Made by a program: the position numbers and the translations under genes. Shown here piece by piece: positions 1-64,000 of a stretch of 64,000 nt of DNA; position 1 is the stretch's first letter; each line of letters starts with the position of its first letter. The notes beneath the pieces are model-generated. The model was given only the letters and a program-made list of their open reading frames with translations. It was not told the DNA's origin and made no database searches. The stretch is from assembly GCF_026094475.1 (NCBI RefSeq), contig NZ_JAPELL010000001.1, forward strand, positions 310,001 through 374,000, written 5' to 3'. Source of the stretch: Homoserinimonas sedimenticola (GTDB lineage Bacteria; Actinomycetota; Actinomycetes; Actinomycetales; Microbacteriaceae).

Positions 1-1064
1 ATGGCATCAGTCGCTACACGGCGGAGCTCGTGACCGAGCTCGCGAAGCTCACCCCGGTCACGATGCTCATCAGCGACGAGCGGCAACTCGCGATGCTGCC
101 GGAGCTCCCCTGGATCAAGGGAACCGATCCGACGAGCCTGCGCGAGCCCTGGGTCTCCCGCATTGTGAATCGTGCCGAGCCGGATATCGTCTTCACGCCC
201 ATGCAGATGATGGGCTCGATCGGCAGGCGCTACCGCTTCGTGTTGACCCTGCACGACCTGATCTACTACCGCAGCCCGACGCCGCCGCGTGAGTTCTCCT
301 GGGCGGTGCGTGCGGGCTGGCGGGTGTATCACTGGAGCTACCTTCCGGTGCGGATGCTTCTGCGCCGGGCCGATGCGATCGTGACGGGTTCCTACACGAC
401 GCGTGAGGAGATCCGGGCGGCGGGACTGACCAGGCGGCCCATCACGGTCGTCCGGAGTGCCGTCCGCCAGCAGCCCGTCGAACCGCGCCACGCACCCGAG
501 GAGCGGAACATCGTCTATATGGGCTCCTTCATGCCCTACAAGAACGTGGAGACGATCGCCCGCGCGATGCACGAACTGCCCGGTTACCGCGCCCACCTGC
601 TGAGCCGGGTGAGCGACGCCGATCGGCGGCGGCTGGATGCATTGGCGCCGGCGGGCTCGCTCGTCTTCCACGACGGGGTCACGGATGCCGCCTACCGCGA
701 CATGCTCGCGAATGCGACCGCCCTCGTGTCGGCCTCGCGGGATGAGGGCTTCGGGATTCCCCTCGTGGAAGCCATGGCGGTGGGCACTCCCGTCGTCGTG
801 AGCGACATCCCGGTGTTCCACGAGATCGGGGGCGACGCTGCAGGCTTCTTCGCGCCCGATGATCCCGCAGCCCTGGCCGCACGGGTGCGGGAGCTGGAGG
901 CTCCGGGGGAGTGGGAGCGGCGCTCGGCCCGCGCAGTGGAGCTTGCCGCCGAGTTCACCTGGGAGCGCTCCGCCCGCACGCTCTACGAGCTGGCTCTCGG
1001 GCTCATGGAGCAGCCGCTCAGGCGCGGGAGGGTTCGCGGCCCTCGACGGCGTTCTGCTCCGTGA
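1..1064 (+). CDS. Glycosyltransferase family 4 (GT-B), 5' end outside the window
   Basis: Open reading frame entering from the left edge; the first full codon is at position 3 and reads GISRYTAEL, the usual N-terminal acceptor-site region of GT4 enzymes, so the gene starts upstream and the GTG at 30 is an internal valine. The C-terminal half has the GT-B signature: MGSFMPYKNVE, then SRDEGFGIPLVEAMAVGTPV (the E-x7-E nucleotide-sugar site) and VVSDIPVFHEIGGDAAGFF. This predicts transfer of a nucleotide-activated sugar in the cytoplasm; the donor and acceptor cannot be read from sequence. The basic tail (RRGRVRGPRRRSAP) overlaps the convergent phosphatase gene by 47 bases. Confidence 0.88.
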   Translation, partial: GISRYTAELVTELAKLTPVTMLISDERQLAMLPELPWIKGTDPTSLREPWVSRIVNRAEPDIVFTPMQMMGSIGRRYRFVLTLHDLIYYRSPTPPREFSWAVRAGWRVYHWSYLPVRMLLRRADAIVTGSYTTREEIRAAGLTRRPITVVRSAVRQQPVEPRHAPEERNIVYMGSFMPYKNVETIARAMHELPGYRAHLLSRVSDADRRRLDALAPAGSLVFHDGVTDAAYRDMLANATALVSASRDEGFGIPLVEAMAVGTPVVVSDIPVFHEIGGDAAGFFAPDDPAALAARVRELEAPGEWERRSARAVELAAEFTWERSARTLYELALGLMEQPLRRGRVRGPRRRSAP

Positions 1065-1650
1065 TGTCCTCGTCTCCGGGGGCCACGAGCTGCTCGTCGA
1101 AGGTCACGAGCGAGAGAACACCGTCGTGATGATGGATCGAGTGCAGTGAGCCGTTCGTGATGGGTTCGCTGTGGTGGAGACCCTCCGCCGGTTCGATCGC
1201 CATGAGGAGGGATCGGATGAGGCCGCCGTGGCTCACCACGAGGACGCTGCCCCCGGGGTGGAACCGCGCGAGCTCGTGGAGGCTCGGAATCACTCGCGCC
1301 GCGGCATCCGCTCGGCTCTCCCGGCCTGGTACGGACGAGCCCGCGGGATACGCGGCGTCGAGCTCAGCGCCCGTGAGGCCCTCCGCGGCGCCGTAGTTTC
1401 GTTCCGTCAGGGCGTCAAGCGGCCTGGGCGCCGGCAGTTCAAGCACCTCGGCGATGATCTGTGCCGTCTCGAAGGCGCGCGAGAGCGGGCTCGTGTACAC
1501 CGCGTCCCAGGTCCCTGATCGGAGTGCGCCCGCCGTCCACCGCGCTTGCTCCCTCCCACGCTCGTTGAGGGGCACGTCGGTGCGACCCTGGATGCGGTGC
1601 TCGCGATTCCAGTCCGTCTCACCGTGGCGGATGAGTCCGATGCGAGTCAC
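1018..1650 (-). CDS. Histidine phosphatase family protein (phosphoglycerate-mutase-like)
   Basis: The 210-residue protein starts VTRIGLIRHGETDWN, carrying the catalytic RHGE phosphohistidine motif, and has the second His in VVSHGGLIRSL. This is the branch-1 histidine phosphatase fold. I chose the GTG at 1650 because the protein begins directly at the family core there and because GTG overlaps the TGA of the upstream Sir2 gene (GTGA, 4 bases), so the two are translationally coupled. A much longer open frame exists upstream but lies inside the Sir2 gene. Substrate unknown; candidates include phosphosugars and nucleotides. Confidence 0.88.
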   Translation of the reverse strand: MTRIGLIRHGETDWNREHRIQGRTDVPLNERGREQARWTAGALRSGTWDAVYTSPLSRAFETAQIIAEVLELPAPRPLDALTERNYGAAEGLTGAELDAAYPAGSSVPGRESRADAAARVIPSLHELARFHPGGSVLVVSHGGLIRSLLMAIEPAEGLHHSEPITNGSLHSIHHHDGVLSLVTFDEQLVAPGDEDITEQNAVEGREPSRA

Positions 1651-2543
1651 GTCAGCAGGCGTTCGGCGAGGCCGACGAGGGTCGGGGTCGTGCCCGCATC
1701 GATCTTGAGGGCTGCCCGTCCATCGCCCTTCGTGACGCCGCGATTGACGATGATGACGGGCGCCTTGCGACGGTGGGCGGCCTCGAGGAGTCGCACGCCG
1801 GAGTTGACGACGAGGGAGGAGCCGGCGACCAGCAACACGTCGGCCGATTGGACGAGGGCACGCGCCTCGGCGAAACGCTCGACCGGCACAAACTCGCCGA
1901 AGAAGACGACGTCGGGCTTGAGCGTGCCCCCGCAGACGGTGCACTGGGGGATCGTGAAATGCGCGAGTTGGCCGGGCGCAACGTCGCCGTCGGGACCGAG
2001 CTCGACGGAGCCCGGCTGCTCCAGCCAGGGATTTGCCGCGACGATCGTCTCGGCGATGGCCGTGCGGGCGAAGAACTGGCCACAGTCGAGACAGCGCACG
2101 CGGTCCATGGAACCGTGCAGGTCGACGACGTGCGCGGAACCGGCGCGAAGGTGCAGACCGTCGACGTTCTGCGTAATGACGCCGTTCGAGACGCCACCGG
2201 CCTCGAGTCGGGCGAGAGCGTCATGCCCCGGGTTCGGACTCGCGGCCGAGAAGGCGCGCCAGCCCAGGTGGCTGCCGGCCCAGTAACGTCGGCGGTAGGC
2301 CTCGCTCTCGAGAAACTGCGAGAAGGTCATGGGGGATCGGGCGGGGGCGCCCTCGCCGCGATAATCGGGGATGCCCGAGTCGGTGCTGACGCCGGCTCCC
2401 GTCAGCACGGCCAGGCGCCGGCCACGGATGAGGGAGACTGCCGCCTCGATCTGGGCCGCGAGCTTCGTCGCCTGCCCGGGAGGAGTCGGCACAGCGTCAT
2501 TTCGCTGCCCGGCCGCGCGCTGCACGGTGGCGTCATCTGGCAT
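1647..2543 (-). CDS. Sir2-family NAD-dependent protein deacylase
   Basis: 298 residues. The NAD-binding motif GAGVSTDSGIPDYR is at about 49-62, followed by ITQNVDGLH and the catalytic His in DLHGS, paired zinc cysteines (CLDC and CTVC), VVFFGE, and the GSSLVV loop. These are all the sirtuin motifs, so the protein should be catalytically competent and use NAD to remove acyl groups from lysines. It has an extra 25-30 residue N-terminal extension before the core. The ATG is preceded by AAGGA. It is the first gene of a two-gene unit with the histidine phosphatase and diverges from the RNA methyltransferase gene. Confidence 0.92.
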   Translation of the reverse strand: MPDDATVQRAAGQRNDAVPTPPGQATKLAAQIEAAVSLIRGRRLAVLTGAGVSTDSGIPDYRGEGAPARSPMTFSQFLESEAYRRRYWAGSHLGWRAFSAASPNPGHDALARLEAGGVSNGVITQNVDGLHLRAGSAHVVDLHGSMDRVRCLDCGQFFARTAIAETIVAANPWLEQPGSVELGPDGDVAPGQLAHFTIPQCTVCGGTLKPDVVFFGEFVPVERFAEARALVQSADVLLVAGSSLVVNSGVRLLEAAHRRKAPVIIVNRGVTKGDGRAALKIDAGTTPTLVGLAERLLT

Positions 2544-2661
2544 TGCTGTTCCTTCGCGATCGGGCCTCCGGCCCCTCTCACACCTTAAACGCTTCGAGCA
2601 TCGGATATGTTTCGTGGGGCGGTCTCACGGGTCGCCGGAAAGGGCGGAGAGCGGAGTCGGT

Positions 2662-3465
2662 ATGCGCATCATCAGGATCGACGACCTCACCGCCTCCGGG
2701 CTCGAGGACTACGCGCGTCTCACCGATGTCGTGCTCCGCCGCCTCCAGGAGCCGGCAGGCGGCCTCTATATCGCGGAATCGACGAAGGTCATCACGAGGG
2801 CGATCGAGGCGGGGCACCGACCCCGTTCCTTCCTCGTGCTCGAGAAGTGGCTTTCGGAGATTGGGGACTTCGCCGAGCGTTTCGGTGTCCCCGTATACGT
2901 CGGTGATGACTCGGTCTTGAGCGCCCTGACCGGGTTCAGCCTGCACCGTGGTGCCCTCGCCTCTATGCACCGCCCGCCGCTCGCCGCTGTGAATGAGGTG
3001 ATCGCGGATGCTCGGCGCATCGTGATCCTCGAGGACCTTGCCGATCACACCAATGTCGGTGCCATCTTCCGCGCCGCCGCGGGCCTCGGCGCAGACGCCG
3101 TGCTCGTGACCCCTCGCTGTGCCGACCCGTTCTACCGCCGGAGCGTGCGGGTGAGCATGGGGAGCGTGCTCCAGGTGCCGTGGACCCGGCTACCCGAGTG
3201 GCGGGACGCTCGCGGCATCCTGAAGGCTGCCGGTTTCCACATCGCCGCCCTCGCCCTCGACGACGCGGCGGTCGAGCTCGATCGCTTCGCCGCAGAGCCT
3301 CCCGAGCGACTCGCCCTCGTGCTCGGAGCGGAGGGTGACGGCTTGAGCAGAGCCGCGATCGAGGCCGCCGACTCCGTCGTGACGATCCCCATGTCGCGGG
3401 GCGTCGACTCCCTCAATGTCGCGGCGGCGAGCGCTGTCGCGCTCTGGGAGCTGCGCGCACGCTGA
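2662..3465 (+). CDS. TrmH/SpoU-family RNA 2'-O-methyltransferase
   Basis: 267 residues starting at the ATG at 2662 (MRIIRIDDLTASGLEDY); the open frame upstream runs antisense to Sir2 and is not coding. An N-terminal substrate-binding part (LYIAESTKVITRAIEAG) is followed by the SPOUT knot motifs: ILEDLADHTNVGAIFRAA, then LVLGAEGDGLSRAA, and the C-terminal SRGVDSLNVAAASAVALWE. The family methylates ribose 2'-OH in tRNA or rRNA using S-adenosylmethionine. Which base is modified cannot be decided here; the N-terminal domain resembles rRNA-type members more than TrmH of tRNA. Confidence 0.9.
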   Translation: MRIIRIDDLTASGLEDYARLTDVVLRRLQEPAGGLYIAESTKVITRAIEAGHRPRSFLVLEKWLSEIGDFAERFGVPVYVGDDSVLSALTGFSLHRGALASMHRPPLAAVNEVIADARRIVILEDLADHTNVGAIFRAAAGLGADAVLVTPRCADPFYRRSVRVSMGSVLQVPWTRLPEWRDARGILKAAGFHIAALALDDAAVELDRFAAEPPERLALVLGAEGDGLSRAAIEAADSVVTIPMSRGVDSLNVAAASAVALWELRAR

Positions 3466-3498
3466 CACGCGTTGCCCGTAGCGCCGACGGCAGCACCT

Positions 3499-3504
3499 TA
3501 GAAT
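3499..3504 (+). promoter_or_regulatory. -10 element TAGAAT, leaderless start of the carboxypeptidase gene
   Basis: TAGAAT followed by exactly six bases and then the GTG at 3511. With the usual 6-7 base distance to the transcription start, the mRNA would begin at the start codon. No Shine-Dalgarno sequence precedes the gene. Confidence 0.6.
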
Positions 3505-3510
3505 TGCCCG

Positions 3511-4740
3511 GTGCCACCCACCCGAGCCCAGGTATATCGGCGACGCCGTCTCGCGGTCTTCGGAGGCGCTGGAGCCCTCCTCCTCTCCATCGCCTACCTG
3601 CCGATGACCCTCTTTGCGCCCCTTGAGCCGACCGCTGCGGTCGCGATCGAGACGGAGGCTCCCACGGCCGTCCCCGCCGACCTGGCCTGGCCGAACAGTG
3701 CCGCGATCGGAGTGGGCGCAGTGGGTTTCCCGGGCGTGCTCGCCTCGACGGGGAGCGCTGAGGCGCTGCCGATGGCGAGCATCTCAAAGGTCGTCACGGT
3801 GCTGACGGTGCTGGAAGAGCATCCGCTCACTCTCGAGGACCGCGGGCCGACCGTTGAGCTGACGGCGAAGGATGTCGCGTACTACGCGCAGTTGGAGGCG
3901 GTGGGGGCCGCCGTCAAGCCCGTGTGGTCGGGTCTCACGCTCTCGCAGTATGAACTGCTCCAGCTCGTGCTGGTCCCCTCGGCGGCCAACTACACGCACT
4001 CGCTCGTGGACTGGGCCTTTGGCAACGAAGAGGCCTTCGTGGCCGCAGCGAACGAATGGCTTGACGCGCACGGCCTCACGGAGACCAGCTTTGTCGAGCC
4101 GACCGGGCTCTCGCCCCAGAACCGCAGCACGGTCGCGGAGCTGATCGAGCTCGGCAAGTTCGCTCTAGCGGACCCTGTGGTCTCCGAGATCGTGGCGACG
4201 ACGGTCGTGGCGATCCCGGGCATCGGAGTCATCGAGAACTCGAACGAGATCCTCGGCAGCTACGGCATCGACGGCATCAAGACGGGCACGCTTCCGGAGG
4301 CGGGTGCGTGCCTCCTGTTCTCGTCCGACCTGACGGTCGGGGCGCATTCGGTCACGATCGTCGGCGTGGCCCTCGGCGGCGCCCACCATGATGTTCAGAA
4401 TCCGCAGATCCAGGCCCTCGTGCAGACCGTGCAGGCCGGATTTCAGGAGCTTGACCTTGTCGAGTCGGGTGATGTGTTTGGCGAATACACGACCGCATGG
4501 GGAGACACGGCCGAAGCGGTCGCGACGGAGGATCTCTCCGTGCTCGTCTGGGGTGACACTCCGACCTCGCTCGCCGTGCAGATGGACGCTATCGGTGCCG
4601 CTCCTTCAGGAACGACGGTGGGCGCGGCCAGCTTCACCGTGGGACAGGAACTCCTGGAGGTGCCTCTCGTGCTCTCCGACGCCCTTAATGACCCCGGTCC
4701 GATGTGGCGTCTCACTAATCCCGCATTGCTCTTCGGCTGA
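3511..4740 (+). CDS. D-alanyl-D-alanine carboxypeptidase (penicillin-binding protein, S11-like)
   Basis: 409 residues with a basic N-terminus and one hydrophobic segment (about 14-38), consistent with an export or anchor signal. The serine beta-lactamase/PBP motifs are present: S90-x-x-K93 in MASISKVV, a second motif around PSAANYTHSL, and KTG in GIKTGTLPEAG. The enzyme would trim the terminal D-alanine from peptidoglycan stem peptides outside the membrane. A C-terminal beta-rich region of about 120 residues follows the catalytic domain. The second motif reads SAAN rather than SGN or SAN, a small variation. Transcribed alone from a probable leaderless promoter. Confidence 0.87.
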   Translation: MPPTRAQVYRRRRLAVFGGAGALLLSIAYLPMTLFAPLEPTAAVAIETEAPTAVPADLAWPNSAAIGVGAVGFPGVLASTGSAEALPMASISKVVTVLTVLEEHPLTLEDRGPTVELTAKDVAYYAQLEAVGAAVKPVWSGLTLSQYELLQLVLVPSAANYTHSLVDWAFGNEEAFVAAANEWLDAHGLTETSFVEPTGLSPQNRSTVAELIELGKFALADPVVSEIVATTVVAIPGIGVIENSNEILGSYGIDGIKTGTLPEAGACLLFSSDLTVGAHSVTIVGVALGGAHHDVQNPQIQALVQTVQAGFQELDLVESGDVFGEYTTAWGDTAEAVATEDLSVLVWGDTPTSLAVQMDAIGAAPSGTTVGAASFTVGQELLEVPLVLSDALNDPGPMWRLTNPALLFG

Positions 4741-4754
4741 GCGGCACGACGCAC

Positions 4755-4774
4755 ACATTCCTTCGGGGGAATGT
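4755..4774 (+). terminator. Hairpin after the carboxypeptidase gene
   Basis: Perfect 7-bp stem (ACATTCC / GGAATGT) with a six-base loop, 15 bases after the stop codon. It lacks a proper U-tract, so its termination role is an inference from position. Confidence 0.4.
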
Positions 4775-4833
4775 TCAGCCTGTGAATATGCACGAATTGT
4801 GCACCCAGGGTGGTGACTCTGCAGCGGCCCGTC

Positions 4834-4839
4834 TAGGCT
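4834..4839 (+). promoter_or_regulatory. Candidate -10 element TAGGCT of the desaturase gene
   Basis: TAGGCT lies about 70 bases upstream of the desaturase ATG and would give a roughly 65-base leader ending in a purine-rich Shine-Dalgarno (ACGAGGAGA). Together with the hairpin at 4755 it fills the 168-base gap between the two genes. Confidence 0.35.
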
Positions 4840-4908
4840 CGTGAGCATCCGTTGTAGCAGCGCGCTTCATCTTGACCGGGCTGGGAAGTCACCAGAACGA
4901 GGAGATGG

Positions 4909-6015
4909 ATGACCGCCTCAACGCATCCACCACAGCCCACCGTGACCTTCACTCGCACGCGAGCAGGGGGAGACCGCAAGAGCCCGACGAGCGAGTACTC
5001 GGCCCTACTCAACACGGTGCGTGACGCAGGGTTGCTGCGAAGGGCCCGCGGCTTCTACATCGCGATGTTCAGCGCCGTCACACTCGCGCTCGGCGGAGTG
5101 GTCACCGGATTCATCCTGCTCGGGGACAGTTGGTTCCAGCTCCTCATGGCGGCCGCCCTCGGCGTGATCCTGACCCAGTACGCCTTCCTTGCTCACGAGG
5201 CGTCGCACCGTCAGATCTTCACGTCCGGCAGGCTCAACGACGTCGTGGGCCGGGCTCTCGCGAATGGTTTCGTCGGCATTAGCTACCAGTGGTGGATGAC
5301 GAAGCACTCGCGTCATCACGCGAACCCCAACACGGTGGGCAAGGATCCGGACATCGAGCCGGACTTCATCGTCTTTCAGGAGGCGGACGCCGCGAAGTCT
5401 CGGGGGCTGTATGCCTGGCTTCTGAAGCGGCAGGGATACCTGTTCTTTCCCGCACTCATGCTCGAGGGTCTGAACCTTCACCTGCACGGATTCAGGACCG
5501 TGTTCGGCCGTTCCAAGGTGCAGGAGCGCTGGGTCGAGATCACGATGCTCACGACGCGGCTCGGCGCCTACCTCGCAGTCCTGTTTCTCATGCTCCCCGT
5601 CGGGATGGCGTTCGCCTTCCTGGGTGTGCAGCTTGCCGTTTTCGGCGTCTATATGGGGGCATCCTTCGCCCCGAACCACAAGGGCATGCCCCAGCTTCCG
5701 CACGACAGCAAGGTCGACTTTCTCCGTCGGCAGGTGCTGACCTCCCGCAATATTCGAGGGGGGTGGCTCATGGACTCCTTCATGGGCGGCCTCAACTACC
5801 AGATCGAGCATCACCTGTTCCCCAACATGCCGCGCCCCCATCTCAAGCGGGCCAACGAGATCGTCAGGGAGTACTGCGAGAAGCACAACATCCTCTTCAC
5901 CGAGGTGCGTCTCGCGGAGTCCTACGGGATTGTCGTGAAGTACCTCAACCGTGTGGGGCTTGCAGCGGGCGGCGATCCCTTCGACTGCCCGGCAGCCGCG
6001 CGATTCGGCCGCTGA
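4909..6015 (+). CDS. Fatty acid desaturase (membrane di-iron)
   Basis: 368 residues with the three histidine boxes of acyl-lipid desaturases: HEASH, HSRHH (in the stretch WWMTKHSRHHANPN) and QIEHH near the C-terminus. Hydrophobic segments at about 50-95 and 215-250 fit the four-helix membrane topology. The protein should introduce a double bond into membrane fatty acyl chains, using di-iron, O2 and electrons from a ferredoxin or reductase that is not encoded beside it. QIEHH with HEASH resembles front-end or delta-6-type bacterial enzymes, but regiochemistry cannot be read. The start is the ATG at 4909 after GAGGAG. Stands alone, convergent with the SGNH hydrolase. Confidence 0.92.
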   Translation: MTASTHPPQPTVTFTRTRAGGDRKSPTSEYSALLNTVRDAGLLRRARGFYIAMFSAVTLALGGVVTGFILLGDSWFQLLMAAALGVILTQYAFLAHEASHRQIFTSGRLNDVVGRALANGFVGISYQWWMTKHSRHHANPNTVGKDPDIEPDFIVFQEADAAKSRGLYAWLLKRQGYLFFPALMLEGLNLHLHGFRTVFGRSKVQERWVEITMLTTRLGAYLAVLFLMLPVGMAFAFLGVQLAVFGVYMGASFAPNHKGMPQLPHDSKVDFLRRQVLTSRNIRGGWLMDSFMGGLNYQIEHHLFPNMPRPHLKRANEIVREYCEKHNILFTEVRLAESYGIVVKYLNRVGLAAGGDPFDCPAAARFGR

Positions 6016-6058
6016 CGGCCACCACGAGCCGGACTCGCACGGCGGGGTCGACGAGAGC

Positions 6059-6820
6059 CTAGAAGGCGGGGCGCTTGGGCGTCACGTTGTCGCCAGAGGA
6101 TCGACCCCGGATGCGGCGGACGACCCAGGGCACGAAGTGTTCCCTGGCCCACACGATGTCATCGGCACGCGCGTGACGCCATGGCCGTTCAGGCAGGGGC
6201 TCCGGGACAAAGGGCTCGAGTTCATGCTCGACCCCGAGTGCGTCGAGTACAGCGAGGGCGATCGTGTGGTGGCCCACGGGAGAGAAGTGCAGGCGGTCGG
6301 GAGCCCACATCCTCGGGTCCTGCAGCTCCCGCAGTGACCACATGTCGACGACGACGGCGTCGTGACGGTGTGCGATGCCCCGCAGATTCTCGTTGAAGAT
6401 CGCGACCTTGCCGCGGAGGCGACGCATGACGGGGGTCATCCCGATGTCGGGACCGTTGAAGAGGACGACGGTTGCTCCGTCGCTGCGCAGCCGTGCGACG
6501 GCGCTCTCGAGCCGGCCTGCGACCTCGTCGGGATCCGTGTTGGGCCGGATGATGTCGTTGCCGCCCGCCGACATCGACACGAGATCCGGTTTGAGCGCGA
6601 GGGCCGGCTCGACCTGCTCGTCGATGATCTGCTGGAGGAGGCGCCCGCGGATCGCGAGGTTGGCGTAGGAGAAGGGCTGGTGGTCGATGCTGAGGACCTC
6701 GGCCACGCGATCTGCCCAGCCGCGGTGCCCTCCCGGGCTATCGGGTTCCGGGTCTCCGATGCCCTCCGTGAAGGAGTCGCCGATCGCAACGTAGCGCGAC
6801 CACGGGTGAAGCGATGTCAT
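6059..6820 (-). CDS. SGNH/GDSL-family hydrolase
   Basis: 253 residues from the ATG at 6820 (MTSLHPWSRYVAIGDSFTEG). Block I contains the nucleophile serine in AIGDSFTEG, block III the GGND motif (MSAGGNDII), and block V the catalytic pair DRLHFSPVGH. No signal peptide is seen, so a cytoplasmic esterase or lipase acting on a small ester is likely. The longer upstream frame crosses the divergent helicase start and was rejected. The gene is divergent from the helicase gene, with about 120 bases between starts. Confidence 0.88.
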   Translation of the reverse strand: MTSLHPWSRYVAIGDSFTEGIGDPEPDSPGGHRGWADRVAEVLSIDHQPFSYANLAIRGRLLQQIIDEQVEPALALKPDLVSMSAGGNDIIRPNTDPDEVAGRLESAVARLRSDGATVVLFNGPDIGMTPVMRRLRGKVAIFNENLRGIAHRHDAVVVDMWSLRELQDPRMWAPDRLHFSPVGHHTIALAVLDALGVEHELEPFVPEPLPERPWRHARADDIVWAREHFVPWVVRRIRGRSSGDNVTPKRPAF

Positions 6821-6927
6821 TCCCCAATGTTTGCGCACGAGCGGGATGCTCACCAAACGATGCGAGCAGATCGCGCAAGGTCTGGTGGAGAGAGACAACG
6901 GCGAAGCCCAATGTCGGTCGCGCCAGC

Positions 6928-6933
6928 TACCAT
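6928..6933 (+). promoter_or_regulatory. -10 element TACCAT upstream of the helicase gene
   Basis: TACCAT ends eight bases before the GTG at 6942. The same box occurs in front of hemA. This supports 6942 as the helicase start and a very short or absent leader. Confidence 0.45.
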
Positions 6934-6941
6934 TGTCTCCA

Positions 6942-8756
6942 GTGAACACCTCTGCGAATTTCGGCCGCCCTGTCGGTACCTTCGCGGCGGAGCACCTGCC
7001 ACCCGCGTTTCCTGAGCGCGCGGCTCGCGGCACGGCGGGCAAGCTGCGTGCCTGGCAGCAGGAGGCTCTCGATGCTTACTTGGAGCGACAGCCGCGGGAC
7101 TTCCTCGCCGCAGCAACGCCCGGCGCAGGCAAGACAACCTTCGCCCTCCGGATCGCGACGGAGTTGCTCGCAAGCGGGGTCATCAACCGCATCACGGTCG
7201 TCGCGCCCACCGAGCATCTCAAGACCCAGTGGGCCGAGGCGGCGCACCGTGTCGGCATCCGCCTCGATCCCGGTTTCAAGAACGCTGACGGGCGGCACGG
7301 TAGGCATTTCCACGGCGTCGCCGTGACCTACGCGCAGGTCGCGACGAGGTCCTCATTGCACCGCTCGATGACCGAGAGCGGCCGGTCGCTCGTGATTCTC
7401 GACGAGGTGCACCACGGCGGCGACGCGCTCAGCTGGGGTGATGCAATCCGCGAGGCCTTCGAGCCCGCCGTGCGGCGGCTGTCGCTGACCGGCACGCCGT
7501 TCCGCTCCGATACTGCACCGATCCCCTTCGTCAGCTACCACCCCGACGAGCAGGGCATCCGTACGTCGCGTGCCGACTACAGCTACGGCTACGGCCGCGC
7601 CCTCGCCGACGGCGTCGTGCGCCCCGTCATCTTCCTTTCCTACGCCGGCCGCATGCGCTGGCGCACCCGCACGGGGGACGAGATGGAGGCGCGCCTAGGC
7701 GAGGGCGACACGAAGGATGTCACGGCGCAGGCCTGGCGCACGGCTCTTGACCCCGAGGGGGAGTGGATCCCCTCCGTGTTGCGAGCCGCAAACACCCGCC
7801 TCACTGAGGTGCGTCACGGCGTTCCGGATGCGGGCGGTCTCGTCATCGCGACCGACCACTACGCCGCGCGGGCCTACGCGGAGATCCTGAAGCAGATCAC
7901 GGGCGAGGAGGCGACGGTCGTACTCTCCGACGAGAAGGCCGCGAGCGATCGGATCGCCGAGTTCTCGGCGGGCACCTCCCGATGGATGGTCGCGGTGCGG
8001 ATGGTGTCGGAGGGCGTCGACGTGCCCCGCCTCGGGGTGGGTGTCTACGCGACATCCGCGTCGACTCCGCTCTTCTTCGCCCAGGCCATCGGACGCTTCG
8101 TGCGCACTCGTCGTCGCGGAGAGACCGCCTCGATCTTCCTGCCGAACGTGCCCGCGCTCATGGCTCTCGCCCAGACGATGGAGCTCGAACGCGACCATGC
8201 GCTCGATCGTGAGGTGAACGAGGATGGTCTGGAAGAGATCGTTCTCGATGACGAAGCCCTCGAGGAGGCGAACCGGAGCGAGCGAGCGTCGGCTGACGCG
8301 GATCTCTTCGACTTCAAGGCCCTCGGTTCGGACGCCCAGTTCGACCGCGTGCTCTATGACGGGGGCGAGTTCGGCTTCCAGGCGGAGGTTGGGAGCCTCG
8401 AGGAGCTCGACTTTTTGGGGCTGCCCGGCCTGCTGGAGCCCGAGCAGGTGCGGGAGCTCCTCCAGTCCCGGCAGGCGAAGCAATCGCGGCGCGCCGAGGG
8501 GCGTAGGCGCGTTGCCGAGGCCTTCGAGGGGGAGGTGCAGGAGGCCCAGCCGCTTCATCGCACCCTCAAGGAGCAGCGGCGACTGCTGAATAGCCTCGTG
8601 GGGATGCGAGCGAAGCGCACGGGCGAACCGCACGCGCACATCCACGCGGAGCTCAGACGCATGGCGGGAGGGCCCGCCGTGCCGCAGGCGAGTGTCAGTC
8701 AGCTGCAGGCGCGCATCGACATCCTGCGGCGCGGTGCCATGCACTACAACCCATAG
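6942..8756 (+). CDS. Superfamily II DEAD/DEAH-type helicase
   Basis: 604 residues. Walker A is AATPGAGKTTFALRIA, motif II is ILDEVHHGG (DEVH), motif III-like is LTGTPFRSD, and motif VI is QAIGRFVRTRRRG in the second RecA-like domain. The C-terminal 150 residues are charged and helical. The architecture is that of the stand-alone UvrB/Hef-like or RadD-like helicases often annotated only as DEAD/DEAH box helicase; the nucleic acid substrate is unknown. The start at GTG 6942 is favoured over an in-frame ATG at 6831 because that ATG lies upstream of the probable -10 box and inside the divergent promoter region. Confidence 0.87.
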   Translation: MNTSANFGRPVGTFAAEHLPPAFPERAARGTAGKLRAWQQEALDAYLERQPRDFLAAATPGAGKTTFALRIATELLASGVINRITVVAPTEHLKTQWAEAAHRVGIRLDPGFKNADGRHGRHFHGVAVTYAQVATRSSLHRSMTESGRSLVILDEVHHGGDALSWGDAIREAFEPAVRRLSLTGTPFRSDTAPIPFVSYHPDEQGIRTSRADYSYGYGRALADGVVRPVIFLSYAGRMRWRTRTGDEMEARLGEGDTKDVTAQAWRTALDPEGEWIPSVLRAANTRLTEVRHGVPDAGGLVIATDHYAARAYAEILKQITGEEATVVLSDEKAASDRIAEFSAGTSRWMVAVRMVSEGVDVPRLGVGVYATSASTPLFFAQAIGRFVRTRRRGETASIFLPNVPALMALAQTMELERDHALDREVNEDGLEEIVLDDEALEEANRSERASADADLFDFKALGSDAQFDRVLYDGGEFGFQAEVGSLEELDFLGLPGLLEPEQVRELLQSRQAKQSRRAEGRRRVAEAFEGEVQEAQPLHRTLKEQRRLLNSLVGMRAKRTGEPHAHIHAELRRMAGGPAVPQASVSQLQARIDILRRGAMHYNP

Positions 8757-8818
8757 CGCGGCATGACGGCACGGCGAGTGCCAGGGGCGACGGCTCGATG
8801 AGGATGCGCGGGCGCCGC

Positions 8819-10096
8819 TCAGGCGGGAAGCTCGCGGGATGCGGCATCCGCCGCAGTTGCCCGTTCACGGTCGAGTGCATCGACGTTGCCGAAGAGCGTT
8901 TCGACCGCACTGAACACCAGGTCGGCGTCGCCGTCGCGGGCGGCGTGGCGGGCGCGCTCCGAGGGCGAGTGGAGGAGCACCCCAACGAGGTGGCGCATGT
9001 CGGCTTCGGACTGCTCGCTCCAGGTGCCGCGGCGCTTTGAGCGCTCGATCTCAGCCTCGAGCACCTCGAAGGCGCGACGACGCATCGCCGCGATGGCGGG
9101 AGCAGCCCGGCGTTCCGCCTCGCGAGCGTGAAACTCGGCTGCGGCATCCAACACAATCTCATGGGCGTCGCTGGTGGCGTTGAGCTCTTCGAGGGGAGCG
9201 TGCAGCCGGATCGTCTCGAGGTCGAGCAGTTCGATGCCATCGATTCCGGCGACGGCAGGGTCGACGTTGCGGGGCAGCCCGAGGTCGACGACAAGGCGCC
9301 TGAGCCCCGGGGTCATGACCTCGGGCGTGACGACAGGCTCGGGGCGACTCGTGCAGGTGATGACGACGTGCGCCGTCGCCAGTGCTTGGACGAGGTCGGT
9401 GCTCGCGACGAGCCCCAGGCGGGTCGCGAAACGCGCCGCACGCCCCGAGGGGGAGTAGACCGTGATGTCGCGCACGCCTCGGTCGCGCAGTGCCGCGACG
9501 GTCGTGGCGGCGTAGGCGCCCGTACCGATCAGCAGCACGGGGGTTGCGCTCCAATCAGAGATGCGGCTGGAGGCGAGCTGCAGGGCGAGCCGCACGACCG
9601 AGCGCCCCGCGTGACCGATCGCGGTACGCGTCTTGACGCCGCGTGATGCCGTCGAGGCTTTCTGGAAGAGCCGCTCCAGGTTGGAGGTGGATGTGCCGTG
9701 GGAGCGTGCCGAATCGAGGGAGCGACGCACCTGGCCTGCGATCTCGTCCTCGCCCACGACGACGGACTTGAGGCCGGCCGAGACCGCGAAGAGGTGATGC
9801 ACGACATCCTCGCCGCCGAGCGCTTCAACGGCGGAGCGAAGCGTGCCCTCCTCGATGCCCGTCGAATCGGAGAGTGCGCCGAGGATGCGACGCGCGGCCA
9901 GCTCCCGGTCGTCGAGGCGGTCCTCGTCGATGTCGAGATACGCCTCGAAGCGGTTGCAGGTGGCGAGCACGACGGCACCCTGCACGAAGTCGTTGTCGCG
10001 CACGAAGCGCGGGCCGATATCGGTGCCGCCTGCCGCGAGGCGTTCGAGTACGTCGAAGCTCGCACTGTTGTGGTTGGCGGAGAGACAGACGAGCAC
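8819..10096 (-). CDS. hemA: Glutamyl-tRNA reductase
   Basis: 425 residues. The first committed step of C5-pathway tetrapyrrole synthesis: it reduces glutamyl-tRNA to glutamate-1-semialdehyde with NADPH. The N-terminal catalytic region has the nucleophilic cysteine in VVLATCNRFEAYLD and the conserved VVVGEDEIAGQVRRS. The NADPH domain follows (LLIGTGAYAATTVAAL) with a C-terminal dimerisation helix. It is transcribed away from the remaining haem genes, sharing a 38-base intergenic region with hemE. The start is GTG at 10096; an ATG four bases upstream is out of frame. Confidence 0.96.
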   Translation of the reverse strand: MLVCLSANHNSASFDVLERLAAGGTDIGPRFVRDNDFVQGAVVLATCNRFEAYLDIDEDRLDDRELAARRILGALSDSTGIEEGTLRSAVEALGGEDVVHHLFAVSAGLKSVVVGEDEIAGQVRRSLDSARSHGTSTSNLERLFQKASTASRGVKTRTAIGHAGRSVVRLALQLASSRISDWSATPVLLIGTGAYAATTVAALRDRGVRDITVYSPSGRAARFATRLGLVASTDLVQALATAHVVITCTSRPEPVVTPEVMTPGLRRLVVDLGLPRNVDPAVAGIDGIELLDLETIRLHAPLEELNATSDAHEIVLDAAAEFHAREAERRAAPAIAAMRRRAFEVLEAEIERSKRRGTWSEQSEADMRHLVGVLLHSPSERARHAARDGDADLVFSAVETLFGNVDALDRERATAADAASRELPA

Positions 10097-10102
10097 CCAT
10101 CA

Positions 10103-10108
10103 ATGGTA
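10103..10108 (-). promoter_or_regulatory. -10 element TACCAT of hemA (leaderless)
   Basis: On the minus strand TACCAT is followed by six bases and the hemA GTG. It sits only 14 bases from the hemE -10 box on the other strand, so the two promoters must overlap in their upstream parts. Confidence 0.55.
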
Positions 10109-10122
10109 CCTGCCGTTAGTGA

Positions 10123-10128
10123 CAGACT
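10123..10128 (+). promoter_or_regulatory. Candidate -10 element CAGACT of hemE (leaderless)
   Basis: CAGACT, one mismatch from the TAGACT used elsewhere in this window, ends six bases before the hemE GTG at 10135. Weaker match than the others, but the spacing is exact. Confidence 0.4.
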
Positions 10129-10134
10129 TGACGC

Positions 10135-11208
10135 GTGACGCTACCTGAACAGCACCCCCTCGTATCGGGCCGCACGGCCGACTCCTCCCTCATCCGTAGC
10201 TACCGCGGCGAACGCACGGCGCCGCTGCCCGTCTGGTTCATGCGCCAGGCGGGGCGCTCGCTTCCCGAGTATCGCGCGCTGCGCGAGGGCGTCGCGATGC
10301 TCGACTCGTGCCTCACGCCTGCCATGGCGAGCGAGATCACTCTGCAGCCGGTGCGGCGCCATCGAGTCGACGCCGCCATCTTCTTCAGCGACATCGTCAT
10401 CCCCCTGAAGCTGGCCGGTATCGGGGTCGAGATTGTGGCGGGTCGAGGGCCGGTCATGGATGCCCCCGTGCGCACGGCTGCGGATGTCGCGGCTCTCCCT
10501 GAGCTCGACCCTGCCGCCTTGGCGCCCATCGAGGAGGCCGTCGCGATGACGGTCGCGGAGCTCGGGGAGACGCCGCTCATCGGCTTCGCGGGCGCACCTT
10601 TCACGCTCGCTTCGTATCTCGTGGAGGGTGGGCCCTCTCGCGAGCAACTACGAACGCGCGCGCTCATGCATTCCGAGCCCGAGGTGTGGGATCGACTGCT
10701 TGCGTGGACGGCGGATGTGACGGGCGTGTTCCTACGCGCTCAGGTGTTGGCGGGCGCGAGCGCCGCACAGCTCTTCGACTCCTGGGCCGGCTCCCTGTCG
10801 CTCACCGACTACCGGGAGCGGGTTGCCCCGCATTCGGAACGGGCCCTCGACCACGTGCGGGACCTCCCGGTGCCCCGCGTGCACTTTGGCGTCGGCACGG
10901 GCGAGCTCTTGGCCGCCATGCGCGATGTCGGCGCCGACGTCGTCGGGGTCGACCACCGGATCCCGCTCGATGAGGCGAACCGGCGGCTTGGCGGGGGAAC
11001 TCCGCTGCAGGGCAACATCGACCCGGCCCTGCTCTCGGCCCCGTGGCCCGTGCTCGAGGCACACGTCCGCGACGTCATCACTCGCGGCGGTGAAGCGCCC
11101 GCCCACGTCGTGAATCTGGGGCACGGAGTGCCGCCCGAGACCGACCCGGACGTGCTGACGCGACTCGTCGACTTCGTGCACACATCCACAAGCGGCACGG
11201 GAGAGTGA
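10135..11208 (+). CDS. hemE: Uroporphyrinogen decarboxylase
   Basis: 357 residues. The N-terminal active-site stretch [16 protein letters not shown] is the family signature, with the second signature in [18 protein letters not shown] and the C-terminal [12 protein letters not shown]. The enzyme removes four acetate carboxyls from uroporphyrinogen III to give coproporphyrinogen III. It is the first gene of the eight-gene rightward haem operon; ten bases separate it from hemY. Confidence 0.96.
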
Positions 11209-11218
11209 CGCGGGCGAG

Positions 11219-12628
11219 ATGAGGGCCGACGTACCAGAGCCCGAAGGTCGCAAGGCGGAAGCCTCGGAACCAGAAGCGACGGCAGAGCGCGACGGCGACG
11301 CGGCACCGGATGCCGACTGCATCGTCGTCGGAGGCGGCATCGCGGGGCTTGTCGCGGCCCGCGAGCTCGTGCTCGGCGGATGCTCCGTCATTCTGCTGGA
11401 AGCGTCATCTCGGCTGGGGGGCAAGCTCATGCCGCACACGGCCAATGGGCTCACGGTCGACGCCGGGGCCGAGAGCTTTGCGACACGACGGGGCACGGTC
11501 GCCGATCTGGCGGAGCGGCTGGGGCTCGGCGACGACGTCGAACTGCCGCAGAGTTCGGGCGCCTGGCTGCAGGTGGACGACGCAACGGCGGCCCCTCTGC
11601 CTGTCGCTGGGATGCTCGGCATTCCCTCGGTGCCCCTCGCGGCTGACGTCATCGCGATCGTCGGCCTCGGCGGTGCTCTTCGGGCGCAGCTCGATGCGCT
11701 TCTGCCGGGATTCGTCGGCGCGAAGGAACGCACCCTCGGGAGTCTCGTGCGCCGGCGGATGGGCTCGCGCGTCGTCGAGCGCCTCGTCGCGCCCGTGACG
11801 ATGGGCGTTCATTCGCGGCATCCGGACTCCCTCGATGTCGACGTCATCGCCCCCGGGCTGCGCGCAGGCCTGAAGGCCGAGGAGTCGCTCGCGGCCGCGG
11901 TGCGGGCAATGCGCGCGGCCGCACCGGCGGGATCGGCCGTCGCCGGCATCCGTGGCGGCGTTTCGAGGCTCGTCACGACGCTAGAGGCCGCCCTCGCACG
12001 TTTCGGCGTCGACGTGAGGCTCGACAGCCCCGTGACGGCGGTGGATGCTGCGGGCGTCGCCCTCGCGGACGGCACCCGCCTCTCGGCCCGCGCCGTCGTG
12101 CTCGCGGCGCCGCAGCCTCAAACAGCAGAGCCCGACGCGGCACAGCCGCCTATCGTGCTCGCGATACTCGTTGTCCGCTCGGCGCAACTCGATGCGGCGC
12201 CGCGCGGCTCGGGCGTGCTTGTCGGCGGGGCAGATTCCCGGGCGACGGCGAAGGCTCTGACGCATGCGACGGCGAAGTGGGCCTGGCTCGCGGAGCAGGC
12301 GGGCCCCCATCGGCACGTGCTGCGGCTCTCCTATGACGGTGCGCGAGTCGAAGGGGCGTCCGACGAGGAGCTCCGGTTGCTGGCGCTGCGCGACGCGTCA
12401 CACCTTCTCGGTGTGTCCCTTTCTGACCCGGATGTTCTCGACTTTGCGCGCGTCACCTGGGTCGCCGGAACGAAGGCGCCTGAGCTTCCCGAGGATGGGA
12501 TCACGAGAGTGGGGGAGACGGCCGCAGGGACAGGACTGGCTGCGGTCGTGGCGCAGGCGCAGAATGCCGCCAGGCGGCTCGTGCAGGATTTCAATTCTCG
12601 GCGCGACGAGGGGATGATTGAACAATGA
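11219..12628 (+). CDS. hemY: Oxygen-dependent coproporphyrinogen III oxidase (HemY/CgoX-type)
   Basis: 469 residues. After a roughly 35-residue charged leader comes the FAD-binding dinucleotide fold: DCIVVGGGIAGLVAARELV, then an E ribose-binding residue in LLEASSRLGGKL. The rest follows the flavin amine oxidase/protoporphyrinogen oxidase pattern up to the C-terminal TRVGETAAGTGLAAVVAQA FAD motif. In actinobacteria with HemQ this enzyme oxidises coproporphyrinogen III to coproporphyrin III using O2. The stop overlaps the hemQ ATG by four bases. Confidence 0.92.
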   Translation: MRADVPEPEGRKAEASEPEATAERDGDAAPDADCIVVGGGIAGLVAARELVLGGCSVILLEASSRLGGKLMPHTANGLTVDAGAESFATRRGTVADLAERLGLGDDVELPQSSGAWLQVDDATAAPLPVAGMLGIPSVPLAADVIAIVGLGGALRAQLDALLPGFVGAKERTLGSLVRRRMGSRVVERLVAPVTMGVHSRHPDSLDVDVIAPGLRAGLKAEESLAAAVRAMRAAAPAGSAVAGIRGGVSRLVTTLEAALARFGVDVRLDSPVTAVDAAGVALADGTRLSARAVVLAAPQPQTAEPDAAQPPIVLAILVVRSAQLDAAPRGSGVLVGGADSRATAKALTHATAKWAWLAEQAGPHRHVLRLSYDGARVEGASDEELRLLALRDASHLLGVSLSDPDVLDFARVTWVAGTKAPELPEDGITRVGETAAGTGLAAVVAQAQNAARRLVQDFNSRRDEGMIEQ

Positions 12629-13323
12629 CCTCGACCCCTCCCGAAGCCATCGTCACCCCCGCCTCCGGCGATACCGAGTACACCCTGTGGGCGGTGCTGC
12701 GAAGGGACCCTGCGTCCTCTGCCAGCACGGGGGATACGGCGGAACTCGCGGCGGCCGCCGCTCGCGTGGAGGACTCGGGTGTGACCGTCCGGGGCTTCTA
12801 CGATGTCTCCTCCATCCGGGCGGATTCCGACGTCATGGTCTGGCTCCACGGCACGTCCCCCGAACGCGTGCAGGCCGCCCTGCGCGACCTGCGGCGCACG
12901 AGCATCCTTCGCCCGCTGCTGCCGACCTGGAACACCATGGGGGTGCATCGCGACGCCGAGTTCAGCGCCCAACATATCCCCGCCTTCATGCGCGGCAAGG
13001 AGCCGGCCGAGTGGCTCACGGTCTACCCCTTCGTCCGCAGCTACGAGTGGTACTTGCTCGACCCGGCCGAGCGTCGCGCGATGCTCGGCAACCACGGCCG
13101 GATGGGTGCACAGTTCCCCCGCGTGCTCGCCAACACCGTGGCATCCTTCGCCCTCGGCGACTACGAGTGGATCCTCGCCCTTGAGGCCGACGACCTGCTC
13201 GAACTCGTCGACCTCATGCGTCACCTCCGTGCAACGGATGCCCGCATGCACGTTCGCGAGGAGGTCCCGTTCTATACGGGGCGCCGCGTGGATGTGAGCG
13301 AACTCGCGGACGTGCTCGCGTGA
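12625..13323 (+). CDS. hemQ: Coproheme decarboxylase HemQ (ChdC)
   Basis: 232 residues of the chlorite-dismutase-like family. Recognisable segments are YTLWAVLRRD, VRGFYDVSSIRADSDVMVWL, and the region EWYLLDPAERRAMLGNHGRM with the haem-proximal histidine, followed by SFALGDYEWILALEADDL. HemQ decarboxylates two propionates of coproheme with H2O2 to give haem b. Its position between hemY and hemH defines the coproporphyrin-dependent route. ATGA overlap upstream and GTGA overlap downstream indicate tight translational coupling. Confidence 0.95.
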   Translation: MTSTPPEAIVTPASGDTEYTLWAVLRRDPASSASTGDTAELAAAAARVEDSGVTVRGFYDVSSIRADSDVMVWLHGTSPERVQAALRDLRRTSILRPLLPTWNTMGVHRDAEFSAQHIPAFMRGKEPAEWLTVYPFVRSYEWYLLDPAERRAMLGNHGRMGAQFPRVLANTVASFALGDYEWILALEADDLLELVDLMRHLRATDARMHVREEVPFYTGRRVDVSELADVLA

Positions 13324-14465
13324 GCCGCGTCCCCGGGGCAAGCGAGCCCGCGGCCTCCGGTCCCGAGCACGTCACCGAGCCCGTCGCTTACGACGCCATC
13401 CTGCTCGCGTCCTTCGGCGGGCCCGAGGGGCAGGACGACGTCATCCCCTTCCTGCGCAATGTGACGCGCGGACGCGGTATCCCAGACGAGCGTCTCGAGG
13501 AGGTCGCGCATCACTACCGCGCCTTCGGCGGCGTGAGCCCGATCAACGACCAGAACCGTGAGCTCAAGGCGGCGATCGAGGCGGAGCTCGCGCGCCGCGG
13601 CGTCGACCTGCCCGTCTACTGGGGCAACCGCAACTGGACACCCTTCGTCACCGAGGCGCTGCAGCAGGCTCATGATGACGGGCACCGCACGATCATCGCG
13701 ATCGGCACGAGCGCCTACAGCTCTTATTCGAGCTGCCGTCAATACCGCGAGGACTTCGCCCGAGCGCTCGAGGAGACGGGGCTGGAGGGCATTGTCACGA
13801 TCGACAAGGTGCGGCAGTTCTTCGATCACCCCGGCTTCGTCGAGCCCTTCGAGGAGGGTGTGGAGCAGGCTCTTGTGGACTTCGCCTCGCGCGGATTCAG
13901 CACCGCCGAAACGCACGTGCTCTTCTCGACGCATTCCATCCCCACGGCGGATGCCGAGAGAAGCGGGCCGCGCGAGCGCGGCTTCGGTGAGGGCGGAGCC
14001 TATGCGGCACAGCACCTCGCGGTGGCTGAGGCGATCATGGCGAAGCGTGAGGTCGACTGGACTCTCGTGTATCAGTCCCGCAGCGGCCCGCCCAGCCAGC
14101 CCTGGCTCGAGCCCGATATCAACGACGAGATCGAGAAGCTCGCGGGGGAGGGCATCCGTGCCGTCGTCATCGTGCCGCTCGGCTTTGTGAGCGACCACAT
14201 GGAGGTCAAGTGGGACCTCGACACGGAGGCGATGCAGACCTCCGAGGAGCACGGTGTCGCCGCCATCCGCGTCCCGACGCCCGGCGTGCATCGGGCCTTC
14301 GTGTCGGGTCTCGTCGACCTTGTGCTCGAGCGGCGCGACGGAACTCCCGTGGCGGAGCGGCCTGCCGTGACATCGCTCGGGCCCTGGTACGACGTGTGCC
14401 GTCCCGGCTGCTGTGAGAATGTGCGGCTCGGCTTCAAGCCGGCCCTGGCGGGGATTGCACCGTGA
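13320..14465 (+). CDS. hemH: Coproporphyrin ferrochelatase
   Basis: 381 residues. The chelatase fold shows LLASFGGPEGQDDVIPFL near the N-terminus and the catalytic histidine in LFSTHSIPTAD. Four cysteines (C139 in SYSSCRQY; C360, C364 and C365 in DVCRPGCCEN) match the one-plus-three arrangement that binds a [2Fe-2S] cluster in actinobacterial ferrochelatases; the cluster is inferred from this pattern. Inserts Fe2+ into coproporphyrin III ahead of HemQ. The GTG start overlaps the hemQ stop. Confidence 0.95.
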   Translation: MSRVPGASEPAASGPEHVTEPVAYDAILLASFGGPEGQDDVIPFLRNVTRGRGIPDERLEEVAHHYRAFGGVSPINDQNRELKAAIEAELARRGVDLPVYWGNRNWTPFVTEALQQAHDDGHRTIIAIGTSAYSSYSSCRQYREDFARALEETGLEGIVTIDKVRQFFDHPGFVEPFEEGVEQALVDFASRGFSTAETHVLFSTHSIPTADAERSGPRERGFGEGGAYAAQHLAVAEAIMAKREVDWTLVYQSRSGPPSQPWLEPDINDEIEKLAGEGIRAVVIVPLGFVSDHMEVKWDLDTEAMQTSEEHGVAAIRVPTPGVHRAFVSGLVDLVLERRDGTPVAERPAVTSLGPWYDVCRPGCCENVRLGFKPALAGIAP

Positions 14466-15406
14466 GCGCCACGGGGGCCATTCGAATCGGAACGCGGGGC
14501 AGCGCCCTTGCGCTCGCCCAGACCGGCCAGGTCGCCGATCGCGTGCGCAAGGTGTCGGGGCGCGAGGTGGAGATCGTGCGCGTCACGACCGAGGGTGACA
14601 CCTCTCGTGCGTCGCTGTCGAGCCTCGGCGGCACGGGAGTCTTCGCAAGTGCCCTGCGAGAGTCGCTGCTCGCCGAGGAGTGCGACCTCGTCGTGCACTC
14701 CCTCAAGGACCTGCCGACGGCGGCAGCGCCCGGCCTGCGCATCGGCGCTGTTCCGAAGCGAGCGGATGCCCGTGATGCCTTCATTGCCCGCGATGGGCTC
14801 ACCCTCGAGGCACTCCCGGAGGGGGCCGCCGTCGGAACGGGCTCACCGCGACGCGTGGCGCAGCTCCGGGCTCGCCGCCCCGACCTCGACGTCCGTGACA
14901 TCCGCGGCAATATCGACACCCGCATCGGCTTTGTGGACTCGGGCGAATTGGACGCCATCGTCCTTGCGGCGGCGGGACTCGGTCGCCTCGATCGTCTTGA
15001 GGTCGTGAGCGAGTTCTTCGAGCTCGACGAGCACCCGTCCGCCCCAGGGCAGGGAGCCCTCGCGATCGAGGGGCGAGCGACGTCCGACCCGGAGCTGGAT
15101 CGCGTGCTCTCGACCCTCGACCACGGCCCCAGCCGGCAGACGTCGGCTGCGGAGCGCGCCGTACTCGCTCGGCTGGAGGCGGGGTGCGCTGCCCCCGTCG
15201 GCGCGAGCGCGATCGTCGACAGCGAACTGCTGCTGCTCACCGCGACCGTCTACAGCATCGACGGGAGCCAGTCGCTAACCGCCTCGCACGGCCTCGTGCT
15301 GGAGGGCTCGCCTGCCGAGCGTGAGGCTCTCGCCGTCGAACTCGGCAGTCGTGCGGCTGACGAGCTGCTCAAGCGCGGCGCCGCCGATCTCGCGCCCCTG
15401 CGCTGA
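14462..15406 (+). CDS. hemC: Porphobilinogen deaminase (hydroxymethylbilane synthase)
   Basis: 314 residues. IRIGTRGSALALAQTGQVAD is the substrate and cofactor pocket at the N-terminus, with DLVVHSLKDLPTA carrying the catalytic Asp region, and the dipyrromethane-anchoring cysteine in LEAGCAAPVGASA. Polymerises four porphobilinogens to hydroxymethylbilane. The GTG start overlaps the hemH stop by four bases. Confidence 0.96.
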   Translation: MSATGAIRIGTRGSALALAQTGQVADRVRKVSGREVEIVRVTTEGDTSRASLSSLGGTGVFASALRESLLAEECDLVVHSLKDLPTAAAPGLRIGAVPKRADARDAFIARDGLTLEALPEGAAVGTGSPRRVAQLRARRPDLDVRDIRGNIDTRIGFVDSGELDAIVLAAAGLGRLDRLEVVSEFFELDEHPSAPGQGALAIEGRATSDPELDRVLSTLDHGPSRQTSAAERAVLARLEAGCAAPVGASAIVDSELLLLTATVYSIDGSQSLTASHGLVLEGSPAEREALAVELGSRAADELLKRGAADLAPLR

Positions 15407-15413
15407 GGATCTC

Positions 15414-16157
15414 GTGGTCGCCACGCCCCTCGCCGGTCGCCGCGTCCTCGTTCCGCGGGGCGGTGAGCTGGGTGAGTGGCTTGCGGCACAGCTCAGGATG
15501 CTGGGGGCGAAGCCCACTGTCGCGCCCCTCATCGCATTCGCCCCACCGTCCGATTCCGCGCCCCTCGCGCGCGCACGTGAGGGTCTCGCGCAGGCGTGCT
15601 ACGACTGGCTCGTCGTGACGAGCGCCACGACGGTCGACGTGCTCGGCGACAGCCTCGTCCACATTCCCGATTCGACACGTGTCGCCGCGGTGGGGGACGC
15701 GACCGCCACGGCGCTGAGGGCACACGGTTGCCGGGTTGATTTTGTGCCGCGGGAGGAGCAGTCTGCGACGGGTCTGCTGCGCGAGTGGCCCGGCGACGGC
15801 GGGCGTGTGCTGCTACCGCAGTCCGAGATCGCGGCCGACACGCTCGAGCGCGGACTGGGCGCATTGGGGTGCGAGGTGGTGGCCGTCGCCGCCTACACGA
15901 CGCGCGGCGTCCTGATGGACGAGGAAGTGCGTCGGCGGGTCAGCGAGGGTGCCATCGACGCGGTGCTGTTGACCTCGGGGAGCATGGCCCGGGAACTCGC
16001 GGCGCAGTGCGCTCCGCTCCCGGAGTCGACTCTCGTCGTGTGCCTCGGCGTTCCGACCGCAAGCGCTGCTGCCACTGCAGGGCTGAGCGTCGCGGCGGTG
16101 GCGCGACGCAACGACCGAGAGGCTCTCATCGAGGCTCTCGTAGAATTGAATCCATGA
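15414..16157 (+). CDS. hemD: Uroporphyrinogen-III synthase
   Basis: 247 residues from the GTG at 15414 ([20 protein letters not shown]), preceded by GAGGA four bases before it. The family is poorly conserved, but [12 protein letters not shown] and [12 protein letters not shown] match the two-domain HemD pattern, and the location between hemC and hemB is the standard one. It closes and inverts ring D of hydroxymethylbilane. The open frame extends back into hemC and that part was excluded. The last codons overlap hemB (ATGA). Confidence 0.9.
16141..16146 (+). promoter_or_regulatory. -10 element TAGAAT of hemB inside the end of hemD
   Basis: TAGAAT lies within the hemD reading frame and ends seven bases before the hemB ATG. 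It suggests an internal leaderless promoter that lets hemB-hemL be expressed apart from hemE-hemD. Confidence 0.5.
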
Positions 16158-17131
16158 CTTCGGGACCCGGCATCCGTCCTCGCCGCCTTCGTACGACGGA
16201 GGCGTTCCGCCGTCTCGTCGCGGAGACGCGCATCCACCCCGCACAGCTCGTCTTGCCCGTGTTCGTGCGGGAGGGCATCTCAGAGCCGGTGGAGATCGCA
16301 TCCATGCCGGGTGTCCAGCAGCACAGCCTTGAGAGTCTTCGGTCGGTGATCGCGGATGCTGCGGCGGCCGGCATCGGCGGTGTCATGCTCTTCGGCGTGC
16401 CCGAGACGAAGGACGCTGTGGGCTGCGGTGCCACGGAGGAGGACGGCATCCTCAATGTCGCGACGCGCATCGCAGCGCGTGAGGCGGGGGATGCTCTCGT
16501 CGTGCAGACGGACCTCTGTCTCGACGAGTTCACCGATCACGGCCATTGCGGCGTGCTCGACGCGAGTGGTCGCGTCGACAATGATGCGACGCTCGAGCGG
16601 TACCGGGAGATGGCGATCGCTCAGGCCGAGAGCGGTTCGCAGCTGTTGGGACTCAGCGGGATGATGGACGGTCAGGTCGCCGCCGTGCGTGAGGCCCTCG
16701 ACGGGCGCGGCTTCACGGATACAGCTGTTCTCGCCTACAGCGCCAAGTATGCCTCCGCTTTCTATGGCCCGTTCCGAGACGCGGTCGATTCGAGCCTGCA
16801 GGGTGATCGCAAGACCTACCAGCAGAACCCGGCGAACCGACGCGAGGGTCTGCGCGAGGCGCTCCTGGACGTGGCCGAAGGTGCCGATGTCGTCATGGTC
16901 AAGCCTGCCCTGAGCTATCTCGACGTGCTTGCGGATGTCGCCACCGCGAGCCCCATCCCCGTCTGGGCTTATCAGGTGTCGGGGGAGTACGCCATGATCG
17001 AGGCGGCCGCAGCCCAGGGTTGGATCGATCGCGAGCGCGCGATCGAGGAGTCCGTCGTCAGTATCCTCCGCGCGGGCGCCGACACCGTGCTCACCTACTG
17101 GGCTCTCGAGCTGGCCCGCAGCATCCGCTGA
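16154..17131 (+). CDS. hemB: Delta-aminolevulinic acid dehydratase (porphobilinogen synthase)
   Basis: 325 residues. Both Schiff-base lysines are visible, in [18 protein letters not shown] and [12 protein letters not shown]. The metal loop reads [15 protein letters not shown]: relative to the zinc enzymes the middle of three cysteines is replaced by Asp, which points to a mixed or magnesium-dependent type. Condenses two 5-aminolevulinates to porphobilinogen. The start overlaps the hemD stop; hemL follows after 26 bases. Confidence 0.96.
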
Positions 17132-17157
17132 TCATCATCGACGCCGAAGGAACCGCA

Positions 17158-18471
17158 ATGGCCACCAACACCGCATCGTTCGACCGCGCCCGCGCGCTGA
17201 TCCCGGGCGGGGTCAACTCGCCGGTCCGGGCCTTCGGGTCGGTGGGCGGGACTCCGCGCTTCCTTGTCTCGGCGAGCGGCGCGATGGTGACGGATGTCGA
17301 GGGTCGCGAATACGTCGACCTGGTCGCCTCCTGGGGCCCCGCCCTGCTCGGCCATGCACACCCCGCGACGGTCGAGGCGGTTCAGAGCGCCGCCGCTCGG
17401 GGCCTCTCCTTCGGCGCGTCGACGCCGGGCGAGACGGAGCTCGCGCAGCTCGTCATCGACCGGATGTCGCCCGCCGTCGAGAAGCTCCGCCTGGTCTCTA
17501 CGGGCACGGAAGCGACCATGACGGCCATTCGTCTTGCCCGCGGAGTGTCGGGCCGCGACCTCCTGGTGAAGTTCGCGGGTCACTACCACGGGCACTCGGA
17601 TGGGCTCCTCGCGGAGGGCGGTTCGGGCATTGCGACACTCGCCCTGCCGGGCTCCGCAGGGGTGCCGGCCCCCATCGCGGCGCAGACCCTCGTCGTGCCC
17701 TACAACGATCCCGAGGCGCTGCGCCTCGTCTTTGAGGAGCACGGTTCGAGCATTGCGGCGGTCATCACGGAGGCCGCGCCCGCCAATATGGGTGTCGTGC
17801 CGCCTGCCCCAGGCTTCAACGCCGAGGTCGTCCGTATCGCGCACGAGCATGGTGCCCTCGTGATCCTCGACGAGGTGCTCACGGGCTTCCGCGTGTCGGA
17901 GGCCGGCTGGTGGGGCCTCGAGGGGCGCGGCAGCGAGCATCCGTACACCCCCGACCTCGTGACCTTCGGCAAGGTCATCGGCGGCGGCATGCCGCTCGCT
18001 GCGGTGGGCGGGCCGGCCTCCATCATGGACCACCTCGCGCCCGCCGGCCCGGTCTACCAGGCAGGTACCCTCAGTGGGAACCCGCTCGCCGTCGCGGCCG
18101 GCATCGCGACGCTGACAGCAGCGGATGCCGCGGTGTATGAGCATCTCGACCGCACCGCCGACACGCTTGCCGACGCGGTCTCCGCGGCCCTGTCAGCGGA
18201 GGGTGTCGCTCACGTCGTGCAGCGGGCCGGAAACCTCTTCTCCTTCGCCTTCACTGAGGTCGCCCCGCGCAACTACGCCGAGGTGAAGGAGCAGGAGGCG
18301 TACCGCTACGGGCCATTCTTCCACGCCATGTTGGAGCAGGGTGTGTCGCTGCCGCCTTCAGTCTTCGAGGCGTGGTTCGTGACGGCGGCGCACGATGAGT
18401 CGGCGGTCGAGCGGATTCTGAACGCGCTTCCGGCGGCCGCGCGTGCTGCCGCGGCCGCCGACGCGTCCTAG
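17158..18471 (+). CDS. hemL: Glutamate-1-semialdehyde 2,1-aminomutase
   Basis: 437 residues from the ATG at 17158, preceded by GAAGGA. The N-terminus [20 protein letters not shown] is diagnostic. PLP-binding features are the [13 protein letters not shown] stretch and the lysine in [17 protein letters not shown]. Converts glutamate-1-semialdehyde, the HemA product, to 5-aminolevulinate. Last gene of the haem operon, ending ten bases from the convergent beta-helix gene. Confidence 0.96.
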
Positions 18472-18480
18472 GATCTCGGC

Positions 18481-20748
18481 CTACTCCTCCTCAGCTACGT
18501 CGAGGTTGGCTCCGTCGATCTCGACCCCGGTCGTCGCCTCAGCGGCTGTGCCGGTTTCGTCGACGGGCGCGACCTCGACGGCCGGGTCCGAGGTGGTGGT
18601 TGCATCCTGCCCTTCAATGGCAGCGGCCGCTTCGAGGGGCTCGGTGATCTCGGTGACCTCCGGGAACTCGGTGACCTCCGCCACCTCGGGCGCGTCAACG
18701 GGAGCCGCCGTCGTACCCTCCTCGCGCGCGACGAGAACCTGGGGCGTGCTGTTGCCCAGGCGTCCGAGCGCGAGCGGCAGTGCGCACAGGCCGGCGTTCC
18801 ATGCAAGGACGACGGAGTTGCTCAGCTTGGCGTCACACTCGCCCAGGTAGGCGATCGTGTTGGCGTCGACCGCGGCGCCGTCGCCGAACCGGGTCGAGCC
18901 CGAGAGGAGCTGGTTGTCGCGGACCGTGACTCCCGTAGCGTCACGGACGTCGAGCGCGACGCCGACCTTGCCCGCCACGATGTTGCCGGCAACCAGGACG
19001 TTGTCAGCGTTGCCGCCCACGATCACGGCGGCGGCGGCGCAGTCCTGCAGGGCGTTGTCACGGATCGAGTGGCCCGTACCGCCGATGATCTGCACGCAGT
19101 CGCCACCGAACCCGGTGACGCTCGTGTTCTCGATCGTCACGCGATCGGCGGAGCGCACGTGGATCCCGTCACCGCTGCCCCCGGTGAACGCCGAGTCGCG
19201 GATTACGACATCCGAGGCGAGGATGTAGGCACCCGCGCCCGAGAGGCTCACGCCATCGAGGATCGTCCCGGTCGCCCCCGCACTGGTTGCCACGCCCGCC
19301 GTGAAGGAGAGCGAGTGCCAGTGGACGTGGGGGATCGCAGTCGTCAGCTTGGCGAAGCGCACCACGGCGCCGTTCGCGGGCTGTACGACGATGGGCTCGG
19401 CGGCGCTGCCCCCGGCGCCGCTCACGCTGACGCGTCCGTAGTCGCCCGAAGCAAGTTCGAGGGCGCTTCCGGGCTCAGCCTGGCCGAGGGCGGTGGAGAG
19501 GCTGCACGGCTCGAGGCTCGTGCAGGCCGTCCCGGTGCCCTTGACGCTGACGCTGAGTGCGATCGTGATGGGGCTGTGTGCACCGGCGATGCTGTCCTTG
19601 ACGGGCTGGCCGTCGATATCGATCAGCGCCATTCGGGAGTCGATGGCCATTCCCGAATCGATGGGCGAGAGCTGCGCGTCCCCCGCCGACATGAGGCGCA
19701 GGTCGCCGCTCGCCGCGTCCACGAAGGTCACGGAGCCCGAGCGGTTGCCGTCGACCCCGAGCTGGGGGAGGCAGGAGGCGTAGCGGGAAGCCACCACGAT
19801 CGTGTTGGTCATGGGCGCGTCGCATCCGAAGAAGTACTCGACGATGTTGCGATCGAAGATGAGGCCGGGCGTTGCACCGATCCGGGCGGGCCCTGTCGCG
19901 ATCGTGTTGTTGCGGATGACGGTGCCAACGAATACAGGCTCGCGGGTGTCGATCGACGAGCCGCCCACGCAGACCGTCGTCACGACGGTGCAGCCTTGGA
20001 TGAAGTTCGAGAGGATGTGGATGTTGCTGCTGCCGTAGCCGTTACCGTTCGAGAGGATGATGGCCGAGTTGCTGCAGTCGCGCAGCGAGTTGCGCTCGAT
20101 CGTGACGTCGTGACTGTCGAAGACCTGAACGCAGTCCACGTGGACGTTGTTGCCCGGGATGAGCGAGTAGTTGCGCACGGTGTTACCCGAGAAGGTGACG
20201 CGACGCGAATCCTTGATCTGGATGCCGTCGATCGCCGTGCCGTTCTCGAAGAGGGAGTCGCGGATGACGACGTCCGTCGAGCGGACGAAGGAGCCGGCGC
20301 CCTCGAGGTGTGCTCGCTCGACGACCGTGCCGACCGCGGTGGGGTGCACGTAGAGCACGACGGTGATGTGCGGGGCCACCCAGGTCACGTGGGGGACGTG
20401 GGTTTCGAGCCGCTGGAAGGTCGCCCCATCGCTCGCGGTCACCGTGATGGGCTGCTCGGCCGTGCCACCCCGCATGCCGCGGAGGATCTGTGCGCCGTAT
20501 TCGCCCGGGAGCGCCGTGATGGCGGCGCCTGGGGTTGCGACGGTGAGGGCCGACGCTAGCGTGCAGGGCGCCGCGGTCGTGCACTGGTTCCCGCTTCCGG
20601 CGGGGGAGACGGTGAGCTCCTGTGCGGCGGGCGAGGTAGCGACCGTGGCGGCGTTCGCCGGAGCGGCGACGGCGCCAAGGGAAAGGGCGGCGGCCACGAG
20701 GCCTGCCGCGGCGGCGGAAACAACTGTTCTGAGTGAAATGATTCGCAT
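18481..20748 (-). CDS. Secreted right-handed beta-helix repeat protein
   Basis: 755 residues starting at ATG 20748 with a clear signal peptide (MRIISLRTVVSAAAAGLVAA..., then APANAA as cleavage region). Two large homologous units follow: each opens with a TVSPAGSGNQCTTAAPC-like cysteine pair, then a roughly 100-residue beta region, then short repeats of the type DVVIRDSLFENG, RVTFSGNTV and VTIERNSLRDC that form pectate-lyase-like coils. The C-terminal 70 residues are acidic, rich in E, T and A, with no LPXTG or membrane anchor. Extracellular; polysaccharide binding or cleavage is possible but no catalytic residues were assigned. Confidence 0.82.
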   Translation of the reverse strand: MRIISLRTVVSAAAAGLVAAALSLGAVAAPANAATVATSPAAQELTVSPAGSGNQCTTAAPCTLASALTVATPGAAITALPGEYGAQILRGMRGGTAEQPITVTASDGATFQRLETHVPHVTWVAPHITVVLYVHPTAVGTVVERAHLEGAGSFVRSTDVVIRDSLFENGTAIDGIQIKDSRRVTFSGNTVRNYSLIPGNNVHVDCVQVFDSHDVTIERNSLRDCSNSAIILSNGNGYGSSNIHILSNFIQGCTVVTTVCVGGSSIDTREPVFVGTVIRNNTIATGPARIGATPGLIFDRNIVEYFFGCDAPMTNTIVVASRYASCLPQLGVDGNRSGSVTFVDAASGDLRLMSAGDAQLSPIDSGMAIDSRMALIDIDGQPVKDSIAGAHSPITIALSVSVKGTGTACTSLEPCSLSTALGQAEPGSALELASGDYGRVSVSGAGGSAAEPIVVQPANGAVVRFAKLTTAIPHVHWHSLSFTAGVATSAGATGTILDGVSLSGAGAYILASDVVIRDSAFTGGSGDGIHVRSADRVTIENTSVTGFGGDCVQIIGGTGHSIRDNALQDCAAAAVIVGGNADNVLVAGNIVAGKVGVALDVRDATGVTVRDNQLLSGSTRFGDGAAVDANTIAYLGECDAKLSNSVVLAWNAGLCALPLALGRLGNSTPQVLVAREEGTTAAPVDAPEVAEVTEFPEVTEITEPLEAAAAIEGQDATTTSDPAVEVAPVDETGTAAEATTGVEIDGANLDVAEEE

Positions 20749-20855
20749 GATGTGTGGCGGGAGCGCGTCCGGGCATGCCGAAGGCACGCCGAAGTGGCGT
20801 TGGTCGAGGGGTGGGTGCGCCCGCCGCCAGCGTTCCCCCGTGGCATCCGGGCGCA

Positions 20856-20867
20856 CTTCAATTGAAG
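20856..20867. promoter_or_regulatory. 12-bp perfect palindrome upstream of the beta-helix gene
   Basis: CTTCAATTGAAG lies about 110 bases upstream of the beta-helix start in an otherwise GC-rich gap (20749-20985). Its AT content and symmetry suit an operator, but no cognate regulator is adjacent and a chance palindrome is possible. Confidence 0.3.
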
Positions 20868-20916
20868 CACCGCAGTCGACGTGTGTCGCTACGGAGTGAC
20901 CGTTTCAGACCACAAC

Positions 20917-20948
20917 TGGGGGCACAGACCGGTACGTCTGTGACCCCA
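20917..20948 (-). terminator. Strong hairpin downstream of the endonuclease gene
   Basis: A 13-bp stem with one mismatch (TGGGG-CACAGAC against GTCTGTG-CCCCA) and a six-base loop, 38 bases beyond the stop of the endonuclease gene. On the minus strand it is followed by GTTGTGG. Likely ends the two-gene unit and insulates the beta-helix gene. Confidence 0.55.
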
Positions 20949-20985
20949 AGGGGGCGCAAGACTCTGCGGCACCTAGTGCTTGGGA

Positions 20986-21825
20986 TCAGGAGAAGCGGAG
21001 CACGGCCTGGATCGGCTCATGATCGGAGGCGGCGCGCCCCTCGAAGCGTGTCGTGTTGATTGCGGCGGTGACGACCTCGAGGCCGGCCGACACGAACATC
21101 CAGTCGATCCGGCGCCCGTCGGCCTGCGGCGCGCCGAAGCCCGAATAGGTGCCGCGCGCACGACCGCGACGCTCGGAGGCCACGACCCACGTGTCGCGAA
21201 GGCCGGCGGAGCGCAGCGCACGGTAGGGAGCGGAGCGCGGCGTCGTGTTGAAGTCACCCATGACGATCACCGGATGCTCGGCCCGCTGTGCGAGCGAAGC
21301 GATCATCTCCGTCGAGCGGATGCGTGAGCGCCGAGAGAGGTGGTCGAGGTGGGCGTTGAGGAGGCCGAAGCGCTGGCCGGTATCCCGGCGGGCGAATTCG
21401 GCTGCGACAGCGATGCGTGGCACGAGGTTGCCCCAGCCGCGAGAGCCTGGCGAGGAGGGGGTGGGGGAGAGCGCGAGCTGCCGCCAGCGCACGAGCTCGA
21501 GTCGGCGGGAATCGTAGAAGACAGGGCATCCCTCTCCCGTGCCTGACGCGCTTCGGCCGCGCCCGATGCGATGCATGTGGGGGCCGAGCATGGCGCTCAG
21601 GTCGTCCGCCTGTGAATGCAGGGCCTCCTGCACGCCAAGGACCGTGGGCGATTCGGCCCGCAACAGGCGTTCGACCAGTCCCCGGCGTCGCGGCCAGAAG
21701 TCGGGGCTCCCGTGGCGGGTGCCGCGGATGATGCGACGGATGTTGTAGCTCATGAGGTGAAGGTCGTCGCCCTGCGGACCGACGAGGGGCGCATCGTTCT
21801 GCCCGAGCTTCGTTGCAGAGGTCAT
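20986..21825 (-). CDS. Endonuclease/exonuclease/phosphatase family protein
   Basis: 279 residues. Motifs of the DNase I/AP-endonuclease-like fold are all present: LHLMSYNIRR, the metal-binding glutamate in VLGVQEALHSQ, LLNAHLDHLSRRSR with catalytic His, VIVMGDFNTTP, and the terminal ASDHEPIQAVL. No signal peptide. The substrate may be a phosphodiester or a sugar/lipid phosphate. Its ATG overlaps the stop of the upstream LysR-like gene by four bases, so the two are coupled. Confidence 0.85.
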   Translation of the reverse strand: MTSATKLGQNDAPLVGPQGDDLHLMSYNIRRIIRGTRHGSPDFWPRRRGLVERLLRAESPTVLGVQEALHSQADDLSAMLGPHMHRIGRGRSASGTGEGCPVFYDSRRLELVRWRQLALSPTPSSPGSRGWGNLVPRIAVAAEFARRDTGQRFGLLNAHLDHLSRRSRIRSTEMIASLAQRAEHPVIVMGDFNTTPRSAPYRALRSAGLRDTWVVASERRGRARGTYSGFGAPQADGRRIDWMFVSAGLEVVTAAINTTRFEGRAASDHEPIQAVLRFS

Positions 21826-22475
21826 CGCCGCCTCCGCCCCGCCCCGCTGGCGCGAGCCCTGCCTGTCGCCGTCTTCTTGGCGGCGCCGGACTTCTGCTTC
21901 CGCTTCTGCTCCTTCGGAGAGGACGTCCCTTCCGCACCCCGTGAACTCGTGGCCGTGCGCCCGCGCACGATCCCCACGAAGTACTCGATGTCGTCACTCG
22001 TGGCCGCATGGGGCCACGCGAGGGCGATCTCGGTCTCCGCAGCATCCGTCAACGGCACCGCCACCACGTCTTTGCGGGAGTGGAGTCGGGCGATCGAGTG
22101 CGGAACCCGCATGACCCCTGCACCTGCCGCGACGATCTCCACGGCGTCGGCCGGCGGCTCGTGCCGCACGACCTCACCCTCCAGATCCGACAGCGTCACC
22201 TCGTCGGCGAGGGAGAGGAGATGCTCCCGGGAGACCACGACGACGGGAGCCTCCGCGTAGAGGCGGATGACGTCGAGCCCCTCGCGGTCGACAGGGAGAC
22301 GCACGAAGCAGACGTCGGCCAGGCCATCGTCGAGGGCAGCCCGCTGCTCCTCCTCCGCGAGAGGCACAACCTTCAGCGGATGCCCCGGCCGACGCTCCTC
22401 CCACGCCCGCGTCCACCGTGTGATGGTCACGCCGGGCACGATTCCCACGCGGAACGGCTCGGGACGCTCATCCAT
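21822..22475 (-). CDS. LysR-type substrate-binding domain without DNA-binding domain
   Basis: 217 residues. The fold is the LysR effector-binding (type 2 periplasmic-binding-like) domain: FRVGIVPGVTITRWTRAWEE, then LADVCFVRLPVDREGL and APVVVVSREHLL. No helix-turn-helix precedes it; the start at 22475 is fixed by a -10 box six bases upstream, and the divergent glycosyltransferase promoter lies just beyond. The last 40 residues are a Lys/Arg-rich tail (KEQKRKQKSGAAKK). Could be a ligand-sensing partner protein or a remnant regulator. Confidence 0.78.
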   Translation of the reverse strand: MDERPEPFRVGIVPGVTITRWTRAWEERRPGHPLKVVPLAEEEQRAALDDGLADVCFVRLPVDREGLDVIRLYAEAPVVVVSREHLLSLADEVTLSDLEGEVVRHEPPADAVEIVAAGAGVMRVPHSIARLHSRKDVVAVPLTDAAETEIALAWPHAATSDDIEYFVGIVRGRTATSSRGAEGTSSPKEQKRKQKSGAAKKTATGRARASGAGRRRR

Positions 22476-22481
22476 CCCCTC

Positions 22482-22487
22482 AGCCTA
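22482..22487 (-). promoter_or_regulatory. -10 element TAGGCT of the LysR-like gene (leaderless)
   Basis: TAGGCT plus six bases to the ATG at 22475 on the minus strand. The divergent glycosyltransferase box at 22521 is 34 bases away. Confidence 0.55.
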
Positions 22488-22520
22488 TGTGCCTCGCCGC
22501 TGCGGTCGGGCGCCGCGTCC

Positions 22521-22526
22521 TACAAT
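22521..22526 (+). promoter_or_regulatory. -10 element TACAAT of the GT2 gene (leaderless)
   Basis: TACAAT ends seven bases before the ATG at 22534; no Shine-Dalgarno sequence is present. Confidence 0.55.
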
Positions 22527-22533
22527 TCACGGC

Positions 22534-23271
22534 ATGCCCTCGGTCTCGGTTGTGATCCCCTCGTGGAACGACGCCGAGCTTCTCAGCGACTGCCTCGCCG
22601 CCCTTGCACGGCAGACGCGCCTCGCCGACGAGATCGTGGTCGTCGACAACGCGAGCACGGATGCGACAGCTGAGGTCGCCCGCCGCTTCGGCGCCCGCGT
22701 GGTGCAGGAGGACGTGCGGGGCATCCTGCGGGCCACGGCCGCGGGGTTCGATGCCGCCCACGGGGACATCCTCGCCCGCCTCGATGCCGACTCCATTCCC
22801 GCTCCCGATTGGCTCGAGACGGTCGTCGCCCACCTGGGCTCCCTGCCCACACCCGCGGCCGTCGCGGGGCCGGGGGAGTTCCGCGGAGCGTCGGCGTTCG
22901 TGCGCTGGTTCGGTCGACGCGTCTACTTAGGCGGCTACTTCCGCGCTATGGCGTTCGTGCTCGGCCAACCCCCGCTCTTCGGCTCGAACATGGCGATGCA
23001 ACGCCAGGCGTGGGAGGCGGTGCGCCCGCGGCTGGATGTGTCGGCTCGCGCCGTGCACGACGACCTGTACATCAGCATCCGTCTGCCGCGGGAGGTTCAG
23101 GTCGCCTATGACGCCGAGCTCCGCGTGTCGATCTCGGCACGCCCCTTCGCTTCGCCGACAAGCATCGGCAAACGGATGCTCTGGGGCTGCAACACCCTGC
23201 TCGAGGGCACCGTCCGCGGTCGGCTCCTGCAGCGGCGCGCGGCCCGCCGCCGGGCACGCGCGAAACTGTGA
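22534..23271 (+). CDS. Glycosyltransferase family 2
   Basis: 245 residues starting MPSVSVVIPSWNDAELL. GT-A features: VVDNASTDATAEVARRFG, the DxD metal site in ILARLDADSIPAPDWLE, and an acceptor-side HDDLYISIRLP stretch. A weakly hydrophobic segment (YFRAMAFVLGQ) may touch the membrane. Transfers a sugar from a nucleotide donor; the product is unknown. The basic C-terminus (RRAARRRARAKL) is typical of peripheral membrane attachment. Monocistronic from a leaderless promoter. Confidence 0.88.
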   Translation: MPSVSVVIPSWNDAELLSDCLAALARQTRLADEIVVVDNASTDATAEVARRFGARVVQEDVRGILRATAAGFDAAHGDILARLDADSIPAPDWLETVVAHLGSLPTPAAVAGPGEFRGASAFVRWFGRRVYLGGYFRAMAFVLGQPPLFGSNMAMQRQAWEAVRPRLDVSARAVHDDLYISIRLPREVQVAYDAELRVSISARPFASPTSIGKRMLWGCNTLLEGTVRGRLLQRRAARRRARAKL

Positions 23272-23341
23272 GGAGCCCGGATGCTCGTGGCTCTCGACGG
23301 TGCTTGCCTGAGGAGAGTCACGACTGCACGAGGAGGTCAGC

Positions 23342-23626
23342 ATGAGCGAGCAGCAGGGCGGAGCGCCCGAGCGCAAGCACGACGACATCAAGAACGAGAA
23401 TGAGTCGACCGAGATCGAGCGCGATGTGGTCGACAGCCCCCGGAGCGAGCGGGACGTGCAGGAGCTGCAGCGCTCCCAGATCGGGGAGAGCCCCGCGCTC
23501 GACGACCCCGATATCGACGAGAGCGATGTGGATGTTCTTCCCGGCACAGGCGGCCAGGACGATCAGGGCGACGTCAATGTTGCCCCCGGCGACGTGAACA
23601 TGCCGCGCGATACGGGCGCGCACTAG
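23342..23626 (+). CDS. Small acidic hydrophilic protein of unknown function
   Basis: 94 residues with no hydrophobic segment and no recognisable domain; Asp and Glu dominate, especially in SPALDDPDIDESDVDVLP. It is preceded by GAGGAGG about five bases before the ATG, an unusually good ribosome site for this window, which supports real translation. The composition suggests an intrinsically disordered or stress-type protein. Flanked by an unrelated glycosyltransferase gene and a convergent HAD gene. Confidence 0.6.
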   Translation: MSEQQGGAPERKHDDIKNENESTEIERDVVDSPRSERDVQELQRSQIGESPALDDPDIDESDVDVLPGTGGQDDQGDVNVAPGDVNMPRDTGAH

Positions 23627-23650
23627 GCGCCCGATTATCCCTGGCTCGGC

Positions 23651-24544
23651 TCAGCTGAGCAGTTCACGGCGGCAGCGCGCCAGGAACTCGGCGCCCGCGG
23701 CGTCGTTGATCGCCCCCTCGATCGTGATGATCGGGTAGGGGCGCTCAAGCATCCCGTCGCTCGGTCGTACGTCCACGTGGGCTGCGTCGTAGCCCGCCTC
23801 GTGCAGATGGTCCGCCATGCGGTAGTCGCCCCGTGAGTCGCCGACCGAATACCAGCGCCTCGGCAGTTCGCCTGACTTCGCGAAGTGTGCGAGGCAACGC
23901 TCGGCTCCGAGCGCCTTGTCGAGCGTGATCGACTCGATGTCGGTCGAGATGATGGTTGGGTCGATGCGGAAGTGCACCTCGCCACGAGCATCCGTCGCTT
24001 CGCGTTCGCCCAGCCGCACCCCCAGGCCGTGTGCCGCGAAGAGCTCGAAGGCGGCGTCGTTGAAGCGCGCCTGGGCCGCAAGGTAGTCCCGGTTCGCCAC
24101 GTCGGTGCGCTGCTCGAGTGAGATCATCGCCTGCTTCGTCTCGTCGAAGAACATGGTGTCGGAGAATTCGGATGCCGCGAGCTCCCGCACCGCATCAGTG
24201 ACAGGCCCCGGCACCGCGACCTCGTGGGCGACCCGCGCCTCGCCGGTGCCCTCCGCCGTGATCTGGAACCACACGCCGCCCTTCTCGCAGACGCTGTAGA
24301 CGCGCGCATTCGGGGCGAGACCGTGGGCGAGGAGTGGAGCCGCGACCTCCTCGACCATGAAGCTCTCGGATCTGCCCGTGACGAAGCCGACCGGAACTCC
24401 TGCTGCGGTGAGCGCCACCAGGTCCTCAACGAGGGAGGGGATCGCGATGCTGCGGGTCTCGGGGCTCGCGATCGGGCCGTCGACGTCGAGCAGGAGGCCG
24501 AGCGGGGGCCGCGAAACGTCTGCTGGTGAACTCTGTGTGCGCAT
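23651..24544 (-). CDS. HAD-superfamily hydrolase
   Basis: 297 residues from the ATG at 24544. HAD motif I is LLLDVDGPIASPE (DxD nucleophile and acid), motif II is in VGFVTGRSESF, and motif IV is in YSVGDSRGDYRMADHL. The cap-type insertion and the length resemble Cof or trehalose-phosphatase-like members. A phosphomonoesterase with unknown substrate. The open frame extends upstream across the intergenic region but the ATG at 24544 has a -10-like box (GAGAAT) six bases before it. Confidence 0.82.
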   Translation of the reverse strand: MRTQSSPADVSRPPLGLLLDVDGPIASPETRSIAIPSLVEDLVALTAAGVPVGFVTGRSESFMVEEVAAPLLAHGLAPNARVYSVCEKGGVWFQITAEGTGEARVAHEVAVPGPVTDAVRELAASEFSDTMFFDETKQAMISLEQRTDVANRDYLAAQARFNDAAFELFAAHGLGVRLGEREATDARGEVHFRIDPTIISTDIESITLDKALGAERCLAHFAKSGELPRRWYSVGDSRGDYRMADHLHEAGYDAAHVDVRPSDGMLERPYPIITIEGAINDAAGAEFLARCRRELLS

Positions 24545-24550
24545 CCTCCA

Positions 24551-24556
24551 ATTCTC
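24551..24556 (-). promoter_or_regulatory. Candidate -10 element GAGAAT of the HAD gene
   Basis: GAGAAT then six bases (TGGAGG) then ATG. The GGAGG abuts the ATG and is too close to serve as a Shine-Dalgarno, so the leaderless reading is preferred. Confidence 0.35.
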
Positions 24557-24637
24557 CCATCGCGCCGCCACGCCGCCCTGCCCAGTCGACTGACGCGGGG
24601 GTAACGTGGCTGCGATGACGGCAAGACGGGAAGAAGC

Positions 24638-24886
24638 ATGAGCGGGATTGATCCTTCGGGCATGGTTCCGGATGCGGCGGCTCACCTCCGCGGAAAGTAC
24701 CGGCACTACAAGGGCGGCGTGTACGAGCTCGTCGATGTGGCGCGGCACAGTGAGACGCAAGAGGAACTTGTCGTCTACCGGGCGTCCTCGGGCGAGCTGT
24801 GGGTCCGCCCGCGCGAGATGTTCTTTGAGACCGTGACGGTCGACGGCAGTGAGGTGCCGCGTTTCGAACGAATGACGGAGCTGTAG
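24638..24886 (+). CDS. DUF1653 domain protein
   Basis: 82 residues. The core KYRHYKGGVYELVDVARHSE followed by TQEELVVYR is the DUF1653 signature, a small SH3-like domain of unknown function. A GAAGAA ribosome site precedes the ATG and a TAACGT box 31 bases upstream could be its promoter. Divergent from the HAD gene. Confidence 0.85.
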   Translation: MSGIDPSGMVPDAAAHLRGKYRHYKGGVYELVDVARHSETQEELVVYRASSGELWVRPREMFFETVTVDGSEVPRFERMTEL

Positions 24887-24926
24887 CCGTCTTCTTGCCG
24901 TGGCGTCACGTCAGTGACTGCTGCGA

Positions 24927-24932
24927 TAGATT
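24927..24932 (+). promoter_or_regulatory. -10 element TAGATT of the YitT-like gene (leaderless)
   Basis: TAGATT followed by six bases and ATG at 24939. Confidence 0.55.
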
Positions 24933-24938
24933 CTCCTG

Positions 24939-25577
24939 ATGCCGCAGGATTCTTCCCCGGGCGTTGCCGAGGGCACGGGTCTCTCCATCGCGCCGCACCG
25001 CCCGACGGAGGACGCGATCGCGCTCGTCGTCGGCTCGTTGCTGCTCTCCTTCGGGGTCGTGTTCCTCGAGGCGGTCGGGGCTGTCTCAGGCGGCCTCGCG
25101 GGCGTCGCCTTCCTCGTCAGCTATTCGAGCGGGTGGCCCTTCGGCGTCGCCTTCTTCATCGTCAACATCCCCTTCTACGCGCTCTCCCTGTTGCGGATGG
25201 GCTGGCAGTTCACCCTGAAGACCGTGGTCGTGGTCGTGCTGGTGTCGGCCTTCGCGGAGGTGCATCCGCTCTTCTTCGAGATTGAGCGCATAGCGCCGCT
25301 CTACGCGTGCCTGTTGGCCGGTGTGCTCTTGGGCATGGGAATGCTCGTGCTGTTCCGTCATCGCGCGAGCGCGGGCGGCCTCGGGATCCTCGCCCTCTTC
25401 CTGCAGGACCGACTGAAGTGGAGCGCCGGTCTTGTGCAACTCGCGTTCGACTCGATCATCGTGCTCGCCGCACTCCTGGTGACGGATGTCGCGACCGTCC
25501 TCGCCTCCGTCGCCGGCGTCGTCGTGCTCAACGTCATCCTCGCGATGAACCACCGGCCGGGCCGCTACTTCGGCTGA
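24939..25577 (+). CDS. YitT-family integral membrane protein
   Basis: 212 residues with five hydrophobic segments: about 27-55, 60-82, 88-107, 118-138 and 168-200. VGSLLLSFGVVFLEAVGAVS and GGLAGVAFLVSYSSGWPFG match the repeated DUF161/YitT unit, and RASAGGLGILALFLQDRL is the inverted second half. No C-terminal cytosolic DUF2179 domain, so this is the short form. Transport function is presumed but not established. Confidence 0.82.
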   Translation: MPQDSSPGVAEGTGLSIAPHRPTEDAIALVVGSLLLSFGVVFLEAVGAVSGGLAGVAFLVSYSSGWPFGVAFFIVNIPFYALSLLRMGWQFTLKTVVVVVLVSAFAEVHPLFFEIERIAPLYACLLAGVLLGMGMLVLFRHRASAGGLGILALFLQDRLKWSAGLVQLAFDSIIVLAALLVTDVATVLASVAGVVVLNVILAMNHRPGRYFG

Positions 25578-25637
25578 GAATTCGAGGTGACCGCGGCAGG
25601 GGCGAGCGAGGTTGTCAAGGCTCCTGGCCCAGGCAGG

Positions 25638-27080
25638 TCAGCCTCCGATGAGCGTCTCGATCGGCCCGCGCGCGAAGTAGATGAGGAAGCCGGCGGCGAC
25701 GATCCACAGCAGCGGGGAGATGTCCTTGACCCGGCCCGCAAGAGAGCGCACGATGACCCAGCTGATGAAGCCGACGCCGATGCCGTTCGCGATCGAGTAG
25801 GTGAGCGGCATGACGACGATTGTGAGGAACACGGGGAGCCCCACCGAGAATTCGGTCCAGTCGACGAAGCGGATCTGCGACACCATGAGCACGCCGACGA
25901 CGACGAGGGCAGCCCCCGCCACCTCGAGTGGCACGACCTGCGTGAGGGGGGTGAAGAACATTGCGAGCAGGAAGAGCACGCCCGTCACGATGTTGGCGAG
26001 GCCGGTGCGGGCGCCCTCGCCAACCCCCGCAGCGGAGTCGATGAAGATCGTGTTGGAGGACGACGAGGTGGCGCCGCCCGCGACAGCACCGACGCCCTCC
26101 ACGATGAGTGACGACTTGAGGCGGGGGAAGTCGCCCTTCTCGTCCTGGAGGCCGGCCTCCTTGGTAAGGCCCGTGAGGGTGCCGACGGCGTCGAAGAAGT
26201 TCGTGAAGACAAGGGTGAAGACGAGCATGATGGCGGCGAGCCATCCGATGCGCTCGAATGCCCCGAAGTTGAAGGCGCCGAGCAGGCCGAAGTCGGGCAC
26301 CGCGACGATCGCGTCGGGCAGCGTGGGCACGTTGAGGTTCCAGCCTGCCGGGTTGGGGCCGTCCTCCGTGAAGGAGGGGCCGACGCGGAAGACGGCTTCG
26401 GCGATGATCGCGATGACGGTCGAGACGAGGATGCCGATGAGCAGCGCCCCCTTGACGCGCCGCGCCATGAGCACACCCATGATGAGGAGCGCGAGCACGA
26501 AGATGACCGTGGGGAGGGTCGTGACGGATCCGCCCTCGCCCAACTGCACGGGGGGAGAGGCGGCCCCGCTCGAGCGCACGAAACCCGCATCGACAAGACC
26601 GATGAAAGCGATGAAGAGGCCGATGCCGACCGTGATTGCGGTCTTGAGCTGCGCGGGGACGGCGCGGAAGATGAGCTCGCGCAACCGGGTGGCGGAGAGC
26701 AGCACGATGATGAGCCCGTTGATGACGACGAGGCCCATCGCCTCCGCCCACGTCACCTGGCCCACGACGCTGACGGCGAGGAAGGAGTTGATGCCAAGAC
26801 CTGCGGCGAGACCGAAGGGCAGGTTCGCGACGAGCCCGAAGAGGATCGTCATGACGCCCGCCGTGAGGCCGGTGACGGCGGCGAGCTGGGCTCCGTCGAG
26901 GGCGTCACCCGTGACATCCGGGGTCCCGCCGAGGATGAGGGGGTTGAGGATGACGATGTAGGCCATCGTCATGAAGGTGACGAGGCCACCCCGAACCTCT
27001 CGACCGACTGTGGAACCGCGTTCGGAGATGTGGAAGAAGGAGTCGAGGCGGCCGCGGGTGGGGGAGCTCTGCGTGGTCAC
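25638..27080 (-). CDS. NCS2/AzgA-like purine (adenine/guanine/hypoxanthine) permease
   Basis: 480 residues, multi-spanning. FFHISERGSTVGREVRGGLV and TFMTMAYIVILNPLIL at the N-terminus, LAAGLGINSFLAV, and the downstream TNFFDAVGTLTGLTKEAGLQ are hallmarks of the AzgA/PbuG branch. Imports purine bases with protons. The leader is only six bases, so a purine riboswitch of the kind found ahead of Firmicutes pbuG is excluded. Divergent from the PAP2 fusion gene; starts 97 bases apart. Confidence 0.92.
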   Translation of the reverse strand: MTTQSSPTRGRLDSFFHISERGSTVGREVRGGLVTFMTMAYIVILNPLILGGTPDVTGDALDGAQLAAVTGLTAGVMTILFGLVANLPFGLAAGLGINSFLAVSVVGQVTWAEAMGLVVINGLIIVLLSATRLRELIFRAVPAQLKTAITVGIGLFIAFIGLVDAGFVRSSGAASPPVQLGEGGSVTTLPTVIFVLALLIMGVLMARRVKGALLIGILVSTVIAIIAEAVFRVGPSFTEDGPNPAGWNLNVPTLPDAIVAVPDFGLLGAFNFGAFERIGWLAAIMLVFTLVFTNFFDAVGTLTGLTKEAGLQDEKGDFPRLKSSLIVEGVGAVAGGATSSSSNTIFIDSAAGVGEGARTGLANIVTGVLFLLAMFFTPLTQVVPLEVAGAALVVVGVLMVSQIRFVDWTEFSVGLPVFLTIVVMPLTYSIANGIGVGFISWVIVRSLAGRVKDISPLLWIVAAGFLIYFARGPIETLIGG

Positions 27081-27086
27081 CGAAAC

Positions 27087-27092
27087 ACTCTA
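27087..27092 (-). promoter_or_regulatory. -10 element TAGAGT of the purine permease gene (leaderless)
   Basis: TAGAGT, six bases, then GTG at 27080 on the minus strand. Confidence 0.55.
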
Positions 27093-27165
27093 GCCACCAG
27101 TGCCATCCGGTGTGTCACCGGCAGGCCGGGCTGTCCCCCCCCTGAACGCGGAGGCAAGGTCGGTC

Positions 27166-27171
27166 TACCCT
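27166..27171 (+). promoter_or_regulatory. -10 element TACCCT of the PAP2 fusion gene (leaderless)
   Basis: TACCCT, six bases, then ATG at 27178; this also rules out the longer open frame beginning at 27100. Confidence 0.5.
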
Positions 27172-27177
27172 GCGAAC

Positions 27178-28770
27178 ATGCTCCGCCTCGCGCATCCGTT
27201 CATCTCCTGGCGTCGTGCCCGGGTCATGCCGCGGTGGGTGCGCCGAATCGATTCGCGCGTCTCTCGCGCGGTCAACGGGCACACGCATCTTCCCGAGTTG
27301 GATCGGAGCCTCACGCGGCTCTCGCACGCGGCGGACCGCAGTCGCCTCTGGGTGGCGATCGCCGTCGTGCTGTATCTGAGCGGGGGAGCGCGGCGGCGAG
27401 CGGCGGTGCGAGGGGTGGGTTCCCTCATCGTGGGGAGCGCCCTCGCGAACCTCGTCGGCAAGCGGGTCTTCGGCGGTGACCGTCCCCTGCTCAAGGATGT
27501 TCCGGTGCCGCGCCGCCTGCGAAAGCACCCCACCTCGGCCTCCTTCCCCTCTGGTCATTCCGCGTCGGCGGCCGCGTTCGCCACGGGGGTGGCGCTCGAG
27601 TCGACGCGCGCGGGCGCTCTCGTCGCGCCTCTCGCCGCCACAGTCGCCTACTCTCGGCTGCACACCGGGGCGCACTGGCTCTCCGACGTAGTGGGTGGTG
27701 CCGCCCTCGGTGCGGGGGTGGCAGTGGCCGGCCGGATGCTGCTTCCCGCGCCTCCCCACGTCGAGCTGACCCATTCGGGGCCGCCCGCGGCGCTGCCGGC
27801 GCTTCCCGACGGCGCGGGCGCCCTCATCTTCGTGAACCCCCACTCGGGAATCGACCCGCGCAGGCCCGACCCGCAGACCCTTCTTAGGGAGGCCCTGCCA
27901 GCGGCCCGCATCCACGCCCTTCAGGAGGGTGACGACATCGCTCAGCTGGTGCGCGAAGCGATGGGCTCGGAGCATCCGCCTCGGGTCGTCGGGGTGTGCG
28001 GCGGCGACGGCACGGTGTCGGCGACGGCGGACGTCGCACGCAGTGTCGGGCTGCCCCTGCTGGTGTTGCCGGGCGGCACCTTCAACCATTTCGCCCGGAC
28101 GGCGGGGGTTCCCACGATCGAGGACGGAATCGCGGCGTTGCAGGCGGGCAGGGGCCTGCGGGTGGATGTCGCGGAGCTGAGGGTCGACGACGGCGGCGCG
28201 ATGACGGTGCTGAATGCGGCATCCGTGGGCGTGTACCCCGACTTCGTTGCGGAGCGGGAGACGATGGAGAAGCGTCTCGGCAAGCCCGTTGCAGCCCTCA
28301 TCGCGGGGGTGCGAGTCCTGGCCCGTGCACCCACGATCGATGTGCTCGTTGATGGCCGCCGCGCCCGCGTCTGGTCGGTTGCGGTCGCGGCGGGTGAGAA
28401 TTCATCCGCGTCGATGGTGCCGCTGCAGCGGCGTCAGCTCGACGACGGTGTGCTGGACGTTCGGGTGCTGCACGCGTTCGGTCGGTTCCCGCGCATCCGC
28501 GGTCTCGTGGCGTTGGCGTTCGGGCAGCGTGCCTCCGCTCTCCTCGATCGGATGCCGCTGCACTCGCGCCTGGCGACGATCGAGTCGTTCACGGCCCGCG
28601 AGGTGCGGGTCGAGGTCGTCCGCAGTGACGACGGAGCGCCCGTGTTCGCCCACGACGGCGAGGTGATCGTCGGTTCCGCCCGGAATTCTCCGCGCGGCTA
28701 CACCGCCTCTGTCAAGGCCGTGCCCCGCGGGCTAAACGTCTATAGCCTCGGACCGGCTCTGGAGCAGTAG
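27178..28770 (+). CDS. PAP2 phosphatase - diacylglycerol kinase fusion protein
   Basis: 530 residues with two enzymes in one chain. The N-terminal PAP2 domain (about 50-190) has K95-x6-R102-P103, PSGHS at 124-128, and SR(159-160)-x5-H166-x3-D170, the complete lipid phosphatase triad. A linker leads to a DAGK/LCB5-type kinase domain (about 213-525) with VNPHSG, VCGGDGT at 273-279 and LPGGTFNHFAR. One half removes a phosphate from a lipid such as phosphatidate or undecaprenyl diphosphate; the other phosphorylates a lipid alcohol. Hydrophobic helices in the PAP2 half place it in the membrane. Confidence 0.9.
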   Translation: MLRLAHPFISWRRARVMPRWVRRIDSRVSRAVNGHTHLPELDRSLTRLSHAADRSRLWVAIAVVLYLSGGARRRAAVRGVGSLIVGSALANLVGKRVFGGDRPLLKDVPVPRRLRKHPTSASFPSGHSASAAAFATGVALESTRAGALVAPLAATVAYSRLHTGAHWLSDVVGGAALGAGVAVAGRMLLPAPPHVELTHSGPPAALPALPDGAGALIFVNPHSGIDPRRPDPQTLLREALPAARIHALQEGDDIAQLVREAMGSEHPPRVVGVCGGDGTVSATADVARSVGLPLLVLPGGTFNHFARTAGVPTIEDGIAALQAGRGLRVDVAELRVDDGGAMTVLNAASVGVYPDFVAERETMEKRLGKPVAALIAGVRVLARAPTIDVLVDGRRARVWSVAVAAGENSSASMVPLQRRQLDDGVLDVRVLHAFGRFPRIRGLVALAFGQRASALLDRMPLHSRLATIESFTAREVRVEVVRSDDGAPVFAHDGEVIVGSARNSPRGYTASVKAVPRGLNVYSLGPALEQ

Positions 28771-28805
28771 GCGGGCGTGTCGTTGTCAGGGTGACGCCGG
28801 GTTGC

Positions 28806-28811
28806 TAGCCT
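28806..28811 (+). promoter_or_regulatory. Candidate -10 element TAGCCT of the RsbQ-like operon
   Basis: TAGCCT would start transcription near 28818, upstream of the conserved N-terminal coding region of the hydrolase. It lies 35 bases after the stop of the preceding gene. Confidence 0.4.
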
Positions 28812-28908
28812 TCAAGCACCCCATCCGCGTCGACTGTCCTGGAGCCAGACCATCCCTTCGAACATCGCAGAGCCCTCCACCATCCTCCGCAGGAACAACG
28901 TCACCGTT

Positions 28909-29670
28909 GTGGGAAATCCCTCGGGTCGCCCGATCGTGTTCGCCCATGGCTTCGGGTGCAATCAGGAAGTGTGGCGCCACGTCGTTCCTCAGTTCACCGA
29001 TGACTACCGGGTCGTGCTCTTCGATCTGGTCGGCGCCGGGGCATCCGACCTTCAGGCCTATGACTATGCGAAGTACGATTCCCTCGACGGTTATGCCGAG
29101 GATCTGATCGAGATGCTCGAGGAGCTTGACCTCACGGATGCTGTGTTCGTCGGCCATTCGGTCAGTGCCATGATCGGCGTGCTTGCTGCAAAGCTCGATC
29201 CCGCCCGTCTGGGCGCCCTCGTGCTCGTCGGCCCGACGGCCCGATACATCAACGACGGTGACTACGTCGGCGGATTCGAGGAGGGCGACATCCTCGCCCT
29301 GCTCGACGACCTCGACTCGAACTACCTGGGGTGGTCTGCGGCGATGGCGCCCGTCATCATGGGCAATCCTGATCGCCCCGAGTTGGGTGAGGAACTCACC
29401 GGCAACTTCTGCAGCACGGACCCCAAGATCGCGCGACACTTCGCGCGGGTCACATTCCTCTCCGACAATCGGCGTGACCTCTCTGCCGTGAGTCTGCCGA
29501 CGCTCGTTCTGCAGTGCAGCGAAGACCTGATCGCGCCAGAAGCGGCGGGACAGTTCGTGCACGAGCAGATCAAGGGGAGCGTGTTCGTGAAGCTCAAGGC
29601 GACCGGGCATATCCCAAACCTGTCGAGCCCTGAGGAACTCGTTCGAGAGACCAAGACATTTCTCGCGTGA
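28909..29670 (+). CDS. rsbQ: RsbQ-like alpha/beta hydrolase
   Basis: 253 residues from the first canonical start (GTG 28909). Strong RsbQ pattern: PIVFAHGFGCNQEVWRH, nucleophile S84 in VGHSVSAMIG, LVGPTARYINDGDYVGGF, Asp206 in LQCSEDLIAP and His234 in TGHIPNLSS. RsbQ activates the PAS phosphatase RsbP in the Bacillus energy-stress pathway. The reading frame is open and conserved-looking upstream to 28852 (PSNIAEPSTILRRNNVTVV matches the RsbQ N-terminus), but no ATG, GTG or TTG occurs there; an ATC at 28852 sits seven bases after GGAG. The true product may thus be 272 residues. Stop overlaps the next gene (GTGA). Confidence 0.88.
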   Translation: MGNPSGRPIVFAHGFGCNQEVWRHVVPQFTDDYRVVLFDLVGAGASDLQAYDYAKYDSLDGYAEDLIEMLEELDLTDAVFVGHSVSAMIGVLAAKLDPARLGALVLVGPTARYINDGDYVGGFEEGDILALLDDLDSNYLGWSAAMAPVIMGNPDRPELGEELTGNFCSTDPKIARHFARVTFLSDNRRDLSAVSLPTLVLQCSEDLIAPEAAGQFVHEQIKGSVFVKLKATGHIPNLSSPEELVRETKTFLA

Positions 29671-31115
29671 CTAGTGAGCCCATTTCGGGAATCGATGCCA
29701 TAGAGACCTCTCTCGCTGATCTTTACGAGAACGCTCCGAGCGGATACCTCTCGATCACCCTGGATGGGGTGATCGTGCGCGTCAACGACACCTTCTTGGC
29801 GATGAGTGGGTACACACGCGACCAGCTTGTCGGCGCGCCGCTGCTGTCGCTTCTGAGCCCGGGCGGGCGACTCTTCTTCGAGTCGCGTTTTGTCCCGACG
29901 CTTCTTCTCGAGGGAGATATCCGTGAGGTTGCGTTGCCTCTTCAACATGCCTCGGGTGATCCCCTCCCGATTCTTGTCAATGGGCTTCTTGTAACAAACG
30001 ACGAGGGGCGTCGCGTCGCCATCCGCATGGCTGTCTTCGAGTACAGCGGCCGGAAGGAGTATGAGAGGGAACTCCTCAACGCGCGGCGAAAGGCCGAGGC
30101 GTCCGAGACGCGCTTGCGCTTGCTGCACGAGGCGGCTGGGCGGTTTGGCGCCGCAGACAGTGATGAGAGTCTCGCTGAGGAGTTGGCCGCCAGTTTGCGG
30201 AAGGCGTTCGCGGCACGAGAGGTTGCCGTGTACCTGCGCGAGGACGCGGACAGCGCGCATCTCGCCGCCGGGGCACCCCTTCTCCAGGCGGAGCTTCACG
30301 CCGAAGGCGGCCCTGTCGAGCAGGCGATGCGCGGCGAGCGGGTCGTCACGGTGGGCGGCGCTGAGGAGCTGACATCCTGGGCTGCGGAGGCTGCCGGGGC
30401 GATGCGCGCGGTTCGCGTCGAGAGCGTGGCAGTGGTTCCCATCCTCGGGCAGCAGAAGGCGCAGGGCGTCGCCGTCATGTTCTTCCGGAGAACGCGTCGC
30501 TTCGACAGCGACGAGACGGACCTGAGCATGACTTTTGGGCGGCAGGCCGCCGAGGTGCTCACGCGGCTCCGCGTTGAGCGGCTTCTGGAGCGTAGCGCGC
30601 TCTATGACGAGGTCACGGGGCTTCCGACCCGACGCCTGATCGGCGCCCGCGTCAACGAGACGATCGATGCCGCGAGGTCTCGCAAGCGGCCGATGGCGCT
30701 CGCCACGGTCACCCTGGACGGTCTCAAGAGCATCTACGCCACGTTCGGGCAGGTGGCCGGGGATGAGGCGCTCACGGAGATCGGCGCTCGCCTCGCCCAT
30801 ACGGTGCGGCACGGTGATCTCGTCGGCCGGCTTCGCGAAGACGAGTTCGTGCTCATCTGCCCGGGCGTGGATGAGGAGTCGGCGAGAGAACTCGTGGATC
30901 GTTTGCTCGCTGCCCTACGCCGCCCGCTGCAGGCGGGGGATGGCGAGCAGACGGTTGCGTCGAATGTTGGTGTGGCCGTCTATTCGGGTGTCGACGGAGC
31001 TCGCGTCTCGTCGCAGAAGCTCTTCGAGCTCGCGGGGGCGGCGATGTATCGCGCGAACAGTGCGGGAAGAAATCAGGGCTCCATCATTGCCGTCGGGGAG
31101 TCAGTCTCCCTCTGA
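29667..31115 (+). CDS. PAS-GAF-GGDEF sensor protein with degenerate GGDEF motif
   Basis: 482 residues. A PAS domain (about 17-125, LYENAPSGYLSITLDGVIVR), a coiled-coil linker (about 128-155), a GAF-like domain (about 155-300) and a GGDEF-fold domain (about 310-475, opening YDEVTGLPTRRLI). The active-site loop reads REDEF (390-394) instead of GGDEF and the substrate-binding Asn-Asp of the FKxxND helix is replaced, so diguanylate cyclase activity is unlikely although metal-site Asp351 remains. Translationally coupled to the RsbQ-like hydrolase, which suggests the PAS domain receives the hydrolase signal. The last 15 bases overlap the convergent epimerase gene. Confidence 0.88.
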   Translation: MTSEPISGIDAIETSLADLYENAPSGYLSITLDGVIVRVNDTFLAMSGYTRDQLVGAPLLSLLSPGGRLFFESRFVPTLLLEGDIREVALPLQHASGDPLPILVNGLLVTNDEGRRVAIRMAVFEYSGRKEYERELLNARRKAEASETRLRLLHEAAGRFGAADSDESLAEELAASLRKAFAAREVAVYLREDADSAHLAAGAPLLQAELHAEGGPVEQAMRGERVVTVGGAEELTSWAAEAAGAMRAVRVESVAVVPILGQQKAQGVAVMFFRRTRRFDSDETDLSMTFGRQAAEVLTRLRVERLLERSALYDEVTGLPTRRLIGARVNETIDAARSRKRPMALATVTLDGLKSIYATFGQVAGDEALTEIGARLAHTVRHGDLVGRLREDEFVLICPGVDEESARELVDRLLAALRRPLQAGDGEQTVASNVGVAVYSGVDGARVSSQKLFELAGAAMYRANSAGRNQGSIIAVGESVSL

Positions 31116-31964
31116 CGACGGTTCGTCACGCCACGAGTGGGTCGGCTCGTAGCCGAGCAGTCGCCGCGCCTTGTCCACCGAGAAGAGCGAAGAGCGTCCT
31201 TCGATCCGAGTCCTGCACTCGAGCGCCGCGAGGTTGCCCGTGAGGAGTTCCTCGGTCGGTCGCAGCATGACAGTGTCTGCCGCCGCGATGATGAATGGCT
31301 CGAAGCCGCGGATGTCGCTTTCCAGTGCCAGCCGCACGGCCTCGGCCCCGTCCCGCGCATCGATATAGCTCCAGAGGTTCCAGGCCCGCAGGGCGGGGTC
31401 ATCCTGCCACTCCTCGAAGGCGGCGTAGTCCTCGGGCAGCATGACGTTGGAGTAGCGGAGGCCGATGATCGAGAGCTCGGGATCCCAGCGGGCAAAGTGA
31501 GCGGCCATCTCCTCGTCGACGGCCTTGCCGAGCGAGTAGGAGGTTTCAGGGCGCACCCGATACTCCTCGTCGACGGGCAGGTAGGGCGGAGGGGTATCGA
31601 AGGGGAGCCCGAGCACGGTCTCGCTCGACGCCCACACGACCTTCTTGATTCCGGCGACCCGCGCCGCTTCGAAGACGTTGTGGGTGGAGATGACATTGTT
31701 GGCGAGCAGGTGCGCATTGGTGGTGAGCCCGGGAGCGGGTATCGCCCCGAGGTGCACGACCGCCTCGGCGGCACTCCAGCGGTCGTGCACGCCTGTCAGC
31801 GCGCCGAGCACCTGCCCGAAGTCGGTGAGATCGACCACCGTGCTCGGCACTCCGAGCGAGGTGGGGACGCGATCGACGGCCGCGACCTCGTACCCCTCAG
31901 CGTGGAGATGGGCGACGACGACGCGTCCCAGTTTTCCAGCGGCGCCGGTCACGACAACTCTCAT
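31101..31964 (-). CDS. NAD(P)-dependent epimerase/dehydratase (extended SDR)
   Basis: 287 residues. Rossmann glycine motif VTGAAGKLGRVVVAHL at the N-terminus, VVHLGAIPAPG, WASSETVLG, and catalytic Y-x3-K in TSYSLGKAVDE. A sugar-nucleotide epimerase, uronate dehydrogenase or similar reaction is possible. The ATG at 31964 has a -10 box TAGCGT six bases upstream. It is the last backbone gene before the genomic island. Confidence 0.87.
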   Translation of the reverse strand: MRVVVTGAAGKLGRVVVAHLHAEGYEVAAVDRVPTSLGVPSTVVDLTDFGQVLGALTGVHDRWSAAEAVVHLGAIPAPGLTTNAHLLANNVISTHNVFEAARVAGIKKVVWASSETVLGLPFDTPPPYLPVDEEYRVRPETSYSLGKAVDEEMAAHFARWDPELSIIGLRYSNVMLPEDYAAFEEWQDDPALRAWNLWSYIDARDGAEAVRLALESDIRGFEPFIIAAADTVMLRPTEELLTGNLAALECRTRIEGRSSLFSVDKARRLLGYEPTHSWRDEPSSEGD

Positions 31965-31970
31965 GCGGCC

Positions 31971-31976
31971 ACGCTA
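31971..31976 (-). promoter_or_regulatory. -10 element TAGCGT of the epimerase gene (leaderless)
   Basis: TAGCGT, six bases, then ATG at 31964 on the minus strand. Its presence shows the epimerase promoter was not disturbed by the island to its right. Confidence 0.5.
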
Positions 31977-32060
31977 CCCCCGAATCCAGGGGCTCAGCCG
32001 TTCACAATGTCCTGAGGCATCCCAGTGGTGGCTGAGCATGGTCCAGTTTCGGGAGATAGG

Positions 32061-32151
32061 ACGTCCGCAGCGAGACGCTCCGCAGCCAGACGCTCTGAGA
32101 GCACGAAAAAGCCGGCCATCAGAGAGCTCTGATCGCCAGCTCGATTCCGTG
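32061..32151. repeat. Island boundary repeat, distal copy
   Basis: About 90 bases matching 45309-45400 with scattered substitutions and one single-base indel near the end; the longest identical core is CTCTGAGAGCACGAAAAA. It contains a hairpin equivalent to the tRNA-Leu terminator but no tRNA sequence. Interpreted as the far attachment-site copy. Confidence 0.7.
32106..32140 (-). terminator. Rho-independent-type terminator in the distal repeat
   Basis: ATCAGAG/CTCTGAT stem extended by GGC/GCC, followed on the minus strand by five T residues. It would end transcription of the hydrolase gene whose stop is at 32258. Confidence 0.6.
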
Positions 32152-32257
32152 GGAGGTTCGGACTATCCATCTCGGCCAGCGCCTGCAGGGGAGCGGGGAG
32201 GTGGACCCAGGGGCGTTCCACGCCGCAACTCGTGAGATTCCACACAGGGCGCCATTG

Positions 32258-34066
32258 TCAGTGCTCTTGAGGGGGGACACCAGGTTCGAGACCGTTGTCT
32301 CGCATAAACTTGAGGGCCCGTTCGACCGCGGTGATCTTTCTCTTGAGTTCCTTAAGAGAGGATGCTGAAGCGTCAGAAAACTCGTCAAGACGCTCGTGTT
32401 GACGCCGCACTTCAATCTCCGTCTCGACGAGGTTTCTCCACACCGCCCGGTCTTGGGGGATCCGCTGCGATTTTCGAAGGATTTCTGCGGCCAGCTGGCG
32501 CTCAACGACCGCCTCAAGTGTCTCCGCGGTAGTCCCAGGACTGGCCAAGCCGAAGGCGATGCCGCCGCCGCCTGCTCCAATGAGGGTTCCGGCTGTTAGC
32601 AGGCCCCCAACCATGCCACCAGGTCCGAAGGCCGCCAGTGCACTGGTGATCGCCGCTGCTCCCGCTAGGCCGGGCGCGGCGGCGAGCGCCAGCCCGCCGG
32701 TGGCAATAACGAGCGCGACAGCTCCCACGCCGAGAGCTCCCCATTTGATCCAGGTCTTCCCCCGCCCGCCGCTTAAAACCTCTTGCGCCTCTTTCGCCGC
32801 TACGAACACATCCGTGCCGAAGCGGGTTCCTAGACCCATTTCCGCGCTGAGCTCTTCCATCGCGGCTTGCCACTCATCCTTCCCGATGGAAATTTCGAAG
32901 GGGCGGATGACGTTCTCGGACGCAAGGACCGTCAGGAAGACCACCGCGTCTTCTTTTCCAATGTGCGCGCTCGGGAGCGGCTCAGGCACGACAGCGCGGG
33001 GGTCCGAAAGATCAAATGCGAGACGTGCGATCTCTGAAGGCATCGGGCGGCGCTCGCTGATGTTTCTCCTTTTGATGTCATCTACGACGGTCGCGTGTAC
33101 TCGTCGAAGTGCGCCAGAAAAGCGATCCTGGAGTTCGCCCTTTAGTCTCGCCTTTAGAAGATGGGCATAGCGGAGCGCTAGGAGGGCAAGTCGCTCCGCG
33201 GCATCCAAGGGGATGTCGAGACCCTGCTCGACGCGGGCGACCTCCTTGGATTTCGACCCGAACAGCGCGAAGCCGATAGCTTCGGCAACGGCGTCGTCTG
33301 CCAGATACTCCGCCGCGTCATGGGCGTGGTGGAGCTGCTTCGTAGAGTTGATCCGAAAGTCAACGAGCCATGGAAAGACTGACGAAAGACCCCGGTGAGC
33401 GGCCACGGGGTCGAGCGCGTTCCAGAAATTCACCCACCATGCCAAATTTGCAGGCGGTTCTTCTAGTGAATTCCGCAGCTTGTCGACATCGAAGTTCCCG
33501 TTCGCTAGCGGGCTGCCCATCGTTATCATGCCGACGACTTCGAGACCGATCGGGAGACGCCGGAGCAGGTCGGCAGCGATCACTGATCCGAGGCTGTGGG
33601 CTACGACTACGAGTCGTCCGGTCTCAGGCAAAAGTCCAAGGATGCGCGTCAACACCTGGGCCCGAACCTCGGGCTCTTTAATATACTTCTGCGCCTGAAC
33701 GAACTGAGGCAGGAACATCGCCCCGTCGATCAAAGCGTCGCCAGCAGCGTGGCCGCTGCCATGATCGTGCCGACCAAGCCTGAACTCGACGGCGCCCATT
33801 CGCCGCTCGAACTCCCGGCGGTTCCTCCTTGCTTCCTCACGTGAAGGCCGCTTGATCGTCACCTCTGGCAGCGGGACCTTGTCATCCCAGCCCTTTAGAG
33901 CATGCGCGTACTTTGGGGCCACGACCGACACCGAATCCAGACTCGCGTAGCCCAGACGGTTCAGAGCATCGGCAAGATGGCGCTTCCATGTGTCGTTCTG
34001 ATCGCCGTCCCCAACCCCGTGTAGGAACAGAAGGACCGTCGGTTCATTCAACAATTGAAGCTCCAT
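32258..34066 (-). CDS. Large alpha/beta hydrolase with glycine-rich membrane segment
   Basis: 602 residues. The N-terminal third is an alpha/beta hydrolase: oxyanion stretch LLFLHGVGDGDQ, nucleophile elbow VVVAHSLGSVIAA with Ser158, and LDPVAAH near 218-224 as a candidate acid/His region. A long central helical part follows. Residues about 439-507 form a Gly/Ala-rich hydrophobic segment that could span or lie in the membrane, and the last 95 residues are charged and helical. Function not recognised. A lipase or protease effector acting at the membrane would fit its place in a defence island, but that is inference. Codon use is less GC-biased than the backbone. Confidence 0.75.
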   Translation of the reverse strand: MELQLLNEPTVLLFLHGVGDGDQNDTWKRHLADALNRLGYASLDSVSVVAPKYAHALKGWDDKVPLPEVTIKRPSREEARRNRREFERRMGAVEFRLGRHDHGSGHAAGDALIDGAMFLPQFVQAQKYIKEPEVRAQVLTRILGLLPETGRLVVVAHSLGSVIAADLLRRLPIGLEVVGMITMGSPLANGNFDVDKLRNSLEEPPANLAWWVNFWNALDPVAAHRGLSSVFPWLVDFRINSTKQLHHAHDAAEYLADDAVAEAIGFALFGSKSKEVARVEQGLDIPLDAAERLALLALRYAHLLKARLKGELQDRFSGALRRVHATVVDDIKRRNISERRPMPSEIARLAFDLSDPRAVVPEPLPSAHIGKEDAVVFLTVLASENVIRPFEISIGKDEWQAAMEELSAEMGLGTRFGTDVFVAAKEAQEVLSGGRGKTWIKWGALGVGAVALVIATGGLALAAAPGLAGAAAITSALAAFGPGGMVGGLLTAGTLIGAGGGGIAFGLASPGTTAETLEAVVERQLAAEILRKSQRIPQDRAVWRNLVETEIEVRRQHERLDEFSDASASSLKELKRKITAVERALKFMRDNGLEPGVPPQEH

Positions 34067-34344
34067 ATTCCGCGATCCCCTCGAATCGGCGCACTTCTAA
34101 GACTCCGCGGTCAGAATACAGATTCAGCGAGTGCGGAGCCCCTGTCGATGCCTCGGTAGACGTTTGTGACCTGCACCGGCTTGAGGACCGTGGTACTGCC
34201 AAAACTGAACGGTGTGAGTCAGAGAAGCCCGGATGCGCGTTTATCCATAGCTGGCCGAAGGCTGAGGCCATCCCCTTGTCACCGCCGACACCACTTGCAC
34301 GACCAAGGTGAGCCTCGGCACCGATTAATCGAAGACGCCCCCGC

Positions 34345-34350
34345 TAGCAT
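34345..34350 (+). promoter_or_regulatory. -10 element TAGCAT of the Mrr-like gene (leaderless)
   Basis: TAGCAT, six bases, then GTG at 34357. The remaining 34067-34344 interval between the two divergent genes shows no convincing gene or strong secondary structure. Confidence 0.5.
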
Positions 34351-34356
34351 TGCCCC

Positions 34357-35241
34357 GTGGCCAATCGACTTTCGGTTCTCTCGAAGCAAATCCGCGATGC
34401 GGATCCCACGCTCACCACAGACGAGCTGCACTCTTTCGTAGCGGGAGTTGCTAAGCTTGCCGGCTCGATAGGGGAGGAAGCTGGGGACGCATTCGAGACC
34501 CTGCATGAGAATCTCGTCGCCGCGATCTTGCTTCTTCTTGACCTTGCAGATGACGAGCTACTCGGCATCCAGCTGCGAATAACGTGGGCGAGTGAGTACT
34601 CGAAGTCGCTCATCAAGGTGATGTCGGCACAGAATGACCGTCTTCCGGCCGAGCTCGACGAACGAAAAGCAGAGATCGCGCGACGCGATGCGGCCCGCGA
34701 GACATTAGCTGTAAAGTCTGCGCCGAAAATCAGCTCGCTGCTTGAACCGATACTCAATGCCGCTCGCGACCTCGCGGAGAACAGTCCTTCGGTAAGCACG
34801 TCGCTCATTGCCTCCGAACATCCAGCGCCGAAACCCCAGCTGTATGGCGTCTCAGCGCGAGGAGCAGAGCTGTGGGTGGCCGACGCGCTCCGCTGGCTAG
34901 GTGTGCACGGAGTTGAAGTCACTCAGCAGACTTCAGATGGCGGCGTCGACGTTCTCACGAAAGACTTTGCGGTCAGCGTGAAGCACTATTCCGGCGCTGT
35001 TCCCGTGGAGGAAGTGCGCGAGATCTTCGGTGTTGCCACCGTCCTCAAGAAGGTCCCCATGCTGTGGACCAGTGGCACCTTGACGGGTTCGGGATCCGAG
35101 TTTGCTGAGATAGCTCCGGTTGCTGTTTTCCAGTATGAGGTCGAAACCGCGACGATCTTTCCTGCGAATCTGCCCGCCCAGGAGCTCTTCGATGGCGGCT
35201 TTGTGCCCCACGGAGATGCAGTAGAAGCTCTCGAAGCCTGA
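34357..35241 (+). CDS. Mrr-like restriction endonuclease-fold protein
   Basis: 294 residues. The N-terminal 150 residues are helical with no known domain. The C-terminal domain fits the Mrr/PD-(D/E)xK fold: E171 in ARGAELWVADALRWLG, the metal Asp198 in DGGVDVL, then AVSVKHYSG with Lys209. In typical Mrr proteins the motif is QxK; here Ser207 replaces the Gln, leaving the Asp and Lys. Type IV enzymes of this class cut modified DNA. Divergent from the membrane hydrolase gene with 290 bases between starts. Confidence 0.8.
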   Translation: MANRLSVLSKQIRDADPTLTTDELHSFVAGVAKLAGSIGEEAGDAFETLHENLVAAILLLLDLADDELLGIQLRITWASEYSKSLIKVMSAQNDRLPAELDERKAEIARRDAARETLAVKSAPKISSLLEPILNAARDLAENSPSVSTSLIASEHPAPKPQLYGVSARGAELWVADALRWLGVHGVEVTQQTSDGGVDVLTKDFAVSVKHYSGAVPVEEVREIFGVATVLKKVPMLWTSGTLTGSGSEFAEIAPVAVFQYEVETATIFPANLPAQELFDGGFVPHGDAVEALEA

Positions 35242-35525
35242 CCGATCCACGTTCCGCTCGTCGGGATCTGAAACCTTTGCGGAGTTTCCGACCGGTGCAA
35301 TAGTCCCTCCCGGTTGCTCTGCTTTGCTGAACTTGGGCGCACCACTGGTCTCCACTTCACGCGCAATCAACTACGACCGCCAGCGAAGGACAATGCCTAG
35401 GCGCGAGCACGCGTAATGAGGCCGGTTTAGGAAAATGACCAACCCCGGAAGAGGAGCCTGACCGGAGCCTGATCCGCTTTTCCGTACACCTGACTTGAGG
35501 TGGTGATTGCCTCAGAGAGGAGTCC

Positions 35526-35987
35526 GTGATGCCTGCTGCTCACCCGCCGGAGTTCCGGCGTCGGGCCCTGGATTTTGTTGCGCAGGGCAACCCGGTCGTG
35601 CAGACCGTTCGTGACCTTGGGATCAGCAAGTCGTGCTTACGGAACTGGATGAACCGCGACGCGGTCGACTCCGGCCGCAAAGCCGGGATCACGACCGACG
35701 AGCACAAGGAACTCGTCGAATTGCGCCGCCGCAATCGCGCGCTGGAAATGGCGAAACCGTCCGGGAAACCGGGTCAGGTTCCCATTGTCGAGTGGCGAGT
35801 TCCTTCCGGGAGCATTGCGTCCACAAACGATGAATCGTCGCCGATTCCTCCTTCATCCTCGATCGGCATCTATGGGCGGCACGATGCGAGGCACAGTCGC
35901 GTTTTGAAGCGTCTGCGTCCAAGCGTTGCGATAGACGCGAGGATGCGCAGCGGTGAGGACGTAAGTGCTGTTGTCAGGGCGCCGTAG
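35526..35987 (+). pseudogene. IS3-family transposase (OrfA-like) remnant
   Basis: The first 75 residues are a normal IS3/IS911-type OrfA: MPAAHPPEFRRRALDFVAQG, then a helix-turn-helix ending in SKSCLRNWMNRD and the leucine-zipper start ELVELRRRNRALEM. After that the sequence loses similarity, and a plausible OrfA ending (REHCVHKR then stop at about 35833) is found in another frame, showing a frameshift. The catalytic OrfB (DDE) is absent; only about 150 bases remain before the next gene. The interval 35242-35525 before it has no gene. Confidence 0.65.
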
Positions 35988-36034
35988 ACGCGATTGCTGA
36001 GTACCTGACCGGGAACATTGGTAGCTTCGTGGCT

Positions 36035-36919
36035 TCAGAAATCGAACGGCCCCAGCTCGCTGCGCCAGAAAGCTTCCTCGGCTCTTGACCGCGCGGATTC
36101 GAGCTCCTCATGGCTCACGGGAAGCTTGGACAGGTCGAGGGAGAAAAGGGGGAAAGGCCAGTGCTCGGCAACTTCTTGAAAGTCTTCCTGGGCCGCGTTC
36201 TTCCCATATAGTCCTCTATCGATGATCTGACCGGTGACCCTGCTATTGATCTCAAACAGTTCAGCGAACGTCATCTCATTGGTGACCACGACACCATTCC
36301 ACTCGGCGCTGGCGATAGAAAGCCCAGCTTCTGTCAGCAGGCCAATGCGAGAAATCGCGCACACTAGGTCAGCAGTAATTGTTGCAGGCCAATGCAGTGA
36401 GGAGTAGGTGTCGCGTGGTGTAACCCAGGCGTAGTGGTTCTCCTCTTTCACGTAGTCGACGTACACGGCTAGCTCCCGTGAAGTCTCTATCTCATTGCGA
36501 AAGATCCAGTCAGCATCGTTCGGTCCGTCGAGGTACATCTCAGGTCGCAGCAGCTGCACGTAATTGTTTGTCTCGCCGAAGGTCCCTGGGTTTGTCGCGG
36601 TAACGCGCTGATAGATACCCCGCGCGAAGTGACTACTGAAGTAATTCAAGCGGCGTCTCACTTCAGCTTGCTCCGTCCAGCCTCCTCTAACAACATCTAG
36701 GATGATGAGCACCTTCGCCGCTTCTTCCCCCATTACAGATTCGAGAATGGGACGGCCGCGATGGCCAGCCTCGTCTAGCCCATCTATCGAGGTCTGCAGT
36801 GCTTCGACATGCTCGACCAAGAGATGTAGGCCCTCAGCCAGAACGTGAATCCGTTCCTGCAGCGGTCGCGCTAGGAGGTCGGCAATGGCGCGAGGCCGAA
36901 CGGGTTTTGACCGTGCCAT
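36035..36919 (-). CDS. AbiV/HEPN-like protein, candidate abortive-infection RNase
   Basis: 294 residues, mostly helical. Features resembling AbiV-type HEPN proteins are ESVMGEEAAKVLIILDVVR (the EE-x-xK helix), an R-x6-H pair (R90 LNYFSS H97) that fits the HEPN ribonuclease motif, and SRELAVYVDY followed by a Trp-x-x-Pro type stretch (YAWVTPRD). HEPN proteins of this kind cleave RNA during phage or stress response. The C-terminal 120 residues have no recognised domain. Similarity was judged by eye, so the family label is tentative. Codon usage and base composition differ from the backbone. Confidence 0.6.
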   Translation of the reverse strand: MARSKPVRPRAIADLLARPLQERIHVLAEGLHLLVEHVEALQTSIDGLDEAGHRGRPILESVMGEEAAKVLIILDVVRGGWTEQAEVRRRLNYFSSHFARGIYQRVTATNPGTFGETNNYVQLLRPEMYLDGPNDADWIFRNEIETSRELAVYVDYVKEENHYAWVTPRDTYSSLHWPATITADLVCAISRIGLLTEAGLSIASAEWNGVVVTNEMTFAELFEINSRVTGQIIDRGLYGKNAAQEDFQEVAEHWPFPLFSLDLSKLPVSHEELESARSRAEEAFWRSELGPFDF

Positions 36920-36994
36920 AAGGTGCTAGTCCAATCGTTCGTAGCCCATCTCCACTGGGGGAGCGTCATCGACGCAGCGCATGAATTGTCGTCA

Positions 36995-39900
36995 CTATGC
37001 ACCAGCGGCTCGCTCCGCCTCATCCCGTGACTTCTCGTACAGCCCCATCGCGACCAGCACCTTCACGAGCGGCCCGAGATTCTCCATCTGCAGCAGCGCC
37101 TTGATGCCGTCGTTATGGCCGACGGCGGAGGCGTAGATGACGTCTTCGAGTTCGCTCTCGATGGTGGGGGAGGTTTCGAAGTCGACCGGGGTATTGGCCA
37201 TCGCCTCGGCCTGGATCTTCTCGTTCTCCACCACGTGGCGCATGATCGTCTCGGTGACGGCGATGCCGTCGACTTCGCTGACGCCGGTGCCGGAGAAGAG
37301 GTCGTTGATCTTGTCGATCACGTCCTGCAGCAGCCCGTACTTCACCTCGCGCGGCTGACCCGACCCGGCTTCGGTGATGCCGGTCAGCTCACCGGACTTG
37401 CCCGGGGTGAGGCCGAGGTTGCGTGCGTCGAGCTTGCGCAGCCGGTAGTGGGTGAGCACCACCTCGTCCGTGTTGATCACCCGCGGGTCAGCATCCTGAC
37501 GCTCGATCACGCGGCGGTAGACGCGCAGGAAGATCGCCCACTTCTCGATGTCTGTGTCGCCGTAGTCGAGGATCTGCGACAGGAAGTCATACGCCCTCAC
37601 GAACGCATTAACGGTGCCGCGGAACTCCTCCAGGCGACCGATCTCCAGGTCGTCGGATGCCTCGACGGCGTCGTTCCACCGCGTCCAGAACACGTCGCGA
37701 GAGGCCTTGATGTGGGAGTAGAGGGCGTTGTGGCTGGTCTTATTCAGCCACGCGTCCACGACCCCGTCGACGTCGTGGCTGTCGATGATGTTCATGCTGC
37801 GCAGCTTCGACCGCATGGTGTGGATGATGTTCGGGTCTGACGGCTTCGTCAGGTCCGCATCCTCGTAGTAGGTCTGGAACGCGGTGAGGATCTCGTCGGG
37901 GTCGTTGACGAAGTCGAGGATGTAGGTGTTCTCCTTGCCGGGGATGACTCGGTTCAGGCGGGAGAGGGTCTGCACGGCGGTGATGCCGGAGAGCTTCTTG
38001 TCCACATACATGCCCACCAGCAGCGGCTGGTCGAAGCCCGTCTGAAATTTGCTGGCGACGATCAGCACCTGGAACTCATCCCCGCCGAACGCCGCCTCCA
38101 GCGAGCGTCCCTTCAGTCCCGGGTTCATGCTCATCTCGGTGTGCTCCTCCGCACCGGATTCCGGGTCGGTGACGGTGCCAGAGAACGCGACGAGAGCGCC
38201 CAGCTGTCCGTCGAGCTTGTTGTCCTTCAGGTACTTGTCGATAGCGACCTTGTACCGCACGGCCTCCTTACGAGACCCGGTGACCACCATGGCTTTGGCG
38301 CGGCCGCCGAGCTCGGTGCGCACGTTCGCGCGGAAGTGCTCCACGATCACCGCAACCTTCTGCGCGATGTTGGTCGGGTGCAGCCGCACCCACCGCATCA
38401 ACTCAGTGTTCGCCTTCGTGGTGTCAACTTCGACGTCTGCGCCGCCAGCGGTGTGGGCGATGGTGAAGGCGAGGTCGTAGGTGATGTAGTTCTTCAGCAC
38501 GTCCAGGATGAAGCCCTCCTCAATGGCTTGCTTCATCGAGTACAGGTCGAACTCCTTCTTCACCCCCTGCTCGTCCTCCCGCCCGAACAGCTCCACCGTC
38601 TTGCCCTTCGGGGTGGCGGTGAAGGCGAAGAACGACACCGTGCCGACCCCAACCTTGCGGGCCATCATGTCGGCCAGCACATCCTCGGCATCCACCGTCT
38701 CGTCGCCCTCGCCAGCACCTGCAGTGAGCACCTGCTTGAGGGATGCCGCAGCCTCACCCGTCTGGGACGAGTGCGCTTCGTCGGCGATGACGGCATACTT
38801 GCGCCCCGCCAGACCGGCGTTGTTCTCGATCTCGGTGAGCGCGTGCGGGAAGGTCTGCAGGGTCACGCCGATGATCTGCCGCCCGGCCAGGAGAGCGGAT
38901 GCGAGCTGCTTCGACTTTGACGCATCCCCACCCCGCGTGATCGGCTCAAACACGCCGGAGGTGGTTTCCAGCTGCTCGACGGCGCGCTGCAGTTGCCCGT
39001 CGAGGACCTGCCGGTCGGAGACGACGATGACACCGTCGAACATCTTGGTGCCATCGGGTTTGTGGAGCTGCGCCATCCGGTGCGCAGTCCACGCGATCGA
39101 GTCGGTCTTCCCTGATCCAGCGGAGTGCTGGATCAGGTAGTTGTGCCCGGGGCCTTCGTCGAGGACGGCACTTTCGAGCTTTGTGACGGCCCGCCACTGG
39201 TGGTAGCGAGGGAACCGCAGCGACCGCGTGTAGGTCTTCTTCCCGTCGATCGGGTCGGTCTTCTCCTCGAACCGGTAGTGCAAGAACCGGCCGACGATGT
39301 CCAACCAGGTCTCCCGCTCCAGGATCTCCTGCCAGAAGTACGCCGTCGGGCTCGTGCCGGGGATCGGGTCGTTGCCAGCACCGTTGCCCTTGCCCCGGTT
39401 GAACGGCAGGAAGCGGGTGTTCGCACCGTCGAGCTTCGTGGTCATATGCACTTCTTCGTTGGTGACAACGAAGTGCACCAGCGCCCCACGCCCAAGCGAG
39501 AGCAGGGGTTCACCCTCGGGGCGACGGTCCGTCGCGTACTGCTTAAGCCCGGCCTGCAGGTTCTGGGTGAGGTCGGTCTTCAGCTCGATGGTGGCGACGG
39601 GGATGCCGTTGACGAACAGGGCCAGGTCGAGCCGGTTGCCGTTCTTGGTCGAGTACTCGACCTGCCGCATCACCCGCACACGGTTCATCCGGAACCGCTC
39701 CACCGTCATTGCATTCAACGTCGTCGCCGGGCGCGCCTGGAACAGCGAGAACTTCGCATTCAGCACGCCGATGGGAGCTTTGAGGGCGGCGAGGGTGCCG
39801 CCGCCGTTCATGGTGTCGGTGGCGAGCACCTGCACGATCCGGTCGAGGACCTGCTTACGGCCTTGAGCTTGGGAGACTTCGGATGCCTCGGGCTTGACGA

Positions 39901-40069
39901 TCTTCGCCAGCTGCTCCGGCTGCGTGTCTTGGAGCCAGCCGATGATGTCGTCCTCGAACAGGCCCCGCTCGCGGTCGTAGCCGAGGTCGTCGGGGGAGTA
40001 CTCCCACCCGTGCGCCGCCAGATGCTCACACAGCTCAACCTCGAACGCGTCCTCATGATGAATCGCCAT
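36995..40069 (-). CDS. hsdR: Type I restriction enzyme R subunit
   Basis: 1024 residues. N-terminal nuclease domain with D148 and E162-x-K164 (LDLALFVNGIPVATIELKTD), the PD-(D/E)xK signature. Translocase: Walker A in IQHSAGSGKTDSIAW (K321), DEAH at about 429-432 (VIADEAHSS), FFAFTATPKGK as motif III, and KFQTGFDQPLLVGMYVDK as motif V-VI. Together with HsdM and HsdS this cuts DNA that lacks the modification at the recognition sequence, after ATP-driven translocation. It is the last gene of the operon, 16 bases after the HEPN-like gene. Confidence 0.95.
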   Translation of the reverse strand: MAIHHEDAFEVELCEHLAAHGWEYSPDDLGYDRERGLFEDDIIGWLQDTQPEQLAKIVKPEASEVSQAQGRKQVLDRIVQVLATDTMNGGGTLAALKAPIGVLNAKFSLFQARPATTLNAMTVERFRMNRVRVMRQVEYSTKNGNRLDLALFVNGIPVATIELKTDLTQNLQAGLKQYATDRRPEGEPLLSLGRGALVHFVVTNEEVHMTTKLDGANTRFLPFNRGKGNGAGNDPIPGTSPTAYFWQEILERETWLDIVGRFLHYRFEEKTDPIDGKKTYTRSLRFPRYHQWRAVTKLESAVLDEGPGHNYLIQHSAGSGKTDSIAWTAHRMAQLHKPDGTKMFDGVIVVSDRQVLDGQLQRAVEQLETTSGVFEPITRGGDASKSKQLASALLAGRQIIGVTLQTFPHALTEIENNAGLAGRKYAVIADEAHSSQTGEAAASLKQVLTAGAGEGDETVDAEDVLADMMARKVGVGTVSFFAFTATPKGKTVELFGREDEQGVKKEFDLYSMKQAIEEGFILDVLKNYITYDLAFTIAHTAGGADVEVDTTKANTELMRWVRLHPTNIAQKVAVIVEHFRANVRTELGGRAKAMVVTGSRKEAVRYKVAIDKYLKDNKLDGQLGALVAFSGTVTDPESGAEEHTEMSMNPGLKGRSLEAAFGGDEFQVLIVASKFQTGFDQPLLVGMYVDKKLSGITAVQTLSRLNRVIPGKENTYILDFVNDPDEILTAFQTYYEDADLTKPSDPNIIHTMRSKLRSMNIIDSHDVDGVVDAWLNKTSHNALYSHIKASRDVFWTRWNDAVEASDDLEIGRLEEFRGTVNAFVRAYDFLSQILDYGDTDIEKWAIFLRVYRRVIERQDADPRVINTDEVVLTHYRLRKLDARNLGLTPGKSGELTGITEAGSGQPREVKYGLLQDVIDKINDLFSGTGVSEVDGIAVTETIMRHVVENEKIQAEAMANTPVDFETSPTIESELEDVIYASAVGHNDGIKALLQMENLGPLVKVLVAMGLYEKSRDEAERAAGA

Positions 40070-40085
40070 TGATTGTTCCCCCTGG

Positions 40086-40496
40086 TTAGCTTGCTACGAC
40101 GGTGACCGCGGCGTCGACAAGTCGGCGCGCGTGAAGGACGAGTCGGGATGCCTCCGCGTGAGTCGGGAGGCGATCGCCGTATGACTGTGCTGATTTCTCC
40201 GCCAGCAGCGCATCAAGATGCTTGGCAGTCGACGCGTTACTGGCGGATCGCAGCGCGTCGAGCGCATCGCGGTGTGCGTCGGATGAGACTTTGTAGCCGA
40301 GCACGTGGCCGCAGATTGCGTCGCTCGCGGCGATGCCAGCGCTGACCGCGATCTCGCCAGCGTGCTTCCATTCGTGTGGACTTGAGCCACCGAGTTGGAG
40401 CTCTGCGGAATCCAGACGAGTCTGCGCGTCTCGCAGACGGATGCGGACCGAAGCAGCTTCCATCGGCTGTCGCCGCGGGCTGATCCGCGGGTTCAT
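40086..40496 (-). CDS. HEPN-like small protein, partner of the MNT gene
   Basis: 136 residues, all helical. EIAVSAGIAASDAICGHVLG and the C-terminal EKSAQSYGDRLPTHAEASRL resemble small HEPN proteins that often sit beside minimal nucleotidyltransferases. A clean Rx4-6H catalytic motif is not obvious. Its ATG overlaps the stop of the MNT gene by four bases, so the two are co-translated, the usual layout of HEPN/MNT toxin-antitoxin modules. It lies between hsdS and hsdR. Confidence 0.6.
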   Translation of the reverse strand: MNPRISPRRQPMEAASVRIRLRDAQTRLDSAELQLGGSSPHEWKHAGEIAVSAGIAASDAICGHVLGYKVSSDAHRDALDALRSASNASTAKHLDALLAEKSAQSYGDRLPTHAEASRLVLHARRLVDAAVTVVAS

Positions 40497-41128
40497 GCGG
40501 CGCTCGCCCGCATCCCGGGGAGCGCGGGGCCACAGATATGGATGCCGTCGGTGAGCACGTTCGCTACGAACGGATCGCGTTCGGTGACCCTCTGCTCGAA
40601 CTCTGATCGCTCCAGCGAATAGATCTGTGCTTCGTTCCCGGTCAGGCGTTCTACATGCTCGCCGAGCCTGTAGCTGAAGTCTGCACGAGCTTCCGGGTCG
40701 AAGTAGTTCGGGAAGACGAGGAGCAGGTCGATGTCGGATTCCGCGTCCGACTCGCGGCGAGCGACCGAGCCGTAGAGGAGAAGCGTCATCCGCGCTTCCT
40801 CTGGTACTTCGCTTGGCACTTCTTCGAGACAGAACTCGCGGATGCCGTCGAGGGCGCGTGAGCGCGACTCAAGCCCCAGTTCCACGACGGGCCAGAGTAC
40901 GTGCTGGCGATTCGGGCGGTAGATGATGGCGGGCGGTCTGGATTCGGCCGTAACGAGTCCGACCCTGGCGAGATTGTTGACGGCACGGTGCACGCTGGAC
41001 GTCGAGCCGATGCCAGCGAGGGCGTGGATCTGTCTCCCCGAGAAGCCAGCGTCGGCCCGAGAGAGCACTCGCAGCACGGCGGCCTCGACTGGGCTCGTCA
41101 GCCCGTCCAGCGGTTCACTCAGGTTCAT
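40493..41128 (-). CDS. Winged-helix / minimal nucleotidyltransferase (MNT) protein
   Basis: 211 residues from the ATG at 41128. N-terminal winged helix (about 11-75: VEAAVLRVLSRADAGFSGRQ, then SSVHRAVNNLARVGLVTAES) fused to a polymerase-beta-type nucleotidyltransferase with LLYGSVARRESDAESDIDLL: G120-S121 and D132-x-D134. MNT antitoxins of HEPN pairs AMPylate their toxin; the winged helix could provide autoregulation. Followed by the HEPN-like gene with a four-base overlap. Confidence 0.85.
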   Translation of the reverse strand: MNLSEPLDGLTSPVEAAVLRVLSRADAGFSGRQIHALAGIGSTSSVHRAVNNLARVGLVTAESRPPAIIYRPNRQHVLWPVVELGLESRSRALDGIREFCLEEVPSEVPEEARMTLLLYGSVARRESDAESDIDLLLVFPNYFDPEARADFSYRLGEHVERLTGNEAQIYSLERSEFEQRVTERDPFVANVLTDGIHICGPALPGMRASAA

Positions 41129-41175
41129 GTGACGATTCTGGCACGAATGTCTCGAAAATGGAACGCACCACAGGC

Positions 41176-42039
41176 TTAGGGAACTGCACCGACGACGGGT
41201 GGTCGTTCTATGGCGTCGAGGGTGACGCCGTTGACGTCTTTCCACTCTGTCCAGCCGTTCGCGGACCGGCCTAGGACTGCCCCTGCTGCGCCAGATGGGG
41301 ACCGGAAGACGTGGTCTCGTGTGAACGCGTAGCCGTCTCCTTGTGGCGCGAGCACGCCCTGGGTGAGGAGCTGGTTTCGTCGTTCAGTGATCTTGGGCAG
41401 CCCGCTCACGACGGGGCGTGCTGCGGAGCCGGAGAACACGGTGAAGCCGGCGGAAGAGTAGTTTCCTGTCGCACGGCCGCCTTCGTGGTCGATGAGAAGA
41501 AGGCTGGTGGTGGGGGTTTCTTCGGATGAGGCGGGGACTTCAAGGAATGAGGCTCCGAGGGTTGCGAGCAGGATTTCGATGGTCTCGAAGAACTCGCGGC
41601 AATCCGCCATCACAGGGGCGGGAAGCGACCGTGCGAAGCCTACGGTGCCGTTCGTCAGTCGGTGACTGGCAGCCAGCTTGGCCTTCTCGAGCGCATCCAG
41701 TTCGAACTGCCTGGTGTGGGCTTTCGTCCAACTGTTCGTGAGAGACACAGCGACGTATGCGCGGTCCCAGAACGACTTATTCACGTCGTGCTGCGTGAGA
41801 CGCTTCGCCACCTCGTCAGACTCGCCGACATAGAGCGCCGGACGTTCATCATCGCTTTCGGCGTCTTCTCCGACCAGGAAATACACACCGGGCTGCCCCG
41901 CGAAAGGGTCGGCCACGAACTCCTTCAGGTCTGACCGGGGGACCTCGTACACTCTCACCGTTCGAGTGGTGATCTCGGCGTGCCGGAGACCCTTCGGGTT
42001 GCCGGTCGGAAGAAAGATCTGAATCGTTTGCGCTCTCAT
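41176..42039 (-). CDS. GIY-YIG nuclease family protein (DUF4357-like C-terminus)
   Basis: 287 residues. The GIY-YIG domain shows G51-V-Y (PGVYFLVGED) and Y70-V-G (ALYVGESDEVAKRL), with Arg80 as the conserved catalytic-region arginine. After about 150 residues without a clear motif, the C-terminal part (FTRDHVFRSPSGAAGAVLGR, then NGWTEWKD) resembles DUF4357, a domain often attached to restriction-modification-linked proteins. Starts at the ATG at 42039, overlapping the hsdS stop by four bases, so it is translated as part of the hsd operon. Confidence 0.85.
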   Translation of the reverse strand: MRAQTIQIFLPTGNPKGLRHAEITTRTVRVYEVPRSDLKEFVADPFAGQPGVYFLVGEDAESDDERPALYVGESDEVAKRLTQHDVNKSFWDRAYVAVSLTNSWTKAHTRQFELDALEKAKLAASHRLTNGTVGFARSLPAPVMADCREFFETIEILLATLGASFLEVPASSEETPTTSLLLIDHEGGRATGNYSSAGFTVFSGSAARPVVSGLPKITERRNQLLTQGVLAPQGDGYAFTRDHVFRSPSGAAGAVLGRSANGWTEWKDVNGVTLDAIERPPVVGAVP

Positions 42040-43288
42040 GCTTGTCCGTCTCTGACGTCGATCTTCCCGGTCACCGCCGCCGAGATCAGGGCAGCCCGCC
42101 GCTCCCGCGACAACGCGATCGCCTCGCGCCCATCTGCGACCGCCGCGTCGAGCTCTCCCACCTCTTCCTCGAGCTCGTCCGAGATGCGCTTGCGCTCAGC
42201 CGTGTCGGGCCAAGGGATCTCCATGTTGTCGAGAGTGGATCTCGTTAACTGATTAACCGTCGACGTGGAAAAAAGGCCCATTTGGGAAGAGAAGAGCGAA
42301 GAGTTGAGAACCCAACTCATGAATCGATAGTCGCGGGTGCGAAGCACGCTCATAAATGCGCCGAAGGTCTCTCCTACAGTGACATCGGTGATGATTGCGT
42401 TTTTCCCAACCAGTGCTCGGCTTCCATTTCGAGCGCAAATCAGAATGTCACCTTCTCTGGTTCGAAGCTCTGCAGGGATCAGCGAACTCACCCGAACCAC
42501 ATCCGTGCTGATGTCGATCAAACCGCGCTTGATGTTGCCAGAACGAAGCACGATCGTTCCGTCGTCGCTTTCCGTGAGGTCATCGGGCGAGTAGGTGAGC
42601 CCAATGAGCGACCTCCCGACTTGCTTTATCCGCCGCACTTCCCAGTGTCGAGGGATCGATCCGAGCCACTCAATACCGCTGTCTCTCGTCGGGGCGGTCG
42701 GGTCGAGGCCCTTGGTGACGGCGTGGCTGATCGTCGCGGCACGCCGCTCGGTGAGCAGCCTGATGAGTTCTTCCTGGTTCGCGATGAACGCGTCGATCTC
42801 CGCGGTCTCCCGATCCAGGAACTTCACTATCGCCGCCTGATCTGCAAGCGACATGTACGGGATCTTCGCCGTTGCCAGGTCCGACTGAGTCATGCTGGGA
42901 AGGGCGGTGCTGGTCACCCAGTAGGCGTAGGGCAACTGAGCCGCCCAGTAGTAAACGAAACGAGGCAGCAAGTGGTTCGTCGAAATATCGGTGTAGTACA
43001 TCGTGTCGACAGTCCAGAAGCGCCCGTTGACATGCAACGGCTTGTCTACAGTGCCCTTCCGTCCGAAGAGCACGGATTCACCCTCGAACAAATAGGACGA
43101 GGCCCGGCGAAACTCACCCCCAGATCCGTAGACAGGGTAGCCACCCTCCTCAACCTCTACAGATGCGTAGTCAGCACCGTTCCTAAAGTGAACGAATCGA
43201 CCGACGGCGCAAATGTCCCAGTCGACGGGCAGTCTGCCGAGCCATTCGACACCGCTGTCCTTGTACTCCGGGTATGGCTTGAGCTCCG

Positions 43289-43292
<4 letters not shown>
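42036..43292 (-). CDS. hsdS: Type I restriction-modification specificity subunit
   Basis: 418 residues from the GTG at 43292 (VTELKPYPEYKDSGVEWLGR). Two target-recognition halves, each opening with a similar phrase: DSGVEWLGRLPVDWD near residue 12 and DSGIEWLGSIPRHWEV near 203. Conserved spacer regions follow each half (EIDAFIANQEELIRLL and ELDAAVADGREAIALS). It binds a bipartite DNA sequence that cannot be predicted from here. The GTG overlaps the hsdM stop (GTGA). Confidence 0.93.
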
Positions 43293-45241
<1,949 letters not shown>

Positions 45242-45308
45242 GACGTGACTCTCCCCAGTGCCGCGGGTACGCAAGAGCGCGGCATGACGAGTCTGCCGGT
45301 TTCCGCCG

Positions 45309-45400
45309 ACATCCGCAGCCAGACGCTCCGCAGCGAGAAGCTCTGAGAGCACGAAAAAACCGGCTATCAGAGAGATCTGATCGCCGGTTCGATTTCCGTG
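45309..45400. repeat. Island boundary repeat, tRNA-proximal copy
   Basis: About 90 bases repeated at 32061-32151. Its right end coincides with the discriminator base of tRNA-Leu and includes the tRNA terminator. This is the natural attachment position just 3' of a tRNA gene, and the retained tRNA is intact. Confidence 0.7.
45354..45388 (-). terminator. Terminator of tRNA-Leu(GAG)
   Basis: Stem ACCGGC-ATCAGA against TCTGAT-GCCGGT with one internal mismatch and a GAGA loop, followed on the minus strand by six T residues. Ten bases separate it from the tRNA 3' end. Confidence 0.8.
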
Positions 45401-45483
45401 TCCGAGGGGGGACTTGAACCCCCACGCCCTATACGGGCACTAGCACCTCAAGCTAGCGCGTCTACCTATTCCGCCACCCGGAC
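45399..45483 (-). tRNA. tRNA-Leu, anticodon GAG
   Basis: 85 bases on the minus strand. The acceptor stem pairs GTCCGGG with CTCGGAC (one G-T), discriminator A. The anticodon stem is CTAGC/GCTAG with loop TTGAGGT, giving anticodon GAG, which reads CUC and CUU codons. A long variable arm and the TTCAAGT T-loop fit class II tRNA-Leu. The CCA end is not encoded. It marks the right edge of the island. Confidence 0.93.
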
Positions 45484-45573
45484 TGGGTGTGTTGCTCACC
45501 GCAACGAGGTATGACTTTAGCATGCTCTGAGGCACCCAAATGCACACGCCCGACGCTGCCGCCGCGCGCCCGG

Positions 45574-45579
45574 TACCGT
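45574..45579 (+). promoter_or_regulatory. -10 element TACCGT of the M20 peptidase gene
   Basis: TACCGT, six bases (GGAGGC), then ATG at 45586. The GGAGG is too close to the ATG to act as a Shine-Dalgarno, as in the HAD gene at 24544. Confidence 0.45.
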
Positions 45580-45585
45580 GGAGGC

Positions 45586-46890
45586 ATGACGACGCACGCC
45601 GAGCTCGACGAGACCGCCATCATCGCGCGCGACCTCATCCGCTTCGACACCACCAACTACGGGGAGGGCCGGTCGAACGGCGAGGCGGATGCTGCGGAGT
45701 ACGTCGCCCAGAAGCTCATCGAGCTCGGCCTCGAGCCCCAGATGTTCGAGGGCGCACCCGGCCGGGTGAGCGTGGTCGCGCACGTGAAGGGCCGCGACAG
45801 CAGCAAGGGCAAACTCGTCGTGCACGGGCACCTCGACGTTGTCCCCGCAATCGCCGACAACTGGACGGTGGACCCCTTCGAGGGCGTCATCAAAGACGGC
45901 ATGTTGTGGGGGCGCGGCGCCGTCGACATGAAGAACATGGACGCCATGATCCTCACCGCCCTCGGCGACATCCTGAAGTCGGGGGAGCGCCCCGCGCGCG
46001 ACCTCGTCGTCGCCTTCTTTGCGGACGAGGAGGCGGGCGGAGTTTTCGGCTCCGGATACCTCGTGCGCGAGCATCCGGAGCTCTTCGCGGGTGCGACCGA
46101 GGCGATCAGCGAGGTCGGCGGGTACTCCATCACGGTGGGCGACACCCGCGCCTATCTGCTTCAGACGGGGGAGAAGGCACTCATCTGGGCCAAGCTGGTC
46201 GCCCGCGGCCGCGCCGGCCACGGCTCCCGCATTCACCCCGACAACGCGATCACGCGCCTCGCGGAAGCCGTCGCCAAAGCCGGAAAGCTCGAGTGGCCCG
46301 TGCGACTCACCGACACGACGGAGGAGTTGCTCGGCGAGATCGCCCGCATCCTCGGCGTGGACCCACAGCAGGTAGGCCCCGACGAGCTAGCCCTCGCGAC
46401 GGGCACCGCCTCCACCTGGATCCAGGCATCCCTCCGCAACACCGTCAACCCGACCATGCTCGCCTCCGGCTACAAGCACAACGTCATCCCCGACATTGCC
46501 GAGGCAGCCCTCGACATCCGCGCCTTCCCAGGCGAGGAGGATGCCGTGATCGCCGCGATCCAGGATGCTGTCGGTCCCGACATCGAGGTCGTCACCTCCT
46601 TCCGCGACGTGGGCACCGAGACGAGCTTCGACGGCTCGCTCGTCGACGCCGTCAAGGCCACGCTCGAACGGCACGACCCCGGGGCCCCCGTGCTGCCCTA
46701 CCTGCTCGCCGCCGGCACCGACAACAAGGCGCTCACCAAGCTCGGCATTCGCGGCTACGGTTTCGCACCCCTCAAACTGCCGCCCGAGCTCGACTTCACG
46801 GGAATGTTCCACGGGGTCGACGAGCGCGTGCCGCTCGACGCGCTCGTGTTCGGCAGGCGCGTTCTCAGGGACCTGCTGCTGGAATACTGA
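45586..46890 (+). CDS. M20 family metallopeptidase
   Basis: 434 residues. The zinc-binding and catalytic set is present: KLVVHGHLDVVPA (His and catalytic Asp), LWGRGAVDMKNMDA (bridging Asp), VVAFFADEEAGGVFG (Glu-Glu) and the C-terminal GMFHGVDERVPLD (His). The lid domain for dimerisation includes GRAGHGSRIHPDNA. An exopeptidase or acyl-amino-acid hydrolase of the ArgE/DapE/CPG2 type; substrate unknown. The open frame extends upstream toward the tRNA but the ATG at 45586 matches the family N-terminus. Confidence 0.93.
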   Translation: MTTHAELDETAIIARDLIRFDTTNYGEGRSNGEADAAEYVAQKLIELGLEPQMFEGAPGRVSVVAHVKGRDSSKGKLVVHGHLDVVPAIADNWTVDPFEGVIKDGMLWGRGAVDMKNMDAMILTALGDILKSGERPARDLVVAFFADEEAGGVFGSGYLVREHPELFAGATEAISEVGGYSITVGDTRAYLLQTGEKALIWAKLVARGRAGHGSRIHPDNAITRLAEAVAKAGKLEWPVRLTDTTEELLGEIARILGVDPQQVGPDELALATGTASTWIQASLRNTVNPTMLASGYKHNVIPDIAEAALDIRAFPGEEDAVIAAIQDAVGPDIEVVTSFRDVGTETSFDGSLVDAVKATLERHDPGAPVLPYLLAAGTDNKALTKLGIRGYGFAPLKLPPELDFTGMFHGVDERVPLDALVFGRRVLRDLLLEY

Positions 46891-46933
46891 ATCAGCGAGC
46901 CCCGCGCGTGGGCGCCGACACGACGGGAGTTCC

Positions 46934-47788
46934 ATGGGATTCATCGAGGCGATCATCCTCGGCCTTGTGCAGGGCCTCACAGAGTTTCTGCCGATCTCGT
47001 CCAGCGCCCACCTGCGCATCGTGGGCGAGTTCCTCCCCTCCGCGACCGACCCCGGCGCAACCTTCACCGCCATCACGCAGCTCGGCACCGAGGCGGCGGT
47101 CGTCATCTACTTCTGGAAGGACATCACCCGCATCATCGGGAGGTGGTTCCGTCACTGGCGGCCCAGTGAGGGCATCCCCAAGAATGACCCCGACGTGCGA
47201 CTCGGATGGCTCGTCATCATCGGCACCATTCCGATCGTGCTCGTGGGCTTCTTCGCGCAGGAATACATTCGCTCCGTCTTCCGCAACCTCTGGTTGGTCG
47301 CGATCGTGCTCATCTTCTTCGGTGTGCTCCTATGGCTCGCCGACTGGCTCGGCAAGCGCACACGCGACATGCGGGAGATGAGCTACCGCGACGGCATCCT
47401 CGTCGGTCTGGCCCAGGTGCTCGCCCTCATCCCCGGCGTCTCCCGCTCCGGCGCGACCACCAGCATGGGTCTCGCCCTCGGCTACACCCGGCCCGCCGCC
47501 GCCCGCTTTGCCTTCCTCCTCGCCATCCCCGCTGTCTTCGGCAGCGGGCTCTACGAGCTCTATCACGGCATCACCTGCGACCCTGCGACGGATGTCTGTG
47601 TCGAGGTCTACGGCCCCTTGGAGACTCTCATCGCGACCATCGTCGCCTTCGGCGTCGGCCTCGGGGTCATCGCATTCCTGATGGCGTACATCTCGAAGCG
47701 CTCGTTCCTGCCCTTCGTGATCTACCGACTGGCGCTCGGCGGCGCCCTCATCGTCCTGCTGTCCGTGGGGGCGATCTCGGCGCTCTAG
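46934..47788 (+). CDS. uppP: Undecaprenyl-diphosphatase
   Basis: 284 residues from the ATG at 46934, preceded by CGGGAG. MGFIEAIILGLVQGLTEFLP followed by ISSSAHLRIV and, in the second half, IPGVSRSGATTSMGLALGY are the BacA/UppP signatures with the conserved Glu and Arg/Ser active-site residues. Seven or eight membrane helices. It recycles the lipid carrier for cell-wall synthesis and confers basal bacitracin resistance. The stop codon TAG is also the first half of the -10 box of mshC. Confidence 0.95.
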   Translation: MGFIEAIILGLVQGLTEFLPISSSAHLRIVGEFLPSATDPGATFTAITQLGTEAAVVIYFWKDITRIIGRWFRHWRPSEGIPKNDPDVRLGWLVIIGTIPIVLVGFFAQEYIRSVFRNLWLVAIVLIFFGVLLWLADWLGKRTRDMREMSYRDGILVGLAQVLALIPGVSRSGATTSMGLALGYTRPAAARFAFLLAIPAVFGSGLYELYHGITCDPATDVCVEVYGPLETLIATIVAFGVGLGVIAFLMAYISKRSFLPFVIYRLALGGALIVLLSVGAISAL

Positions 47789-47791
47789 GCT
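47786..47791 (+). promoter_or_regulatory. -10 element TAGGCT of mshC (leaderless, shares the uppP stop)
   Basis: TAGGCT begins with the uppP stop codon TAG and ends six bases before the mshC GTG. Confidence 0.55.
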
Positions 47792-47797
47792 TGACGG

Positions 47798-49036
47798 GTG
47801 AAGTCCTGGAGCCACCCCGCAGTACCGTCCATCCCCGGCACGGGACCGATCCCGCAACTATTCGACACCGCGACGGGCGGCCTCAAGCGCGCCTGCTCCA
47901 ACAGCCACGCGTCCCTCTACGTCTGCGGCATCACCCCCTACGACGCCACACACCTCGGCCATGCCGCCACCTACCTCGCCTACGACACCCTCGTGCGAGT
48001 GTGGCTCGATGCGGGGATGGATGTCCGCTACGTGCAGAACATCACCGACATCGACGACCCTTTGCTCGAGCGCGCCAACGCCACCGGCGTGGACTGGCGT
48101 GAGCTCGCGGAATCCCAGGTGCAGCTCTTTCGCTCCGACATGGAGCGCCTCCGCATCATCCCGCCGCAGCACTATGTGGGCGTGACGGAGGTCATCGACG
48201 ATGTCGCGGATGCCGTGGCGCAGCTCCTGCAGAGCGGCATCGGCTACCGGGTCCCCAGCGACGACGCCGACGACGACATCTACTTCGACAGCGCCGCCGC
48301 GGCAGGCGTCGCCTGGTCGCTCGGGAGCGAGAGCGGACTCGACCGCGACACCATGCTCACCCTCTCCGCCGAGCGTGGGGGAGACCCTGAGCGCCCCGGC
48401 AAGCGCGACCCGCTCGACCCGCTCCTCTGGCGCGCCGAACGCGCGGGCGAACCCGCGTGGGATTCCGTGCTGGGGCGCGGCCGTCCCGGCTGGCACATCG
48501 AATGTGCGGTGATTGCCCTTGACCGCCACGAGGAGACCATCACCGTCAACGGCGGCGGCTCCGACCTCGTCTTCCCACACCACGAGTACAGCGCCGGTCA
48601 CGTCGCGGCTCTCACGGGCGAACCCCTCGCCGAGATCTACTCCCACGCGGGAATGGTCGCCTACCAGGGCGAGAAGATGAGCAAATCCCTCGGCAACCTC
48701 GTGCTCGTCTCGCGCCTGGCGCAGGAGGGCGCAGACCCCCGCGCCATCCGTCTCGCCCTGCTTTCGGAGCACTACCGCAGCGACTGGGAATGGACGGATG
48801 CCCATCTCTCGCGCGCACAGGCCCGGCTCGAGGCGTGGTCGCGGTGGGCCGCCGCGGTCGAAGCCTCCGATGCGGCCGTGGATCCGCTCGTGACGGTGCT
48901 TCGGGAGACGCTCAGTCACGACCTCGAGACGCCGCGGGCGCTCGAGCGCGTCGACGCCCACATCGCCGCGGGCGCTCCCGCGTCTGCCGAGGCCGTCACG
49001 GCGATCGACGCGCTTCTCGGCGTGCGCCTGGTCTAA
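47798..49036 (+). CDS. mshC: Mycothiol synthesis cysteine ligase MshC
   Basis: 412 residues. The class I synthetase-like motif SLYVCGITPYDATHLGHAAT is the MshC form (cysteinyl-tRNA synthetase has GPTVYD). VRYVQNITDIDDPLLERA, the zinc-site region PGWHIECAVIALD with HHEYSAGH, and KMSKSLGNLV complete the set. It joins cysteine to glucosaminyl-inositol in mycothiol synthesis, with ATP. It lacks the anticodon-binding C-terminus of CysS, in agreement with its length. Confidence 0.95.
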   Translation: MKSWSHPAVPSIPGTGPIPQLFDTATGGLKRACSNSHASLYVCGITPYDATHLGHAATYLAYDTLVRVWLDAGMDVRYVQNITDIDDPLLERANATGVDWRELAESQVQLFRSDMERLRIIPPQHYVGVTEVIDDVADAVAQLLQSGIGYRVPSDDADDDIYFDSAAAAGVAWSLGSESGLDRDTMLTLSAERGGDPERPGKRDPLDPLLWRAERAGEPAWDSVLGRGRPGWHIECAVIALDRHEETITVNGGGSDLVFPHHEYSAGHVAALTGEPLAEIYSHAGMVAYQGEKMSKSLGNLVLVSRLAQEGADPRAIRLALLSEHYRSDWEWTDAHLSRAQARLEAWSRWAAAVEASDAAVDPLVTVLRETLSHDLETPRALERVDAHIAAGAPASAEAVTAIDALLGVRLV

Positions 49037-49064
49037 GCGGGCTCGAGCTCGTCGACCACGACGG

Positions 49065-49922
49065 TTAGGGGCCGTTGCCGCCGCGGCCGTCCGCCCGGCC
49101 ACCGTCGCCGCGGTGCCGCAGGTACTTCTCAAACTCCTCGGCAATCGCATCGCCGCTCGCCTCGGGGGAGTCGACCGTGTCGCGCGCCTGCTCGAGCTGG
49201 TGGATGTACGACGCCATCTCATCGTCCTCGCCCGCCAGCGTGTCGATGTTGTCCTCCCATGCGGCCGCCTCGGCCTCGAGGTCGCTGCGGGGAACGTTCA
49301 CCCCGATGAGCTCCTCCAGCTTGTCGAGCAGGGCAAGCGTGGCCTTGGGTGAGGGGACGCTGTGCACGTAATGGGGAACGGATGCCCACACCGAGAGGGT
49401 GCGCACATCCGCTCTCTCGCACGCATCGGCGAGGATGCTGAGGATGCCGACGGGCCCCTCATAGGCGCTGCGTTCGAGTTCGAGGGCACCGCGGACATCC
49501 GAGTTCTCGCTCGTCACGAAGACCGAGATCGGGCGGGTGTGGGGTACGTCGGCGAGCATCGCGCCGAGGAACACGACCGTGTCGATCTCCCGATCCTCGA
49601 TCGTCTCGAGCACCTCGGAGGCGAAGGTCTTCCAGTTGCGGGAGGGCTCGGTGCCGAGGAGCAGGTACACGTCACCTTCCGTGCGGGGGCCGAAGATCGT
49701 GACCCCCGGCCACTCGATCAGCCGGGACCCGTCCTCGTTGCTGCGCACGGTCGGCCGGTTGAACTGGTAGTCGAAATAGTCCTCGGGGTCGACCGCGGCG
49801 ATGGGGTCGACGTCGAGCAGGTCGCGCAGGGCGACGACAGCACTGCTCGCGGCGTCTCCCGCATCGTTCCAGCCGGAGAACGCGACGATGAGCAGTCGCT
49901 GGCCGAGTATCCCGTCCCGCAC
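49065..49922 (-). CDS. PAC2 family protein (proteasome-assembly-chaperone-like)
   Basis: 285 residues from the GTG at 49922 (VRDGILGQRLLIVAFSGWND). LIVAFSGWNDAGDAASSAV and VVFLGAMLADVPHTRP are the PAC2 signatures. The acidic linker and disordered basic/glycine tail (RGDGGRADGRGGNGP) are usual for actinobacterial members. The function in bacteria is unknown. An ATG at 50003 would lie upstream of the likely transcription start set by the TATCCT box, so the GTG after GGAAGGG is preferred. Divergent from the HAD gene. Confidence 0.85.
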   Translation of the reverse strand: MRDGILGQRLLIVAFSGWNDAGDAASSAVVALRDLLDVDPIAAVDPEDYFDYQFNRPTVRSNEDGSRLIEWPGVTIFGPRTEGDVYLLLGTEPSRNWKTFASEVLETIEDREIDTVVFLGAMLADVPHTRPISVFVTSENSDVRGALELERSAYEGPVGILSILADACERADVRTLSVWASVPHYVHSVPSPKATLALLDKLEELIGVNVPRSDLEAEAAAWEDNIDTLAGEDDEMASYIHQLEQARDTVDSPEASGDAIAEEFEKYLRHRGDGGRADGRGGNGP

Positions 49923-49972
49923 GCGTATCCCTTCCCCCGCCGCCTTACTGAAGGCCGTCGAGTGCTTGTTAA

Positions 49973-49978
49973 AGGATA
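49973..49978 (-). promoter_or_regulatory. Candidate -10 element TATCCT of the PAC2 gene
   Basis: TATCCT on the minus strand would start RNA near 49966 and give a leader of about 45 bases ending in GGAAGGG before the GTG at 49922. Confidence 0.4.
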
Positions 49979-50029
49979 GGCCGCTTGCTGGGAGAGCGCG
50001 CATCGCGCAGGTCGGCGATGTGTGGCGTC

Positions 50030-50035
50030 TAGACT
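50030..50035 (+). promoter_or_regulatory. -10 element TAGACT of the HAD gene (leaderless)
   Basis: TAGACT, six bases, then GTG at 50042. Confidence 0.55.
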
Positions 50036-50041
50036 CTTCCG

Positions 50042-50722
50042 GTGCATTCTTCTCTTCCCTCCGGCGTCTTCTGGGACATGGACGGCACCATCGTCGATAC
50101 CGAGCCGTACTGGATGAAGGCCGAGGAGGACCTCGTCGCCGAGTTCGGGGTGCCCTGGACTCACGAGGATTCCCTCGAGATCGTGGGGGCAGCGCTCGAG
50201 CACTCTGCCCGCGTCTTTCAGAACCGCGGGGTGGACCTTCCGAGCGACGTCATCATCCAGCGGCTCAGCGGCAGCGTCATCGAGCAGATCCGCGTCGCGG
50301 TGCCGTGGCGTCCCGGTGCGCGCGACCTGCTGCTCGCTCTGCGTGAGCGCGGCATCCCGACCGCCCTCGTGACGATGTCCTACGGCGAGATGGCGCATCT
50401 CGTGGCGGACTCGATCGGCTTCGACGCCTTCGACGCCGTCATCTCGGGCGACGTCGTCTCCCACGGCAAGCCGCATCCGGAACCGTACCTCCACGCGGCG
50501 CGCACCCTCAGCCTCGACCCCGCGGACTGCGTCGCGATCGAGGACTCGCCCGCCGGCGTGGCCTCCGCCGTCGCCTCGGGTATGGCCACGATCGGCGTGC
50601 CCGCCCACGTGAGCCTGCCCGAGAGCGAGGAGTACACGCTCTGGACCACCCTCGACGGGCGCACCGTCGACGACCTCGGTGCCGTCCTCGCGGCATCCCG
50701 CCGCAAGGAGAACCACCGATGA
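50042..50722 (+). CDS. HAD-family phosphatase (beta-phosphoglucomutase-like)
   Basis: 226 residues. Motif I FWDMDGTIVDTEPYW, motif II in ALVTMSYGEM, and motif III/IV in KPHPEPYLHAARTL and CVAIEDSPAGVASAVASG. A helical cap of the beta-phosphoglucomutase or GPH type lies between. The substrate is probably a small sugar phosphate. The stop overlaps the start of the tRNA methyltransferase gene by four bases, a conserved actinobacterial arrangement. Confidence 0.9.
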   Translation: MHSSLPSGVFWDMDGTIVDTEPYWMKAEEDLVAEFGVPWTHEDSLEIVGAALEHSARVFQNRGVDLPSDVIIQRLSGSVIEQIRVAVPWRPGARDLLLALRERGIPTALVTMSYGEMAHLVADSIGFDAFDAVISGDVVSHGKPHPEPYLHAARTLSLDPADCVAIEDSPAGVASAVASGMATIGVPAHVSLPESEEYTLWTTLDGRTVDDLGAVLAASRRKENHR

Positions 50723-51735
50723 GCTTCAGCGGCCCCTTCCGCCTCGGCGACAAGGTGCAGCTCACGGGTCCCAAGGCCCGGCTGCACACGATCATCCTCG
50801 AGTCGGGCAAGGTGTTCCACTCGCACCGCGGCACGATCGATCACGACGCGCTCGTCGGCCTACCCGACGGTTCCGTCGTCACCAATTCCACGGGTGACGA
50901 ATACCTCGCGCTGCGGCCCCTGCTGAACGACTTCGTCATGTCGATGCCGCGCGGTGCCGCCATCATCTATCCCAAGGATGCTGCGCAGATCCTTGCGGTC
51001 GGCGATATTTTCCCCGGCGCGACCGTCGTGGAGGCGGGTGTCGGATCGGGCGCGCTCAGCCTCTGGCTCCTGCGCGCGCTGGGCGACACGGGCGAGCTCA
51101 AGTCCTTTGAGCGCCGCGAGGAGTTCGCCGAGATCGCGCAGGCGAACGTGACGAACTTCTTCGGGCGTCGGCCCGAGAACTGGTCGGTCACGGTGGGCGA
51201 CCTCGTGGAGGCTCTGCCGCAGACGACGGAGGCGGCATCCGTCGACCGGATCATCCTCGACATGCTCGCGCCGTGGGAGTGCCTCGACGAGTGCGCTGAC
51301 GCGCTCAAGTCTGGGGGCGTGCTCGTCTGCTACATCGCAACCGTGACTCAACTCTCGCGGGTTGCCGAGGCAATCCGGGCCACCGGCCGCTTCACCGACC
51401 CGCAGTCCGCAGAGACCATGGTGCGCGGATGGCACGTGGAAGGGCTCGCGGTGCGCCCCGACCACCGCATGGTCGCGCACACGGGGTTCCTGCTGACCGC
51501 GCGCAAGCTCGCCGACGGCACGGTCCTTCCGCAGCTCAAGCGGCGCGTCTCCAAGACCGAATTCAGCGACGCCGACGTCGAATTGTGGACGCCCGGCGCC
51601 CTCGGTGACCGCACGGGCAGCGACAAGAAGCTCCGCAAGACGGCGCGCGCCGCCCGGGCGGCCGCCGCGCACTCGGTCGCCGCGAATGCCGAGGCCGAGG
51701 CACCCGACCCCGAGTCGGATGCTCCGGCCAACTAG
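50719..51735 (+). CDS. trmI: tRNA (adenine-N1-)-methyltransferase
   Basis: 338 residues. The N-terminal beta domain (FRLGDKVQLTGPKARLHTII, then SHRGTIDHDALVG) is the TrmI family feature. SAM motif I is VVEAGVGSGALSLWLLRALG and motif IV is DRIILDMLAPWECLDE. Methylates A58 in the tRNA T-loop as a tetramer. The C-terminal 50 residues are Ala-rich and acidic. The stop codon TAG forms part of the next gene's -10 box. Confidence 0.93.
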   Translation: MSFSGPFRLGDKVQLTGPKARLHTIILESGKVFHSHRGTIDHDALVGLPDGSVVTNSTGDEYLALRPLLNDFVMSMPRGAAIIYPKDAAQILAVGDIFPGATVVEAGVGSGALSLWLLRALGDTGELKSFERREEFAEIAQANVTNFFGRRPENWSVTVGDLVEALPQTTEAASVDRIILDMLAPWECLDECADALKSGGVLVCYIATVTQLSRVAEAIRATGRFTDPQSAETMVRGWHVEGLAVRPDHRMVAHTGFLLTARKLADGTVLPQLKRRVSKTEFSDADVELWTPGALGDRTGSDKKLRKTARAARAAAAHSVAANAEAEAPDPESDAPAN

Positions 51736-51738
51736 AAT
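51733..51738 (+). promoter_or_regulatory. -10 element TAGAAT of the FKBP lipoprotein gene
   Basis: TAGAAT contains the trmI stop codon and lies 28 bases before the GTG at 51767, so this gene has a short leader with an AAAAGAGGA ribosome site. Confidence 0.5.
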
Positions 51739-51766
51739 TGCCAGACCCGCAACGAAAAGAGGATCC

Positions 51767-52696
51767 GTGCGCACACTTCCCGCGCTGCTGACCGTCGCCG
51801 TCGTCCTTCCGGCGCTCGCCGCGTGCTCGGCACAGCCCGACGCCTGCGAGCTCCCGTCCGGCGACGCATCCTCTGTCGTCACCGCCGAGGGCGCGTTCGG
51901 TTCCGCCCCCGAGATCGACATGCCCACGCCCGTCATCACGCAGGAGTCGCAGGCGAGCGTGCTCGTGGAGGGGGAGGGCGACCTACTGGCGCCCGGCCAG
52001 CCGGCCCTCGTTCAGCTTTCGCTGCTCAACGGCGGCACGGGCGAGTTGCTGCAGGACACCTACCAGGACGCCCCCATCCTGCAGGTTGCGGGCACCGAGA
52101 CCCTTCCGCCCGTGGGCGCCGCGCTCGAGTGCGCCCGTGAGGGCTCGCGCATCGTCGCCGTCGGCTCCCCGCAAGCAACGCACGGGGGAGAGGCGATCCC
52201 CGAGCTGGGTGTCGCCGCCGACGACTCCTTCGTCTTCGTGATCGACGTGCTCCAGACCTTCCTCCCTAAGGCCGACGGCGTGACTCGCGCGGGCAACAAC
52301 GGCGACCCTGCGGTCGCTCTCGCTCCCAACGGTCGTCCCGGCATCACGGTGCCCAACACGGAGGCGCCCGAGGATGCCGTCATCTCCGTCCTCAAGGAGG
52401 GCGACGGAGCAGAATTGGAGGAGGGCGACCAGGCCGTTCTCCACTACACGGGCATCACGTGGGCTGAGGAGGAGGTCTTCGACAGCTCCTGGGAGGCGGG
52501 AGCCCCCCGCATCTTCGACCTCAGCGAGGGCAGCCTGATCGAGGGCTTCTACGACGGCATCGTCGGCCAGAAGGTCGGCTCGCAGGTGCTGCTCGTGATC
52601 CCGCCGGAGCTCGGCTACGGCGACCAGGCGAGCGCGAGCATCCCCGCCGGCTCGACCCTGATCTTCGTCGTCGACATCCTGGGCATCGTCGAATAG
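51767..52696 (+). CDS. FKBP-type peptidyl-prolyl isomerase lipoprotein with two FKBP domains
   Basis: 309 residues from the GTG at 51767. A lipoprotein signal ends in PALAACS (lipobox LAAC). Two FKBP-like domains follow: the first (about 60-170) is diverged, the second (about 200-309) is canonical, with DQAVLHYTGITWAEEEVFDS, FYDGIVGQKVGSQVLLVIPP and ELGYGDQ. Folds proteins outside the membrane, as a counterpart of PrsA. The open frame upstream lies inside trmI. Confidence 0.92.
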   Translation: MRTLPALLTVAVVLPALAACSAQPDACELPSGDASSVVTAEGAFGSAPEIDMPTPVITQESQASVLVEGEGDLLAPGQPALVQLSLLNGGTGELLQDTYQDAPILQVAGTETLPPVGAALECAREGSRIVAVGSPQATHGGEAIPELGVAADDSFVFVIDVLQTFLPKADGVTRAGNNGDPAVALAPNGRPGITVPNTEAPEDAVISVLKEGDGAELEEGDQAVLHYTGITWAEEEVFDSSWEAGAPRIFDLSEGSLIEGFYDGIVGQKVGSQVLLVIPPELGYGDQASASIPAGSTLIFVVDILGIVE

Positions 52697-52701
52697 CCGC
52701 G

Positions 52702-53718
52702 ATGGCAGCAGCCCGCATCCCCGTCGAGGAGAGGCTCTTCAGCCTGGTCCTCGCGCTGCTCGCGACCGACGCGGGTCTGACGAAGCAGGAGATCCTGTCA
52801 ACCGTCCAGGGATACCGGCAGCGCTACGTCGCGGGCGGTGACAACGGCAACCTCGAGCGACAGTTCGAGCGCGACAAGGACGACATCCGGGAGCTCGGCG
52901 TTCCGCTGGAGACCGTCGAGCCTCTCGGCGAAGCGGGCAACAACCAGAACCTTCGCTACCGCATCCCCAAGGGGGCCTACGACCTGCCCGCGGACGTGCG
53001 CTTCACGCCTGAGGAGGAGACTCTCCTGCACCTCGCCTCCATGGTGTGGCGCGAGGGGAGCCTCTCGGCCGAGTCGGGCCGGGCCCTCCTCAAGCTGCGC
53101 TCGCTAGGGCTAGACGCGGCCGAGCCCGTACTCGGTTACACGCCCCGGCTGAGGGCCCGCGATGAAGCATTCGAGCCTCTCTCGGGCGCCCTGCAGAAGA
53201 GCGCCGTCGTGACCTTCTCCTACCTGAAGCCCGGCATGTTGTCGCCCGCGAGCCGCACGGTCGAGCCGCTCGCACTCTTCCAGCACGAGGGCCGCTGGCA
53301 CCTGTACTCGCGTATCCCCGGCAGCGACGAGACGCGCACCTATCTGCTACGCCGCATCATCGGTCCCGTCGCCGTCACCTCTCGCCGCTTCACGCCGCCC
53401 GCGGGCGACCAGGCGTCGATAGGCCTGGCAGAGCTCGCAGCGGTATGGAACGCGAACACCGCCGTCGTGCGTGTCGTGCCCGGTTCGGATGCCGCGACGA
53501 GGCTCCTGCGCAGGCGCGGCACCGAGGCATCCGGCGACGACGAACTCACGCTTCACTACGCCGACGCCGCGATCCTCGCAGACGAGCTCGCCGAGCTGGG
53601 ACCCGAGGTGCTCGTGGTCTCGCCCGAGCACCTACGCGACGCGGTACGGGAGCGTCTCGCCGCCGTCATCGCCGCCCACGGAGGGCCTTCCCACGGGGGA
53701 GGAAGCACGAATGGCTGA
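52702..53718 (+). CDS. pafB: WYL-domain transcription regulator PafB
   Basis: 338 residues. N-terminal helix-turn-helix region (VEERLFSLVLALLATDAGLT, then KQEILSTVQGYRQRY), followed by the WYL domain (VVTFSYLKPGMLSPASRTVE and PLALFQHEGRWHLYSR) and a C-terminal extension. PafB forms a heterodimer with PafC and activates the mycobacterial DNA-damage response, sensing single-stranded DNA through the WYL domain. Six bases after the FKBP gene; overlaps pafC by eight bases. No proteasome or pup genes are in the window. Confidence 0.9.
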   Translation: MAAARIPVEERLFSLVLALLATDAGLTKQEILSTVQGYRQRYVAGGDNGNLERQFERDKDDIRELGVPLETVEPLGEAGNNQNLRYRIPKGAYDLPADVRFTPEEETLLHLASMVWREGSLSAESGRALLKLRSLGLDAAEPVLGYTPRLRARDEAFEPLSGALQKSAVVTFSYLKPGMLSPASRTVEPLALFQHEGRWHLYSRIPGSDETRTYLLRRIIGPVAVTSRRFTPPAGDQASIGLAELAAVWNANTAVVRVVPGSDAATRLLRRRGTEASGDDELTLHYADAAILADELAELGPEVLVVSPEHLRDAVRERLAAVIAAHGGPSHGGGSTNG

Positions 53719-54700
53719 GGTGAAGGGCAGGCAGAAGGCCCCGCAGGCTGGCGACAAGCTAGCCTTCCTGCTGGTGCTCGTGCCCTACCTCATGGAGCGC
53801 GGGCGCACGAGCGTGACGGATGTCGCGGCCCACTTCGGCGTCTCGGAGGAGCAGGTGCGCGACGCGGTGCGCCTCATCGCCATCTCGGGCATCCCCGGCG
53901 ACACCGGCACGTACCAGCACGGTGATCTCTTCGACCTGGCCTGGGACGACTTCGATGAGAGCGACGAGATCCTGCTCACCAACCTCGTGGCGATCGACGA
54001 TGCCCCGCGATTCTCCGCGCGCGAGGCTGCCGCGCTGATCGCCGGGCTGCAGTACCTCTCCGGGCTGCCCGAGAATGCCGATCGCACGGCCATCTCGACC
54101 CTCATGGCGAAGCTCTCGCGCGGGGCATCCGCGACCCCGAGCCCCGTCGCGGTAGAGGACAGTGAGTCGAACAGCGTGCTCGCTGTCATCCGCGAGGCAG
54201 TCGCGAAGGGCACGCAGCTCGAGTTCGACTACATCGGCTGGGAGGGCACGCGGGGGCGTCGCGTCGTCGATCCGCTGCGGGTCGAGTCGCTCGACAACGA
54301 CTGGTACCTGCGCGCGTGGTGTCACCTCCGCGAATCGGTCCGCACCTTCCGCATGGATCGCATGATCGACCCCGTTGCGACGGATGCCCCCGTCTCCGAC
54401 CGCTCCCGCGACATCTCGCTGGGAGACACCCTCTTCGAGGGCTCTCGCAGCGACACCGTCGTGACGCTTGAGGTGGCCCGCGCGGCGCTACCCCTCCTCG
54501 CCGACTTCTCGCCCTCCGAGCCGGTCGACGCGGGTGGCGACACCGTCGTGACGACGATCTCGGTTCCGCACTTCCACCGGCTCAAGCGGCTCGCCGCCGG
54601 AATGGCAGGGATGCTTCGCGTTGTGGACCCGCCTGAGGCCAGGGATGCCGTGGCCGAGTGGGCATCCGCCGCGCTTTCCCGATACACGCAGCATCAGTGA
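53711..54700 (+). CDS. pafC: WYL-domain transcription regulator PafC
   Basis: 329 residues from the ATG at 53711. Winged helix (KLAFLLVLVPYLMERGRTSV, then TDVAAHFGVSEEQVRDAVRL) and WYL core (TQLEFDYIGWEGTRGRRVVD, then LDNDWYLRAWCHLRESVRTF). Partner of PafB, with which it is fused in some actinobacteria. The longer open frame starting at 53471 is inside pafB. Confidence 0.92.
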   Translation: MAEVKGRQKAPQAGDKLAFLLVLVPYLMERGRTSVTDVAAHFGVSEEQVRDAVRLIAISGIPGDTGTYQHGDLFDLAWDDFDESDEILLTNLVAIDDAPRFSAREAAALIAGLQYLSGLPENADRTAISTLMAKLSRGASATPSPVAVEDSESNSVLAVIREAVAKGTQLEFDYIGWEGTRGRRVVDPLRVESLDNDWYLRAWCHLRESVRTFRMDRMIDPVATDAPVSDRSRDISLGDTLFEGSRSDTVVTLEVARAALPLLADFSPSEPVDAGGDTVVTTISVPHFHRLKRLAAGMAGMLRVVDPPEARDAVAEWASAALSRYTQHQ

Positions 54701-54702
54701 CG

Positions 54703-54708
54703 TAGACT
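54703..54708 (+). promoter_or_regulatory. Candidate -10 element TAGACT of the tatA-tatC-helY unit
   Basis: TAGACT directly follows the pafC stop codon and would give a leader of about 40 bases before tatA, which has a GAAAGAAGAGA ribosome site. Confidence 0.45.
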
Positions 54709-54753
54709 TTCAGCACTCAACGACGTCGCCACACCCACTGAAAGAAGAGACCC

Positions 54754-54957
54754 ATGCCAAACCTCGGTGGCTGGACCGGACTCATCCTCGTCCTCATCGT
54801 GCTCGTCGTCTTCGCTGCGCCGAAGCTCCCGCAGATGGCCAAGAGCGTCGCCCAGTCGATGAACATCTTCAAGAACGAGATGAAGTCGAACCGTGCGGAT
54901 GAGAGCTCGGCCGACGACGTTCCTGCGACGGCGGACGAGAAGAACACGAAGAACTGA
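54754..54957 (+). CDS. tatA: Twin-arginine translocation protein TatA
   Basis: 67 residues: an N-terminal membrane helix (LGGWTGLILVLIVLVVFAA), the hinge PKLPQMAKSVAQSMNIFKNE as amphipathic helix, and an acidic tail. Forms the pore component of the Tat system exporting folded proteins. Followed by tatC after five bases. Confidence 0.95.
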   Translation: MPNLGGWTGLILVLIVLVVFAAPKLPQMAKSVAQSMNIFKNEMKSNRADESSADDVPATADEKNTKN

Positions 54958-54962
54958 TCGGC

Positions 54963-55760
54963 GTGGCTGCGCCGACACGCACGCCGCGCAACCGAGAGGG
55001 TCGCATGCCCCTCGCCCAGCACCTCCTCGAGTTCCGCCGCCGCCTGTTCATCTCGGCCATCGCGATTGTCGTCGGCGCTGGTGCCGGATTCTTCACGGCG
55101 GAGTGGGTCTGGGGGCAACTGCGCGAGCCCCTTCGCCGCGTCGCGGAAGAGCAGGGTCGTACGGCGGACGTCTCCTACACCTACGTCACCGAGGCTTTTG
55201 ACACGCGGCTGCAGATCGCCTTCATCGTCGCGCTGATCATCGCAAGCCCCGTCTGGCTCTACCAGATTTGGGCATTCTTCATGCCCGCCCTGCACCGTCA
55301 TGAGAAGCGCTTGGCACTGGGCTTCCTCGGTACCGCCGTTCCTCTGTTCCTTGCGGGTTGCTATGTCGGCTGGCTCGTGCTCCCGAACATGGTGACTCTC
55401 CTGGTCGGCTTTGCGGCGGAGGATGCGCCATCGTTGCTCACGGCCAAGACCTACCTCGACTTCACCGCCAAACTTCTCATAGCCGTCGGCATCGCCTTCG
55501 TGCTCCCGGTCTTCCTCGTGATGCTCAACATCGCGGGAGTGATCACCGCGAAGCAGATCCTCGGCGGCTGGCGCGTCGCGATCGTCGTCATTGCAACCTT
55601 CGCCGCTCTCGCCACCCCGGCTGCCGATGTCGTCTCGATGTTCATCCTCATGGGGGCGATGGTCGTGCTCTACTTCGCCGCGGCAGGCGTAGCCTGGCTC
55701 AACGATCGGCGAGCCGCCCGACGGCTTGCAAAGCTGGAGGAGGAGGCGCGAGTGCCATGA
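54963..55760 (+). CDS. tatC: Twin-arginine translocation protein TatC
   Basis: 265 residues, GTG start. Six predicted membrane helices. REGRMPLAQHLLEFRRRLFI is the conserved N-terminal signal-recognition region (HLxELRxR pattern) and AEEQGRTADVSYTYVTEAFD the first periplasmic loop. Recognises the RR signal peptides. The stop overlaps the helicase ATG by four bases. Confidence 0.95.
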   Translation: MAAPTRTPRNREGRMPLAQHLLEFRRRLFISAIAIVVGAGAGFFTAEWVWGQLREPLRRVAEEQGRTADVSYTYVTEAFDTRLQIAFIVALIIASPVWLYQIWAFFMPALHRHEKRLALGFLGTAVPLFLAGCYVGWLVLPNMVTLLVGFAAEDAPSLLTAKTYLDFTAKLLIAVGIAFVLPVFLVMLNIAGVITAKQILGGWRVAIVVIATFAALATPAADVVSMFILMGAMVVLYFAAAGVAWLNDRRAARRLAKLEEEARVP

Positions 55761-58213
55761 TCGACGAGGACATGTCGCCCGCGGAACGCTACGCCGCGTC
55801 GCGCCTGCGGCAGGGCTCGCCCCTGCTCGAGCAGTTCCGTGCCGGTCTCTCCTTCGACCTCGACACCTTCCAGCTGGAGGCCTGTGCCGCGCTCGAAGCC
55901 GGCAACGGGGTGCTTGTCGCTGCCCCTACGGGCGCGGGAAAGACCATTGTGGCCGAGTTCGCGCTTTTTCTCGCGATGCAGGGGGCCAACGACAAGGTCT
56001 TCTACACCGCACCCATGAAGGCCCTCAGCAACCAGAAGTTCCAGGAGTTCGTGTCCGTCTACGGGGCGAGCGAGGTGGGCCTCCTCACGGGCGACACGAA
56101 CATCAACTCGGGGGCGCGCATCGTCGTCATGACGACCGAGGTGCTGCGCAACATGCTCTACGCCGACTCTGATCTGCTCCGTGACCTGTCCTACGTCGTC
56201 ATGGATGAGGTGCACTACCTCGCCGACCGCTTCCGCGGCGCCGTCTGGGAGGAGGTCATCATCCACCTGCCGCAGTCGGTGCGGCTCGTCTCACTGAGCG
56301 CGACCGTCTCCAATGCGGAGGAGTTCGGCGACTGGCTCCAGGCGGTGAGGGGCGAGACGTCGGTCATCGTCTCCGAGCAGCGACCCGTGCCGCTCGACCA
56401 ACACGTGCTGGTGCGAGGCAAGCTCCTCGACCTGTTCGACACCTCCGCCGCGACCGCTCGCCGCTCGGGCGACGAGACGGCGACGCCCCGTGTGAACCCC
56501 GAGCTCCTCCAGCTCGCCTCCTTCGGGGGCAGGGGTGGTCCTCCGGAGCGGGGACGGGGGAGGGGCCGTGGGCGTTACCCCGTGCGGCAGTTCGAGGAGG
56601 GGCGGCTCAGCCGAGCGCAGGTTGTGGAGTTGCTCGGATCCAAGCACCTCCTGCCCGCCATCTTCTTCATCTTCAGTCGGAATGGATGCGACCAGGCCGT
56701 CTCCCAGGTGCTGCGCACGGGCATCCGCCTCACCGATCGGATCGAACGCGACGAGATCCGCGAGATCGTCGAGGAACGTTGCCGGGCGATCCCGGATGAG
56801 GATCTGGCGGTGCTCGGGTATTGGCAGTGGCTCGACGGGCTCGAGCGGGGCGTTGCGGCGCACCACGCGGGCATGCTGCCCGCGTTCAAGGAGGTCGTCG
56901 AGGAGCTCTTCCAGAAGAAGCTCGTCAAAGCAGTCTTCGCGACCGAAACACTCGCCCTCGGCATCAACATGCCCGCACGCACGGTCGTGCTGGAGAAGCT
57001 CGAGAAGTTCAACGGCGAGGCCCGCGTGCCCATCACCCCGGGCGAGTACACGCAGCTCACCGGGCGAGCTGGCCGCCGCGGCATCGACGTTGAGGGTCAC
57101 TCCGTCATCCAGTGGCAGGGCGGCCTCGACCCGCACGCCGTCGCCTCGCTCGCCTCGCGCCGTACCTACCCGCTCAACTCGAGCTTCTCGCCGACCTACA
57201 ACATGGCCGTCAACCTCATCGAGCAATTCGGACGCGAGCGCACCCGTGACATCCTCGAGTCCTCCTTCGCCCAGTTCCAGGCCGACCGCTCCGTCGTCGA
57301 CATGGCGCGAAAGGTGCGGTCGCAGGAGGAGTCCCTTGCCGGCTACGCGCAGGCGATGGAGTGTCACCTCGGCGACTTCGCCGAGTACTACGGCATCCGA
57401 CGCGAACTCACCGACCTGGAGCGAAAGGTCGTCCGCAGCGACCATGGCATCCGTGGCGAGCGCGAGCGACGGCAGCGACAGCTCACTGCGCTGCGCAAGC
57501 GGATGAAGCAGCATCCCTGCCACAGCTGCAGCGACCGGGAGGCGCACGCCCGCTGGGCGGAGCGCTGGTGGAAGCTGAAGAAGAAGACGGATGATCTGCG
57601 GCGGCAGGTCAAAACCCGCACGGGTGCCGTCGCGAAGGTCTTCGACCGCGTGACCGAGGTGCTGCTGGAGCTCGGTTACCTGAGGCGCGACGAACACGGC
57701 GCCGTCGTCGTGGCGGAGGGCGGTCGCATCCTTCGACGGATCTACGGTGAGCGGGATCTGCTCGTCGCCGAATGCGTGCGCCGGGGTCTCTGGGACTCCC
57801 TCGACACGCCGGGAATGGCGGCGATGGCAGCGGCACTCGTCTATGAGCCTCGCCGCGAGGAGCAGGGCGGAGAGCGATACCTGCCCAAGGGCCCGTTCCG
57901 CGCTGCGCTAGACAACACGACCACGCTGTGGGCCCAGCTCGACGATCTCGAGACCGAGCACCGGCTCCCCGGCACGGAGCCCGTCGCGACGGGGCTCTCC
58001 GCACCCATGTACCGCTGGGCGCAGGGTGCCCCGCTCGACACAGTGTTGCGCGATGCCGAACTCGCCGCCGGCGACTTCGTGCGTATGACGAAGCAAACGA
58101 TCGACCTCCTCGACCAGATCTCGATCGTCGCCGATGCGCCCGTGGGCCCCACCGCGCGCAAAGCTCTCGACGCGATCCGCCGCGGCATCGTCGCCTACTC
58201 GAGCGTCGGCTGA
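55757..58213 (+). CDS. helY: DEAD/DEAH-box RNA helicase (HelY/Ski2-like)
   Basis: 818 residues from the ATG at 55757. Walker A VAAPTGAGKTIVAEFAL, motif II VVMDEVHYLADRFRG, SLSATVSNAEEFGDW, and the helicase C-terminal motif QLTGRAGRRGIDVEGH. A C-terminal helical DSHCT-type domain with the CHSC cysteine pair (KQHPCHSCSDRE). The superfamily 2 Ski2/Mtr4 layout suggests RNA processing. The open frame upstream of 55757 is in tatC and was discarded. Confidence 0.95.
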   Translation: MIDEDMSPAERYAASRLRQGSPLLEQFRAGLSFDLDTFQLEACAALEAGNGVLVAAPTGAGKTIVAEFALFLAMQGANDKVFYTAPMKALSNQKFQEFVSVYGASEVGLLTGDTNINSGARIVVMTTEVLRNMLYADSDLLRDLSYVVMDEVHYLADRFRGAVWEEVIIHLPQSVRLVSLSATVSNAEEFGDWLQAVRGETSVIVSEQRPVPLDQHVLVRGKLLDLFDTSAATARRSGDETATPRVNPELLQLASFGGRGGPPERGRGRGRGRYPVRQFEEGRLSRAQVVELLGSKHLLPAIFFIFSRNGCDQAVSQVLRTGIRLTDRIERDEIREIVEERCRAIPDEDLAVLGYWQWLDGLERGVAAHHAGMLPAFKEVVEELFQKKLVKAVFATETLALGINMPARTVVLEKLEKFNGEARVPITPGEYTQLTGRAGRRGIDVEGHSVIQWQGGLDPHAVASLASRRTYPLNSSFSPTYNMAVNLIEQFGRERTRDILESSFAQFQADRSVVDMARKVRSQEESLAGYAQAMECHLGDFAEYYGIRRELTDLERKVVRSDHGIRGERERRQRQLTALRKRMKQHPCHSCSDREAHARWAERWWKLKKKTDDLRRQVKTRTGAVAKVFDRVTEVLLELGYLRRDEHGAVVVAEGGRILRRIYGERDLLVAECVRRGLWDSLDTPGMAAMAAALVYEPRREEQGGERYLPKGPFRAALDNTTTLWAQLDDLETEHRLPGTEPVATGLSAPMYRWAQGAPLDTVLRDAELAAGDFVRMTKQTIDLLDQISIVADAPVGPTARKALDAIRRGIVAYSSVG

Positions 58214-58216
58214 TCC

Positions 58217-59827
58217 ATGGTGAGCACGATCGACCGGCCGAGCCCTGCCCCGACGAATGCTGCGGCCCCGCGCCCTCGCCGCTGGAGCTGGACGCGGCTC
58301 GCGGCTGCCGTCGTCGGCGGGCTCGTGCTCTCCGCAGCGTTCCCGCCCATCGGCTGGTGGCCCCTCGCGATCCTCGGGACCGCCCTGCTCCTGTGGTCGC
58401 TTCGCGGAGCGGGGACCGCGGCGGCAGTCCTTCTGGGGCTGGGCGGCGGTTTCGCCTTCTACGGTACCCACATCTTCTGGCTCACGACCTATCTGGGGCC
58501 CGTGCCGTGGCTTGCCCTCGCGGGCGTGGAGACGCTCTTCTTCGCGGTCGCCGCCGTCATCATCTCCTATGCCTGGCGCTGGGGTCTGGCTGCGACGGCC
58601 CACCCGCTCTGGCGCTTCAGTGGCCTGCCTGTCGTGTTGGCTGGCCTGTGGACGGCCCGCGAGGGCATTGTGAGCGTCTGGCCCTATGGCGGCTTCTCCT
58701 GGGGTCGGCTCGCGTTCTCACAGTCAGAGGGAGCCTTCCGGGAGGCAGTTGCTTGGCTGGGCGCCGCGGGGCTCGGCTTCGTCCTCGCCCTCATCGCTGC
58801 CCTTCTCGTGCAGGGCGCCTGCGACCGTCAGGCGCGGGGCAGTTTCGCCGTCCGCGCGGCACCCCTTGCCGTGATCACCCTCGTGGCGCTCCTTGTCCCG
58901 ACGTGGCCAGCCGAGGACACGGGGGACGTCACGGTCGCGGCGGTCCAGGGCAACTCCGAGGCCGGCCTCTGGGCGCAGCGTCAGCGCGGAGACATCCTCG
59001 ACGAGCACCTGCAGGCGACCGTACCGGTCCTCGATGCGGAGGTCGACGTCGTGGTGTGGCCCGAGAACGCCGCCGACCTCAACCCCCTGCGCTATCCGCA
59101 GGCGGCGGGCGTGCTCGACTACGTCACGGAGGAGATGGATGCCCCGCTCATCGCCGGCACCATCACGGATGGCGACGAGGGGCAGACCTTCAACAGCATC
59201 CTCCTCTGGGAGGCAGGGGAGGGGGCCGTCGCCCAGTACGACAAGATCCACCCCGTTCCCTTCGCCGAGTACCTGCCCGATCGTGAGTTCTGGTATCCGC
59301 TCGCGCCCGCGCTCTTCGATCTGATCCCGCGCGACTACTCCTTTGGGCAGCGCCCCAACGTGCTCGATATCGCCCTGCCCGATGGTGGAACGCTCGCCGC
59401 CGGCATCGCGATCTGCTTCGACATTGTGGACGACGAGCTGCTGCATCAGATGATCGACGGGGGAGCGGAGGTCATCTTCGCTCCCACCAACAACGCGGAC
59501 TTCGGGCAGAGCGCGGAGAGCGTCCAGCAACTCGCGATCGCACGGCTGCGCGCGATTGAGTACGGGCGGTCGCTCGTGAACATCTCCACGGTCGGCGCGA
59601 GCGCAATCATCGCGCCTGACGGCAGCACGATCGCCGACCTGCCGACCTTCGAGCCAGGCGCGATGGTCGAGACGATTCCGCTGCGGGACAGCGTGACCCC
59701 GGCCGCCGCGATCGGCCGACAGGTCGAGTGGTTCACGGCAGGCATCGGGATGCTCGGCCTGCTGGCCGTGGGAGGCCTTGCCGTCCGGCGGTCCCGAGGC
59801 GGCACGCGCGAGGCAGCCCATGGGTGA
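58217..59827 (+). CDS. lnt: Apolipoprotein N-acyltransferase
   Basis: 536 residues. Six to seven N-terminal membrane helices followed by an extracytoplasmic nitrilase-like domain. The catalytic triad is visible: Glu in VVVWPENAADLNP, Lys in YDKIHPVPFAEYLPDR and Cys in AAGIAICFDIVDDE. Adds a fatty acid to the N-terminal cysteine of lipoproteins, relevant to the FKBP lipoprotein nearby. Three bases after helY; its end overlaps the mannosyltransferase by eight bases. In mycobacteria the two activities can be fused as Ppm1. Confidence 0.95.
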   Translation: MVSTIDRPSPAPTNAAAPRPRRWSWTRLAAAVVGGLVLSAAFPPIGWWPLAILGTALLLWSLRGAGTAAAVLLGLGGGFAFYGTHIFWLTTYLGPVPWLALAGVETLFFAVAAVIISYAWRWGLAATAHPLWRFSGLPVVLAGLWTAREGIVSVWPYGGFSWGRLAFSQSEGAFREAVAWLGAAGLGFVLALIAALLVQGACDRQARGSFAVRAAPLAVITLVALLVPTWPAEDTGDVTVAAVQGNSEAGLWAQRQRGDILDEHLQATVPVLDAEVDVVVWPENAADLNPLRYPQAAGVLDYVTEEMDAPLIAGTITDGDEGQTFNSILLWEAGEGAVAQYDKIHPVPFAEYLPDREFWYPLAPALFDLIPRDYSFGQRPNVLDIALPDGGTLAAGIAICFDIVDDELLHQMIDGGAEVIFAPTNNADFGQSAESVQQLAIARLRAIEYGRSLVNISTVGASAIIAPDGSTIADLPTFEPGAMVETIPLRDSVTPAAAIGRQVEWFTAGIGMLGLLAVGGLAVRRSRGGTREAAHG

Positions 59828-60584
59828 TGCCCTCGTGCTCGTGCCCACCTACAACGAGGCCCCGAACATCCGAGACATCGTGGCGCGCATTCGGGCGGCT
59901 GTGCCCCACGCTGACATCCTCGTGCTCGACGATGCCTCCCCGGATGGCACCGGCAGCATCGCCGACGCAATCACCCAGACGGATGCTCGTGTCGCTGTGA
60001 TCCATCGGGCGGAGAAGGCGGGACTGGGCGCGGCATACCGTGAGGGGTTCCGGTACGCGATCGAGAAGCGTTACGCCATCGTCGTCGAGATCGACGCCGA
60101 CGGCTCGCACGACCCCGCCGAGTTGCCCACGATGCTGAGGCTCGCCGAGACCGCGGATCTCGTCATCGGCTCACGCTGGGTGCGGGGCGGATCTGTCGTC
60201 GACTGGCCCCGACACCGGCTCGCGATCTCACGTCTCGGCAACCGCTACGCGCGCGCCGCCCTGCGCTCCCGTATTCGTGACCTCACGGCGGGCTTTCGCG
60301 CCTACCGCACCGAAGCCCTCCATGAGATGGACCTCGACGCGGTCTCCTCACAGGGGTACTGCTTCCAGGTCGAGATGGCGTGGCGTCTCGAGCGCAGCGG
60401 ATGCCGCGTGGTCGAGCATCCCATCACCTTCGTGGAACGCACCGAGGGTGACTCGAAGATGCACCTCGGGATTGTCACCGAGGCCCTGTGGCGCGTGACG
60501 GCCTGGGGGATCGCCCTGCGCCTCCCGAGCGGCAGCCCGCACACACGACGAGGGCCCGCGGAACACTCCGCGGACCCTCGGTAG
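59820..60584 (+). CDS. ppm1: Polyprenol-phosphate mannosyltransferase (dolichol-P-mannose synthase-like)
   Basis: 254 residues. VLVPTYNEAPNIRDIVARIR, ILVLDDASPDGTGSI, DxD in VEIDADGSHDP, and GSRWVRGGSVVDWP are the Dpm1 family signatures. Transfers mannose from GDP-mannose to a polyprenyl phosphate for extracytoplasmic mannosylation. No C-terminal membrane segment, as in the short form. The last codons encode one side of a hairpin. Confidence 0.93.
   Translation: MGDALVLVPTYNEAPNIRDIVARIRAAVPHADILVLDDASPDGTGSIADAITQTDARVAVIHRAEKAGLGAAYREGFRYAIEKRYAIVVEIDADGSHDPAELPTMLRLAETADLVIGSRWVRGGSVVDWPRHRLAISRLGNRYARAALRSRIRDLTAGFRAYRTEALHEMDLDAVSSQGYCFQVEMAWRLERSGCRVVEHPITFVERTEGDSKMHLGIVTEALWRVTAWGIALRLPSGSPHTRRGPAEHSADPR
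60549..60580. terminator. Bidirectional hairpin between ppm1 and rbpA
   Basis: A 13-bp stem with one internal mismatch (CGAGGG-CCGCGGA against TCCGCGG-CCCTCG) and an ACAC loop. It lies inside the last ppm1 codons, 15 bases before the convergent rbpA stop. No U-run on either side, so it may act as a roadblock rather than a classical terminator. Confidence 0.5.
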
Positions 60585-60594
60585 CTCGTGTCGC

Positions 60595-60960
60595 CTAGGC
60601 GCCGATCTTCTGCTCGCCCTTGCGGGCACGCAGATAGTTGAGCCGCTCCTGCAGCAACTCCTCCAACTCGGCACGACTGCGGCGCTCGAGAAGCATGTCC
60701 CAGTGGGTCCTGGCCACCTTCTCCTCGCCCTGCTCCTGCTCGACCAGTTCGCCGTCCTCAGCGACGAGGCGCCCCTCGGCGCCCGTCTTGGGCGACTCCC
60801 AAACGGTGGGAATCTCGGCGTCGGCGGCGAACATCACGTCGAACGTGGAGCCGTCGGCTGAACGGTATGTGCTTTTCTTGCGCGCTGAGAACGTGACGCC
60901 CTCTTCACTCTGAAGGCTCTGGGATCCGAGCCTCATGCCGCGCAAACTGCGATCCGCCAT
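60595..60960 (-). CDS. rbpA: RNA polymerase-binding protein RbpA
   Basis: 121 residues from the ATG at 60960 (MADRSLRGMRLGS), with a strong GAGGAGG ribosome site. The N-terminal RGMRLGSQSLQSEEG is the RbpA hallmark, then a core domain and the sigma-interacting C-terminal helix (EELLQERLNYLRARKG). Binds RNA polymerase and the primary sigma factor in actinobacteria. A longer frame upstream was discarded because it crosses the ribosome site. Confidence 0.93.
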   Translation of the reverse strand: MADRSLRGMRLGSQSLQSEEGVTFSARKKSTYRSADGSTFDVMFAADAEIPTVWESPKTGAEGRLVAEDGELVEQEQGEEKVARTHWDMLLERRSRAELEELLQERLNYLRARKGEQKIGA

Positions 60961-60987
60961 TGTGTGGTACCTCCTCGCGTTGCTCAA

Positions 60988-60993
60988 GTTATA
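60988..60993 (-). promoter_or_regulatory. Candidate -10 element TATAAC of rbpA
   Basis: TATAAC lies about 27 bases before the rbpA ATG on the minus strand. It gives a short leader that contains GAGGAGG, unlike the leaderless genes. Confidence 0.45.
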
Positions 60994-61070
60994 AACCGTG
61001 CTGCTGGGAGATCTATTCCTTGGCCCTGCGCCTCCGGCGAGTTCACAGGCGACTCTCGGGGTGGCGGGCG

Positions 61071-61835
61071 TCAGCGCGTGCCGGTCAGGACCTCGACCGC
61101 GACATCCGCGCGATCCGTGACGATTCCATCGACGCCCATCGCGACGAGCCTTTCCATGTCCGCCGGCTCATTCACCGTCCACACGTGCACCTCGACGCCG
61201 GCCGACCTCAGCAGGTTCACGCTTCGCGGAGTCACGATCCGTACGCCGCGGAAGCGCTCGGGAACCTGAACAGCATCGACCGGTTCAAGGATGCGCCGGA
61301 GCATCCGCGCGTTTCGGATCCGCAGCGCCCCGATTGCCTTCGCCACGAGCGCCGACGATGCGGATGTCGCGACACCCTCGAGCTGGCTGACGGCCGAGCG
61401 GCGGCGGCGCTCGTCGAAGGACGTTACGAGCACCCGCTGCACGGCACCGGCCTCGCGCACCGCCCGCACGAGCGGATCCACCGCGTTGTTCGCCTTGATG
61501 TCGATGTTGAAGCGTGCCGTGGGGAAGGCGTCGAGGGCCTCCGCGAGGCTGCAGAAGCCCTGACCCTCACCCAGGTCCACCCGGCGAAGCTCCGACATCG
61601 TCAATTGTTCGACGCGGACGTCGCGCCCCGCGAGGCGCTTCAAATCGGCATCATGACTGATGCAGGCGATCCCGTCTGCAGTCGCGTGAACGTCCGTCTC
61701 GAGATGCGTGGCGCCGGCGCTGAGCGCTTTGAGAAAGGCGAGGAGCGTGTTCTCCGGGGCCTCGACGGCCAGGCCCCGGTGCGCGATGATCCGCGGGGCG
61801 GGGGAGGAGAAGAACTCCGGTGTCCGTTCAGGCAC
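61071..61835 (-). CDS. Glycerophosphodiester phosphodiesterase
   Basis: 254 residues. RIIAHRGLAVEAPENTLLAF carries the catalytic HRG and EN pair, LETDVHATADGIACISHD the metal ligands (E-x-D) and second His. The central barrel ends in VWTVNEPADMERLVAMGVDG. Releases sn-glycerol-3-phosphate from glycerophosphodiesters. No signal peptide, so a cytoplasmic role is likely. The start overlaps the SPFH gene stop by eight bases. Confidence 0.93.
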   Translation of the reverse strand: MPERTPEFFSSPAPRIIAHRGLAVEAPENTLLAFLKALSAGATHLETDVHATADGIACISHDADLKRLAGRDVRVEQLTMSELRRVDLGEGQGFCSLAEALDAFPTARFNIDIKANNAVDPLVRAVREAGAVQRVLVTSFDERRRRSAVSQLEGVATSASSALVAKAIGALRIRNARMLRRILEPVDAVQVPERFRGVRIVTPRSVNLLRSAGVEVHVWTVNEPADMERLVAMGVDGIVTDRADVAVEVLTGTR

Positions 61836-62757
61836 CCTTGTCGTTCACTCCCGGGGCTGCCGTGCCTCCCGCGAAGCCCGCCGCAATCCCCTTGAGCGAC
61901 TCGGTGAGCTCCGAGGGGATGATCCACAGCTTGCTCGCTTCACCTTCCGCGATCTTCGGGAGGGTCTGCAGGTACTGGTACGCGAGGAGCGGCCCATCTG
62001 GGTTGCCCTCGTGGATCGCACTGAACACCGTCGTGATGGCCTCCGACTCGCCCTGGGCGCGGAGCACGGCCGCCTTGGCCTCACCCTCGGCCTCGAGGAT
62101 CGCGGCCTGTCGCTTGCCCTCTGCCTCAAGGATCGCGGACTGCTTGGTGCCCTCCGCCGTGAGGATAGCCGCCCGCCGATCACGCTCGGCCCGCATCTGC
62201 TTCTCCATGGAGTCCTGGATGGAGGCGGGCGGGTCGATCGCCTTGAGCTCGACACGGCCGACGCGGATGCCCCACTTGCCCGTCGCCTCGTCGAGCACGA
62301 TGCGGAGCTGCCCGTTGATGTTGTCGCGGCTCGTGAGCGCCTCCTCGAGGTTCAGTCCGCCGACGACATTGCGGAGCGTCGTCGTTGTCAGCTGCTCGAC
62401 CGCGCCGAGGTAGTTGGCGATCTCGTAGGTGGCGGCGCGAGCATCCGTCACCTGAAAGTAGACGACCGTGTCGATCGAGACGACGAGGTTGTCCTCCGTG
62501 ATGACCGGCTGGGGCGGGAACGACACCACCTGTTCGCGCATGTCGATGAGCGGACGCATCCGGTCGATGAAGGGCACGAGGATGTTGAGACCCGGCTGCA
62601 GCGTCTTGTGATAACGCCCGAGGCGTTCCACGATGCCCGCATTGGCCTGCGGCACGATGCGGATGGCGCGGAACAGCACGACGATGACGAACACCGCCAG
62701 GACGACGAGCAGGGCAGCAATGAAGAACTGCCCGATCGTGCTCGAGAAATCATTCAT
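61828..62757 (-). CDS. SPFH/stomatin-family membrane protein (QmcA-like)
   Basis: 309 residues from the ATG at 62757: one N-terminal membrane helix (IAALLVVLAVFVIVVLF), then the SPFH domain (IVPQANAGIVERLGRYHKTL, VVYFQVTDARAATYEIANYL), and an Ala/Glu-rich coiled coil with repeated ILEAEG units (LTAEGTKQSAILEAEGKRQA). Forms large oligomers that organise membrane microdomains. Paired with NfeD upstream in the same direction with an eight-base overlap, the standard STOPP gene pair. Confidence 0.92.
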   Translation of the reverse strand: MNDFSSTIGQFFIAALLVVLAVFVIVVLFRAIRIVPQANAGIVERLGRYHKTLQPGLNILVPFIDRMRPLIDMREQVVSFPPQPVITEDNLVVSIDTVVYFQVTDARAATYEIANYLGAVEQLTTTTLRNVVGGLNLEEALTSRDNINGQLRIVLDEATGKWGIRVGRVELKAIDPPASIQDSMEKQMRAERDRRAAILTAEGTKQSAILEAEGKRQAAILEAEGEAKAAVLRAQGESEAITTVFSAIHEGNPDGPLLAYQYLQTLPKIAEGEASKLWIIPSELTESLKGIAAGFAGGTAAPGVNDKGA

Positions 62758-63238
62758 GGGGGGTGGTCCTCTCCACGGGAACGACGACGGCGGTGGAGCC
62801 GTCGATGGCGGTGACGACGACGTACTCACCGTCGAGTACGTCGCGCTGTTCGGTAAGGGGCGAGAGACGGCAAGTCCAGGTCTCACCATTGGCGAGCTTG
62901 ACCTGACCGGGCGAGTCGCCGATAGCGACGACGACACGGCCGTTCATGCCCATGAGCGCGTCGATATTGCTCGGCGTCGTATCCTCGCCGTGTCTCAGCT
63001 TGCGCAGCAGCACGGGTCTGATCAGAAGAATCAGGAGCACCGAGAGGATGGCGGCTGCGCCGATCTGCACCCACCACGGCGCACCGGCCAGATTCATGCC
63101 GAGGCCGCCGAGACTCCCCGCGGCGATCATGAGGAAGGTGAACTCGAGCGTCAGCAGCTCGATGATGACCGCGACAAGGATGAAGACGAGCCACACGATC
63201 CAGAGGTACTGCGTCAGATCAACGGCGAACGCATCCAT
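62750..63238 (-). CDS. NfeD family membrane protein
   Basis: 162 residues with three hydrophobic segments at about 10-35, 35-50 and 55-80 and a C-terminal OB-fold domain (NIDALMGMNGRVVVAIGDSP, ANGETWTCRLSPLTEQ). NfeD partners with SPFH proteins. This is the short form without the ClpP-like protease domain. Confidence 0.9.
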   Translation of the reverse strand: MDAFAVDLTQYLWIVWLVFILVAVIIELLTLEFTFLMIAAGSLGGLGMNLAGAPWWVQIGAAAILSVLLILLIRPVLLRKLRHGEDTTPSNIDALMGMNGRVVVAIGDSPGQVKLANGETWTCRLSPLTEQRDVLDGEYVVVTAIDGSTAVVVPVERTTPHE

Positions 63239-63371
63239 GTTCTCGGCTCCTTGCGGGGTCGGCGTCTCCTGAAACTACCACTCACCACCGGCAGGGGAGA
63301 GGCGTTGGCACCACTTGGTATTGTCGTGGGCGGCGCAGCAGCGCGTCACCGTCGATTTGAGGAGTTCACCC

Positions 63372-64000
63372 GTGCCCAGTCCCCTCACCCCCGGCTCCCT
63401 CGCGGGAAAGCGCGCACTCGTCACGGGGTCCTCCCGTGGCATCGGCGCTGACACGGTGTCGATGCTCGCGGAGGCGGGCGCCCGAGTCGTCGTGAACTAC
63501 CGCAACAAGGAGAAGCGGGCACTGCAACTCGTCGACAAGATCCGGCAAGCTGGGGGAGAGGCGATCGCGATCGGCGCTGACCTCACCGACCGGGACTCCC
63601 TCTCGGCGATGTTCGCTCGAATCCGCGAGGAATTCGGCGGTCTCGATGTCCTTGTCATGAACGCCTCCGGCGGCATGGAGTCCGGCATGGCTGAGGACTA
63701 CGCCATGCAGCTCAACCGTGACGCACAGGTGGCGTTGCTCGAGCAGGCGCTCGAGGTGCTCCAGGATGGCTCGCGCGTCGTCTTCGTGACGAGTCACCAG
63801 GCGCACTTCATCAAGACTGTGCCCACCATGCCGGAGTACGAGCAGGTGGCACTGAGCAAGCGGGCGGGGGAGGACGCTCTCCGCGCCATGATCCCCCAGC
63901 TCGAGGCCCGGGGGATCGGCTTCGTCGTCGTGTCGGGCGACATGATCGAGGGCACCATCACGGCCACGCTGCTCGAGCGTGCGAACCCGGGCGCGATCGA
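63372..64000 (+). CDS. Short-chain dehydrogenase/reductase, 3' end outside the window
   Basis: GTG at 63372 preceded by TTGAGGAGTT. The Rossmann motif ALVTGSSRGIGADTVSMLAE, VLVMNASGGMESG as the N-A-x-G segment, and SRVVFVTSHQAHFI with Y-x3-K at YEQVALSKRAG are visible; the frame is open to the window edge (about 209 residues seen). The active-site tyrosine spacing is unusual, so the motif assignment is tentative. NAD(P)-dependent oxidoreductase of unknown substrate. Confidence 0.85.
   Translation, partial: MPSPLTPGSLAGKRALVTGSSRGIGADTVSMLAEAGARVVVNYRNKEKRALQLVDKIRQAGGEAIAIGADLTDRDSLSAMFARIREEFGGLDVLVMNASGGMESGMAEDYAMQLNRDAQVALLEQALEVLQDGSRVVFVTSHQAHFIKTVPTMPEYEQVALSKRAGEDALRAMIPQLEARGIGFVVVSGDMIEGTITATLLERANPGAI

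Follow-up and report, generated by a model that had tools for sequence, protein, structure and literature searches.

Many defence islands carry no mobility gene, and how such islands move is a question. Several described elements offer points of comparison. CIMEs derive from ICEs or IMEs; PMC7563491 describes examples with lengths of 1.2-13 kb, and also arrangements in tandem arrays. By that account, the island analysed here resembles a CIME in its lost recombination genes and kept cargo and partly in its attachment-type ends, and CIME tandem arrays are paralleled by two tandem far ends in a related genome (G115); the parent of a CIME is an ICE or IME, however, whereas the parent element here differs. 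GInts, as described in PMC5385486, share with the present family imperfect repeats, variable cargo, a short conserved far end and, at the end next to the target, an operon for recombination, but they carry ginABCD with three integrases plus GinD, whereas here a single weak integrase-like gene and a second gene, p617, lie at a tRNA. SE elements and Tn554 are alike in their imperfect inverted repeats around a short spacer and their few fixed targets; in the account given there (PMC10214605), SEs carry intA, tfp, intB and srap, are reported only from Gammaproteobacteria and encode no DDE transposase. The family described below has the architecture of GInt, SE or Tn554 elements, whereas its genes appear to be different ones.

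A repeat-flanked island at tRNA-Leu(GAG)

The window, by which we mean the whole 64,000-nt stretch of Homoserinimonas sedimenticola DNA under analysis, had originally been predicted to hold a block of about 13 kb between imperfect direct repeats of about 90 bases, at the 3′ flank of tRNA-Leu(GAG). The repeats are real: their two copies (32060-32146 and 45308-45394) are 87 nt long and identical at 78 of 87 positions (90%, ungapped), with only 44/87 matches at the runner-up position within the window. A 106-base query found two copies in the 2.84-Mb genome, the second matching query positions 11-102 at 89%, and beyond these just matches of 14-24 nt with E values of 0.075 or worse. With two genomic copies only, the repeat is not the ordinary dispersed element that had been considered as an alternative. 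The ends are laid out as follows, with genomes denoted by G numbers and loci by L numbers throughout.

45398..45483, minus strand: tRNA-Leu(GAG), the insertion target (ARAGORN); the same gene adjoins M20 in congeners
45394..45400, minus-strand reading: putative crossover overlap CACGGAA, tRNA side; CACGGAA is common to the far side, and bases are shared in ten islands
45308..45394, minus strand: right repeat copy, comprising the tRNA-Leu terminator and about 45 nt
32149..32244, minus strand: far-end signature, or P1 arm, in which two TGGAA repeats precede TCCGAACCTCCCAC; scored at E 1.9e-14 by a model from which the window was excluded
32145..32151, minus strand: putative crossover overlap CACGGAA, far side (junction comparison)
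32060..32146, minus strand: left repeat copy, terminator-like, with no tRNA

The copy beside the tRNA is, as predicted, a terminator at the 3′ edge of tRNA-Leu, but the repeat is not the attachment core and sits just beyond the putative crossover. It reaches only the last bases of the tRNA and so does not restore a tRNA 3′ part, which rules out a classical tRNA attachment core.

The DNA between the repeats amounts to 13.2 kb, is low in GC (56-65% per kb in the island versus 61-72% outside) and holds mostly defence-type genes. The block is inserted at the 3′ end of a tRNA, deviates in composition and occurs sporadically, all in support of the predicted genomic island with its mostly defence-type cargo. 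A PF00589 search also bore out the predicted lack of an integrase: none lies between the repeats, and the genome's three PF00589 matches are all elsewhere, although recombinases of other types could escape such a search. One of these (G000:C9:31291-31608) is a partial integrase in a 183-aa frame, and the other two are long.

Cargo of the island

Read from the tRNA, the genes are as follows.

43289..45247, minus strand: hsdM, type I methyltransferase (PADLOC MTase_I E 2.5e-274, Pfam N6_Mtase); presumed start near 45247, open frame from 45352
42036..43292, minus strand: hsdS, specificity subunit (PADLOC Specificity_I E 2.5e-93); start presumed, open frame from 43415
41176..42039, minus strand: GIY-YIG-like/DUF4357 protein, PADLOC candidate PDC-S14 (DUF4357 E 4.8e-23; PDC-S14 E 6e-87); its GIY-YIG domain scores below cut-off
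40493..41245, minus strand: MNT nucleotidyltransferase with N-terminal HTH, PADLOC candidate PDC-M05A (family matches)
40086..40496, minus strand: 136-aa MNT partner, HEPN-like by position only (homologue adjoins MNT)
36995..40069, minus strand: hsdR, type I restriction subunit (HSDR_N, SWI2/SNF2, PADLOC REase_I E 1.2e-33)
36035..36919, minus strand: AbiV-like protein (Pfam HEPN_AbiV E 1.4e-5, 25.7 bits, below the 27.1 cut-off)
35526..35987, plus strand: IS3-type transposase fragment (HTH_Tnp_1)
34357..35241, plus strand: Mrr-type restriction endonuclease (Mrr_cat E 2.3e-10)
32258..34066, minus strand: 602-aa hydrolase-like protein (weak Abhydrolase_6 match below cut-off; 72% homologue in the G117 island)

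The hsdM, hsdS and hsdR genes occur together as open frames, and the cargo is a type I restriction-modification operon with the GIY-YIG/DUF4357 gene and an MNT pair inside, plus further probable defence genes. The predicted gene content stands (HsdM/S/R, MNT, nuclease, hydrolase-like and transposase-like genes), except that the protein called HEPN has no family match in Pfam, PADLOC or NCBIfam and is an MNT partner by position. In 23 of the 29 family loci compared, its homologue lies next to that of the MNT protein, so that a paired MNT partner is a reasonable reading.

Among 80 loci with an HsdM relative (L154-L233), a GIY gene occurs in 13 and an MNT gene in two, and the full M-S-GIY-MNT-R order in one, that of Agromyces sp. 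H66 (L155), 177 bp behind a tRNA-Met. This operon has the same gene order as that of the window, but the far-end signature was not found at L155. In eight of the 80 loci a tRNA on the same strand stands less than 500 bp upstream of the HsdM relative, and in one a tRNA on the opposite strand does; six kinds of tRNA are represented. Type I systems of this sort seem to be carried often by islands at tRNAs, and those loci that were tested lacked the far-end signature.

Flanks and congeners

The tRNA-Leu(GAG) gene adjoins the M20 peptidase gene in all four congeners, and Microbacterium sp. NIBRBAC000506063 has the same order of tRNA-Leu, M20 and undecaprenyl-diphosphate phosphatase. None of the ten island genes was found in the congener stretches around the tRNA-Leu site, bar a general 33% IS3 match in G002, and the MNT protein, which was searched genome-wide, is absent from all four congeners at E 1e-12. 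Close relatives with the same genes in the same place, which would have spoken against a mobile island, were thus not seen in these four stretches. Neither was the simple empty site that had been expected, consisting of the tRNA, one repeat and the epimerase gene (0 of 4 congeners).

The flanks had been described as housekeeping. This is borne out for the left-flank haem genes, which are conserved in all four congeners and whose distance to the tRNA, measurable in three of them, is about 19-48 kb (in G001 they are split over contigs), but not for the epimerase gene to the left of the island (31101-31964), whose best congener matches have E values of 5e-11 or worse and which is therefore not genus core; in some other genera its identity is 54-64%. 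The left-flank helicase gene ends about 0.2 kb from tRNA-Leu in G006, which belongs to another genus. As contents and length vary between the congeners and G006, we regard the interval as a hotspot.

A 49-nt remnant in the window (31976-32024) matches the end of an IS481-like element of G002 at 86% identity, and was dropped as a candidate displaced terminator for that reason. The IS481-like remnant of G002 sits directly in the tRNA-Leu end with a 16-nt duplication of that end, its transposase type being judged by eye.

A far-end signature shared across genera

The terminator that stands directly behind tRNA-Leu in G001 and G003 lies 14.2 kb away in G002 (82 nt, 91% identical to G001). There it is preceded by GTCCGAACCTCCCAC, and the same 15 bases precede the left repeat of the window. 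When five genomes were scanned for this 15-mer with at most one mismatch, three had exact matches, namely the window's genome, G001 and G002; a one-mismatch match in G004 was put down to chance, the reversed control also having one, and two-mismatch matches in L038 and L077 were dropped for lack of the arm. In G001 the 15-mer, located on a contig that lacks the tRNA, precedes a terminator of the kind found beside tRNA-Leu in G004. We then searched 398 genomes of the bacterial family with a 25-base gapped pattern (at most three mismatches), which matched in four (window, G001, G010 and G260); among the matches listed, none came from the reversed control.

These four ends and that of G002 have about 97 nt in common when aligned, including two TGGAA repeats. 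A profile built from the five identified 15 of the 398 genomes at E ≤ 0.01, five of which had contributed to the profile. In ten of the 15, from seven genera (window, G002, G010, G012, G103, G110, G115, G117, G260 and G322), tRNA-Leu(GAG) lies upstream of the end, 2.3-45.5 kb away and in the same orientation. Four more (G001, G091, G156 and G261) are cut by contig ends, and the match in G148 (E 0.0046) is probably due to chance, given that a second profile is negative there and the TGGAA repeats are missing. This second profile, made from six ends with the window excluded, recovered the far end of the window and eight further ends in seven genomes beyond its training set (G115 twice, G261, G091, G117, G012, G156 and G322). 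It found none in the tRNA-Leu stretches of the other relatives scanned with it, bar a 25-nt piece of the second end of G115 (E 0.23). A match of the arm to a Curtobacterium plasmid (E 0.03) had no profile support and was treated as chance, and viral contigs held no exact 16-nt match to the far end.

In G115 a single tRNA-Leu is followed by both far ends (C1:1588878-1588965 and 1603933-1604025), a tandem arrangement that stacked insertions would produce. In G091, the contig with a far end (38571-38666) also has HsdM-, HsdS- and GIY-like genes, no tRNA and an ordinary phage-type integrase (C46:14437-15606, L275).

The cargo behind this signature varies. The 602-aa gene is common to the window, where it abuts the far end, and G117 (72% identity), where it is 1.6 kb away; in the G117 island (L270) a HipA/HipB-like pair, judged by eye, adjoins it. 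One gene, part of which is Mrr-like (37% over 129 aa), makes up most of the 2.7-kb island of G260, and the G002 island encodes a ParA-type ATPase and a CAP12/TIR protein and shows a weak NucS match. By eye, G115 apparently carries a CoA ligase, a thiolase and a transporter, and G322 a dehydrogenase and a regulator, which speaks against a purely defensive role of the family. The 45.5-kb interval of G110 may contain several elements.

Proposed crossover and junction bases

After the triplet CAC, the tRNA side and the far side agree over four bases in the window, three in G001, five in G002, three in G010, two in G260, three in G012, one in G103, 48 in G117, three in G322 and four in G110. These bases match within each genome but differ between genomes. 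The summed agreement (capped at five each) is 33, against a mean of 7.2 for shuffled pairings, and was reached in one of 100,000 shuffles (p ~ 1e-5), in a set where the genomes are related, the two sides of G001 are on different contigs and the tRNA side of G002 was read beyond the IS. G115, whose first end has no core and whose second has no tRNA of its own, was left out, as were G091, G156, G261 and G148, with no tRNA in the stretch.

On the tRNA side, the word TTCG follows nine bases after CAC in G001, G002, G010, G012, G110 and G322, and ten after it in G103 (partly by eye). At the far end the same word stands inverted, five bases from CAC, so that the ends are symmetric about a 7-bp overlap CACNNNN. 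This symmetry is the layout of a tyrosine-recombinase core, with the overlap length deduced from the junctions, and it suggests an attachment core of only about 7 bp, the rest of the ~90-base repeat being a duplicated terminator. G003 also has the TTCG arm nine bases after CAC on the tRNA side, and neither a far end nor p617 was found in its stretches searched; the arm alone is therefore no proof of an element.

A candidate recombination module

In G110, two genes named p392 and p617 form an intact operon 224 bp from the tRNA. The p392 protein matches PF00589 below cut-off (E=3e-4) and a PHROG integrase (E=3e-5), and shows one weak XerC-like match among PDB sequences; with its catalytic residues judged by eye, we regard it as a putative diverged tyrosine recombinase. 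The p617 protein has no Pfam or NCBIfam family and no PDB sequence match. Its conserved residues include D205, D332 (in DRAY) and E531, and the G110 copy has a complete Y-2-R-3-E-6-K, given as the IS4-family signature in PMC2266710; G103 and a Streptomyces relative have R-3-E-6-K with the Y not in register. On these motifs, p617 is a candidate DDE/IS4-like transposase.

In G103, p617 is intact (53%) and p392 survives as a remnant (80% over 50 aa). More widely, p617 or its 3′ part is found about 225-290 nt from the tRNA end in seven of 26 stretches of 3 kb downstream of tRNA-Leu (G110, G103, G001, G012, G322, G010 and, after subtraction of a 737-nt IS shift, G002); the window and the 18 others show no trace of it. 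These seven sites coincide exactly with the seven islands that have the TTCG arm. The window island has neither p392 nor p617, and in 17 genomes PF00589 matched nothing between tRNA and far end except the p392 of G110. A related gene pair is found on a Streptomyces plasmid, where the p392 relative is 30% identical over 300 aa (E=7e-19), and the p617 relative of this pair occurs in nine plasmid records. No p617 was found in phages, and neither p617 nor p392 in viral contigs.

Compared by description with the SE set of intA-tfp-intB-srap, G110 has a single integrase-like gene; nor was a GInt-type operon of three integrase-type genes plus ginD found there, though a very diverged GinC could escape PF00589. 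In the open-licence papers and family libraries searched, the p392/p617 module and its tRNA-Leu element family do not appear to have been described.

A 354-aa protein without a family in G002 (L045:8774-9835) has a 333-aa homologue in the G010 island, 88% identical between the two genera; it was rejected as a mobility gene because it is absent from the other islands compared. Its relatives lie on 11 actinobacterial plasmid records, and it is possibly a plasmid-type replication protein.

Discussion

Our preferred reading, to which we assign a probability of roughly three in four, is that the window island, extending from 45398 to 32149, belongs as a module-less (CIME-like) member to an element family that targets tRNA-Leu(GAG), and that it was probably inserted in trans. 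Membership follows from the far end of about 97 nt, which recurs with other cargo and in other genera downstream of tRNA-Leu(GAG). Insertion without an integrase would be explained by the window island having the family's far end and lacking its recombination module.

The ends suggest how this may have come about. The p392 protein, perhaps together with p617, would join a circular attP, made up of the P1 arm, the CACNNNN overlap and a P2 arm with TTCGGACAATC, to the tRNA end. The window ends include the P1 arm and the overlap, and the P2 arm is absent. On the tRNA side, a copy of the far-side terminator is present in three of ten islands (local scores of 129 in the window and 99 each in G117 and G260); terminator scores in the other seven are 12-28, five of them matching another genome better than their own. 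The window, G117 and G260 are exactly the three of ten without the TTCG(G) arm and without a p617 trace. One faulty excision would account for the duplicated terminator and the missing arm and module together: a donor circle would have kept the P1 arm and the donor's own terminator, lost the P2 arm and the module, and then integrated with a recombinase supplied in trans by another element, leaving one terminator at each end as the imperfect repeat. This hypothesis predicts that islands with a duplicated terminator never carry the module. As it lacks both a recombinase and the P2 arm, the window island is probably fixed now. Against this reading stand the junctions of G103 and G260, where agreement spans only one and two bases, and the first end of G115, which has lost its core.

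In an alternative scenario, p617 would be the mover and act by DDE transposition. CACNNNN would then represent a duplicated target of about 7 bp and the inverted TTCGGACAATC arms would serve as terminal inverted repeats, leaving p392 with the role of a resolvase only. The DDE/IS4-like motif, the inverted-repeat ends and the survival of p617, rather than p392, in more islands would all fit; a single fixed tRNA target with the same breakpoint bases is typical of site-specific recombinases, however, and p617 is a candidate transposase by its motifs, with no family or PDB sequence match, which leads us to consider this scenario unlikely. It is less probable still that another tRNA-targeting integrase inserted the island and was then lost, with p392 and p617 coming from other elements that share the site: most carriers do have no recognisable integrase in the island, and G091 has an ordinary integrase gene on a far-end-bearing contig, but in islands with the common far end the distance between the p617 stub and the tRNA is constant. 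Homologous recombination between conserved flanks, with the repeat a local terminator duplication and no mobile element at all, agrees with flanking genes that are conserved around a variable interval in the congeners, but is very improbable given a breakpoint at the same tRNA-end bases and a far-end sequence common to different genera.

A broader interpretation can be offered tentatively, and we hold it to be possible rather than probable: the family may be a new class of actinobacterial integrative element. A single operon beside the target would encode its IS4-like DDE protein along with a diverged tyrosine recombinase, and the two would act together at tRNA-Leu(GAG) and bring the tRNA terminator. 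They would also act in trans on a swarm of small islands without a module of their own, by which defence genes pass from genus to genus. For the trans-inserted family member that we propose here, the end signature matters in its own right, as it recognises islands without an integrase and sets their borders to the base. Through it, islands of unrelated cargo from seven or more genera are linked to a common insertion site and mechanism, and an unannotated two-gene module emerges as their likely mover; the trans-mobilisation of small defence islands becomes directly testable.
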